In this document: piece after piece, positions 1-45,876 of the stretch
Layout: each line of letters begins with the position of its first letter
How positions within the stretch are numbered: position 1 is the first letter of the stretch
From: Deltaproteobacteria bacterium
Lineage (GTDB): Bacteria; Desulfobacterota; Dissulfuribacteria; Dissulfuribacterales; QOAL01
Assembly: GCA_027067775.1 (NCBI GenBank)
Contig: JAMOVK010000058.1
Span: 1-45,876, forward strand
DNA length: 45,876 bases
Direction of reading: 5' to 3'
Position numbers and translations under genes: made by a program
The notes under the pieces: model-generated
Told to the model about the DNA's origin: nothing
The model's database searches: none
Seen by the model: only the letters and a program-made list of their open reading frames with translations

Positions 1-1
1 C

Positions 2-94
2 GCTAAATCTATGACCAAATGGGCGATTGTGGGTATTGCCGTAGCCCTGGGATCTTTGGTAATTGTTCATCAAGTGGCGCGTTTCTTTATGTAA
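2..94 (+). CDS. C-terminal end of a small membrane protein (partial, truncated by window start)
   Basis: Open frame AKSMTKWAIVGIAVALGSLVIVHQVARFFM* with a hydrophobic helix, followed at once by a hairpin. Confidence 0.4.
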   Translation, partial: AKSMTKWAIVGIAVALGSLVIVHQVARFFM

Positions 95-99
95 TGAAA

Positions 100-124
100 A
101 ACGGCTGTTGGTTCAACAGCCGTT
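100..124 (+). terminator. Terminator-like hairpin
   Basis: Perfect 11-bp stem AACGGCTGTTG/CAACAGCCGTT with a GTT loop, just after the stop codon; the following U-tract is weak. Confidence 0.55.
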
Positions 125-131
125 GTTATCT

Positions 132-1274
132 TCAGGAGGGATCATGTTTGACCACCTCCTTTCTGTAAATTTGAAAGTATTGGTTTTTTTTATAACTTAT
201 ATTTCCAATACCTTCTTTCTCGTCATTAATGCGGAAGATATAACTTCCTTTATTAATGACGATATACTTATTTTCACTCGGCAATCTTATGCCGAAAGGG
301 GGAATGCCATTTATTTTGTATTCCCCGGGTGGTAAAGCGGTGTAGTACTTTACCGCTTTTTTTCGCTCTAAAGAGCGCATCGGTACCCACTTATATTCAG
401 GTACCAGCGACCTCACTTTCGAGGTCACCTTGTGAAGAAGAGAATTTTTCTTAATCTCTTCTTCATATTTTTTCAACTTCTCTCGCTCCTCGGGAGTGAG
501 AGGTTGGCCGTTTTTTATTTTTTCTTTCATCTGGTTGATGAAGGCGGCTCTGGCCTGGGCCTTTTGTTTTTCCTCAAGGCTCTTAAGTTCACTAAGGGCC
601 TCTTGGTCAGGATTATGTATGGAGGAGAAAAAACCAGGTACATTGTATCCTGTTATTCCCGTCCATATGCCAGAAGGAATAAGGGAGATAATGGTGAATA
701 TAAACGCCAATGTAACATAGGCATATATTAAAAATCTCCCTAAAAAATCGCTAAATCCCCAACTATAATACATCAGACGTAGTAAAATTAAGCAGGCTAT
801 TAGTGTTGGAAAGGCTGCTGGATTATTCCTGAACCAGTCTGCCCACATAAAAAGAAAGAAAAATGGCAAAGAGCCATTGAGAGCGATACTGGCTACAAGG
901 CGAAAATAGTCTTTTATAAAGTTCTTAGAGCCTTTCACTCCCTCAAAAATAACTCCTCCACCAAAAACCCAAGCCAAGATATCTGGCTGAAAGGCTCCGG
1001 AGAATTCTTGTTCTTCATTTGTATTGCGATTTATTTTGGGGAGCCCAATTATGGCAGCTAAAAATCCAAAGAAAAACAGTGGAGCAAACCATCTGGAAAC
1101 CCATATTGAAAGGAAGTATGCTGGAATAAGAGCCAATATATAGGCATACAAAAAAACAATTAGTTGCCTGTGTAATTTATGGCTATTTTCACGAATGAAG
1201 GTAAAAGATTTTTGACTTAAGCCAAATAAAATTTTTAGGAAAAGTTCCATTAGCCACCCCCATCTTGAATGCAA
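132..1274 (-). CDS. Hypothetical multi-pass membrane protein with charged C-terminal region
   Basis: 380-aa ORF with several hydrophobic segments, then a K/E-rich coiled region; alternative start at MELFLK. Confidence 0.6.
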   Translation of the reverse strand: MHSRWGWLMELFLKILFGLSQKSFTFIRENSHKLHRQLIVFLYAYILALIPAYFLSIWVSRWFAPLFFFGFLAAIIGLPKINRNTNEEQEFSGAFQPDILAWVFGGGVIFEGVKGSKNFIKDYFRLVASIALNGSLPFFFLFMWADWFRNNPAAFPTLIACLILLRLMYYSWGFSDFLGRFLIYAYVTLAFIFTIISLIPSGIWTGITGYNVPGFFSSIHNPDQEALSELKSLEEKQKAQARAAFINQMKEKIKNGQPLTPEEREKLKKYEEEIKKNSLLHKVTSKVRSLVPEYKWVPMRSLERKKAVKYYTALPPGEYKINGIPPFGIRLPSENKYIVINKGSYIFRINDEKEGIGNISYKKNQYFQIYRKEVVKHDPS

Positions 1275-1426
1275 GAACTGTCCAATTATATTTATATACC
1301 AGGCAGAGTTTTTCTTGTTAAATCTTTTTTATTTCAAAAATTTCACACATAGTCCCTTTCTTCGAGGCTAAAATAAGGTGGCGTTCCTCCGCCGTTTCAA
1401 CCGCCATGATTGCTAAATCAAGCAGG

Positions 1427-3139
1427 CTATATCAAGTTCTGTGTTGCGGGTAATTCCAGGTACGAAACCTTAAAGGGAGTATCAAGGCCTAATAATATTT
1501 TTTTATCCCTATTATAGATGTCTTGCAAAAAGGTGATGGTATCGTCTTCGTTTCTTGTTACAGTCCAGTAGAGAATAAATATAGGAATTTTCTTTTGAAG
1601 ATGGATGGTAAAGTTTCTCCCTGAGTCAATGATTTTTTTAATTTTTTCAATAGTCCACTTTTTTGAACCTTTAAATAAGATCTGAGCGAGTTCCATGGGT
1701 TTTTCAACCCTGATACAGCCATGGCTGAAGGCTCGGATATTTTTAGAAAAAAGCGATTTCGCCGGGGTATCATGGAGAAATACAAAGTGTTTGTTTGGGA
1801 AAATAAATTTTATACGTCCAAGCGCATTTTTAGGTCCGGGTCTTTGTCTAACAATATATGGAAATTTTGCAGGATTTATTTTGTGCCAGTTTATTGATTT
1901 TGGATCAATTCGTCTGCCTTTTGCATCTACAATCTCCATATTCTTTTTTGAAAGATAGGATGGGTCACGCTTTATTCGCGGGATTACCTCCTTTTCTAAT
2001 ATGCCAGGAGGGACAACCCAGTAGGGATTTAATACCACATATTCCATGGTTGCCTTAAAAACAGGTGTTTCCCAAAATGGTTTTCCAACCATGACCTTGC
2101 ACCACCATTTTTTTTGGCCATTTTCAAAGTAAAACAGTTTAAAGGCCGCTATGTTCACTAATAAAAAACGCTTGGGCAGATCATGAAGGACCCATCTGGC
2201 CCTTTCCAGATTCACTCTGATTTTATTTACCTTGGATGTAGGCTTGATATTGAGCGCCATAAGGGTCTTTTGGCCTACAACCCCGTCTGGCTCTAGGCCA
2301 TGATGGGTCTGAAAGGCTTTTACCGCCTTTTCAAGGGATCTGTCAAAAAGTTCCGGATGGGCGGATTGCTGTTCTTGCAGAAATTCTTCTGCTGCGAGTC
2401 TTTTTCGTAAAAGTGCTACATCTTTTCCCTTCATTCCAAGTTTTAACACCCTGCTCAAGTCAAGAGACTGCCAAGGATTTTGAGCGAATTTCCGGTATTT
2501 TTTTAGCCAGGCACGAAGTACCAAATAGTATGGTTCATGAGGCCATAGGCGATCGAGGTTTCCTGTTATATCCCCAGACGAAATGACTCTTTTAAGATAT
2601 TGAGCAGGATCTTTGTCAAGGATTTTTCTTTTGAGGTTCCAATTGGGATCAAGACTCTCAGGCGAGACTTTACCATAGTATAGGTGGAAACTGAGCCTTA
2701 AAAGTGCGTCTGTTAAAAGTATGTCAAGATCGGCCTTGTCTAAAGGAGTGGCTTTTCCCTGATCAGAAAGATCTATTAACATCCTGATTGTCTTTCTATG
2801 GTAATCTTCGGGATTTAGTCCATGTTCATAGGAGTTTTCCACAGCCTGTATTATTTGATCAATCAATTTTTTGTCTGTCCACGCAGGAACGTAACCACGA
2901 TCCATGTAAAATTTGGGGATCGTTATCTCGGAGGCTACGCATGTAGAGCAGACAGGAACAGTTTTGAACTGTTCCAGGTATTGACATCTCTTATGAATAA
3001 AGGAAACTACAGAATTTTGTTCTAAGACGGGAAGAGGGGACGGATCATTTGCTAAAGAAAGGGAAGCGGAAACAATCAGAATCAGGATGCCAATTAGCGA
3101 TTCATTTATTCTAGATGCCCTAAATGCCGGCCTTTTCAA
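1427..3139 (-). CDS. L,D-transpeptidase (YcbB/LdtD-like) with peptidoglycan-binding domain
   Basis: Signal peptide; PG_binding_1-like LRKRLAAEEF..AVKAFQTHHGLEPDGVVGQKTLMALN; YkuD motif HDTPAKSLF...RAFSHGCIRVEKPMELA. Confidence 0.9.
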   Translation of the reverse strand: MKRPAFRASRINESLIGILILIVSASLSLANDPSPLPVLEQNSVVSFIHKRCQYLEQFKTVPVCSTCVASEITIPKFYMDRGYVPAWTDKKLIDQIIQAVENSYEHGLNPEDYHRKTIRMLIDLSDQGKATPLDKADLDILLTDALLRLSFHLYYGKVSPESLDPNWNLKRKILDKDPAQYLKRVISSGDITGNLDRLWPHEPYYLVLRAWLKKYRKFAQNPWQSLDLSRVLKLGMKGKDVALLRKRLAAEEFLQEQQSAHPELFDRSLEKAVKAFQTHHGLEPDGVVGQKTLMALNIKPTSKVNKIRVNLERARWVLHDLPKRFLLVNIAAFKLFYFENGQKKWWCKVMVGKPFWETPVFKATMEYVVLNPYWVVPPGILEKEVIPRIKRDPSYLSKKNMEIVDAKGRRIDPKSINWHKINPAKFPYIVRQRPGPKNALGRIKFIFPNKHFVFLHDTPAKSLFSKNIRAFSHGCIRVEKPMELAQILFKGSKKWTIEKIKKIIDSGRNFTIHLQKKIPIFILYWTVTRNEDDTITFLQDIYNRDKKILLGLDTPFKVSYLELPATQNLI

Positions 3140-3899
3140 AATGGTTCATGGCTCCTTTCGCATTGATTATGCGCGATTTTTGAAAATAGTATCTGTCTTG
3201 GCCAAAAATAAAAAGACAGCTTCCATCTTTAATAGTTTCTATTATGGAAGGAGCCAGATTTGTCGGAAGCGCTGGACATCCAAGGCTTCTGCCTGGTCTG
3301 CCGTATTTTTTTATAAACTGTTTGGATACATATTCGGCTCCATGAATAACAATGCGTCTTTTTAGGGCATTGTCATTTATGCCTGGTTCCACCCCTTGAA
3401 GCAAAAGGGAATATCCATGTTTTCCTTTGTATGTGGAACCAGTTACAAAGAAACCCAGACAGCTCTTGTGGGATCCGGGTTTATTTGAAAAGCCGCAGGC
3501 AAACCTATCGCCGGAGTTCTTGCCGTGGGCTACAAGACTTTTGTATAGGATCTTGGTTCTTTTGATATCCATGACAAAAAAACGTTCTTTATCAGAAGGT
3601 TGGCTGTAATCAATAAGTATTAAGAGCCCCTTTCTCTTTACGGTTCCTTGATATCTGAGGTTGAGATAGCCTAGAAGGGCGATTTTGAATGTGTCCAGCC
3701 GTGTAAATCTTTTTAGCCCGAGTTTTTTATACAGTTTTTTGGCATAGATGTTGAATTTTTGACTATTGAAGTAAGTGTAGTTGTTATTATAGGAAAGGCT
3801 TTCTTTTTTATTTATGGAACTTGATGTGCAAGAGGGGGTAAGGATCTGTAGCAAAATTAAAGAGAATGATATAAACAAACCCCTTTGGTATTGAAGCAT
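3120..3899 (-). CDS. Murein L,D-transpeptidase catalytic domain family protein (YkuD_2-like)
   Basis: IVIHGAEYVSKQFIKKYGRPGRSLGCPALP matches the H...SxGC motif; lipoprotein/secretory N-terminus; overlaps the next ORF by 20 nt. Confidence 0.85.
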   Translation of the reverse strand: MLQYQRGLFISFSLILLQILTPSCTSSSINKKESLSYNNNYTYFNSQKFNIYAKKLYKKLGLKRFTRLDTFKIALLGYLNLRYQGTVKRKGLLILIDYSQPSDKERFFVMDIKRTKILYKSLVAHGKNSGDRFACGFSNKPGSHKSCLGFFVTGSTYKGKHGYSLLLQGVEPGINDNALKRRIVIHGAEYVSKQFIKKYGRPGRSLGCPALPTNLAPSIIETIKDGSCLFIFGQDRYYFQKSRIINAKGAMNHFEKAGI

Positions 3900-3960
3900 G
3901 TATCCCTCCCTTTAAAAATTGATTAGTAAAAACAGAAGATTCTCTGATAGTTAAAATATC

Positions 3961-4014
3961 TAAAAGTCTTTATTAACATGCTTTTATAAGCATGTTAAGT
4001 GCCAAAGACTTTTA
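3961..4014. repeat. Two-tier perfect inverted repeat / cruciform-capable hairpin
   Basis: TAAAAGTCTTT (3961-3971)/AAAGACTTTTA (4004-4014) outer stem and TTAACATGCTT (3973-3983)/AAGCATGTTAA (3988-3998) inner stem with a TTAT loop. Confidence 0.8.
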
Positions 4015-4294
4015 ATTGCAAAACAACTTCTTTCAATAAAACAAGTTAAAACTGTATTTTTAACCTGTACGTTTTGTCTAGTATCGAAAATAGTCCAATC
4101 CTACACTAATAATAAAGTAATAACTTGATTCATCATCAAAATGATAGATTATAAAGGCTTTTGTGAATTTAGTAACATAATAAATGCGAATTTATTTACT
4201 TGACTAAAAAATGAAATGAATGGATAATTTAAAAATTGATTTATTATGCCTTGATTTCTTTATACATGTTTTCAAATCAAAAAGGGAGGCGTTT

Positions 4295-6409
4295 ATGAAA
4301 AAGACAGTTTGGAGCATGTGTGGAATGTGTTCCGTTAGATGCCCCATCAAGGTTGAAGTTGAAGATGGGCGTGTAACATGGATAGAGGGCAATCCACACA
4401 TACTGAAGGGGAGTCTTTGTGCCAAAGGTTCGGCAGGGGTAGCTCTTCAGAAAGATCCGGAAAGGCCCCAGCAACCGCTCATAAGGAGTGGCGGCAGGGG
4501 AGCTGGAAAGTGGGAGCCTGTGAGCTGGTATACCGCCTTGGACTATGTGGCGGAGAGGGTTGAAAAGATAAAGGAAAAATATGGTTCCAAGGCAATTGTT
4601 ATGAGTTGTAGGGGAGGGCCATGGCAGGATCTTATCAAGGCATTTTGTCATGCCCTTGGTTCACCAAATTTTACCAATCATGACAGTGCCTGTGGACGTA
4701 ATGTTCATCATGCCAGCAAGTCTGTTTACGGCCTTGGCCGAAAGGGCTTTATCTATGATATAGCAAAGGCCAAGCACCTTGTTTGTTTTGGTCGGAATCT
4801 TCTTGCCTCTCTCAGGGTAGCAGAGGCAAACCAGGTCATGGATATGCTGGATAACGGCGGGAGTCTCACATACGTAGACGTTCGTCAAACTCTTACTGGC
4901 ATCAAGGCCACAAGATTTTTCCAGGTACGTCCCGGCACGGACTATGCCCTTGCTTTGGGAATGATAAACGAGGTCATAAAGCAAGAAGCATATGATAAGG
5001 AGTTTGTAGAAAAGTATACTGTTGGCTTCGATCATATGGCTGCCTTTGTGGAGCCTTATACTGCTGACTGGGCAGCCAAGGAATGCGGTATAAAGGTAAA
5101 GAAGCTCAAGGATTTTGTCTCAGAAATAGGCCAGCAGCGACCCAAGGTGATCTTTCATCCTGGATGGATGCTTTCTCGCTACAGGGACTCCTTCTATGCA
5201 AGTCGCTGTTTGCACATCCTGAATGTGCTTATGGGTAACATAGAGACAGAAGGCGGGCAGCTATTTCCAAAGGGGCCTGGCGATTGTGGTATAAAGGGAC
5301 TAAGAACTTTCAGCTCCAATGTGCCAAAGCCAGAAGATAAACGTGCAGATGGAGTAGGCTGGAAATACAAGCATTTTGACAAGGGCCCCGGCCTTTTCCA
5401 TTTATACTACGAGGCAATGATGACAGGTGAACCCTATCCTATCAAGGGGCTTATCTGTTACAGGCACGATCCCTTCAACTGTTTCCCGGATGTGGCTACC
5501 CAAAAGGAGGCATTGGATAACTGTGAGCTCCTGGTTTCTATAGATACTCACTATAGTGAATTTGGTTGGTACTGTGATGTAATATTGCCAGAGTCAATGT
5601 ATCTTGAACGCGAAACGCCAGTAGCTACTCAGAAGGGCCTCAAGCCACGTTTCATTTACAGGGATAGGGCTGCAGAACCTAGATACAATACCAAGCCTTC
5701 GTGGGAAATACTAAAGATGCTGGCTGACAGGCTTGGTTTTGGTGAGATGTTCCCATTCCAGACAGCAGAAGATATGTGGAAGTGGCAGTTAGAGCCAACG
5801 GGTTACTCAATAGAAGATTTTCAAGACAAGGGGTTTGTATCTCTTTCAGACACCCCTATCATGTACGATAGAGAAAACCTGGAGGGCAAGTTCAAGACTG
5901 CTTCTGGCAAGATAGAGTTTGTCAACGAGAGCTGGGAGAATCTGGGAATACCTTCCTTCAAGCCTTACGAATCTCCTAAAAAGCCACCAAAGGGCAGGTT
6001 CAGATTAGTCTTTGGAAGAAGTCCCGTGCATGCCCACAGTCATACCATAAACAATCCGTTCCTTCACGAACTCATGCCTGAAAATACTCTGTGGATAAAC
6101 AAGCGAGTAGCAACAAGGCTTGGTATTAACGAGGGAGATTGGGTAGATGTAATTGGTGACAGCCAGATGGGAACGATAAGGGCCCATGTTACCGAGTTTA
6201 TTCATCCTGAGGCTGTATACACGGTACATGGCTTTGGTAGACAGGTTCCGCTTCAAAGCAGGGCCTATCATGCAGGCATGAGTGATCAGAAGTTGCAGGA
6301 AGGGCTTCTTCTAATGATGGATGAGGCTGGAGGCGGCCTTTGTCTGTGTGAGAAATTTGTTACTGTCCGCCGCAGCTCCAGGAATCCAAGAAGGAGGGTA
6401 GAACTGTGA
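4295..6409 (+). CDS. Molybdopterin oxidoreductase, DMSO reductase family (PhsA/PsrA-like catalytic subunit), without an evident Tat signal
   Basis: N-terminal CxxCxxxC FeS motif (CGMCSVRC), candidate Cys Mo ligand (NHDSACGRN), C-terminal molydop_binding region; RBS-like GGGAGG upstream of ATG 4295. Confidence 0.88.
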   Translation: MKKTVWSMCGMCSVRCPIKVEVEDGRVTWIEGNPHILKGSLCAKGSAGVALQKDPERPQQPLIRSGGRGAGKWEPVSWYTALDYVAERVEKIKEKYGSKAIVMSCRGGPWQDLIKAFCHALGSPNFTNHDSACGRNVHHASKSVYGLGRKGFIYDIAKAKHLVCFGRNLLASLRVAEANQVMDMLDNGGSLTYVDVRQTLTGIKATRFFQVRPGTDYALALGMINEVIKQEAYDKEFVEKYTVGFDHMAAFVEPYTADWAAKECGIKVKKLKDFVSEIGQQRPKVIFHPGWMLSRYRDSFYASRCLHILNVLMGNIETEGGQLFPKGPGDCGIKGLRTFSSNVPKPEDKRADGVGWKYKHFDKGPGLFHLYYEAMMTGEPYPIKGLICYRHDPFNCFPDVATQKEALDNCELLVSIDTHYSEFGWYCDVILPESMYLERETPVATQKGLKPRFIYRDRAAEPRYNTKPSWEILKMLADRLGFGEMFPFQTAEDMWKWQLEPTGYSIEDFQDKGFVSLSDTPIMYDRENLEGKFKTASGKIEFVNESWENLGIPSFKPYESPKKPPKGRFRLVFGRSPVHAHSHTINNPFLHELMPENTLWINKRVATRLGINEGDWVDVIGDSQMGTIRAHVTEFIHPEAVYTVHGFGRQVPLQSRAYHAGMSDQKLQEGLLLMMDEAGGGLCLCEKFVTVRRSSRNPRRRVEL

Positions 6410-6864
6410 ACAAATATATGCTCTATCTCAATTCAAAACGGTGTATAGGATGCCATGGATGTGAGATCCACTGCAAGGCCAACAAGGATTTGCCGGTGGG
6501 TCCCATTCTTTGTGAGATATCTCATGAGCCCTTAAAATCTGTAAAGGGCGTACCAAAGACGGAGTTTTTCTTCCGCTCCTGCTATCACTGTGAGGACCCG
6601 TATTGTGTGCCTATATGTCCAACAGGAGCCATGAAGAAGAGGGAAGATGGCATAGTTTATATAGATGAAGATGCCTGTATAGGATGCATGGCCTGTGCTG
6701 GTGCCTGTCCATGGAACATACCCCAGGTTAATCCTGCCACTGGCAAGGCTGTAAAGTGCGATTACTGTATGGACAGGGTGGATCAGGGCCTGAGGCCGGC
6801 ATGTGTAACAAAGTGTACCACCAGGGCGCTTAAATTTGTGACATTACAGGTAGTAGAGTCGTAA
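6406..6864 (+). CDS. 4Fe-4S dicluster electron-transfer subunit (DmsB/PsrB-like)
   Basis: Four Cys clusters (CIGCHGCEIHC, CYHCEDPYCVPICP, CIGCMACAGACP, CDYCM...CVTKC); GTG start overlapping the upstream stop by 4 nt. Confidence 0.9.
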   Translation: MNKYMLYLNSKRCIGCHGCEIHCKANKDLPVGPILCEISHEPLKSVKGVPKTEFFFRSCYHCEDPYCVPICPTGAMKKREDGIVYIDEDACIGCMACAGACPWNIPQVNPATGKAVKCDYCMDRVDQGLRPACVTKCTTRALKFVTLQVVES

Positions 6865-6869
6865 CAACC

Positions 6870-6900
6870 AAGGGGCCTGGAAGGGCCCCTTTTTATTTTA
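6870..6900. terminator. Bidirectional rho-independent terminator
   Basis: AGGGGCC-TGGAAG-GGCCCCT followed by TTTTATTTTA, between convergent genes. Confidence 0.8.
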
Positions 6901-7618
6901 AATTTTGAACCTTTGGACTGCTTTTTCTTTCAAGAAGCTCCTTGAGAATTTTTTCCCCTTTTTTGACAGATCTTAGATACCAAAGCGCTTCAATCTCATC
7001 CTTGTATTCAGACGGAAGGCCCCATATTTTTTCTTTAAGGTTTTTCAGTTGTTGACGCAGATGGTACAGGAAGAGAGCTGCTGTTACTGAGACGTTCAGG
7101 CTTTCTGTAAAGCCCTCCATAGGAATATAAACCACACCATGACATAGGCTTCTGATCGTATTGTCTAGACCATCGAGCTCTTTTCCCAGGACAATGGCAA
7201 CCGGTCCGGCTTTGAGATCCAGTTCGTGAATGGTTATTGCAGTTTTTTCCTTGGTTACTAGGGCCTTTTCCGGTGGATCTGCAGCAAAAACTTTGTAGCC
7301 CATCTGTTTTAGGGCAGCGATGCAGCCAGAGGCTGAGCCGTGGCGAAATATAGTTATCCACTGTTGTGCGCCCATTGCCACTCCATGGCTTGGCAGGAAT
7401 TTGTTGTCAACCTCTATTACATGGAGGTCTTGAAAACCAAATGCCTCGCAGCTTCTGACCACTGCACTCATGTTATGCTGATGATATAGATCATCCAATA
7501 CGAGGGTGACATACCTGGTTCGCTTTTTAAGGACCTGGGCTATTCGTTTTCGTCTTTCTGCAGATAGAAGTGGCCCTAGGAGTTGTTTTATTTCTCTAGG
7601 AGTGGGCCTGCTTGGCAA
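6893..7618 (-). CDS. trmH: TrmH/SpoU family tRNA 2'-O-ribose methyltransferase
   Basis: TrmH-like N-terminus (ERRKRIAQVLKKRTRYVTLVLDDLYHQHNMSAVVRSCEAFGFQ) and SPOUT motifs (IVLGKELDGL..., IPMEGFTESLNVSVTAALFLYHL). Confidence 0.88.
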   Translation of the reverse strand: MPSRPTPREIKQLLGPLLSAERRKRIAQVLKKRTRYVTLVLDDLYHQHNMSAVVRSCEAFGFQDLHVIEVDNKFLPSHGVAMGAQQWITIFRHGSASGCIAALKQMGYKVFAADPPEKALVTKEKTAITIHELDLKAGPVAIVLGKELDGLDNTIRSLCHGVVYIPMEGFTESLNVSVTAALFLYHLRQQLKNLKEKIWGLPSEYKDEIEALWYLRSVKKGEKILKELLERKSSPKVQNLK

Positions 7619-9389
7619 GGTCTTCGGCTCCCTGAACCATTTTGTCTATTAGAGATAGACCTTTGTGCCAGAAAGTGGCATCATCCAGATCTATGCCAAA
7701 AGGTCTGAGCAGCTTGTAGGGATCTTCGCTTCCCCCTGCCTTCAACAGCTCCAGATATTTTCCCGGAAACGAAGGTCCTTCTTCCTTATAGATCCCAAAA
7801 AGAGACAAGACCAACAGCTCTCCAAAGGCATATGAGTAAACATAGCCCGGAACGTGTATAAAATGTGAGATGTAGGACCACCAGATTCTGTAGTTTTTTG
7901 TCAGGATAACGCTTTTGCGAAACATCTGGTTCTGTGTGTCCATCCAATAGTCAGAAAAGGTGTCTGGTGAAAGTTCTCCCTGTTCACGTCGGTGGTTGTG
8001 AATGGCATCTTCAAAACGGTTCATGGCTATCTGTCTGAACACGGTAGCAAAGATTGATTCTATCTTTGCGGCTGTAAAGCCAAGTTTTTCTTTAGGATCC
8101 TTTAGGCTGTTGAGGATATCCTGAAAGACCAGCATCTCTCCAAATACAGAGGCGGTCTCGGCTAGAGTGAGGGGAGTGTCTGCATTGAAGTAGCCCTTTT
8201 CCGCGGCCAATACCTGATGTATGCCGTGGCCAAGTTCATGGGCAAGGGTTTCTACATCCCTTAATGTTCCAGTAAAATTGACAAGTATATAGGGATGTGC
8301 AGAAGGGGTCACCGGATGTGCAAAGGCGCCACTGGTTTTTCCTGGAAGCACAGGTGCGTGGATCCACTTTTTTTCAAAGAAAAGAGCGGCAATCCGGGCC
8401 ATGTCTTTTGAAAATCTTTCAAAGGATCTCAAAACTATTTCTTTTGCCTCGTTCCATGACACCGTCTTTTGTGGCAGCCAAGGAAGAGGGGCATATCTGT
8501 CATAGTCATACAGTTGTTCAAGGTTTAGTAGCCTTTTTTTCAATGTATAGTAACGTTCGACTATGTCATATCTTGAAGTCACTGCGTCAATAAGGGACTC
8601 AACAGTTTCATCTTTTAGTTCATTTGACAGGTTCATAGAGCTTATCCATTTGGGATATTTCCTGAGCCTGTCTTCTATCATCTTGTCTGCAAGGACTGTG
8701 TTGAATGTGTGGGTAAATACCAGCAGTTCCTTTTGAAGCCCTTCAGTAAGTTCCTGGCTTGCCTTTTCTCTTATCTTTCTGTCCGGCATGTATAAGTCTT
8801 TTAGGACTTCTTCCTGGGTTCTGCCTTCCGGGCCGTAGCGTTGATGTGCAAGAACCTTGTCAAAAAGATTTATCCAGCTTGAGCGTCCAACAGGACTCAG
8901 CTCTGCCAGCAGCCTTTCTTCAGTCTCGCTGAGAAGATGGGGCTTGTAACGTCTTAGTGATTTTAGATAGTGCCGGTAGTTGGATAGTACGGGGTCGGAA
9001 AGGAGTTTTTGGGCTTTATCATCTGGAATATTGGCCCATTCGAGCTCGAAAAAGACCAGTTCCTTGGAAACCTGACTGGCTATCTCCTTGATTTTTTGTA
9101 AAAATGCACCTGCTTCAGGGTCGTTGGATTTGATGGAAAAGTTTAAAAAGGCAAAGGCACTTATCTTGCCGAGACGTTCAGAAAGTTTCTCCAACCTTTT
9201 AACCAGTTCAAGGAATTCTTTGGCCTTTAACTTTGCTAGTCGTCCTGAATATTCCTGCCTTAAGGTCTTGGCCTCCTGGATACAAGATTCAAGGTCTTTT
9301 TGGATTTTGGGATCATCTGGGCTAGAATAGAGGTCCTCGAGATGCCATACAACATCACTGGTGCCAGTAGCTACGTTCAACTCTTCCAT
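7596..9389 (-). CDS. pepF: M3 family oligoendopeptidase F
   Basis: HELGHGIHQVLA zinc motif plus PepF-like architecture. Confidence 0.9.
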   Translation of the reverse strand: MEELNVATGTSDVVWHLEDLYSSPDDPKIQKDLESCIQEAKTLRQEYSGRLAKLKAKEFLELVKRLEKLSERLGKISAFAFLNFSIKSNDPEAGAFLQKIKEIASQVSKELVFFELEWANIPDDKAQKLLSDPVLSNYRHYLKSLRRYKPHLLSETEERLLAELSPVGRSSWINLFDKVLAHQRYGPEGRTQEEVLKDLYMPDRKIREKASQELTEGLQKELLVFTHTFNTVLADKMIEDRLRKYPKWISSMNLSNELKDETVESLIDAVTSRYDIVERYYTLKKRLLNLEQLYDYDRYAPLPWLPQKTVSWNEAKEIVLRSFERFSKDMARIAALFFEKKWIHAPVLPGKTSGAFAHPVTPSAHPYILVNFTGTLRDVETLAHELGHGIHQVLAAEKGYFNADTPLTLAETASVFGEMLVFQDILNSLKDPKEKLGFTAAKIESIFATVFRQIAMNRFEDAIHNHRREQGELSPDTFSDYWMDTQNQMFRKSVILTKNYRIWWSYISHFIHVPGYVYSYAFGELLVLSLFGIYKEEGPSFPGKYLELLKAGGSEDPYKLLRPFGIDLDDATFWHKGLSLIDKMVQGAEDLAKQAHS

Positions 9390-9404
9390 GATCTGCTCCC
9401 GTTT

Positions 9405-9797
9405 CTATTTCTTTTTTATCTCTGACTCGATGGTGTTCCCAGAGGCGTCCTTGTATCTTATAATGACCCTGAGTTTTTGAAGGTCTATGTCTTTGTCAAA
9501 ACTGACCACAATTTTGGTCGTGCCAGGTTTGATGTCCTTTAACAACCACTGTATCTGGCCTTTTTCCTTAGAAACCCTCGAGTAGTTAGGTTCTGACTTG
9601 TTGACTGTAACGTCTGTAGGCACATCCATAGTGATTATGGCGGTTGACGGTGCGGGTTTGGTTATCTTTATGTCCAGGCAAAGAGTTTTAGGGTCTTTTT
9701 GTTCAATGGTTCCAGTCACTTCCGCAAGACCTGGCGAAACCAAAACCAGCAAGGTTAAAAGAAAAGACCATAGGGTCCAGACTATGCAGTTTGACAC
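9405..9797 (-). CDS. Hypothetical secreted protein
   Basis: 130-aa ORF with signal peptide, in a colinear minus-strand operon. Confidence 0.6.
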   Translation of the reverse strand: MSNCIVWTLWSFLLTLLVLVSPGLAEVTGTIEQKDPKTLCLDIKITKPAPSTAIITMDVPTDVTVNKSEPNYSRVSKEKGQIQWLLKDIKPGTTKIVVSFDKDIDLQKLRVIIRYKDASGNTIESEIKKK

Positions 9798-9821
9798 CAG
9801 ATTTTCCCTCCATCTTTGATT

Positions 9822-10781
9822 TTAATTATTTTTAACAGGTACATATTTTCTTATTTTTTGATCCCATTGATACATATCAGCTGCCCAGAGGGTTTCAACC
9901 TCCTTCAACAGTTTGTTCATCCCTGACGTTCCAGAAAGAAGTTCATAGGCATCAAGTATTTCCTCGTCATCTATTCGATTGTCCATGTTTTTGTCTGCCC
10001 AATGAAATGGAGCCGAGACAATCCGGTTGTTGCCGCCAATGCCAACACTGACCGTCTGATCTGTTTTTATGGTGACTGTTCCCTTAAAGCGCAATCTTTT
10101 GTTTTCTTTTATTGATGAGGGCATGTTTGCCACATAAACAAAACGCAGGTTTGAGGTTTCCCCCTGATAAATCCATTTCAACAGTCCCTTTTCAAGAGAT
10201 GTATATTTAGGAACCGCCTTTAAGATTTTAAGGATTCGGGGAATATCCTCTTTAATAAGTACCGTCCTTTTTGCCTTAGGATCTATGTCTATTTTAATAA
10301 GTACAGGAAACAAGGCCCCTGGAGCACTATGTGCAGGCAGACAGCGAAGAGCGTCGATGTCTAGAGAAAGGCTTGATGGTCTGAAAACAAGATATCCTGC
10401 CATCATTCCCGCCATGGCAAAAAAGGCAGCTATTGCCGTAACAAAAAAAGCAACCCTTTTCTTGTGCTGATTGTTTGGAAAAGACTGAGCTGTCCTTGAA
10501 CTGTCTTGTTCCTGTTGCTCTAGAGCTTCACCGTTTTCATCGGTATCCTCTTGTGGCAGCTTTTCAAGGATTTCCTCTACATCGACCTCTAAAGTTTGGG
10601 CCAACTTTTCAGCATTTTCCCGCTTTACACTGGGATATCTTTTATTCTCCCACCTGGAAATGGTGTCGATGGTAACCCCAACGACAGTGGCAACATAGAG
10701 CTGGGTAAGACCTCGCTCTTCCCTGATCTTTTTAATTTTTTTGCTATCCAGCCTGACGGTCTGGGGTAGAGACGAATACAT
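9822..10781 (-). CDS. Membrane-anchored XRE-family HTH protein with a C-terminal EF-hand-like loop
   Basis: N-terminal HTH (IREERGLTQLYVATVVGVTIDTISRWENKRYPSV), one TM segment (VAFFVTAIAAFFAMAGMMAGYLVF), DKNMDNRIDDEE loop. Confidence 0.8.
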   Translation of the reverse strand: MYSSLPQTVRLDSKKIKKIREERGLTQLYVATVVGVTIDTISRWENKRYPSVKRENAEKLAQTLEVDVEEILEKLPQEDTDENGEALEQQEQDSSRTAQSFPNNQHKKRVAFFVTAIAAFFAMAGMMAGYLVFRPSSLSLDIDALRCLPAHSAPGALFPVLIKIDIDPKAKRTVLIKEDIPRILKILKAVPKYTSLEKGLLKWIYQGETSNLRFVYVANMPSSIKENKRLRFKGTVTIKTDQTVSVGIGGNNRIVSAPFHWADKNMDNRIDDEEILDAYELLSGTSGMNKLLKEVETLWAADMYQWDQKIRKYVPVKNN

Positions 10782-10984
10782 GTATAGTCGTGTCTACTTT
10801 TTCTATTTTGTTGAAATTACATAAAAATCATTCTACGTCGATCCGAATCATACAGATGTCTGGTGGCATATAACCCGATGTCCATTGTTTTGGCAACCAG
10901 CTTTTCATATTCTCAGTAGAAAAGAAAGCAAATCCTACTTTTTATATTTTTTAAGAACTAAGAAAACAAGGAGGTAGATGTTAG

Positions 10985-11719
10985 ATGAGACTGAAAGGAA
11001 AAAAGAGATTTGGACAAAAGGTAGTGAGAGTTGGTTTTAAAGGTATGGTCATGGGGGCAGCCTGCCTGTTCCTTGTATCTGGTCTGCCAAACAATAGTGG
11101 AGCTTCGTCATACGCAGATGCAGTAAAGGCAGAGGCCAAAAAGTCAGTTACCGATACCGTTAGCGAGGCCAAAAGCGGTGCTGAAAAAACTGTAGTCAAA
11201 GCGGTGGAAAGCGCGAAGGAAAAGGCTAAAGAGGCAGTTGTCAAGCCAGTATCAGAGACTCAGGATAAGATCGAAAAGAAAACAGAAGAGGTAACAGGAA
11301 AAACAGAAGAGGTAAAGGAAGAGGTAAAAAAAGACGTAGTAAAAGTCAAGGAGCAAGTACCCGAATTTATCGATATCAATACCCAGGAAGCATGTCCAGA
11401 TCTTGAGGGCTTAAAAAAGGATAAAAAGAGCGTAAAACACTTTAGTCATGCATCCCATATAAAAATGTTGAAGCAGGAGACAAAGGGTTTCGTGTGTGCC
11501 ACTTGCCACAAGGGTGCGAAGAGTGAGGATGATATCCTTAAGTCAGATAAATGTAAAAGGATGGAGGTGGAACTTAAGGAAGCAGGGGGACCAGCAAAGT
11601 TAAAGGACTATTTTCACTCAACGTGCCTCAAGTGTCACAAAGAACTGAAGAAACAAGGCAAGGCCACAGGCCCTGTCTCCTGCAAGGGATGTCATAGTAG
11701 ACAAGGGGGTGACGAGTAA
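10985..11719 (+). CDS. Triheme c-type cytochrome (c3/c7-like) with N-terminal coiled-coil, LEA-like low-complexity region
   Basis: CATCH, CLKCH and CKGCH motifs, FSHASH axial-ligand motif, Lys/Glu/Ala-rich repeats before the heme domain. Confidence 0.85.
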   Translation: MRLKGKKRFGQKVVRVGFKGMVMGAACLFLVSGLPNNSGASSYADAVKAEAKKSVTDTVSEAKSGAEKTVVKAVESAKEKAKEAVVKPVSETQDKIEKKTEEVTGKTEEVKEEVKKDVVKVKEQVPEFIDINTQEACPDLEGLKKDKKSVKHFSHASHIKMLKQETKGFVCATCHKGAKSEDDILKSDKCKRMEVELKEAGGPAKLKDYFHSTCLKCHKELKKQGKATGPVSCKGCHSRQGGDE

Positions 11720-12213
11720 TGACCAAAATAAGAAATGCGTGGGCAATTTTGATAGTTGCCGCCTGTCTGTTGGCTTTTTCAGCAACTGCCCATTCTTCAG
11801 AAAAGATAAAAGGTGTAGTGAATGCAGTGTATGAAGATGCCTCATTTTGTCAGGTAACAGGCAAGCTCTTAAATAAAGAGTGTGTTTGCCCCAAGGATGT
11901 GGACAAAAAGTTGAAGTCTGTGGTGGTTGTCCAGTCAAAGGATGCTTCTGTTATGCCCCAGAAGGACCAGAAGATAATAGTCAAATTCAAAGGAGCAGGA
12001 AAGACAACCGGACAGCTATTGATGACAGCAGAAAATGATTTGTCCAAGGAAGATATTGAAAAGATAAAAGGGGAAGGCACGGTGGTGCTGTGGAAGCTGG
12101 GTGACAAAGGACCCGTAATGGTTATTGAGACAAAAGATGTGTTAAAACCCTCAAAGGATGCAGCGGCCAAGATGATACTCAAGAAAAAGACCCCAAAGGT
12201 CGAGGGCTGCTAA
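11719..12213 (+). CDS. Hypothetical secreted protein
   Basis: Signal peptide (AWAILIVAACLLAFSATAHS), colinear with and abutting the cytochrome gene. Confidence 0.65.
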   Translation: MTKIRNAWAILIVAACLLAFSATAHSSEKIKGVVNAVYEDASFCQVTGKLLNKECVCPKDVDKKLKSVVVVQSKDASVMPQKDQKIIVKFKGAGKTTGQLLMTAENDLSKEDIEKIKGEGTVVLWKLGDKGPVMVIETKDVLKPSKDAAAKMILKKKTPKVEGC

Positions 12214-12239
12214 ATAAAATAAAAAATAAAATAAAAAAG

Positions 12240-12275
12240 AAGGGGCAGGCTAACCTCCTGCCCCTTTGTTTTTTA
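12240..12275 (+). terminator. Rho-independent terminator
   Basis: AGGGGCAGG-CTAACCT-CCTGCCCCT followed by TTGTTTTTT. Confidence 0.85.
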
Positions 12276-12281
12276 ATGGCA

Positions 12282-13481
12282 TTATACCTTGATTTCTACT
12301 GTGGATATAAACCTCAGGATATGTCTATAGGCAGGCCATACTCTATCTATGCCCATTTGTTTAAATGTTTTTTCGATCCGGTCTATCTGTTTTCTAAGCC
12401 CTTCAACACCTGCCTGGCACATCCAAAGTGTCGATGGCACATCCTTATTTAGCAATACCTTCAGGGAAAGAGTGACAAGATATCTTTGACCTTCATCAAG
12501 GCCCATGTAAAAGAATCTTAACTGGGATTTGTCAATACAAACAAGATCCTTAACTACCCTGCCAATAAAGCCAATGCCCGTGCCGTTTTTGAAGGGAATT
12601 TTGGAGATAAAAATGGCAAAGTCATTGATTCCAGGTCTTGGCGGCAAGATGTCAAAAGGGGCAGAAAGGGAAGACACCTGTCTTTTTAATGCCATTTTCA
12701 GACGTCTTACGGCTATGTTTATTGTGGGATCATGTTCCTTGAACCAAAGATCTATATAGTGCTGAATATTTATCACACGCATCAAGATCTTGTTTTTCCT
12801 GGTCACAAGGCCAATATGGGTAGGGATGGCCCACGCATGGCCTTGATTGTGGGGAGAGAACGATACCTGAGGGATCAGTTCAAGTGTGGCATCCCTGTCC
12901 AAAAGGGTCGGATCACATCTGATCTCATCCGGGAAAATGTCAACCTTGTATGTGCCAGATGGCCTAAGAATGTTGCCTGAAATTTCATAGACTTTAAGAG
13001 TCCTTTTGTTAGGACAGCACATGGCATCGTTTTTCCCATGTTCCAACATACCCACAAACACAAGTCCATGTCTGTAAAGCGAAAGATAGTGTATTTTAAT
13101 TCTGTCTCCAAGCTGAGCCTGTGCCTTTGGCAGCCATCTGTCGTTTTTGCATGACAGGAAGAAAAGCGTTCTGAAAGTGCCGCTTCCTCCTGTTTCATAT
13201 GCCAAGACAAGAGCAGCCACCTTCGTTCCCTTCCAGGAGGAGGTGGTAACCTTCTCTATTCGGGCCTGAAATCTCGATGATCCACCATGAAGATGACTCT
13301 TTTGAACAAAATATCCCTTTTCCAGTGTAACTTTGCCTCCGGGGGCGTTCTCTAATGGAAGTACGAGATTTTCAAAGGTGGCATAAACAGGGCTTTTTTC
13401 TGTTGACCAGCCATCTACTGGCCAAAACAGAGAAATTAGAAATAAAATGGATACAAGGGTGAAAGAGACGTACCTAATCAT
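12282..13481 (-). CDS. Hypothetical secreted protein
   Basis: 399-aa ORF with signal peptide; no family recognised. Confidence 0.6.
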   Translation of the reverse strand: MIRYVSFTLVSILFLISLFWPVDGWSTEKSPVYATFENLVLPLENAPGGKVTLEKGYFVQKSHLHGGSSRFQARIEKVTTSSWKGTKVAALVLAYETGGSGTFRTLFFLSCKNDRWLPKAQAQLGDRIKIHYLSLYRHGLVFVGMLEHGKNDAMCCPNKRTLKVYEISGNILRPSGTYKVDIFPDEIRCDPTLLDRDATLELIPQVSFSPHNQGHAWAIPTHIGLVTRKNKILMRVINIQHYIDLWFKEHDPTINIAVRRLKMALKRQVSSLSAPFDILPPRPGINDFAIFISKIPFKNGTGIGFIGRVVKDLVCIDKSQLRFFYMGLDEGQRYLVTLSLKVLLNKDVPSTLWMCQAGVEGLRKQIDRIEKTFKQMGIDRVWPAYRHILRFISTVEIKV

Positions 13482-13665
13482 GACAACTCCTGTAAAAATA
13501 TATAAGACTGCACTGCGTTATTTCTGTCCACTGTTAAGCACGGCCTCAAGGGTAACCGGATTATGCAGGACATATCAAGCCAATTCTACAGTGTTGCTGC
13601 ATCATTCGCATCGTCTTACTCTTGTATGTAGCTGGTTTTATATTGGCATTGATAGCTTGTCATAA

Positions 13666-13694
13666 TTGACTTTTTCAATGTCCGTGGATAAGTT
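13666..13694 (+). promoter_or_regulatory. Sigma70-like promoter for tRNA-Leu
   Basis: TTGACT - 17 nt - TAAGTT, about 10 nt before the tRNA 5' end. Confidence 0.5.
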
Positions 13695-13703
13695 CTAGTC
13701 CAG

Positions 13704-13791
13704 GCCCGGGTGGTGGAATTGGTAGACACAAGGGACTTAAAATCCCTTGGAGCTTTGCTCCGTGCGAGTTCGACTCTCGCCCCGGGCACCA
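13704..13791 (+). tRNA. tRNA-Leu (anticodon TAA), CCA encoded
   Basis: Acceptor stem GCCCGGG/CCCGGGC, anticodon loop CTTAAAA in AGGGA/TCCCT, long variable arm, GTTCGAC T-loop, ACCA end. Confidence 0.95.
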
Positions 13792-13967
13792 TCTCGAACA
13801 CAAGCCCTTCAGAGACTAGGATTTCCCGCACCACAAAAACATCCCGCTTTTTAAAATTTAACCTTTTGTCCGACCAGGTAATGATTCTCCAATCATAAGA
13901 TTAAACTTACACAAGATTTGAGACGATAAAAGAAAAAAGGGATCTTTTATAAACTATGGCCAAGACC

Positions 13968-14009
13968 GCCCGCCTTTTGCCAAGACAAAATGGCAAGGCG
14001 GGCTTTTTT
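13968..14009 (+). terminator. Terminator or attenuator-like hairpin in front of the hemerythrin gene
   Basis: GCCCGCCTTTTGCCA / TGGCAAGGCGGGC followed by TTTTTT. Confidence 0.7.
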
Positions 14010-14023
14010 GTGGGAGATGTGCA

Positions 14024-14413
14024 ATGAAGTGGCAAAGTTCTTTTTCAACAGGAATAAAGAAAATAGATGAAGAACACAAGATCCTTGTGGAGATGCTGAA
14101 CAAGCTCGAGTCTTCTATGTATTCGGACAAAAAGGACAAGGTTTTGGCCTTGGTACTTAGAAATCTTGTTGACTATGTAAAGTTTCACTTTAAAAGTGAA
14201 GAAGAGGTCATGGAGAAGATAGGCTTTCCTGAACTTCAGCGTCACAGGAAGCTTCACAAGAATCTTGTTCACGAGGTGGCAACCATTCTTTTGGATTTAA
14301 AGCATGGGCGCGCCTGGTCTGTTCCAGAGCTTGTTGGTTTTCTGCAGCACTGGCTTATGGACCACATCTTGGGAGAAGACCTGAAGATAGGCCAATATCT
14401 CGGCGTGATCTAG
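14024..14413 (+). CDS. Bacteriohemerythrin
   Basis: FSTGIKKIDEEHKILVEMLNKL, VKFHFKSEEEVMEKIGFPELQRHRKLHKNLV, HWLMDHILGEDLKIGQYL. Confidence 0.93.
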   Translation: MKWQSSFSTGIKKIDEEHKILVEMLNKLESSMYSDKKDKVLALVLRNLVDYVKFHFKSEEEVMEKIGFPELQRHRKLHKNLVHEVATILLDLKHGRAWSVPELVGFLQHWLMDHILGEDLKIGQYLGVI

Positions 14414-14440
14414 GTTCCCAGTCGGCATAGTTATCTGGAT

Positions 14441-15436
14441 TTAAAGTCTGGACAGTCTTTCACAGGCCTCGTCAACCCGTTGGGCTGGCAAGGCGCCCAT
14501 TTGCCATGCTTCTTTTAATCCTAAAAGGGCATGATTCAGGTTCATAAGATTGTTGCACACGAGAAGTAGATCATGGCCTGACATGAGGGAAAAAAGGGCT
14601 GCTTGGGCAATGTCTACCTCTGTCAAGGCCCCTTTCATCTCCAGGTCGTCAGTCATTAGAACTCCAGAGAAGCCAAATTCGTTCCTCAAAAGTTCTGTGG
14701 CAATATGATATGAGAAAGTGGCCGGTTTTTCGGGATCAAGGGCCTGAAATATTACGTGAGAAGTCATGATGCAGCTGACTCCCGCCTCAGTAGCTGCTTT
14801 AAAAGGCAAGGCCTCAAGCAGTATGGTATCTTTATCTGCGGTAACTGTAGGGAGTTGATGATGAGGGTCAAGTTCCACCCTGCCAATTCCTGGAAAGTGT
14901 TTTGCCGTAGTCCTTATGCAGTATTTTTCAAGGTAATCGATATAGATTGCGCCAAGTCTTGCAACCTTTTCTGGTTCTGTACCAAAACATCTTCCCTTTA
15001 GTACATTTTCTTCTGCATGCAGGCAAAGATCTAATACAGGGGCAAGGTTTATATCTATTGAAAAGGTTCTCAGTAGACTCACCGTTGTACTGGCAAGGGC
15101 AATCATGGCCCTTTCAGGTTCTTTATCCTTTCTAATATCATTCTGTGAGGGCATGTCAGAAAAATCTGGTGGTTTAAGTCTGCGAACAGGCCCTCCTTCC
15201 TGATCAACTGCAAGAACCGGCTTGAGGCCATGATCAAGACATGCCGTTTTTATATCATTACAGAGATTTTTAAGGGCCTTAGGCCCTTTTCGGGCATTCT
15301 TGGAAAACAGGATAAATTTTGAAATGCCATAGTCTCTAATAAGGGTCACGGTGTCATTGTCGAGCCTGGTGCCTGGAATCCCGGTCATAAAGAGTTGGCC
15401 GATTCCTGATTCTTTCCAGAAATTTGATTGTGCCAT
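14441..15436 (-). CDS. nagZ: Beta-N-acetylhexosaminidase (GH3, NagZ-like)
   Basis: KHFPGIGRVELDPHHQLPTV motif and VLMTDDLEMKGAL. Confidence 0.9.
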   Translation of the reverse strand: MAQSNFWKESGIGQLFMTGIPGTRLDNDTVTLIRDYGISKFILFSKNARKGPKALKNLCNDIKTACLDHGLKPVLAVDQEGGPVRRLKPPDFSDMPSQNDIRKDKEPERAMIALASTTVSLLRTFSIDINLAPVLDLCLHAEENVLKGRCFGTEPEKVARLGAIYIDYLEKYCIRTTAKHFPGIGRVELDPHHQLPTVTADKDTILLEALPFKAATEAGVSCIMTSHVIFQALDPEKPATFSYHIATELLRNEFGFSGVLMTDDLEMKGALTEVDIAQAALFSLMSGHDLLLVCNNLMNLNHALLGLKEAWQMGALPAQRVDEACERLSRL

Positions 15437-15528
15437 AAAGGTTAGTGAATTATCATCCTCCTACTGCAGCTTTTCAGTGATTCTATACCTTAATATACCG
15501 CTGTCTAGGGGGAGCATAAAAAATAGTA

Positions 15529-16323
15529 ATGAATGTATTGGATGCAGTTTTCCTCGGGGTCTTGCAAGGAATCACAGAGTTTCTTCCTGTATCGAGTTCC
15601 GGCCATTTGGTCCTGGCAGAGTATTTTCTCCATCTTGAAGAAGCTGGTCTGGCCTTTGATGTTGTTCTCCATATGGGAACTTTGGTTGCGGTAATTGCCT
15701 ATTTTTACAAAGACTGGCTTTCAATGGCCGCGTCGCTTTTTAATAGAGGAAAAAACACTGAAGCAAGGCGGCTTTTCTGGCTGCTTGTAGTCGGTACGGT
15801 TCCTGGGGCGGTAACAGGTTTTCTGCTTGAACACGCGGCAGCCACCTATTTCCGTTCTCCTTGGGTGGTTGTATGTACCCTGTCTGGGGTCGCTATAGTC
15901 CTATTTGTTGCAGACAGACTTGCAAGGCATGAGTTGGACATAAAGGCACTTGGCCTTACCCAGGCCATCTTGGTGGGGCTGTCTCAGGCATTGGCTATAG
16001 TTCCAGGTGTGTCGAGAAGTGGCATAACTATGACCTGTGGACTTCTTCTGGGTTTTAAGAGAGAGGCTGCTGCCCGATTTTCCTTCTTGCTTTCTGCACC
16101 GATAATAGCCGGGGCAGGGTTCTATGAAATGGTCAAACTTCTGCGGCATGGTCTTTCTTCATTAGATTCAAGCTATTTTTTTGGTTTTTTGGCATCGGCT
16201 GTATCAGGTTACTTTGTCATAGCCTTTTTGATGAATTATCTCAAAAGGCATACCTTCACACCCTTTGTGATTTACAGACTCGTGCTAGCTGCAGTAGTGG
16301 CAACTGTACTGCTTTTGGCATAA
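15529..16323 (+). CDS. uppP: Undecaprenyl-diphosphatase
   Basis: GVLQGITEFLPVSSSGHLVL and LAIVPGVSRSGITMTCGLLLGF signatures. Confidence 0.95.
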   Translation: MNVLDAVFLGVLQGITEFLPVSSSGHLVLAEYFLHLEEAGLAFDVVLHMGTLVAVIAYFYKDWLSMAASLFNRGKNTEARRLFWLLVVGTVPGAVTGFLLEHAAATYFRSPWVVVCTLSGVAIVLFVADRLARHELDIKALGLTQAILVGLSQALAIVPGVSRSGITMTCGLLLGFKREAAARFSFLLSAPIIAGAGFYEMVKLLRHGLSSLDSSYFFGFLASAVSGYFVIAFLMNYLKRHTFTPFVIYRLVLAAVVATVLLLA

Positions 16324-16333
16324 GGAGTTTTTT

Positions 16334-17368
16334 ATGAATAAGGAGTTTTTCAAGGCCTTCACTGTTGTTTTTGTAATAATTCTGATTTCAGGCTGTAGTA
16401 TTTGCAGAGGAGCAAGTCTTTCAGCCGTTAAAAAAAGTGTGGTTTTTGTCTCTAGCATCGTCCTTCAGCCAGACGATCTCATGCATCCTGTAGTTCACAA
16501 AGGTATTGGGCCAGGGTTTGTCTTGGATAGGGCAGGCCATGTTTTGATCCAGTTATCTTCCATTTCCGATCCCCATTCTCTTGAATGCTCCATAGAGTCA
16601 AAGGGATACTGGCCAGCAGTGTTGATTGGAAGTGACCCTGTTACAGGTATTGGTGTCTTGCAGATAAAGGGGCCAGAAAAGGTGCTTTCTGGTCTCAAAC
16701 CAGTGGATATGTCAGAAAGACAGCTTGGTTTTGGTGAACATATTTATACTGTAGGAATAAATCCAGACGGTTCTCGAACAGTGGTTCCAGGTGTTGTTTC
16801 CGCTCCTGTAACCGTTGTTGGTCTTAAGAGCAAAGGAATTGAAAAAGTGGTGCAGACTTCCATTTTTATACATAGGGGGCTTGATGGGGCACCAGCCTTT
16901 GACAGGGGTGGAAAATTTATAGGTATGGCTATCACTGTTGCTGAACAGCCTCCGCCCAATGTAGGATATCTTCTTCCCGTTTCTTTGGTTAGATGGGTTG
17001 CAAATAGCATAGTAGAAAAAGGCTCTGTGACTAGGGCCTATCTTGGGGCAGAAGTAGTCAGTGTAAACAAACCCCTTGCAAAGCTTCTCAATCTGCCTTC
17101 TGATAAGGGTGCGTTGATAGTCAAGGTGTCTCCTGGCAGTCCTGCCAGTATGGCAGGACTGCGTGGCTGTTCCAGGAATCTTCGTCTTGGAAACAGGCTC
17201 TATCCCATGGGAGGCGACCTGATAGTTGCAGTAGACAGGATACCCATCGATTCTGATCAAAAACTTGTTGAAGTGTTGAATCAAAAAGGACCTGGGAACA
17301 AGGTCCTGCTTTCTTTTTACAGGGACGGACGTCTAAAAAGAGTCCAGGTCCTGCTTGGGAAGAGATAG
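16334..17368 (+). CDS. HtrA/DegP-like PDZ lipoprotein, probable catalytically inactive pseudoprotease
   Basis: Lipobox LISGC; trypsin-like fold signatures without canonical His/Asp/Ser; C-terminal PDZ domain. Confidence 0.75.
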   Translation: MNKEFFKAFTVVFVIILISGCSICRGASLSAVKKSVVFVSSIVLQPDDLMHPVVHKGIGPGFVLDRAGHVLIQLSSISDPHSLECSIESKGYWPAVLIGSDPVTGIGVLQIKGPEKVLSGLKPVDMSERQLGFGEHIYTVGINPDGSRTVVPGVVSAPVTVVGLKSKGIEKVVQTSIFIHRGLDGAPAFDRGGKFIGMAITVAEQPPPNVGYLLPVSLVRWVANSIVEKGSVTRAYLGAEVVSVNKPLAKLLNLPSDKGALIVKVSPGSPASMAGLRGCSRNLRLGNRLYPMGGDLIVAVDRIPIDSDQKLVEVLNQKGPGNKVLLSFYRDGRLKRVQVLLGKR

Positions 17369-17828
17369 GGAAAATTTCGTTTTTTTGTATGGCTTTTTTA
17401 ATTCAAAGGTTTTTTCTAAAAATGAAAATGGAAGAATTTAGGAGTTTTTAAGAGATTTCGAGTTCTATCGGTAATTGTTGAAAAAGTCGTTCAAGGTTAT
17501 AACCTGCTGTAAAAACTGATAAATTTTTGTCCAAAAATTTTCAAGGATTCACGGTATGTTAGATTTGTATTGGCTAAATTTTACGAAATTTTGAGAGGAT
17601 ATGGCGTTGTTGAAAAACATCTGTCTTCTTTGACATATTTCATAATAATCTGCTTTGACAGCCAAGGCTTAGCAAATTAAAAAATGGGCCATATTCCTTG
17701 GGTGACAAATTTTCAGCACGAGCTCAAAAAGAAATCTTTCTAATTGTTTTTTTGTTTGCAAAAGAGGGCCTTGTCAGCCTTATGAATTTTTCTTTACTGT
17801 CTTTAAATCTTCGATTGGAGTGTAGGTC

Positions 17829-19154
17829 ATGAGGGAGTTGTGGGAGGAGATAAAGGATAGGCTGCGCCAGAAGGTGTCTGAAGGAAGCTACAGACTCTGG
17901 ATCGAGCCTTTAAAATTTGACAGGGCGGAAGGAAATACCCTGATTCTCAAGTGTCCTAATCAGTTTTTTGCATCATGGGTTCAGGAGCACTATTTTCCTT
18001 ATATTAAGGAAGATCTTTTAGATCTTGGAATGGATGTAAAGATAAGGCTGGAGGCGGTAGAGAAGATCAAGGAGTCTGCAAGGCGCCAGCTTCATCTGCC
18101 TAAGTTTTCCCCAACAGAGATTCCCCGTCCGAACCTGTGCGAAAGATTTACCTTTGACGAGTTTGTTGTCGGGGAGTGTAATCAGTATGCCCATGCTGCG
18201 TGTTGGGAGGCTGCCAATGGAGGCTCTTTTTCTGCGCGCACAATCTTTCTTCATGCCTCATCAGGTCTTGGAAAGAGTCATCTGACCCAGGCTGTGGGCC
18301 ACAAGATACTGGAAAGGCTTCCAGAGGCAAGGCTGTGCTACCTGACGGCAAACGATTTTACTCAGCAGGTGGTTTCAGCTATTAAAACCAATTCGCTCGA
18401 TGCTTTGAAGAAGCGCTTTTATAGCCAGTGCGATTGCCTGCTTATTGAACAGGTCCACTGTCTTTCTGGAAGGGAGAGGACACAGAGTGAGTTGGCACTT
18501 GCCCTTGATCCCCTTATTGATAGAGGAAAAATTGTTATCTTTACAGGTAACCAGTTGCCAAGGGCTATCCCAAAGCTTAGCGATGTTCTGCGCTCCCGTC
18601 TGGCAAGCGGTATTATTACTTCCATAAATCCACCAGACTTTGAAACACGCAAGAAGATAGTTGCAAGAAAGGCAAGAAGCCAGGGTGTTGAAATCAGCAA
18701 AGAGACTGTTGAATACCTGGCTCATCATCTAAAGGGAGACATCAGGAAGATAGAAAGCGCTGTAATAGGCCTTATTACCAAATCTTCCCTTTTAAAGAAG
18801 TCTATAGATCTAGCCCTTGCCAGAGAAATAATTCATGAGATAGTCGGAGAGCCAGATACCCTGACCGTTTCGAAGATAACCGATCTCATATGCTGTCATT
18901 TCAGTTTAAGGCCTGAACAGATCAAGTCGAAATCCCGCAAGAGAGAGATAGCCCTTCCAAGGCAGATAGCCATGTACTTTGCAAGGAAGTACACTGATTC
19001 ATCCCTTCAATATATCGGTAGACAGTTTAACAGGGACCATGCGACAGTTCTTCATTCCATCAGGAAGATAGACAAAATGATCAAGACATCTTCCAAGTTC
19101 AGAAGCCAGATGAAATATCTGACAAATCAGGTGGAAAAACACAAGTGGCGTTAA
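17829..19154 (+). CDS. dnaA: DnaA-like replication initiator
   Basis: DnaA domain I, Walker A SSGLGKSHL, domain IV IGRQFNRDHATVLHSIRKI; Walker B region diverged (LLIEQVHCL). Confidence 0.85.
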   Translation: MRELWEEIKDRLRQKVSEGSYRLWIEPLKFDRAEGNTLILKCPNQFFASWVQEHYFPYIKEDLLDLGMDVKIRLEAVEKIKESARRQLHLPKFSPTEIPRPNLCERFTFDEFVVGECNQYAHAACWEAANGGSFSARTIFLHASSGLGKSHLTQAVGHKILERLPEARLCYLTANDFTQQVVSAIKTNSLDALKKRFYSQCDCLLIEQVHCLSGRERTQSELALALDPLIDRGKIVIFTGNQLPRAIPKLSDVLRSRLASGIITSINPPDFETRKKIVARKARSQGVEISKETVEYLAHHLKGDIRKIESAVIGLITKSSLLKKSIDLALAREIIHEIVGEPDTLTVSKITDLICCHFSLRPEQIKSKSRKREIALPRQIAMYFARKYTDSSLQYIGRQFNRDHATVLHSIRKIDKMIKTSSKFRSQMKYLTNQVEKHKWR

Positions 19155-19160
19155 GGCCCC

Positions 19161-20549
19161 ATGGGCTTTTTCAGGAAAAATCCTCTTAAAAGGGACCTTC
19201 AGAAGATTCTTGGCCCCTCTGGCCTCTTAACTGAAAAGGCAGATGTAATCTGCTACGGCTTTGATTCGAGTGGCTATGAAAGGTTCCCTTCCTTTGTCGT
19301 CTTGCCTGAAACCATAGAACAGGTTAGCAAGGTGGTGGCCCTTTGCAATGATCTTGGTGTGCCAGTTACTCCAAGAGGTGCCGGAAGTGCAACTACCGGG
19401 GCTACCGTGCCTGAAGAGGGCGGAGTGGTCATCTGTTTTTCAAGGATGAACCGGATAATCAAGATAGATCCGGTCGAGCTTACAGCTACAGTACAGCCCG
19501 GGGTGGTAACAGGATATTTGCAGAAAGAGGTGGAGAAACAGGGGCTTTTCTATCCACCAGATCCGGCAAGTCTTGCCTTTTGTACCATCGGCGGAAATGT
19601 AGCCACAGGTGCAGGTGGCCCAAGGGCTGTCAAGTATGGGGTAACCAGGGATTATGTCCGCAGTCTCAAGGTAGTCCTTGCAGATGGAAGTGTGATCGAG
19701 ACCGGTGCGGGAACAGCTAAGGGAGTGGTAGGCTATGACATCACCAGACTGTTTGTTGGCTCCGAGGGGACTCTGGGTGTTGTGGTAGAGGTGGTTCTGA
19801 GACTTGTCCCAAGGCCCCAGGCTGTCGGAACCTTGGCAGGCCTTTTTCCTTCTGTAGAGTCATGTGTGGAGTCGGTAAGCCTTCTCTTTTCCTCTGGCTA
19901 TCTTCCAAGGTGTGCAGAATTTCTTGATGAAAAGTGTCTAGGGGCTGTTTCAGCCTCCATGCCAATGAAAATAGATGCTGAAAGCAAGGCCTTTTTGCTT
20001 GTGGAAATGGATGGAGACGAGCTTTCTGTGCGCCAACAGCTACAGATGGCAAAAAGATGTCTGCAAGATGCAGGGGCCTTGTCCATTTTCGAGCCCAAGA
20101 GCCAGGAACAAAGACAGGAGATATGGAAGGTCAGAAGAGGGCTTTCTCCAGCCCTTAAAGGGCTTGGTTTTGATTCAAAAGTTAGTGAAGATGTCTGTGT
20201 TCCTAGGCGGGCTATCAAAGAGATGCTAGAATATCTTTATAGCCTAGAGATGGGTCGGCCAGTTCGCATCTTTTGCTTTGGCCACATTGGTGACGGCAAC
20301 CTTCATGTTAATCTGCTTTTTAACCGTATGGAGCTTGAAAAGGACGAATTAGCCAGTCTTGTTGGAAACATAATGAAAAAGGCAGTGGAACTCGGTGGGA
20401 CTATTTCAGGAGAACACGGTATCGGACTTGCTAAAAAGGACTATATTGATATCGAATTGACAGACAGGCTTTTGGCGCTTGAACAGGCGCTTAAAAAGGT
20501 GTTTGATCCTAAGGGGATATTTAATCCTGGTAAGATATTCAAAGGGTAG
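19161..20549 (+). CDS. FAD-binding oxidase, glycolate oxidase GlcD-like
   Basis: FAD_binding_4 motif (VTPRGAGSATTGATVPEEGGVV) and C-terminal SGEHGIGLAKKDY, NPGKIF. Confidence 0.9.
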   Translation: MGFFRKNPLKRDLQKILGPSGLLTEKADVICYGFDSSGYERFPSFVVLPETIEQVSKVVALCNDLGVPVTPRGAGSATTGATVPEEGGVVICFSRMNRIIKIDPVELTATVQPGVVTGYLQKEVEKQGLFYPPDPASLAFCTIGGNVATGAGGPRAVKYGVTRDYVRSLKVVLADGSVIETGAGTAKGVVGYDITRLFVGSEGTLGVVVEVVLRLVPRPQAVGTLAGLFPSVESCVESVSLLFSSGYLPRCAEFLDEKCLGAVSASMPMKIDAESKAFLLVEMDGDELSVRQQLQMAKRCLQDAGALSIFEPKSQEQRQEIWKVRRGLSPALKGLGFDSKVSEDVCVPRRAIKEMLEYLYSLEMGRPVRIFCFGHIGDGNLHVNLLFNRMELEKDELASLVGNIMKKAVELGGTISGEHGIGLAKKDYIDIELTDRLLALEQALKKVFDPKGIFNPGKIFKG

Positions 20550-20556
20550 GTATGTA

Positions 20557-21252
20557 ATGGCTGTTTCGGCAATAATCGCAGCGGGAGGGGCTGGAACCAG
20601 GCTCGGCTATCAGGAGCCCAAGCAGTTTTTGGAGCTTGGCGGAAAGCCCATAATTGCATGGAGCGTTGAGGCGTTCTCGCAGGCCTCTGAAATTGGTGAG
20701 ATAGTGGTGGTGGCTCCTCTTGAACACCTTGACAGGGCAAAGGGTTATGTTGAAACCTACTGCCATTCAAAACCCTTTAAGGTTGTGGCTGGTGGTGGCA
20801 CAAGGCAGGAGTCTGTCAGGAATGGACTTGCGGCCTCAGCCAAAGACATGGAGCTAGTTGCGGTCCATGATGCTGCAAGACCCTTTATTACATCCGATGA
20901 AATAGACGCCATATGCTTGATGGCAAAGGAGCTTGGTGCAGCCATTGTTGCCAAAAAGGTAGACGATACCATCAAGGAGGTACAGGATGGCATTGTCACT
21001 CGCACTCTGGACCGTTCCAAACTGGTGGCAGCTTTAACTCCCCAGGCATGTCGCAAAGAAGACCTGTCAAAGGCCTATGAAAAGGCCATGGCAGGCGGGT
21101 TTGTTGGAACCGACGAGGCAAGCCTTCTTGAATATTTGGGTATAAACGTTGTGGTGCATCTGAGTAACTCCATAAATTTTAAGATAACCACTGAGGCGGA
21201 TCTCAAGATGGCCCGTGCCCTTGTAAGTTATCTTGATGCCCAGAAGAAATGA
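20557..21252 (+). CDS. ispD: 2-C-methyl-D-erythritol 4-phosphate cytidylyltransferase
   Basis: IIAAGGAGTRLGYQEPKQFLELGGKPI and VHDAARPFI; start chosen at MAVSAIIAAG. Confidence 0.95.
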   Translation: MAVSAIIAAGGAGTRLGYQEPKQFLELGGKPIIAWSVEAFSQASEIGEIVVVAPLEHLDRAKGYVETYCHSKPFKVVAGGGTRQESVRNGLAASAKDMELVAVHDAARPFITSDEIDAICLMAKELGAAIVAKKVDDTIKEVQDGIVTRTLDRSKLVAALTPQACRKEDLSKAYEKAMAGGFVGTDEASLLEYLGINVVVHLSNSINFKITTEADLKMARALVSYLDAQKK

Positions 21253-21737
21253 CAGCCATGGATGTGCGCTTTGGATTTGGGTACGATGTGCACCGTTTGG
21301 TCCCTGAACGGCCTCTTGTTCTTGGAGGAGTAGGGATAGAATATCATCTTGGGCTTCTTGGCCATTCGGATGCGGATGTTCTTCTCCATTCCATATGCGA
21401 TGCGCTCCTTGGAGCTGCTGGCCTTGGTGATATAGGGATCCATTTTCCAGATACAGACCACAGATTTAAGGGTGTTTCATCCATATTTCTTCTTAAAGAG
21501 GTGGTGCAAAAGATTTCCGGAGAGGGTTTGGCTGTAAACAACATAGATGCTACCATTGTCGCCCAAAAACCAAAACTGGCCCCCTTTATTCCTTTAATGA
21601 GGGAGAATATCAGCTCCTGTGTCCAGGTTGACAAAAACAGGGTTAATATAAAGGCAACCACCACGGAAGGGCTTGGCTTTGCCGGGCAGGAGCTCGGCAT
21701 TGCATCCTATTGCGTCTGTTCTTTAGTAAGTGCCTGA
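21249..21737 (+). CDS. ispF: 2-C-methyl-D-erythritol 2,4-cyclodiphosphate synthase
   Basis: GFGYDVHRLVPERPLVLGG, GHSDADVLLHSICDALLGAAGLGDIG; 4-nt overlap with ispD. Confidence 0.96.
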   Translation: MTAMDVRFGFGYDVHRLVPERPLVLGGVGIEYHLGLLGHSDADVLLHSICDALLGAAGLGDIGIHFPDTDHRFKGVSSIFLLKEVVQKISGEGLAVNNIDATIVAQKPKLAPFIPLMRENISSCVQVDKNRVNIKATTTEGLGFAGQELGIASYCVCSLVSA

Positions 21738-21809
21738 TCCTTTTTAATTTCCACTTTTAAACAAATGGCCTTTTCAAAAAGAACATTCTGCAGGCCTGAA
21801 AATTTAGTA

Positions 21810-21824
21810 TGATAAAATTTATCA
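21810..21824. promoter_or_regulatory. Odd-symmetric palindrome TGATAAA-A-TTTATCA
   Basis: Perfect 7-bp arms, 16 nt upstream of the HcpR-like site. Confidence 0.4.
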
Positions 21825-21839
21825 AAAAAATCTTTAGGT

Positions 21840-21855
21840 TTTGACCTAGGTCAAA
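21840..21855. promoter_or_regulatory. HcpR-like operator TTTGACCTAGGTCAAA
   Basis: Perfect 16-bp palindrome upstream of the operon containing hcp; resembles the TTGAC-N4-GTCAA signal described for HcpR in Desulfovibrio-type bacteria. Confidence 0.7.
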
Positions 21856-21907
21856 GTGTATAAAAAATATCTAGTTTATCATTTTTTGAATTGCCAGGGG
21901 TGCTGTT

Positions 21908-22720
21908 ATGAAGTGGAGCAAAGAGGCAGAAAAGACCATCCAAAGGGTACCTTTTTTTATCAGAAAGATGGTGAAAAAGAGGGTAGAGGCCTATGCCCAG
22001 GAACAAGGCGTTTCTGCCATTACTAACGAACACATCGATGCATGCAGGCAGAGATTCATGAAGTCTATGGACCGGGAATTAAAGGGTTACGCAGTTGAAA
22101 CGTGCCTTGGTGCTCAAGGCTGTACAAACAGGACCCTGTCCGACACGTCCATTGCAGATGAAATAGATTCCTTCCTGCAAGCCCAGCGCATGAAGGAGTT
22201 CTTGCAAGAAAGGCTCTGTCATCCTTTAAAGGTGCATAATGAATTTCGTGTATCCATTTCCTTTTGTCCAAACAGCTGTTCCAGGCCCCAGATTGTAGAC
22301 ATAGGGCTTATCGGTGCTGTTTGTCCGGTGATCGCCGATAAAAAGTGCACTGGATGCACTCTGTGTCAAAAGGCATGCCAGGAAGAGGCAATCGAGCTTG
22401 GAGAAGATTTTATAACAATAGATAAGAATAAGTGCCTTTATTGTGGGCACTGCATCAAAGACTGTCCAACAGGCACCATAACCATGAAAAAGGAAGGTTT
22501 TCGCGTGCTTGTGGGCGGAAAGCTTGGCAGGCATCCCCAGCTAGGCTTTGAACTGCCAGGTGTCTTTGCTCCACAGGAGGCCCTAGAGCTTATAAGGAAA
22601 ATAACTCTTTTTTACAAGGCCAACTGCAAAAATGGCGAAAGACTTGGTGCCTTACTGGCAAAGACAGGTCTGGGAGTTTTAAAAAAGGAACTAAATCTCT
22701 CCAGCCAGGGGAAAATATAA
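21908..22720 (+). CDS. PCP_red domain + siroheme/4Fe-4S (half-sulfite-reductase-like) + dicluster ferredoxin protein
   Basis: N-terminal WSKEAEKTIQRVPFFIRKMVKKRVEAYAQEQG; CLGAQGC (C-x5-C) and CPNSC (C-x3-C); CTGCTLCQKAC and CLYCGHCIKDCP clusters. Confidence 0.8.
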   Translation: MKWSKEAEKTIQRVPFFIRKMVKKRVEAYAQEQGVSAITNEHIDACRQRFMKSMDRELKGYAVETCLGAQGCTNRTLSDTSIADEIDSFLQAQRMKEFLQERLCHPLKVHNEFRVSISFCPNSCSRPQIVDIGLIGAVCPVIADKKCTGCTLCQKACQEEAIELGEDFITIDKNKCLYCGHCIKDCPTGTITMKKEGFRVLVGGKLGRHPQLGFELPGVFAPQEALELIRKITLFYKANCKNGERLGALLAKTGLGVLKKELNLSSQGKI

Positions 22721-22737
22721 GAAAAAGAGGTGAAAGT

Positions 22738-24366
22738 ATGTTTTGTTATCAATGTGAACAGACTGCAAAGGGAAAGGGTTGCACAAAGATAGGTGTTTGT
22801 GGCAAGCAGCCAGATGTGGCAGCCCTCCAGGATCTTTTGATATATGCCATTAAGGGGCTATCACAGGTTGCTGTGGAAGGCCATAAGGTAAACGTAGACG
22901 ATAAGGAAGTGAACGTATTTACCAGCGAGGCCGTTTTTTCCACCCTTACCAACGTGGATTTTGATCCAGATCGTTTCGTGCAGATGCTCAGACAGTGTGT
23001 AAGCCTGCGCGATCAGCTCAAGGATAAGATAAAGGCAGCTGGTGGAAATACGGATTTTCCCGAAGGTCCTGCCACCTTTGAGCTTGGAAACAACAAGGAA
23101 GAGATGGTGCGCCAGGGCGAAATGCACGGTGTACTTTCAAACGGGGACCTGGATGAGGACAAACGTTCCCTTCGCGAAACCATAGTATATGGCCTGAAGG
23201 GAGTGTGTGCCTATACGGATCATGCCCACATCCTTGGCAAAGAAGACAGGGACCATTACAGGATGATCCATGAGATATTTGCAGCAACCCTTAACAAGGA
23301 TATGGATCTCAACGAGTGGGTAGGGCTTGCTCTTAAGACAGGTCAGGCCAACCTCAAGGCCATGGAGCTTCTTGATGCGGCCAATACGGAGACATACGGA
23401 CATCCAGTGCCAACCGAGGTACCCCTTGGGGCAAAGAAGGGAAAGGCAATCTTGGTTTCCGGACACGATCTCAGGGACCTGGAACTTATACTAAAACAGA
23501 CAGAAGGCAAGGGCATAAATGTCTACACCCATGGAGAAATGCTTCCGTGTCACGGCTATCCGGAGCTTAAAAAGTATCCCCACTTCTATGGCCACTACGG
23601 AACTGCCTGGCAGAATCAGGCAAAGGAGTTCGAGGCGTTTCCTGGCCCCATTGTGATGACTACAAACTGTATCCAAAAGCCCAGGGAGTCTTACTTTGAC
23701 AGAATTTTTACTACTGGTCTTGTTGGCTGGCCTGGGGTTAAGCACATTGCAGACAAGGATTTTACTCCTGTGATTGATAAGGCCCTTGAGACCCCAGGTT
23801 TCCAAGAAGATACGGACAATGGAAGCGTCATGGTTGGCTTTGCCAGAAATGCCATCTTGTCTGTTGCGGATAAGGTTATTGCAGGTGTGAAAGAGGGCAA
23901 GATCAGGCACTTTTTCCTTGTGGCAGGTTGTGATGGAGCCAAACCTGGCAGAAACTACTACACGGAGTTTGTAGAAAAGGTTCCCCAGGACTGTATCGTA
24001 CTCACCCTGGCCTGCGGCAAGTTTCGTTTCTTTGACAAGAAGCTTGGAGACATAGAAGGCATCCCCAGGCTTCTGGACATTGGTCAGTGTAACGATGCCT
24101 ACTCTGCTATTCAGATAGCCTCTGCCTTGGCAGACGCCTTTGGTTGCGGAGTAAATGATCTTCCTCTTTCTATGATACTTTCATGGTATGAGCAAAAGGC
24201 CGTGGCCATTCTTTTGACCCTTTTTGCCCTTGGCATAAAAGATATCAGGCTTGGACCAAGTCTGCCTGCATTTGTTACACCGAATGTGTTGAACGTTTTG
24301 GTGGAAAATTACAATATCATGCCTATAAAGACACCTGATGAAGACCTGAAGGCAATTCTTGGATAA
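22738..24366 (+). CDS. hcp: Hybrid cluster protein (hydroxylamine reductase / NO reductase)
   Basis: MFCYQCEQTAKGKGCTKIGVCGK N-terminal Cys motif (C-x2-C-x8-C-x5-C, class I spacing) plus full-length similarity. Confidence 0.96.
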   Translation: MFCYQCEQTAKGKGCTKIGVCGKQPDVAALQDLLIYAIKGLSQVAVEGHKVNVDDKEVNVFTSEAVFSTLTNVDFDPDRFVQMLRQCVSLRDQLKDKIKAAGGNTDFPEGPATFELGNNKEEMVRQGEMHGVLSNGDLDEDKRSLRETIVYGLKGVCAYTDHAHILGKEDRDHYRMIHEIFAATLNKDMDLNEWVGLALKTGQANLKAMELLDAANTETYGHPVPTEVPLGAKKGKAILVSGHDLRDLELILKQTEGKGINVYTHGEMLPCHGYPELKKYPHFYGHYGTAWQNQAKEFEAFPGPIVMTTNCIQKPRESYFDRIFTTGLVGWPGVKHIADKDFTPVIDKALETPGFQEDTDNGSVMVGFARNAILSVADKVIAGVKEGKIRHFFLVAGCDGAKPGRNYYTEFVEKVPQDCIVLTLACGKFRFFDKKLGDIEGIPRLLDIGQCNDAYSAIQIASALADAFGCGVNDLPLSMILSWYEQKAVAILLTLFALGIKDIRLGPSLPAFVTPNVLNVLVENYNIMPIKTPDEDLKAILG

Positions 24367-24380
24367 GTTATAAACTAGCA

Positions 24381-24410
24381 GGGCTCCTTGTATTTAAAGA
24401 CAAGGGGCCC
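24381..24410. terminator. Terminator-like hairpin between convergent hcp and AGCS genes
   Basis: GGGCTCCTTGT/ACAAGGGGCCC with an 8-nt loop. Confidence 0.6.
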
Positions 24411-24411
24411 C

Positions 24412-25749
24412 TCATTTCAATAGGGCCTTTTCAATTCTCTTTTTTGTCTCTTTTACCAAGACCCCGCTAAGTCCAATGAGTCCAATCAGGTTTGGGATAG
24501 CCATTGCACCGTTCATGGTGTCTGAAAGATTCCATACCAGGTCCACCTTTTGGAAGGCGCCAATGGCAATGACACCACAAAATACAAATCGGTAAGGCAT
24601 TCTTGCCTTGATGCCCAAGATATACTCGATACACTCTTCTCCATAATATGCCCAACCTATCATGGTTGAATAGGCAAATATTGCAAGGCCTACAGTAACA
24701 ATTATCCCGCCAACGCCTGGTAGCCCGGTTTCAAATGCACTGTAGGTAAGGGAACTGGTGGTCATTCCACTTTTCCAGGCTCCTGTTGTCAAAATGACAA
24801 GGGCGGTCATGGTACAGATAATTATTGTGTCAAAAAACACACCTGTCATGGCAATCAGCCCCTGGCGTACAGGGTCGTCTGTTTTGGCAGCGGCATGAGC
24901 AATTGGTGCGCTGCCAAGCCCTGCTTCGTTTGAAAAGACACCCCTTGCCACTCCATAGCGGATTGCCTGGGCAACGCCTGCTCCGGCAAAGCCGCCTATG
25001 CCGGCTGCAGGATGAAATGCGTGTTTGAGTATGAGGAAAAATGCCTCTGGTATTACAGATATGTTTGTTGCCAGTATGGTAAGGGCACCTGCTACGTAGA
25101 AGATTCCCATGAAAGGAACGAGTTTCTCTGTTACTTTGCCAATGCGTTTTATCCCGCCTATGATTACCACACCTGTAAGTACCGCCAGAACGAGCCCGGT
25201 AACCATCTGTGGTATTGCCCAATGATCCTTTACCACTACCGCGACGGAATTAGACTGGACCATGCTGCCAATTCCAAAGGCCGCAACAGATCCCATTAGG
25301 GCAAAGATCCAGCCAAGCCACTTGAGGCCAAGTCCATCTGCTATGTATAACATGGGGCCACCTTGCATGGTTCCATCAGGCAGGATCCTGCGGTATTTGA
25401 CTGCAAGGACTGCTTCTGCAAACTTTGTGGCCATACCAAACACGGCACATATCCACATCCAAAAGATGGCCCCCGGGCCTCCAAGGAATATGGCTGTTGC
25501 AACTCCTGCAATGTTTCCCGTGCCTATGGTGGCAGACAGGGCGGTTGTAAGTGCCTGAAGCGGAGTTATGTCACCCTGACCTTGGCCTTTTCTGCCCCTT
25601 AACAGAAGTTTTAGAGCGGGTACGAGTTTGGAAAACTGGATAAATTCAAGGCGAATGGTGAGATATACACCTGTTCCCACCAGGAAAACAAGCATGTATG
25701 GTCCCCAGACAAATGAATTTATCCTTTCGATCATGGTTGTAAGATCCAT
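24412..25749 (-). CDS. Alanine/glycine:cation symporter family (AGCS) protein
   Basis: LSATIGTGNIAGVATAIFLGGPGAIFWMW signature; multi-pass membrane protein. Confidence 0.93.
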   Translation of the reverse strand: MDLTTMIERINSFVWGPYMLVFLVGTGVYLTIRLEFIQFSKLVPALKLLLRGRKGQGQGDITPLQALTTALSATIGTGNIAGVATAIFLGGPGAIFWMWICAVFGMATKFAEAVLAVKYRRILPDGTMQGGPMLYIADGLGLKWLGWIFALMGSVAAFGIGSMVQSNSVAVVVKDHWAIPQMVTGLVLAVLTGVVIIGGIKRIGKVTEKLVPFMGIFYVAGALTILATNISVIPEAFFLILKHAFHPAAGIGGFAGAGVAQAIRYGVARGVFSNEAGLGSAPIAHAAAKTDDPVRQGLIAMTGVFFDTIIICTMTALVILTTGAWKSGMTTSSLTYSAFETGLPGVGGIIVTVGLAIFAYSTMIGWAYYGEECIEYILGIKARMPYRFVFCGVIAIGAFQKVDLVWNLSDTMNGAMAIPNLIGLIGLSGVLVKETKKRIEKALLK

Positions 25750-25756
25750 AGCACGC

Positions 25757-26746
25757 TTACTCCCACGGAATCAAAACTGCAGCCCCCTTTATTCTGCCGG
25801 TTCTGATGGCATCAAGGGCCTTGTTGGCATCTTTGAGTCTGAAAGGGGTTGTGTGAAGTTCCAGAGGTATTCGGGAGGCAAGTTTCATAAATTCCCTACC
25901 GTCTTTTCTTGTAAGGTTTGCCACAGATTTCAGGTGTCTTTCCTGCCATAAAAGCGAATAGGGTAATGTGGGTATATCGCTCATGTAAATACCAGCACAT
26001 ACTACTTTGCCTGCCTTGTCAACAGCCTTCAGTGCCTGGACAACCAATTGCCCCACCGGTGCGAATATGATGGCTGCATCAAGTGGCTCTGGAGGAAGTG
26101 TGCTTGATCCTCCTGCCCATACGGCTCCAAGTTTTCTTGCAAAGTTTTGTTTTTCGCTGTCTCCATCCCTTGTAAAGGCATAGACCTGTTTCCCCTGGAA
26201 AGTTGCAATCTGGCAGATTATGTGGGCTGAGGCTCCAAAGCCATAGAGCCCTATTTTTTGGATGTTCCCTGCCATGACATAGGAACGGTAACCAATAAGC
26301 CCTGCACATAAAAGGGGTGCTGCCCTTTGGCTAGAATATCTTTCTGGTATTTCCAGTACGTAGTCTTCAAAGGCGCTGCAGTACTGGGCATATCCGCCAT
26401 CAAGGGTGTAGCCAGTAAAGAGGGCCCTGTCACACAGGTTTTCAAGCCCTTTTTTGCAATATCTGCACGTCCTACAGGTCCAGCCAAGCCAGGGTACTCC
26501 TACGCGTGTGCCTATCTGAAACCGGTCTGTGCCAGGCCCAAGGGCCTCTACCCTTCCTACTATTTCATGTCCTGGAATAAGGGGGAGTTTTGGCTTCTGA
26601 AGTTCTCCATCAACAATGTGCAGATCGGTTCGGCATACTCCACAGGCTTCTATTTTTATAAGAATCTGCCCCTTCCCAGGCTGGGGTGCAGAGATGGATT
26701 TGTGTTTTAACTTCTCCCCCTGTTTTTCAAGTACCATGGCATCCAT
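25757..26746 (-). CDS. Zinc-dependent alcohol dehydrogenase family protein
   Basis: CGVCRTDLHIVDGEL, GHEIVGRVEALG, structural Zn Cys cluster CRTCRYCKKGLENLC. Confidence 0.92.
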   Translation of the reverse strand: MDAMVLEKQGEKLKHKSISAPQPGKGQILIKIEACGVCRTDLHIVDGELQKPKLPLIPGHEIVGRVEALGPGTDRFQIGTRVGVPWLGWTCRTCRYCKKGLENLCDRALFTGYTLDGGYAQYCSAFEDYVLEIPERYSSQRAAPLLCAGLIGYRSYVMAGNIQKIGLYGFGASAHIICQIATFQGKQVYAFTRDGDSEKQNFARKLGAVWAGGSSTLPPEPLDAAIIFAPVGQLVVQALKAVDKAGKVVCAGIYMSDIPTLPYSLLWQERHLKSVANLTRKDGREFMKLASRIPLELHTTPFRLKDANKALDAIRTGRIKGAAVLIPWE

Positions 26747-26768
26747 GACAACCTCCTGTCACAAACTG

Positions 26769-28628
26769 TCAAGGCCCTGTCTGTTGAAAAACAACACTGT
26801 TGTTCCAAGGCTCCATAAGAGCCTGAACCATATTTCTAACTTTCTGGTATTCCGGTCCTGCCTTGATAAAGCCTCTTTTGACATATACGGCTTTCTGACA
26901 TAGAAGATTTCTGCCTTTCAGGGTGCATCCACTTTCCCAGGAAAAGGGACCTATTGAACCGGATGTATTTAGAGGAAGATGTTCTACAGTGACATCCGGA
27001 GGAATAAGAGCTTTGATGCTTACACTCTGTTTAAGGGATCTCCTGATAAATATGGGGTTTTTTCTCTCGGGTAGCATAGCAAAAAAAGCATTTAATATTC
27101 CGGGTGATCTGACAGGGAAAAATAATATACCATGGTTTTCCAATTTAAAATTTTCAACTTTGTATCTTCCCCTGATGTCTGTCTCCAAGGATTCTAGGTC
27201 TGTTCCCGTTACCTTTAATGGAGCCAGAGGCTTTGCATCAGGATGCAGAGAGTGATAGTAGATGGACTGTTTGACTTGGAATTCGGAAGGGGTGAGATCC
27301 TTGAAGTTTCCCTTGGTGGATACGCTTTTGAGGCCGATATATTTTCCTATATAGTCGGATGTGAAGGAGGACGGGGTGTTAAATGCCAAATTAAATTCTT
27401 CGCTGGCCTTGTTTTTTACTGCATCTTTTATGGAGACAAAGGTAGCCCTATCTATATCAAGACCTATAGAGCCTTCAAGGCCTGTAATGCCTGGGCCGGC
27501 ATATTTCATGTCAAATGAATAGAATTTATCACGTACTTTTAGCAAAAAGGTGTTGAAAAAAGACGGGTTGTAGCAGTCCTTGAGTCCTTCTAGCCAGATA
27601 CCAGCAGAATTCACTGCTACAATATGGTTTTCTATGTTTTTTAGTTTCAACAGGTATCTAAAGAGAAGAATCATGTCCAGTTGGGTGCCGTACCCCCTTG
27701 CTAGAGTTTTGCCAGGAGGAGAAAAGCTAAGGTTTGAGCGGAAAAGGCCTATGGGATAGATTTCCAACCTCTTTTTTAAGGCCACAAAAATATCTTCGGG
27801 TTTTTCCTTTTTAAGAAGATCAGTAGCCTGTGTTATGGAGTTTTGTGTCTCGCGGCTTTTTGGCAAGAGTTGTTTGAACAGCTTAGAAACATCCTGCCAT
27901 GAATGGAGAGTTGAAAATATCAAGGTGTCTGGCCTGTTCTGAATAGGAGGCATCATTGGTTCCAAGGTGATTTTGCATCGGTCTTTTCCGGTCCAAGTGT
28001 AGATTTTTTCACTCCCGAGGATTTCCTGTCTCTGGAGTATGTCTTTGGTTTTTAAATGGAATGTTAGATCCATCGTGGCAGGCATGGATACCCTGACACG
28101 CTTTAGCCTTATCGGATCCTTGAGGGAAAATGGCTCAATCGCCCAAAGTCCCAACCTGGAACTTTTTTCTAGAGTCATCTCCACAGTGCAGCCCTCTTCC
28201 ACTGATGGGAAGTTTACCACCTTCAGCCTTGATGTGGAAAAAAGCGATGCGGACTGGGTTGAAGGATCTGTGATGTCATGAATTTCCCTGGGTGTTACAG
28301 ATATTTTTTGGCCTTGGGCAGTAACAGTACAAGCTTGAATAACCTTGATTTTTTCAAAGTTGCTGTTGTAGGTGATTTTAAAGTCGGCCCATGATTTTTT
28401 GCCTTGGTAGGTGATGATACGAGTTTTAATGTGAACCTTTACGGTGTAATTGCCATCCTGATCAACTTGATAGTTCTTTTCCAAAAGCAGGATTATCGCA
28501 TCTGGGGTTTCCTTTGGTGGTGAACCTCCCATGGGAAAGGTAACAGACGGGAAGATTATCATTACAAAAAAGGAAAAGACCAGAACAGGCCATGAGTGTT
28601 TCCCATCAGGTGCAGTGATTGTTGTCAT
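26769..28628 (-). CDS. DUF3857/transglutaminase-like secreted protein, apparently degenerate at the catalytic triad
   Basis: Same architecture as the neighbour 28629-30554; YGTQLD and FNT replace YGVCRD and FNH. Confidence 0.7.
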   Translation of the reverse strand: MTTITAPDGKHSWPVLVFSFFVMIIFPSVTFPMGGSPPKETPDAIILLLEKNYQVDQDGNYTVKVHIKTRIITYQGKKSWADFKITYNSNFEKIKVIQACTVTAQGQKISVTPREIHDITDPSTQSASLFSTSRLKVVNFPSVEEGCTVEMTLEKSSRLGLWAIEPFSLKDPIRLKRVRVSMPATMDLTFHLKTKDILQRQEILGSEKIYTWTGKDRCKITLEPMMPPIQNRPDTLIFSTLHSWQDVSKLFKQLLPKSRETQNSITQATDLLKKEKPEDIFVALKKRLEIYPIGLFRSNLSFSPPGKTLARGYGTQLDMILLFRYLLKLKNIENHIVAVNSAGIWLEGLKDCYNPSFFNTFLLKVRDKFYSFDMKYAGPGITGLEGSIGLDIDRATFVSIKDAVKNKASEEFNLAFNTPSSFTSDYIGKYIGLKSVSTKGNFKDLTPSEFQVKQSIYYHSLHPDAKPLAPLKVTGTDLESLETDIRGRYKVENFKLENHGILFFPVRSPGILNAFFAMLPERKNPIFIRRSLKQSVSIKALIPPDVTVEHLPLNTSGSIGPFSWESGCTLKGRNLLCQKAVYVKRGFIKAGPEYQKVRNMVQALMEPWNNSVVFQQTGP

Positions 28629-30554
28629 CTATTCGCCTCCTTCCTGCACCACTATTGGCAGAAATTCGTCTTTTAACAGCTCGCTTTGGATTTCTAAGAG
28701 ACCTTTGTAGGCTACTGGTGGTATTTCAAGGGCCTTGTTGAGAAAGATTCGTTTTATCTCTATGGTGCCATGTGACACAGAAAAAGAGCTGTCCAGACAG
28801 AAATATGGTGTAAGGATGCTTTTTAGGTGTGGTAGGAGAAAGACCCTTCTGTTCCGGGGCATATGGATTTTTTCCTTGATTACACTTTTTATGGCATAGC
28901 CAAGTTTCAAAGGATAATGTCTTTCTGTCATGGATGCTTTTGCAATTATCCAATTGTCAATGAGGCCAAGCTCTTTAGCGAGGCTTATCGGATAGAAACA
29001 GCCCCTTTGAAGGCCTTTTGGTATGTTAAAGGAATATCGAAAGGAAAAGGGAGTCGTGGTGTCCGATGGATCTGTCCAAGATATGGTATCAATTTCAATG
29101 TGTGGGCGCCTTTTTAAAAGGAACTGCTTAAGGAATCTTCGTTGTTGGTCCTTTGTTCTGGACATTAGTATACCTCTAAAGGCAGTATCAATGAAGTTTG
29201 TAGTCCTAATATCTATAGTTCCCTGAATGTTTCCTTGAGCATCTATTTTATCTTCTATAGACATGACAAACATGTTTCTGGATGGCGGATTTACAGGAGT
29301 GGTTAAAAGATTTGAACCTTCTTTAGTCGCTGGCAGACAGGATGAATCCTGCTCATAATCCGGCAGGAACTGGTTGCTTGTTTCAGATGTGGGGTCCATG
29401 TAGGTTTCTGGCTTTCCATCTGTTCCCAGGATGGCACAAATTGCATGATTGAAATAGGGAACGGGGATCTCCTTGTCCAGTTTACCTCCAGCCTTAATAA
29501 GTACAGGGGCTGCCTTAAAGCCCGCCACCCTCAGCATGGATACAAGGAGTGCTGCCTTATCTCTGCAAACACCGTATTTTCTTTCAAAGGTCAGGCCTAC
29601 CTGATGCGGTTCAAATCCGGGTCTCTTAGCTTCTTCAATCACGCCCATATAACGAATCTTACGTGAAACAAACAAAAAGAGGGCCTTTGCCTTTTCCATG
29701 GGGGTTTTTTTGTCTTTTATGAGTTGTGCAACTTTTTTCTTGATGGCCTCGGTTGGCTTAAGTTTTGGCTCTGCTAGGTTGTAATACCATATTGACACCT
29801 CTTTCCAGGACTTCATGGTTGAGAATAAGAGCCTCATTGCTATCCTTGAAGGGTCTGGCATGGAAGGTTCAGGTACAATCTCAGGGATGTTTTGAAAACG
29901 CCATCTGTAGGTAGTAAGTTTTCCATTGGAAGAGTGGCTGAAAGTAACTGTGGTTTTGCTATGATCATCCTTCAAGAGGCTGAACAGTCTTTTGTTGGAA
30001 GGAAGGGTAATCTTTAGCTGTACATCTTTTACTGGAAAAGGACGCTGCAGCAGGGCGTTTCCAAAGAAATGGCCTTTGATAACTGGCTTAAAGTTTTCTA
30101 ATTTTATTTTGTAGTGGATGGTGTCACCAATGTTAAGATCTGGCAGAAATACCTTTATGACCTTCTGATTCGGGTCATAAATGTTCATTCTGGTGGCTTG
30201 GGCTGGGTTTGTCTCTTTGGAGTGTTTTTTCCAGTCGATCACACTTCTGGTCCCGTTTTTATGAATGAGTTCTATTTCTATTATCTCAAGATGTGAATAG
30301 TTCCTGTTCACAAAGAAATTTTGTACCTGTTGCTGTCTCTTGCCCTTTTCATCCAAAACAGTAAGAAATACCTCGTCCAGATCGACATATGTGCCATCTT
30401 CTGAAACTACTATCTCTTCTTTCTCTTTATTTAGTACACAGTGGGCTTTATGATCATGAGCTGAACAGTTAGAGGTGGTGATAAAAAAAGGCGCAATAAG
30501 AAACTGGATCAAGATAGCGTTGATCAAGGCGTTTTTCATAAGATTGCTGTTCAT
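28629..30554 (-). CDS. DUF3857 and transglutaminase-domain secreted protein
   Basis: Transglutaminase triad motifs KYGVCRDKAALLVSMLR, YFNHAIC, YMDPTSE; signal peptide. Confidence 0.85.
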   Translation of the reverse strand: MNSNLMKNALINAILIQFLIAPFFITTSNCSAHDHKAHCVLNKEKEEIVVSEDGTYVDLDEVFLTVLDEKGKRQQQVQNFFVNRNYSHLEIIEIELIHKNGTRSVIDWKKHSKETNPAQATRMNIYDPNQKVIKVFLPDLNIGDTIHYKIKLENFKPVIKGHFFGNALLQRPFPVKDVQLKITLPSNKRLFSLLKDDHSKTTVTFSHSSNGKLTTYRWRFQNIPEIVPEPSMPDPSRIAMRLLFSTMKSWKEVSIWYYNLAEPKLKPTEAIKKKVAQLIKDKKTPMEKAKALFLFVSRKIRYMGVIEEAKRPGFEPHQVGLTFERKYGVCRDKAALLVSMLRVAGFKAAPVLIKAGGKLDKEIPVPYFNHAICAILGTDGKPETYMDPTSETSNQFLPDYEQDSSCLPATKEGSNLLTTPVNPPSRNMFVMSIEDKIDAQGNIQGTIDIRTTNFIDTAFRGILMSRTKDQQRRFLKQFLLKRRPHIEIDTISWTDPSDTTTPFSFRYSFNIPKGLQRGCFYPISLAKELGLIDNWIIAKASMTERHYPLKLGYAIKSVIKEKIHMPRNRRVFLLPHLKSILTPYFCLDSSFSVSHGTIEIKRIFLNKALEIPPVAYKGLLEIQSELLKDEFLPIVVQEGGE

Positions 30555-30697
30555 GTTTAGTTTCTCCTAAGGCCCTAAAAAATGGGTGTAGATAAAACTA
30601 TCCTAGAAGTCTGTCTAAAGCCATTACTTTCATGAGTCCGATTCTTTTATCTTTTTAGCTCATTGAAAAAAGGTCCTACAGGATTTATGCTTAGGCC

Positions 30698-31321
30698 ATG
30701 GATTTTGTGCCCGGATTTATAAGAGATTTTCTGGACTGGCTGATGTATGTGGTATTAACACCGTTATTTTCAGCCATTGGTAATGCATTGCAACTTGTCA
30801 TTATTGCTCCTCTTGATGCCCTTGGTGCCCCTTTATGGCTACAGGTGGTTCTTATTGCTGTTATGACTGCAGGAGTGTCCATCCTTATTAGAAAACTCCT
30901 AAGGGTTGATGAAAAAGAAGCAGCATTTCAACAGGCCTTTATGGCTAGGAAACAGGCGCAAGAGCTGATCAAAGAACTTGATGACTGGAAGAAACAGGCC
31001 GTCTTGTATGATGCAAGCGACAAGGAACTTGATGAAAGGTTCAATGAGTATCTTGCGCAGAGATTTGCAAGATATGGCCTTACATATCTCATGCCGGTTT
31101 TCTTTGCCCTGTTCTGGCTGGATCACATTCCTGCGGTTGTGCGCCTCAAAAAAGAGACAGGCGCAGTGTTTGTGATCTCTTTTCCTGGCACTGTAAAGGG
31201 GGTTAGTGGAATCTCTTTGCCCCTTCTTTTTATAACTGTCTATCTTCTTGTAATATTTGCCTATTTCCGTTTTAGGCCAAAGAGAAAAATAGAACAGCTC
31301 TCTTCTTTATATCAAAAATAA
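30698..31321 (+). CDS. DUF106/EMC3-like (YidC/Oxa1 superfamily topology) membrane protein
   Basis: TM segment, charged coiled segment, then two TM segments; assignment from topology only. Confidence 0.5.
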   Translation: MDFVPGFIRDFLDWLMYVVLTPLFSAIGNALQLVIIAPLDALGAPLWLQVVLIAVMTAGVSILIRKLLRVDEKEAAFQQAFMARKQAQELIKELDDWKKQAVLYDASDKELDERFNEYLAQRFARYGLTYLMPVFFALFWLDHIPAVVRLKKETGAVFVISFPGTVKGVSGISLPLLFITVYLLVIFAYFRFRPKRKIEQLSSLYQK

Positions 31322-31341
31322 TAATCTCTTTATAGATAGAT

Positions 31342-31361
31342 GTGCAACTTTTTTGTTGCGC
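31342..31361. promoter_or_regulatory. Palindromic element copy 1 (GTGCAACTTTTTTGTTGCGC)
   Basis: Reverse complement matches 18 of 20 positions of copy 3. Confidence 0.65.
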
Positions 31362-31518
31362 CAATGCAATTAGAAGTAAACAAAATAGATTTCTTAAATT
31401 TAGCTGTTGCCTTATTCCTAACTATCTGAAATTTTACATAAAAATTTTTTATCTCCTGATTTTTTGAATGGATTCAACAATTTTTAATTAGTGAAAGAAG
31501 GCTCAAGCTAAGATTTTC

Positions 31519-31536
31519 TGCAACCTTTTTGCTGCA
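31519..31536. promoter_or_regulatory. Palindromic element copy 2 (TGCAACCTTTTTGCTGCA)
   Basis: Reverse complement matches 17 of 18 positions of copy 3. Confidence 0.65.
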
Positions 31537-31672
31537 TTTTCATCCCTTCCTTTGTTGTTTTTTTCTTTAATTTCAAAAGTGATTTTTATAACAATTTGAA
31601 ATTGCCAATATTTTTCACAAGGGCATACTTATTGCTAATACTTAGGCAATCTAATGAAAAGGGGAGGTAAAG

Positions 31673-32413
31673 ATGAGAAAAGAAAAAATCCCGGCTGCCA
31701 CAATCATCCGATTGTCGGTGTATCAGCGGTATCTCAAAAGACTACTAGCAAATGGTGTCAAGGTTGTTTCATCAAGTGAGCTTGCATACGAAGCAAGCGT
31801 CAATCCTGCTCAGTTAAGAAAAGACCTTTCCTATTTTGGCCGGTTTGGCGTTCGTGGTGTTGGTTACGACGTTGCCTCCTTGCTCAACACCATTTCTGGA
31901 ATCCTTGGTCTTTTGGATGAATGGCGTGTGGTTTTGGTAGGAGCAGGCCCTATAGGTCAGGCCCTTTTGAGGCATCCCCAATTTTCAAGACAGGGATATG
32001 TCTTTGAGGCGGTATTTGATTTTGACGAGAACCATATTGGTAAGCAGCTAGAAGGTGGCCATACTGTAAGGGCTATAGAGGATCTTCCTAAGGTAATTAA
32101 AGAAAGAGGAATACAGTTGGCAGTATTGGCTGTTCCTTCTGAAAGGGCCCAAGAAATAGCAGATGTGCTTGTAGAATCTGGAATTAAGGGTATACTTAAT
32201 TTCTGTACTACAAGAATACGGGTTCCGAGGGGAGTAAGCGTTCAATACGTTGACTTTACCATTCTTTTGGATACACTAACTTATAAGATTTCACAAAATA
32301 ATACAGGCAACAAAGAGCCTGTAAGTTCAGCAAAGCCAAAATGGGCCAGGGAGCATAGCTGGCCTGTTGTACAGTCAAATATACAAAGGCAGGGTGTCAG
32401 TCTAACCAGTTAG
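31673..32413 (+). CDS. rex: Redox-sensing transcriptional repressor Rex
   Basis: IPAATIIRLSVYQRYLKRL, SYFGRFGVRGVGYDV, VLVGAGPIGQALL Rossmann motif. Confidence 0.96.
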   Translation: MRKEKIPAATIIRLSVYQRYLKRLLANGVKVVSSSELAYEASVNPAQLRKDLSYFGRFGVRGVGYDVASLLNTISGILGLLDEWRVVLVGAGPIGQALLRHPQFSRQGYVFEAVFDFDENHIGKQLEGGHTVRAIEDLPKVIKERGIQLAVLAVPSERAQEIADVLVESGIKGILNFCTTRIRVPRGVSVQYVDFTILLDTLTYKISQNNTGNKEPVSSAKPKWAREHSWPVVQSNIQRQGVSLTS

Positions 32414-32432
32414 TGCAGCAAAAAAGTTGCAC
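32413..32432. promoter_or_regulatory. Palindromic element copy 3 (GTGCAGCAAAAAAGTTGCAC)
   Basis: 7-bp arms around an A-tract, 27 nt upstream of the TauE-family start codon. Confidence 0.65.
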
Positions 32433-32458
32433 AAAAATCTAAGAGAGAGGAGAGTATT

Positions 32459-34135
32459 ATGAAGAAGAAGATTTTTGGTCAGGTCTTTACGGTCTTGTTG
32501 ATGTTGGTTTTTGCAGCATCATCGTCATGGGCAGTCGAGGCAACCTTGACCTCTGACAGTGTAAAGGCTGGTAATCCTATCACTGTCAAGGGCAAGATTG
32601 ATCCAGGCCAGGATCTTTACATCGTTGTCTGTACAGAACGGATGTTCAAGCCTGCAGATTCCCCGGGTACTAAAGAGAGGTCAAAGCTGACTAAGAAGTT
32701 TGGTGATACTGCCATCCCGCCTACCTACTATGTAATTACTAATAGGCCTGAGGATTTGGCAACACCTAAGAGCGTTGCAAAGGGTCAAACATCAGGTCCT
32801 TTTGCCTTCCCGCCTTTTAAGTTTATGGTGAGGGTTAACAAGATAAAGAAGTGGGGAGAAATTCCGGAGAATGTAAAGGCTCAGCTGGGTCCGGTCAATT
32901 CCGAAGCACAGTGGAAATTCCTAATATTTACCCATGAAAAGAAATTCGGTATCAACACCGTTTCCAAGGAGAGGCCCATTGGTGGCGGTAATGCCAGGAT
33001 GATCATGACCGACTACAATGCCCAGAAGGAGGACTGGAACAAGGGCGTTACCTTGAAGCTCAACAAGGAGACAGGGGAATTTGAGATGACCATGACTCCT
33101 TACAAGAACCTGGCTCCCCACACCAAAATGGCTGTATATGTAAACGGACAGAAAACAGCTGGTTTTACCATAATTCCTTCCACCTTCTATTTTTCCACGG
33201 CATGCTGTTACATGAACCCCCTTGTCGTGCTCTTTGGAGCCTTTGTTATCGGTGTCCTTTTTGTTATCATGGGAGCAGCAGGCGGTCTTTTTACTGCTGC
33301 ATACCAGATTACCGTTATAGGAACCAAGGGTCCTATCGGTATCAACGCAGCTAACACCATTAAGCCTACAAACCTTTTCCTCACCCTTTGTTCACCGATT
33401 ACAGGTCTTATTTCCTATTTCAAAGCTAAACGTTTTGCATGGCCTGTGGCTATATTCTTTGCCATTGGTATCTTGATTGGTGCCTTCTTTATTGGACCTA
33501 CGTTTTCCGCTAAGTACCTGCCGCTCAAGGCCTATAAGTTCTATCTGGGTATAATCTGCTTGCTCATTGGCTTTAAACTTTTCCACGAGTCTCTGCCGAG
33601 CACCATTGAGAAGAAAAAGGCACTAAAGGCCATCGTGCAGAAGTTCAATAAGGCGGTTGAAGAGGCCAAAAAGACAGGTAAAGCAGCGGAGCTTGGAAAG
33701 GTTGAATTCGATAAGTTCAATTTTATCAAATTCGATATGAGGTTCTGGGGTGAGACATTTGTTGCACGTCCTCTTACCATGCTCATTGGTGGTATCATTA
33801 TGGGTATGATTGCCTCCTCCTTTGGTGTTGGTGGTGGTTTCATGTTCATGCCTTTCATGACAACCTTTATGGGATATCCTATGTATCTGGCCGTTCCAAT
33901 CGCTCTTGCCGGTACATTTGCAACTTCGTGCGGTGGTATTGCCAAGTACATCCTTATGGGTTATCAGCCAGACTGGATCATGGCAGCCTGTATTGCAGGT
34001 GGTGCTATTGCAGGTGGTATGGTTGGTCCTAGGATTCAGAAGAAGCTGCCTGAAATCTTCCTGAAGAGAATGCTTGCACTTGCTCTCATTATCGTCTTCA
34101 TGAAGTACACCAAGCTTCTGCCCTTCATGAGATAA
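32459..34135 (+). CDS. Sulfite exporter TauE/SafE family protein with large N-terminal periplasmic domain
   Basis: Signal peptide, ~220-aa soluble domain, then TauE-type membrane domain (GMIASSFGVGGGFMFMPFMTTFMGYP). Confidence 0.9.
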   Translation: MKKKIFGQVFTVLLMLVFAASSSWAVEATLTSDSVKAGNPITVKGKIDPGQDLYIVVCTERMFKPADSPGTKERSKLTKKFGDTAIPPTYYVITNRPEDLATPKSVAKGQTSGPFAFPPFKFMVRVNKIKKWGEIPENVKAQLGPVNSEAQWKFLIFTHEKKFGINTVSKERPIGGGNARMIMTDYNAQKEDWNKGVTLKLNKETGEFEMTMTPYKNLAPHTKMAVYVNGQKTAGFTIIPSTFYFSTACCYMNPLVVLFGAFVIGVLFVIMGAAGGLFTAAYQITVIGTKGPIGINAANTIKPTNLFLTLCSPITGLISYFKAKRFAWPVAIFFAIGILIGAFFIGPTFSAKYLPLKAYKFYLGIICLLIGFKLFHESLPSTIEKKKALKAIVQKFNKAVEEAKKTGKAAELGKVEFDKFNFIKFDMRFWGETFVARPLTMLIGGIIMGMIASSFGVGGGFMFMPFMTTFMGYPMYLAVPIALAGTFATSCGGIAKYILMGYQPDWIMAACIAGGAIAGGMVGPRIQKKLPEIFLKRMLALALIIVFMKYTKLLPFMR

Positions 34136-34161
34136 TCAGCCATCTCCTTAGGGAGGGAAAA

Positions 34162-34198
34162 GGGGCCGTCTGGTATTGCCAGATGGCCCTTTCTTTTT
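34162..34198 (+). terminator. Rho-independent terminator
   Basis: GGGGCCGTCTGG-TATTG-CCAGATGGCCC followed by TTTCTTTTT. Confidence 0.85.
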
Positions 34199-34234
34199 GT
34201 AATGCGTGCTTTTTGAAAGAAATATTGATTTGTT

Positions 34235-34957
34235 CTAGTTCTTTTTCTTTTTAAAGCCTCCCGAGAGAAAGGCTCCAATTTCATAGATCATAACGAATGG
34301 GATAAATATAAGAATCTGGGAAAAGATATCAGAAGGAACAAGGAGTGCTGCCACTAAAAAAAGCAAGATATAGGCCGGCCTTCTGTGTTTTCTAAAATAG
34401 TCTTTTGGCACAAGGCCGATCCTGGCAACCCCTGCCATAACAAATGGCATCTCAAAGATGATGCCAAAAAGGAAGATGCTTTTGAGAGTAAATATCAGAT
34501 AATTCTGAAGTCTGGGTAGGGCCTGGAGATTGGAGGATGAATAGCCAAGGCTGAGAGACAAGATCAAAGGCAGGATTACCCAGTACCCAAATACTGCCCC
34601 AAATACAAAAAGGGCGCCTCCGGTAAGTATCAGTTTTTTGAGAGAACGTTTTTCATTTTCGTACAGGGCAGGGAGCAGAAAACGCCAGGTCTGGTATATG
34701 GCATAGGGAGCAGTGACCACAACCGCTGCCCAAAAGGCCACCTTTAGGTGTGCCATGAAACCTTCTGTCAGGGCTGTAAAGACCATGGTGCTTCCGCTAG
34801 GAAGGCTCTGTTTCACTGGCTCAAATAGAAACGAGATGAGAAAATCAGAAACTGCATAGGCAGTCCCAAAGGCCAAACAAAAGGCTATTACGCACTGTAT
34901 TAGGCGTTTTCTGAGTTCGGCAAGATGGTCTTGAAGAGTGTAGGCTCCATTAGCCAT
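34235..34957 (-). CDS. tatC: Twin-arginine translocase subunit TatC
   Basis: LQDHLAELRKRLIQCVIAF, PFVMAGVARIGLVPKDYFRKHRRPAYI. Confidence 0.95.
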   Translation of the reverse strand: MANGAYTLQDHLAELRKRLIQCVIAFCLAFGTAYAVSDFLISFLFEPVKQSLPSGSTMVFTALTEGFMAHLKVAFWAAVVVTAPYAIYQTWRFLLPALYENEKRSLKKLILTGGALFVFGAVFGYWVILPLILSLSLGYSSSNLQALPRLQNYLIFTLKSIFLFGIIFEMPFVMAGVARIGLVPKDYFRKHRRPAYILLFLVAALLVPSDIFSQILIFIPFVMIYEIGAFLSGGFKKKKN

Positions 34958-35363
34958 CTTTTTCTTCTCTAGGTCTTTCTTTTTCCTCGGAATCCGTTTT
35001 GTTTTTTTCTCTACCCTTGGCTTCTTGCCATTCTGGGCCTAGACCTCCGATGGTGGTACTATTTGTGTTAGATCTGTCAGCCTGTTCGTCTTTTTTGTCT
35101 GCATCCAAAAGAAAATCAGGTTCTGTAAGATCTTTTTTTAACCTGTTTAGATCGTCACCTAGCAGGTTGTCCAACTTTACCGGATTTTTTATGTCATCTA
35201 GTTTGTCTAACTCCAGTTCTTGTTTGAACTCTTCAGTTGCCTTTTTAAGATCGTTCATAAACCTTGCCACCTGCCTTGCCACCTGTGGCAGCTTCTCTGG
35301 GCCAAGAACGATAAGTGCCAAAATCAATATCACTATGAGTTCGGGAAGTCCTATTCCAAACAT
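34950..35363 (-). CDS. tatB: Twin-arginine translocase subunit TatA/TatB
   Basis: MFGIGLPELIVILILALIVLGPEKLPQVARQVARFMNDLKKA; start assigned at internal Met of the ORF. Confidence 0.9.
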   Translation of the reverse strand: MFGIGLPELIVILILALIVLGPEKLPQVARQVARFMNDLKKATEEFKQELELDKLDDIKNPVKLDNLLGDDLNRLKKDLTEPDFLLDADKKDEQADRSNTNSTTIGGLGPEWQEAKGREKNKTDSEEKERPREEKDG

Positions 35364-35367
35364 TTTC

Positions 35368-36564
35368 CTATTCCAGAAAGATCCTTTTGTTAAGTTTGCC
35401 AAGTAGACAAAGGAGTTCATAGCTTATGGTAGCGGCACTGTGTGCAAGCTCCACCGCGCTAATGAATAGGTCCTGCTGTCTGCCCATAAGTATTACCTCG
35501 TCTCCATGCCTGCACCTTACATGGCTTACATCCACCATGATGGTCTTCATGCAGATGTTGCCAATTACAGGGCAGGCCACGCCATTTACAAGAACATGGG
35601 CCTTGTTTGACAGGGCTCTTGGATAACCGTTGTCGTAACCTACCGGAACAAGGGCCACACGCATGTCTTTTGTGGCCCGAAAGGTATGACCATAACTTAT
35701 ACAGGCCCCATTTGGCAAATCCTTGATGTAAAGGACCAGGCTTGAAAAGGACATGGCCTGCTCAAGATCCGATACCGTCTCTTTGTTGTTGGGGACCTGA
35801 AGGGCGCCATAGATTGCGATACCCGGTCTGGCGAGATTAAAACGGCTTTCCTTCATATATAGCAGGGCAGCCGAATTTGCCATGTGAACATATTTGGGCT
35901 TCCATCCAATAAGATGCAAGTGGTTCAAAAGATCAACAAACTGCCCAAGCTGTCTTTTGTTGGCGAGATTGGAAGGCTCATCTGAACAGGCAAAGTGCGA
36001 GTAAAGGCCCTCAAATTCAATATGGCTGAATCTGTTCATTTTTCTGGCAAGGTATAGGATCTCTTGCGGTGTCATGCCAAATCGGTACATGCCGGTGTCC
36101 ACCTTTAGGTGAACCTTAACCTGTTTTCCCATAAGGCCAGCAATACTGTTTAGGTTTTCTACTTCATCAATTGTTATTGCTCCAACAGTCAGATCAAGCT
36201 CTATTGCTTTAGACGCATCGTCACCTAGAAGTCCAGAAAGCGTGAAGATGGGGCAGTCTATACCTGATCTTCTCAAAATGGCCGCCTCTTCCATCTCGTA
36301 GATGCCAAAACCCCATATTCCCTTGTCTTGTAGGAGCCGTGCTGTGTCAAGTATGCCATGTCCATAGGCATCTGATTTAATTACAGGCATAATAAGGCAG
36401 TTTCCAGACGAAATCCCTTTAAGATACTCTAGGTTTCTGACAATGGCCTTACCGTTTACTGTTACCTTGCTCTTTTGACTTTCCCAAAAGCCCACTTCAT
36501 TCTCCATCTTCTCACTGGCCTTATAGCTGGTGTTCGAGCCTGTTTTCATAGACAAAGTTAGCAC
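35368..36564 (-). CDS. alr: Alanine racemase
   Basis: PVIKSDAYGHG PLP-lysine motif; VALVPVGYDNGYPRALSN. Confidence 0.95.
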   Translation of the reverse strand: MLTLSMKTGSNTSYKASEKMENEVGFWESQKSKVTVNGKAIVRNLEYLKGISSGNCLIMPVIKSDAYGHGILDTARLLQDKGIWGFGIYEMEEAAILRRSGIDCPIFTLSGLLGDDASKAIELDLTVGAITIDEVENLNSIAGLMGKQVKVHLKVDTGMYRFGMTPQEILYLARKMNRFSHIEFEGLYSHFACSDEPSNLANKRQLGQFVDLLNHLHLIGWKPKYVHMANSAALLYMKESRFNLARPGIAIYGALQVPNNKETVSDLEQAMSFSSLVLYIKDLPNGACISYGHTFRATKDMRVALVPVGYDNGYPRALSNKAHVLVNGVACPVIGNICMKTIMVDVSHVRCRHGDEVILMGRQQDLFISAVELAHSAATISYELLCLLGKLNKRIFLE

Positions 36565-36625
36565 TTTTTTGTAAGTTTTTACAAAATTTTTATCCTTACT
36601 TTTTAAAAAATACAGGTGAAACCAA

Positions 36626-37522
36626 ATGGCCTCTCTTTTATCACAACTTGTTAAGCACGGACCAGGTTTTTCTCCCAGAATTTTTAGCCACTTGGCAATG
36701 GTATTACTTCTGTTGCTGGGTTTTTGGGGATGTGCCCAAGTTCCAGTAACTGGAAGAAGCCAGCTGACCCTAGTGCCAGATTACCAGCTCCTTGCCATGA
36801 GTGAAAAGGAGTATAGGCAGTTTTTAAGCAAACATAAACTCTGCCAGGATCCTGCTAAGGTAGAGATGGTAAAAAGGGTGGGCAGGCGTATAGCCAAGGC
36901 GGTAGAGCGTTTTCTTCGTGAAACTGGTCAGAGCCAGCGCATACGCGGATACCGCTGGGAATTTAATCTTGTATGTGGCAAACAGATCAATGCCTTTTGC
37001 ATGCCTGGAGGCAAGGTCGTGGTCTATTCTGGTCTTCTTCCCATTGCTAAGGATGAAAACGGCTTGGCAGTTGTGCTTGGCCATGAAATTGCCCATGCGG
37101 TTGCCAACCATGCTGCAGAAAGACTCAGTCAGCAGATACTTTTGCAGCTTGGAGGAAACGCTCTTTCCTTGCTTACAGGCAGTTACAGTCCGGCAACAAG
37201 ACATCTTCTAATGCAACTTTACGGTCTTGGAGCAAATGTAGGAGTGCTTCTTCCATACAGCAGGAAACAGGAATATGAGGCCGATCACCTGGGTCTGATA
37301 TTTATGGCCATTGCTGGTTATGACCCGAGGGGTGCCCTGACATTTTGGAAAAGGATGATGGCTGCCTCAAAAGGCAAGCCAAGACCGCCAGAGCTTTTGA
37401 GTACACACCCGGCAGACAGGGCAAGACTGGAAAAAATAATCCAGTATCTTCCCGAGGCTCTCAGTTATTACAGGCGCTATCTGTATGAACATGGTAGATT
37501 GCGGGACGGAAAATATAGATAA
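36626..37522 (+). CDS. M48 family metallopeptidase (lipoprotein-like)
   Basis: VVLGHEIAHAVANHAAER zinc motif; EYEADHLGLIFMAIAGYDP; N-terminal FWGC. Confidence 0.92.
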   Translation: MASLLSQLVKHGPGFSPRIFSHLAMVLLLLLGFWGCAQVPVTGRSQLTLVPDYQLLAMSEKEYRQFLSKHKLCQDPAKVEMVKRVGRRIAKAVERFLRETGQSQRIRGYRWEFNLVCGKQINAFCMPGGKVVVYSGLLPIAKDENGLAVVLGHEIAHAVANHAAERLSQQILLQLGGNALSLLTGSYSPATRHLLMQLYGLGANVGVLLPYSRKQEYEADHLGLIFMAIAGYDPRGALTFWKRMMAASKGKPRPPELLSTHPADRARLEKIIQYLPEALSYYRRYLYEHGRLRDGKYR

Positions 37523-37548
37523 CTATACCAGGAAAGGAGCACAAGGTT

Positions 37549-38487
37549 ATGTCTATAGATGGCAGCAAGCTTACAATTGTCGGAGCTGGAGCCGTAGGCA
37601 CTTCTGCTGCCCACTGGGCAGTAAGCAGAAAGGTTGCCAAGGAGATAGTGTTACTGGACGTGGTTGAAGGTATCCCTCAGGGAAAGGCCTTGGATATCAG
37701 CCAAAGTGCCCCCCTTTGCGGCTATCATGGTTCTGTCATTGGTACGTGCAACTATAAGGACACTGCCGGTTCAGACGTTGTGATAGTTACGGCAGGGCTT
37801 GCCAGAAAGCCAGGGATGAGCAGGGATGATCTGCTTGCCAAAAATGTGGAGATAGTAAAACAGGTTACGGAAAACATCGTTGCCAACAGTCCAGATGCAG
37901 TGATTATTGTGGTGACAAATCCAATAGACGCTATGGTCTATACGGTTTTTAAGGTATCTGGCTTTCCCAAAAATCGTGTGGTCGGTATGGCCGGGGTGCT
38001 TGATTCTGCCAGATACCGGACTTTTCTTGCCCAGGCTCTGGGTGTGGCTCCCAAGGATGTGACTGCTCTTGTAATGGGTATACATGGTGACAACATGCTT
38101 CCCCTTACAAGGCTTGCAAGCGTTGGTGGGGTTCCTGTTGAGGAGCTTTTGTCCAAAGAGGAGCTGGCAAAGATAGTAAAACGCACTCAGACAGGTGGAG
38201 GGGAGATCGTACAGCACCTTAAGACCGGTAGCGCATTCACGACCCCGGGTCTTTGTGCCATTGAGATGGCTCAAGCCATACTCTTTGATGAAAAGAGGGT
38301 GCTGCCTTGTGCTGCCTATCTTGAAGGTGAATTTGACATAAACGGGGTCTTCCTTGGGGTTCCGGTAGTCCTTGGAAAAGAGGGTGTAGAAAGGATTGTC
38401 CAGTTCAGTCTGACCCAGGAGGAGAGGCTAGCTCTTGAAAAGTCTGTTGAGGCGGTGAAACGCCAGGTTGATGCAACCGGCCTTTAA
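37549..38487 (+). CDS. mdh: Malate dehydrogenase
   Basis: TIVGAGAVGTSAAHW, VTNPIDAMVYTVFKVSGFPKNRVVGMAGVLDSARYR, GIHGDNMLPL. Confidence 0.95.
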   Translation: MSIDGSKLTIVGAGAVGTSAAHWAVSRKVAKEIVLLDVVEGIPQGKALDISQSAPLCGYHGSVIGTCNYKDTAGSDVVIVTAGLARKPGMSRDDLLAKNVEIVKQVTENIVANSPDAVIIVVTNPIDAMVYTVFKVSGFPKNRVVGMAGVLDSARYRTFLAQALGVAPKDVTALVMGIHGDNMLPLTRLASVGGVPVEELLSKEELAKIVKRTQTGGGEIVQHLKTGSAFTTPGLCAIEMAQAILFDEKRVLPCAAYLEGEFDINGVFLGVPVVLGKEGVERIVQFSLTQEERLALEKSVEAVKRQVDATGL

Positions 38488-39698
38488 TGAACAGTTTCAA
38501 AAAGTTTTCTAGATCTATAGGGTTAATAGTCCTGTCTGTGGGGCTTTTAACCCTTTTTTTTGCATGTACCCATGTGAAAGAAAAAGGAGGTGTTGTTTTA
38601 AGGAGGGTCTCTTTGGAAGAGGTCCCTGTAGGTTCGTGTCAAGAGGTCTCAGAAATAATAAAGGCTCTTGATAACTCCATATCAATACTTGAAAAAAGCC
38701 GTGTAAATTCTCTTTCCGTTTTTGATAAAAAGATAGATAAACAGCTCCTTGTTAAAAGTCTTTTTTCTCTAAAGGAACGTCTCAGTCAGGGTGAATCACT
38801 TAAATTCGCCATCAAAGATCTATTTTTTATCTATGAGCTTGTAGAAGATGGGAAGAGGGGTAACCTCCTTGTGACAGGTTACTACCAACCCAAGTTTGAA
38901 GGTGCTGAAAATAGGGATGAGACCTTTAACGTGCCTGTACTTTCCGTTCCACTGGACCTTGTTGGTGCCAGGTTAAGGGATTTTGGAAAAGGACTTCCTA
39001 ACATTACACTCTGGGGCAGGGTAGAGGGGCAGAGATTTCTTCCATATTATGAAAGAAAAGAGATAGAGCGTAGGCTCAAACAAAGACCAGAACAATATCC
39101 TGTTCTCTGCTGGCTCAAAAGCCCGGTGGATCTTCTTGAACTCCAGATTCAAGGCTCTGGTATAATACAACTGGGGAATGAAGAACGCTTTATCCATTAC
39201 GCTGCAAGCAACGGTCTTCCGTATACCAGCCTGGGGAAGATACTTTTGAAAAAGGGGATATTGTCACTGGAGGACCTGGACTGGCAGTCCATAAAGAGAT
39301 GGGCTGAAATACATCCTGAAAGATTTGACCAGCTCCTGTCTAAAAACAAGAGATATGTGTTTTTCAAGTGGGAGCGGGAGGGGCCTATTGGATGTTTTGG
39401 AAAGGTGCTTGTTCCAGGTGTATCTGCCGCGTTTGACAGAAAGATTTTCCCGGCAGGTTTTCCCTTTATGGTGACTCTTGTGATTCCAGAAACTAGACAG
39501 ATGCCCGAATGGATGACCTGTAAACCGGGTGGAGAGCAAGTGGGACTTTTTGTGGCAAACCATGACACTGGTAGCGCTATTAAAGGCCCTTTCCGAATGG
39601 ATCTTTATACAGGAACAGGGGCAAAGGCAGGCTTTCTTGCAGGACATCTAAAAAACAGGGCAAGGATGTTTGTGCTTATTCCAAAGGCTCTACCTTAG
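38487..39698 (+). CDS. mltA: Membrane-bound lytic murein transglycosylase A (MltA)
   Basis: VTGYYQPKFEGA, LLELQIQGSGIIQL, ANHDTGSAIKGPFRMDLYTGTGAKAG. Confidence 0.94.
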   Translation: MNSFKKFSRSIGLIVLSVGLLTLFFACTHVKEKGGVVLRRVSLEEVPVGSCQEVSEIIKALDNSISILEKSRVNSLSVFDKKIDKQLLVKSLFSLKERLSQGESLKFAIKDLFFIYELVEDGKRGNLLVTGYYQPKFEGAENRDETFNVPVLSVPLDLVGARLRDFGKGLPNITLWGRVEGQRFLPYYERKEIERRLKQRPEQYPVLCWLKSPVDLLELQIQGSGIIQLGNEERFIHYAASNGLPYTSLGKILLKKGILSLEDLDWQSIKRWAEIHPERFDQLLSKNKRYVFFKWEREGPIGCFGKVLVPGVSAAFDRKIFPAGFPFMVTLVIPETRQMPEWMTCKPGGEQVGLFVANHDTGSAIKGPFRMDLYTGTGAKAGFLAGHLKNRARMFVLIPKALP

Positions 39699-39855
39699 AG
39701 CAAAGGCTACCGAAGATTTTCTGTTAGTGTTTTCTTTTATTGCTTTTTATTACTTTGGCAAAAAATAGCCGACTAGTTATTTTTTCAGAATGCAATCCTT
39801 CTGCATGGGAGATGATTTAAGATGGAAGCGGCTGGTAATGCCTCCATCCAGGTAT

Positions 39856-40052
39856 AAGAGGAAGGGCAATGAAGGACTTTGATTAGACTGGAAAGCAGGG
39901 CCAAGAGCTTCTATGGCTTGCTTCGCTGAAACGCTCCAAAGCCGCTCGCTCATGCTCGCTAAATGGAGGTTTCAGCCGCTTCGCTTCACCAAGAATCTCT
40001 AGACCCTGTTCCCAAATGTCTAATCAAACCCCTATCCTTGCCCTATCCTTTT
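39856..40052 (+). repeat. Inverted-repeat hairpin element, copy A
   Basis: ~197-nt imperfect palindrome including TTTGATTAGAC/GTCTAATCAAA and GCTGAAAC(G)CTCCA/TGGAGGTTTCAGC; ends match copy B. Confidence 0.8.
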
Positions 40053-40406
40053 GAGTCCGTTAAGGCCGTCTTAAGCCAATAAATTGATATGAGTGTTTTG
40101 GGGCTAATTCCAGCCCACCTTCTGTAAATTGCGGAATGCTTCAGTTTTTAGAAAAATGGCCTTGCGGCCTTTCTTGATGAATGTGTTGTGCCAGAAAGTG
40201 CTTCACCTCAAAAATTCGCTCAGTTCATCTTGGAGCTTAGCAATTACGGTAATCATCCATTTTCTCTTGTTTGAATGATTTAAAAAAATCACATCACCCT
40301 TTACTGCCATGCACCATAAATGAATATAACTTTGCTAGTTATGCAGGATTAGTAATAGGTGTTTTGGAAAGAGTTTGTCTTGTAGGACAGAAGGTCTGGA
40401 TTAGTA

Positions 40407-40597
40407 GCAGATTTGTCAGGATGGTGGCTTTTCATCAGGCGTTGGGAACAGGGCCTAGAGATTCTTGGCGAAGGCGGAGCAAAAGAAATCCACTCAAGCC
40501 GAGCGAAGCGAGGGAATTTGGATTTCTGCGAAGCCGAGCCCTAAAAGCTCTTGGCCCTGCTTTCCTGCCTGTGAAAGTCACCGCCTGTCAAATCTGC
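40407..40597 (-). repeat. Inverted-repeat hairpin element, copy B (opposite orientation)
   Basis: ~191-nt imperfect palindrome; reverse complement shares GGAAAGCAGGGCCAAGAGCTT (21/21) and CCAAGAATCTCTAGRCCCTGTTCCCAA (26/27) with copy A. Confidence 0.8.
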
Positions 40598-40654
40598 ATT
40601 CCTTTGTTCATGCAGTTTTATGTTGAAAATGATTCAGTCCTGTCTGGTCAAGAT

Positions 40655-41404
40655 CTACTGGATCATGCGTCTTTTAAGAAGAAATATGGCAATACAGGAT
40701 GATATCAAGGCAGAGCCCAATATTATGGACACTTCTATGGTAAAAGAGGCGAGACCGTCAAATCTGCCGTAACAAAGCATCCTGGAAAGGTCTACAACAC
40801 TTGAAAGGGGTAAGGCCATTAGCACGTGTCTCAGCGAAGGGGCAACGGCCTTTAGGGAGAAAAAGATCCCAGAAAAGAGAAAGAATGGAGTAATTACCAG
40901 TGATGTAAAATAGTTGAAAAAATCATAGTTGGTGGCCACTGCTGTCATGATTAGACCAAGGGCCGCAAAGATTATACCTTCAATAAAGAGAAGGGGTATC
41001 ATGCCAATAGCCCATACAGAGGGCTCAACACCAAAAAGGGGAAGGGTTGCCAGCATGATGAATCCCGCAACAAGTCCCTTTGTTGCCCCCCATAGGATTT
41101 CACCAAGGGCCAACTCCACAATATTTATAGGGGTCATGAGAATGGCCTCAAATGTTCCCTGGGTTGATAGTCTGGTGTAAGAACCGTAAGTGGCCTCAAA
41201 GGCAGCCGAGTACATTACTGCAGAGGCAACAAGGCCAGGTGCTATGAACTGTAAATAGCTCATTCCTTCTATCTCTGGTACAGATTTGCCAAGGCCAAAG
41301 CCAAAGGCCAGCAGGAATAGAAATGGTTGACCAAGGTTGCCAATCAGGCTTGCCTGCAGGTGTTTCAGCCATACTTTGAAGTTTCTGTACCAAACTCTTA
41401 GCAT
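40655..41404 (-). CDS. ABC-2 type transporter permease
   Basis: ABC2_membrane features (LIGNLGQPFLFLLAFGFGLG..., SSVVDLSRMLCYG); follows the ATPase gene. Confidence 0.9.
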   Translation of the reverse strand: MLRVWYRNFKVWLKHLQASLIGNLGQPFLFLLAFGFGLGKSVPEIEGMSYLQFIAPGLVASAVMYSAAFEATYGSYTRLSTQGTFEAILMTPINIVELALGEILWGATKGLVAGFIMLATLPLFGVEPSVWAIGMIPLLFIEGIIFAALGLIMTAVATNYDFFNYFTSLVITPFFLFSGIFFSLKAVAPSLRHVLMALPLSSVVDLSRMLCYGRFDGLASFTIEVSIILGSALISSCIAIFLLKRRMIQ

Positions 41405-41410
41405 GACAAT

Positions 41411-42355
41411 CTAACGCTCTCTCAGCTTTCTGCCTGTTAGTTTGAGAAACAGGTCTTCTAGGGTAGCTGGTCTCTTGACAACATGGCTCATGTTCGAGGC
41501 AGCATCATCAAGGATGCTGCAGCCGGCTTTTATATATACGTAAAGTTTTTCTCCTACAAGTTCGGTTTGGACGTTGCAGTTCTTTAGCCGTTTCGCCAGG
41601 CTTTCAAGTTCTTCAGGACTTCCACTGAATTCCATTACCTCCATACCCAGCATTTCTTCCACTATCTGCTTTGGATTGCCCTGGGCAATGGCCATTCCAT
41701 TGTCTATAATGATTACCTGGGTTGCAAGCCTTGACACCTCTTCCATGTAATGGCTCGTAAGGAGCATGGTGGTCCCTTTTTTACGGAGTGCTTCAAGCCT
41801 TTGCCACATGAGAAGCCGTGCCTGGGGATCCAGGCCAATTGTAGGCTCATCAAGAATTAAGAGAGAAGGGCGATTGATAAGGGCCCTTGCCAGGAGCAGT
41901 CTTCTCCTCTGTCCTCCAGAAAGGTTCTGGATTATCTCATCACGTCTGTTTTTTAGTGCAAAGAATTCCAGCAGTTCCTCTGCACGTTCCTTGGCAACCT
42001 TTTTACAGATCTTGAAGTAGTTTGCATAGACCAGGAGATTTTCGACAATGGTCAGGTCAGGGTCCAGATTGTCCATCTGCGGAACTACACCAATGTGATA
42101 TTTTACCTTTTTTATGGCCTTTGGATATCTTTTGCCAAAAACCTCTATCTCTCCACCAGAGGGTATTACCAGGCCAAGAAGTATGCGTATTGTGGTGGTT
42201 TTGCCAGCGCCGTTTGGACCAAGAAGTCCCAGACACGAACCCTTCGGAAGGGTTATATTTAGATCCTTAAGTACGGTTCTGTTTCCAAAATTCTTTTTTA
42301 GATTTCTTACAACGAGTACGTTGTCTGTTTTTGTTGACTGCGGGTTGGATGGCAT
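41411..42355 (-). CDS. ABC transporter ATP-binding protein (NodI/DrrA-like)
   Basis: Walker A GPNGAGKTT, signature LSGGQRRRL, Walker B LLILDEPTIGLDP. Confidence 0.95.
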   Translation of the reverse strand: MPSNPQSTKTDNVLVVRNLKKNFGNRTVLKDLNITLPKGSCLGLLGPNGAGKTTTIRILLGLVIPSGGEIEVFGKRYPKAIKKVKYHIGVVPQMDNLDPDLTIVENLLVYANYFKICKKVAKERAEELLEFFALKNRRDEIIQNLSGGQRRRLLLARALINRPSLLILDEPTIGLDPQARLLMWQRLEALRKKGTTMLLTSHYMEEVSRLATQVIIIDNGMAIAQGNPKQIVEEMLGMEVMEFSGSPEELESLAKRLKNCNVQTELVGEKLYVYIKAGCSILDDAASNMSHVVKRPATLEDLFLKLTGRKLRER

Positions 42356-42358
42356 GGG

Positions 42359-43384
42359 CTAGCCCTGAGGTTTCAAACGGTTTTCAGCTATAAACTTTGC
42401 AAGCTTAATAGCTGCCTTCATGCTGCAGTGGCTGGCCTGTCCCTTCCAGGCAATGTCATAAGCCGTACCATGGTCTACTGAGGTCCTGACTATTGGCAGG
42501 CCACAGGTTACGTTTACCCCGTCTTCAAAATGCAGGAGTTTAAAGGGAATCAGCCCCTGGTCGTGATACTGGCAGACCACCGCATCATAGGCCCCTTTAG
42601 AGGCATGATAGAATATCGTGTCTGGAGGAAGGGGGTCCGAAACCCTCATGCCTTTTTCTTTGGCCAAAAGGCAGGCAGGAGCTATGATCTTTTCCTCTTC
42701 GTCACCAAACATTCCCCCTTCTCCTGCATGTGGATTTAGGCCACAAACGCCTATCATGGGCTCAGGTATGTCAAAATCCCTTTTAAGGCTCTGCCACGTG
42801 ATTTTTATGGTTCTAAATACCCTGTCCGTATTCAGTCGTCCGGGCACATCTTTTAAAGGGATGTGAATGGTGGAAAGGGTCACCTTAAGTTTCTGGCCAG
42901 CCATCATCATTAGATAGTCCTTTGTATCTGTAAAATGGGCCAGTATCTCAGTGTGTCCTGGATAGTCAATTCCGGCAAGCCTTAGTCCTGTCTTGCTAAT
43001 GGGTGCTGTGGCAATCCCCAGGGCAAGGCCAGCCTTGCAAAGCTCTATGGCCTTTGTGATGTACTCAAAGGAGGAACGTCCTGTAAGTTCTGTTGGGTGT
43101 CCTGGTCTTATCTGTTCAGGTTTGAGCTTGGTCACATCAAAACAGTAAAGGACGTTTTGTTTTGAGCAAACCGGCTGTGAGGGCTTCCAGGGTTTTATCT
43201 TTATTTTGGAAAGATTCAGACCTTGGGCGGCAGCCTTTAGGATGGCCAGATCTCCTATTACCAACAGCGGTATATCCATGCTCTGATCAGCTGCAGCTTT
43301 CAAAACAATCTCTGGACCTATTCCAGCCGGGCATCCCATGGTGACTGCCACTGGCAACCTGCGCCCTGATTTTTCACTTGGCAT
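42359..43384 (-). CDS. pdxA: 4-hydroxythreonine-4-phosphate dehydrogenase
   Basis: VTMGCPAGIGPEIVLKA, DYPGHTEILAHFT, GLNPHAGEGGMFGDEE, QYHDQGLIPFK. Confidence 0.95.
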   Translation of the reverse strand: MPSEKSGRRLPVAVTMGCPAGIGPEIVLKAAADQSMDIPLLVIGDLAILKAAAQGLNLSKIKIKPWKPSQPVCSKQNVLYCFDVTKLKPEQIRPGHPTELTGRSSFEYITKAIELCKAGLALGIATAPISKTGLRLAGIDYPGHTEILAHFTDTKDYLMMMAGQKLKVTLSTIHIPLKDVPGRLNTDRVFRTIKITWQSLKRDFDIPEPMIGVCGLNPHAGEGGMFGDEEEKIIAPACLLAKEKGMRVSDPLPPDTIFYHASKGAYDAVVCQYHDQGLIPFKLLHFEDGVNVTCGLPIVRTSVDHGTAYDIAWKGQASHCSMKAAIKLAKFIAENRLKPQG

Positions 43385-43922
43385 TGTCTGTTTTTTCTAG
43401 TAACACCTGATCCTTTCCTGATACTTCCTTGAGATAAACGTTGACGTGTTCAGACCCTGAGGTGGAAAGGGTAACACCGCAAAAGTCGGGTTGGATAGGA
43501 AGCTCTCTGCGGCCTCTGTCTACAAGTACAGCCAGTTCTATCTTGCTTGGTCTGCCATAGTCTATTACAGCATCCATGGCAGCCCTGATAGTTCTGCCCG
43601 TGTAAATAACGTCGTCTACTAGCACTATCTTTTTATCATCAATTGAAAATGGAATTTCTGTCTTACGTATGATGGGGTGCTGACTGAGATTGCTCCAGTC
43701 ATCTCTATAGAGTGTTATGTCTAGGATACCCACCTGGGGTGCACTTCCCTCGATCTGTTCTATCTTTTTTTGCAACCGGCACGCAAGGGGGACCCCCCCC
43801 GTTCTGATTCCAATAAGGCAGAGATCCTTTACCCCCTTGTTTCGCTCAATGATCTGATGGGCCATTCTGCTAAGTGCCCGGTCGATCTCTTTCTCATCCA
43901 TAATAACCTTTGGTCTTTCCAC
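43374..43922 (-). CDS. pyrR: Bifunctional pyr operon regulator / uracil phosphoribosyltransferase
   Basis: GIRTGGVPLACRL, KKIVLVDDVIYTGRTIRAAMDA (PRPP motif), VDRGRRELPIQPDFCG. Confidence 0.95.
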   Translation of the reverse strand: MERPKVIMDEKEIDRALSRMAHQIIERNKGVKDLCLIGIRTGGVPLACRLQKKIEQIEGSAPQVGILDITLYRDDWSNLSQHPIIRKTEIPFSIDDKKIVLVDDVIYTGRTIRAAMDAVIDYGRPSKIELAVLVDRGRRELPIQPDFCGVTLSTSGSEHVNVYLKEVSGKDQVLLEKTDNAK

Positions 43923-43945
43923 AGAGGAAACTCCTTCAAATTCTG

Positions 43946-45589
43946 TTAACCGCTTGACGGTATCCTTAACACCTGTCCAATATACAGGCAGTTAGATCCA
44001 AGTCTGTTTATGCGTCTTAGGGCAGAAACAGAGACATTGAATCTTCTTGCAATTTCCCAAAGTGTGTCTCCTCTTTTTACAATATAACGTTTTATCCTTG
44101 TTTTCTTTTTTTTGCGTGTTTTGGCATAATATGAACGGACAGGTATTTTTAAGACTTGTCCTACCCGTATTTTGTTGGAGCGGATACGGTTTGCCTTTTT
44201 TATTGCCCTTACCGTGGTATGGTAGCGTTTTGCTAGAAGAGACAGGTGTTCACCCCTCCTGACCCTGTGTTTTATGTATCTGCCAGAACGGGCATAGCGG
44301 GTACGCTTGTAAGTTGGTTTTGGCGGTGTCCACCTTTTTATCTCATCCAACTTGGCTAGCAAGATCTGGCCATAGTCTTTAGGCACCTTCAAACTGAAAC
44401 TGGTTTCAGGGGTTACGCCATAGCGGAGACTTGGATTAAGATCAAGAAGCATGTTGGCATCGACTCCTATAGCAGCGGCGATATCGCTCAATTTCATCTG
44501 TTTTTGCACTATCACCGTTTCGTAAGGAATGGGATCATCCGGTTGGTCAAGCTGGAATCCGTAGCGTTCCGGGTTTTTCACTATAAGCAGTGTGGCAATA
44601 AACTTTGGTACGTACCGGGCTGTTTCTCTTGGAAGTCTCCTGTAAAGATCCCAAAAGTTGTCCAGGTAGTTGATCTTCTGTTTGTCTATGGCCCTTAGTA
44701 CTGTTCGTTCTCCACAGTTGTAGGCTGCAAGGACAGTGGACCAGTCACCAAAGATTTCGTGAAGTTCGGTTAGATAGGCAATGGCAGCCTTGGTGGATTT
44801 TTCAGGGTCAAGCCTTTCGTCGATCCAGATGTTTCTCTTCAGTCCAAACTTGTAACCGGTGGATGGAATAAACTGCCAAAGTCCCAGGGCCCTTGCCCTG
44901 GAAAGAGCCCTAATTTTAAATCCACTTTCTATAAGGGGAAGCCATGAAAGTTCCTTTGGCAGCCCGGCCTTTTTCAGTTCTCTAAGGATCATGGGTCTGT
45001 ATCTTCCAGAACGTTTATACGCTGAAAGAAAAAAGGCCCTGTTCGAGGTCTGGAAGAGTTCCAGTTCTTTTCTGACATACTTGTTTATACTTAGAGGGAT
45101 GGGGTTGTTGAGGCCCTTGGTGGTTCTAAGCCGTGAGGTATGGATTTCAAGTATCCTTTTAGAGATGAGAAATCTAAGGTCATCCTTTTGTTGTTCTATG
45201 TCAGGGTCTTCATCTTCGTTGGATACACCAAGAACAAGACTGTAGGCATCGTCAAGAACCTTTATGGCACCTTCCTTGTCTCCCTCTTCCCACAGATCTT
45301 GGGATAACTTGCACAACTCCAGGGCCATGTCCAGTTTTCCCTGGTCTGATTCAGGGTCGACCTTTGAAGAGTCGATCGGGCATGTACCAGCCTCTGGAAA
45401 AAGCGCTTGTAGATCCTTTTTAATCTTTTGAGTTCTTTCCTTTGGTGGTGGTAGACTTTTAAGGACCTCTTTCTGCTCTTTAGACAGATTTGGCTTGGTA
45501 ACCACTTTGCCTTTCTGGGCAGCACATCCTCCTAACAGGATAAGTGTCACTACCCAGAAATATATTAAAACCCCCCTTTTCTTATTCAT
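43946..45589 (-). CDS. mltD: Lytic transglycosylase with C-terminal LysM repeats (MltD-like)
   Basis: SLT motif (LSWLPLIESGFKIRALSRARALGLWQFIPSTGYKFGL...AAYNCGERTV) and two LysM repeats; lipoprotein N-terminus. Confidence 0.93.
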   Translation of the reverse strand: MNKKRGVLIYFWVVTLILLGGCAAQKGKVVTKPNLSKEQKEVLKSLPPPKERTQKIKKDLQALFPEAGTCPIDSSKVDPESDQGKLDMALELCKLSQDLWEEGDKEGAIKVLDDAYSLVLGVSNEDEDPDIEQQKDDLRFLISKRILEIHTSRLRTTKGLNNPIPLSINKYVRKELELFQTSNRAFFLSAYKRSGRYRPMILRELKKAGLPKELSWLPLIESGFKIRALSRARALGLWQFIPSTGYKFGLKRNIWIDERLDPEKSTKAAIAYLTELHEIFGDWSTVLAAYNCGERTVLRAIDKQKINYLDNFWDLYRRLPRETARYVPKFIATLLIVKNPERYGFQLDQPDDPIPYETVIVQKQMKLSDIAAAIGVDANMLLDLNPSLRYGVTPETSFSLKVPKDYGQILLAKLDEIKRWTPPKPTYKRTRYARSGRYIKHRVRRGEHLSLLAKRYHTTVRAIKKANRIRSNKIRVGQVLKIPVRSYYAKTRKKKKTRIKRYIVKRGDTLWEIARRFNVSVSALRRINRLGSNCLYIGQVLRIPSSG

Positions 45590-45791
45590 AGAATATACGC
45601 CCCCAATATGCTGTATAAGCCATTATTTTTATGAATGTAAAATGCTGATGGACATCTTTGACAGATTTTTAAAAGTAAAGTCGTTTATAAACCTTTAAGA
45701 AAAAATTTCCTAATCAAAAAGGTTGCGCAAGCCCGATCTTATTAACTTAATGAAAGTTGTAAGGTTACAAGGCAACTGTCCGGGTGTCAAA

Positions 45792-45875
45792 CTATTGGTT
45801 GATGAAAAGAGGGGGTTCTATTCTGGTTTCTTTCCCCGCATCTTTAACACCTTCAGCCAGCACCAACCTTGCTGG
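45792..45875 (-). CDS. C-terminal end of a probable tRNA1(Val) (adenine-N6)-methyltransferase-like protein (partial)
   Basis: Minus-strand frame PARLVLAEGVKDAGKETRIEPPLFINQ*; resembles the conserved LVEGxKGG...PPL C-terminus of that family. Confidence 0.4.
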   Translation of the reverse strand, partial: PARLVLAEGVKDAGKETRIEPPLFINQ

Positions 45876-45876
45876 T

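What the first reader, a model, noticed from the sequence alone, without database searches (positions are those of the whole stretch)
39856..40597. Pair of inverted ~195-bp hairpin elements with conserved end blocks and variable centres
Seen directly: copy A (39856-40052) and the reverse complement of copy B (40407-40597) share GGAAAGCAGGGCCAAGAGCTT exactly (39890-39910 and 40545-40565). They also share CCAAGAATCTCTAG[A/G]CCCTGTTCCCAA (39989-40015 and 40442-40468) with one mismatch. The ~78-nt centre between these blocks differs clearly, and the core lengths are 125 and 124 nt. The two ends of each copy are also inverted repeats of each other. No transposase is visible. Inference: a MITE/REP-like non-autonomous element family or a structured RNA family; I do not recognise it as a named family.
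Basis: partly seen in the sequence, partly recalled or inferred. Interest (0 to 1): 0.8.

Follow-up and report, generated by a model that had tools for sequence, protein, structure and literature searches.

The report
Mobile hairpin repeat with swappable ends
The two matching hairpins are old copies of a small family of jumping DNA that carries no genes; relatives across one bacterial phylum keep the same unpaired motifs while their paired arms and outer ends have been replaced, so the hairpin itself seems to matter to something not yet known.

Summary
A (39863-40044) and B (40407-40597, inverted) are two subtypes of one dispersed hairpin family: 23 covariance-model hits in this genome. Here they often form an A-spacer-B composite (seven aligned loci); four congeners have only about 20-60 bp where the window has 957 bp. 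The sister genus g5 carries the same core (at least 150 and 136 copies in two genomes) as ~226-bp MITEs ending GTAACTGTTCAGCG / CGCTGAATAGATAC. Of 47 g5 copies, 24 have perfect 8-bp target duplications (shuffled 0.55), and one has a clean empty site in a sister species. Ends and duplication length match the ISBst12 group of IS66. Ten more Desulfobacterota genomes (9 genera, 7 families) carry the core, with various outer ends. Across ten lineages/subtypes the motifs TCTAAGGCTYGCTTC, AACTCGCC-TTCG-GGCTCAAACA and CGCTTCGCCAAGA are 74-89% identical on average, while stem arms are near background yet still pair. In the window's own genome no duplication or partner transposase was found, so these are read as decayed copies. 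Verdict: MITE-like family supported (transposition shown in g5, inferred here); RAYT/REP not supported; no Rfam match. Unexplained: why the core is conserved across different transposon ends.

The parts
39733..39862 (+). Left module: ~130-bp repeated sequence that precedes hairpin A in many copies; left limit approximate
   Evidence: shared with C35, C44, C149, C154, C25, C50, C48, C56
39863..40044 (+). Hairpin A, ends AGGGCAATGAAGG ... CCTATCCTTGCCCT
   Evidence: folds end to end; solitary copies diverge from each other just outside these ends
39890..40013 (+). Core of A matched by covariance model R1 (138.6 bits)
39909..39926 (+). Conserved 5' motif in A, TTCTATGGCTTGCTTCGC (consensus TTCTAAGGCTYGCTTCGC)
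   Evidence: conserved across genera and families
39982..39994 (+). Conserved 3' motif in A, CGCTTCACCAAGA (consensus CGCTTCGCCAAGA)
40045..40406 (+). Spacer between A and B; related to the ~340-bp spacer of the other composites but the most diverged of them
40407..40597 (-). Hairpin B, inverted relative to A, ends GCAGATTTGTCAGG ... CCTGTCAAATCTGC
40444..40565 (-). Core of B matched by R1 (121.6 bits)
40598..40612 (+). Conserved tail of B, ATTCCTTTGTTCATG; ATTCCTT is shared by most B copies, the rest only by some
   Evidence: alignment

Best explanation
A and B are decayed copies of a non-autonomous DNA transposon (MITE-like) family whose body is one long imperfect hairpin. In the sister genus g5 the element is ~226 bp, ends in GTAACTGTTCAGCG / CGCTGAATAGATAC and makes 8-bp target duplications (shown), so it was most likely moved in trans by an ISBst12-group (IS66-family) DDE transposase (inferred). 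In the window's genome A and B became paired head to head around a spacer, and copies of that composite lie at several unrelated places (shown; how it spread is inferred). Centres and arms change by exchange between copies and by correction of one palindrome arm from the other (inferred from C149, C44, C72, C25), which keeps the stem paired while its sequence drifts. The unpaired motifs of the core are under a separate constraint of unknown cause.
For: 23 R1 hits in the genome, 9 and 1 in two congeners; solitary A copies with unrelated flanks on both sides; seven composites with different neighbours; orthologous gap of about 20-60 bp in four congeners against 957 bp. g5: 24 of 47 copies with perfect 8-bp duplications, 35 with at least 7/8, shuffled 0.55 and 0.85, no perfect match at any other length from 4 to 12; empty site in G017 with one CTGGTTTA against two in G012. 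ISBst12-type element L315: single 471-aa transposase, ends GTAACTATTCAGCA (12/14 to the g5 end), 8/8 duplication; published ISDge4 (ISBst12 group): GTAACTGCTCAGCA and an 8-bp repeat (PMC12898284). C149 has B outer arms with an A-type centre; arm changes shared within copies.
Against: No consistent target duplication for A, B or composites in the window's genome, and their ends differ from the g5 ends. No ISBst12-type transposase in any carrier genome searched; the single IS66 gene of G012 has GTAAGCGCTT ends. Conservation of unpaired motifs across families is not explained by transposition alone. The congeners are distant (46-61% identity for the neighbouring protein), so the short sites show absence, not an exact empty target.
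Confidence: 0.8

Rival explanations
1. The core is a structured RNA, or a hairpin bound by a host protein, with its own function; MITEs are only the vehicles that carry it.
For: Across ten lineages/subtypes motifs and loop are 74-89% identical while stem arms are near background yet pair (own -15.0, swapped -5.8 kcal/mol, 0 of 90 swaps reach the own mean). Different outer ends in different lineages.
Against: No Rfam match even at E 0.5; no strand bias relative to neighbouring genes in g5 (count); copies lie in tandem, divergent and convergent contexts; several copies have lost the core; arm correction within palindromes can keep stems paired without function.
Confidence: 0.25
2. A REP/REPIN-like family mobilised by a RAYT (Y1) transposase acting on the folded single strand.
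For: Hairpins in inverted pairs with conserved mismatches; one Y1 gene each in G000 and G001.
Against: The Y1 gene is an ordinary IS200-like gene, and no similarity beyond chance was found between its locus and the element; congener G006 carries a copy without any Y1 gene found; 8-bp duplications in g5 point to a DDE enzyme.
Confidence: 0.03
3. A single local inverted duplication, or a bidirectional terminator of the two convergent genes.
For: The window copy and C35 lie between convergent genes.
Against: Copies at many unrelated loci; other copies lie between tandem or divergent genes (in g5 31 tandem, 7 divergent, 3 convergent).
Confidence: 0.02

Closest known systems
ISBst12 group of the IS66 family (e.g. 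ISDge4, PMC12898284; L315 here) and MITEs derived from it
   Same: g5 ends GTAACTGTTCAGCG / GTATCTATTCAGCG match GTAACTATTCAGCA and GTAACTGCTCAGCA; 8-bp target duplication; no coding capacity as expected of a MITE
   Different: No similarity to the interior of the autonomous elements; no partner gene in the carrier genomes; the window's own copies lack these ends
Chunjie MITE of Geobacter uraniireducens (cited in PMC10969869)
   Same: Similar size (178-235 bp), dozens of mostly intergenic copies, conserved ends and direct repeats, same broad group of bacteria
   Different: Sequence could not be compared (paper not held)
Unnamed palindromic multicopy sequences of Geobacter genomes (PMC2700814, PMC2996986)
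   Same: Intergenic palindromic multicopy families in the same broad group of bacteria
   Different: Alignments are in supplements that could not be read; identity unknown
REP/REPIN with RAYT
   Same: Inverted pairs of hairpins with conserved mismatches
   Different: No RAYT found, much longer hairpins, 8-bp duplications in relatives
ERIC and Correia-type palindromic MITEs
   Same: Imperfect palindrome of 100-200 bp, intergenic, many copies (recalled, and PMC10969869)
   Different: Not compared by sequence here; other bacterial groups

Membership tests
MITE (general) | Short (<500 bp), non-coding, many dispersed copies | tested here: met
   A ~182 bp, B ~191 bp, g5 median 226 bp; copy numbers. 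The composite (~750-880 bp) exceeds the usual size
MITE (general) | Terminal inverted repeats | tested here: met
   g5: GTAACTGTTCAGCG / CGCTGAATAGATAC; A and B are palindromic over their length
MITE (general) | Target-site duplication in the sister-genus homologues | tested here: met
   24 of 47 perfect 8 bp, shuffled 0.55; empty site
MITE (general) | Target-site duplication for the window's own copies | tested here: not met
   No consistent repeat around A, B or composites; duplications decay with age, so this lowers but does not remove the assignment
ISBst12/IS66-derived MITE (g5 elements) | Ends like the autonomous element, 8-bp duplication | tested here: met
   12/14 identity to L315, L318 and L321 ends, 8-bp duplication; ISDge4 ends
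ISBst12/IS66-derived MITE (g5 elements) | Autonomous partner in the same genome | tested here: not met
   PF03050: none in G000, G001, G006, G011, G015, G017; one in G012 with other ends. Draft assemblies may miss it
ISBst12/IS66-derived MITE (window copies) | GTAAC-type ends and 8-bp duplication | tested here: not met
   Ends AGGGCAAGG and GCAGATT; no duplication. The window copies are related to the g5 elements by their core only
REP/RAYT | RAYT-type Y1 transposase associated with the repeats | tested here: not met
   Only an IS200-like Y1 gene
Known Rfam RNA family | Match to an Rfam model | tested here: not met
Chunjie | Sequence homology to Chunjie-1 | not testable with these tools
   Paper not held

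The most novel reading that the evidence does not exclude
One hairpin core, defined by conserved unpaired motifs (TCTAAGGCTYGCTTC, AACTCGCC-TTCG-GGCTCAAACA, CGCTTCGCCAAGA) and freely varying but still paired stems, is carried through a phylum by MITEs with different terminal repeats. It is kept because the folded strand (single-stranded DNA or RNA) is recognised by a host or replication factor, i.e. it is a portable module that helps quite different transposon ends to multiply.
Probability: 0.3. Interest if true: 0.75.

Novelty: new variant of a known kind. Interest (0 to 1): 0.52.

Why it matters
Bacterial MITEs are usually defined by their ends, with the interior taken as filler. Here the interior is the conserved part: motifs stay while stems and ends are replaced. 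If confirmed, this is a concrete, testable case of selection on a MITE interior, and it suggests how a repeat family can outlive its transposase by changing ends. It would also let these repeats, which lie at contig ends in several drafts here, be annotated across Desulfobacterota.

Tried and rejected
RAYT/Y1 partner: only an IS200-like gene. IS66 partner in the same genome: none with matching ends. Rfam at gathering (window) and at E 0.5 (15 loci): nothing. Target duplications for the window-genome A, B and composites: none consistent. Viral contigs: two exact 23-mers gave 0 hits; a looser 15-mer gave 75 contigs, none an R1 match. Plasmids and phages with an element from G118: none. A Patescibacteria genome has two copies of a similar hairpin (R1 27.9 and 24.5 bits); because the search pattern selected one arm and a palindrome supplies the other, homology versus convergence is unresolved and it is not counted. 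Literature search for the motif strings: no relevant paper. Local inverted duplication and terminator readings rejected on copy distribution and gene context. The scan for ends and duplications in the other Desulfobacterota lineages covered only GTA-type ends and found none; by eye their ends differ (GGCTGTTGCC.., GAGACCTTTG.., GAGATCTCTG..), without statistics.

Full report
Observation. The two hairpins exist as described. Hairpin A is best bounded at 39863-40044 and B at 40407-40597. The stretches shared by A and the reverse complement of B are 34 nt (88%) and 32 nt (94%). Together with a left module and a spacer they fill most of the 957-bp gap between the gene ending at 39698 (it aligns to orthologues in seven congeners) and the ABC permease gene ending at 40655.

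Copies in the genome. DNA searches of the 2.4-Mb draft and a covariance model R1 built from 23 cores find 23 hits here, 9 in congener G001 and 1 in G006. Solitary A copies have unrelated sequence on both sides, beginning just outside AGGGCAAGG / CCTTGCCCT. A and B are often joined: seven composites (C58 = window, C72, C19, C154, C35, C98, C149) share A or its remains, a spacer and B or its remains in the same order; those examined have different neighbours. The window's spacer is the most diverged. A left module also recurs. Several copies have lost a hairpin core: C35 lacks A, C98 lacks most of B, C48 lacks both. At the orthologous site four congeners have only about 20-60 bp.

How the centres vary. 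A and B centres share one layout. In C149 the B position has B outer arms but an A-type centre nearly identical to the A centre of the same composite, so centres are exchanged between copies. Arms also track each other copy by copy: the left arm of C44 is the inverted consensus right arm, C72 and C25 share changes on both arms, and the G001 copy L093 is 91% symmetric over 43 nt. I infer correction of one palindrome arm from the other; selection for pairing would look the same.

Mobility. In genus g5 the same core sits in a ~226-bp element, with at least 150 and 136 hits in two genomes, scoring being capped. By contig numbers and lengths these genomes correspond to the Deltaproteobacteria MAGs WGBG01 (G012) and JALWJV01 (G017), and G001 to JAMOUE01 (matching is mine). 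The ends are GTAACTGTTCAGCG and CGCTGAATAGATAC. Among 47 copies 24 have perfect 8-bp duplications and 35 have at least 7/8; no other length from 4 to 12 gives a perfect match; shuffled expectations are 0.55 and 0.85. One copy in G012 has a clean empty site in G017: CTGGTTTA once against twice, within an 838-bp ungapped-length match at 96%. This shows transposition in g5.

Which transposase. IS66 proteins of the ISBst12 type in other members of the phylum carry ends such as GTAACTATTCAGCA, 12 of 14 letters equal to the g5 end, with an 8-bp duplication in L315. The published ISBst12-group element ISDge4 has GTAACTGCTCAGCA and an 8-bp repeat (PMC12898284). No such gene was found in the carrier genomes searched; the single IS66 gene of G012 has GTAAGCGCTT ends. 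So the partner is inferred. In the window's own genome no duplication was found and the ends differ, so these copies are read as old.

The conserved core. R1 over 247 Desulfobacterota genomes finds ten further carriers in 9 genera and 7 families at E below 1e-4. Their cores are plainly alike: TCTAAGGCTYGCTTC, a stem, AACTCGCC-TTCG-GGCTCAAACA, the stem's complement, CGCTTCGCCAAGA. Outer ends differ: GGCTGTTGCCCAAATCC../..GGGCAACAGCC in several genera, GAGACCTTTGAAAATTG.. in G221, and in G207 both GAGATCTCTGAAAA..-type and GTTGC-type ends within one genome. Over ten lineages/subtypes motif 1, loop and motif 2 average 83, 74 and 89% identity; stem arms 46 and 48%, near the shuffled 40 and 45%. 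Yet own arms pair at -15.0 kcal/mol on average against -5.8 for arms swapped between lineages, and none of 90 swaps reaches the own mean. Segments were delimited by hand, and the copies were found with a model of this family, so motif conservation is somewhat favoured; the contrast with the stems of the same copies is not explained by that.

Interpretation. Shown: a dispersed hairpin family in the window's genome; a transposing MITE with the same core in g5; a core shared across families with different ends. Inferred: the ISBst12-group transposase in g5; decay and composite formation in the window's genome; arm correction and centre exchange. Open: why the unpaired motifs persist. An RNA role has no direct support (no Rfam match; no strand bias by my count) but is not excluded; recognition of the folded strand by a host factor is equally possible.

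Known or new. MITEs and palindromic repeats are a known kind. Geobacter genome papers mention unnamed palindromic multicopy families, and a review describes the Chunjie MITE; their sequences could not be compared here. I therefore file this as a new variant of a known kind, not as a new kind.

Noticed in passing
L213/L328/L329 (Patescibacteria MAG JAHIST01): Two copies of a similar long hairpin with TTCTAAGGCTCGC and GGCTCGCCTTGAA in its arms; R1 27.9 and 24.5 bits. Homologous or convergent, unresolved.
   Followed up: partly
G000 C142 start, C44 end, C45 start, C98 end, C100 end: Contigs end in or very near copies of this element, so the repeat probably breaks the assembly and the copy number here is a lower bound.
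   Followed up: no
L088, L089, L090 (G000 C157, C56, C35 about 1283-1340): Copies of only the outer right end of B without the core; in C56 the left module is followed directly by that end, as if the whole middle had been deleted.
   Followed up: partly
L093, upstream of the B copy (G001): A different palindromic repeat, TGTCATTGCGAGG ... GCGATGACAGG, lies near the B copy.
   Followed up: no
L132 (G012 C189) and L178 (G017 C77): The same insertion with the same flanks and duplication (AAAGCCAG) occurs in both g5 species, so some insertions predate their split.
   Followed up: no
L108 (G000 C23:13913-14266) and L109 (G001): Near-identical IS200-like elements in the window's genome and a congener.
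   Followed up: partly
L179 (G012 C132): An IS66 element of the three-gene type, ends GTAAGCGCTT, with an 8-bp duplication TATTTTAC; its transposase gene has an in-frame stop.
   Followed up: partly
window 40271-40702: A 143-codon reading frame runs through hairpin B; it starts with TTG in the spacer and is probably not a gene.
   Followed up: no
L104 (G007): The congener's match to the window gene at 38487-39698 contains one in-frame TGA.
   Followed up: no
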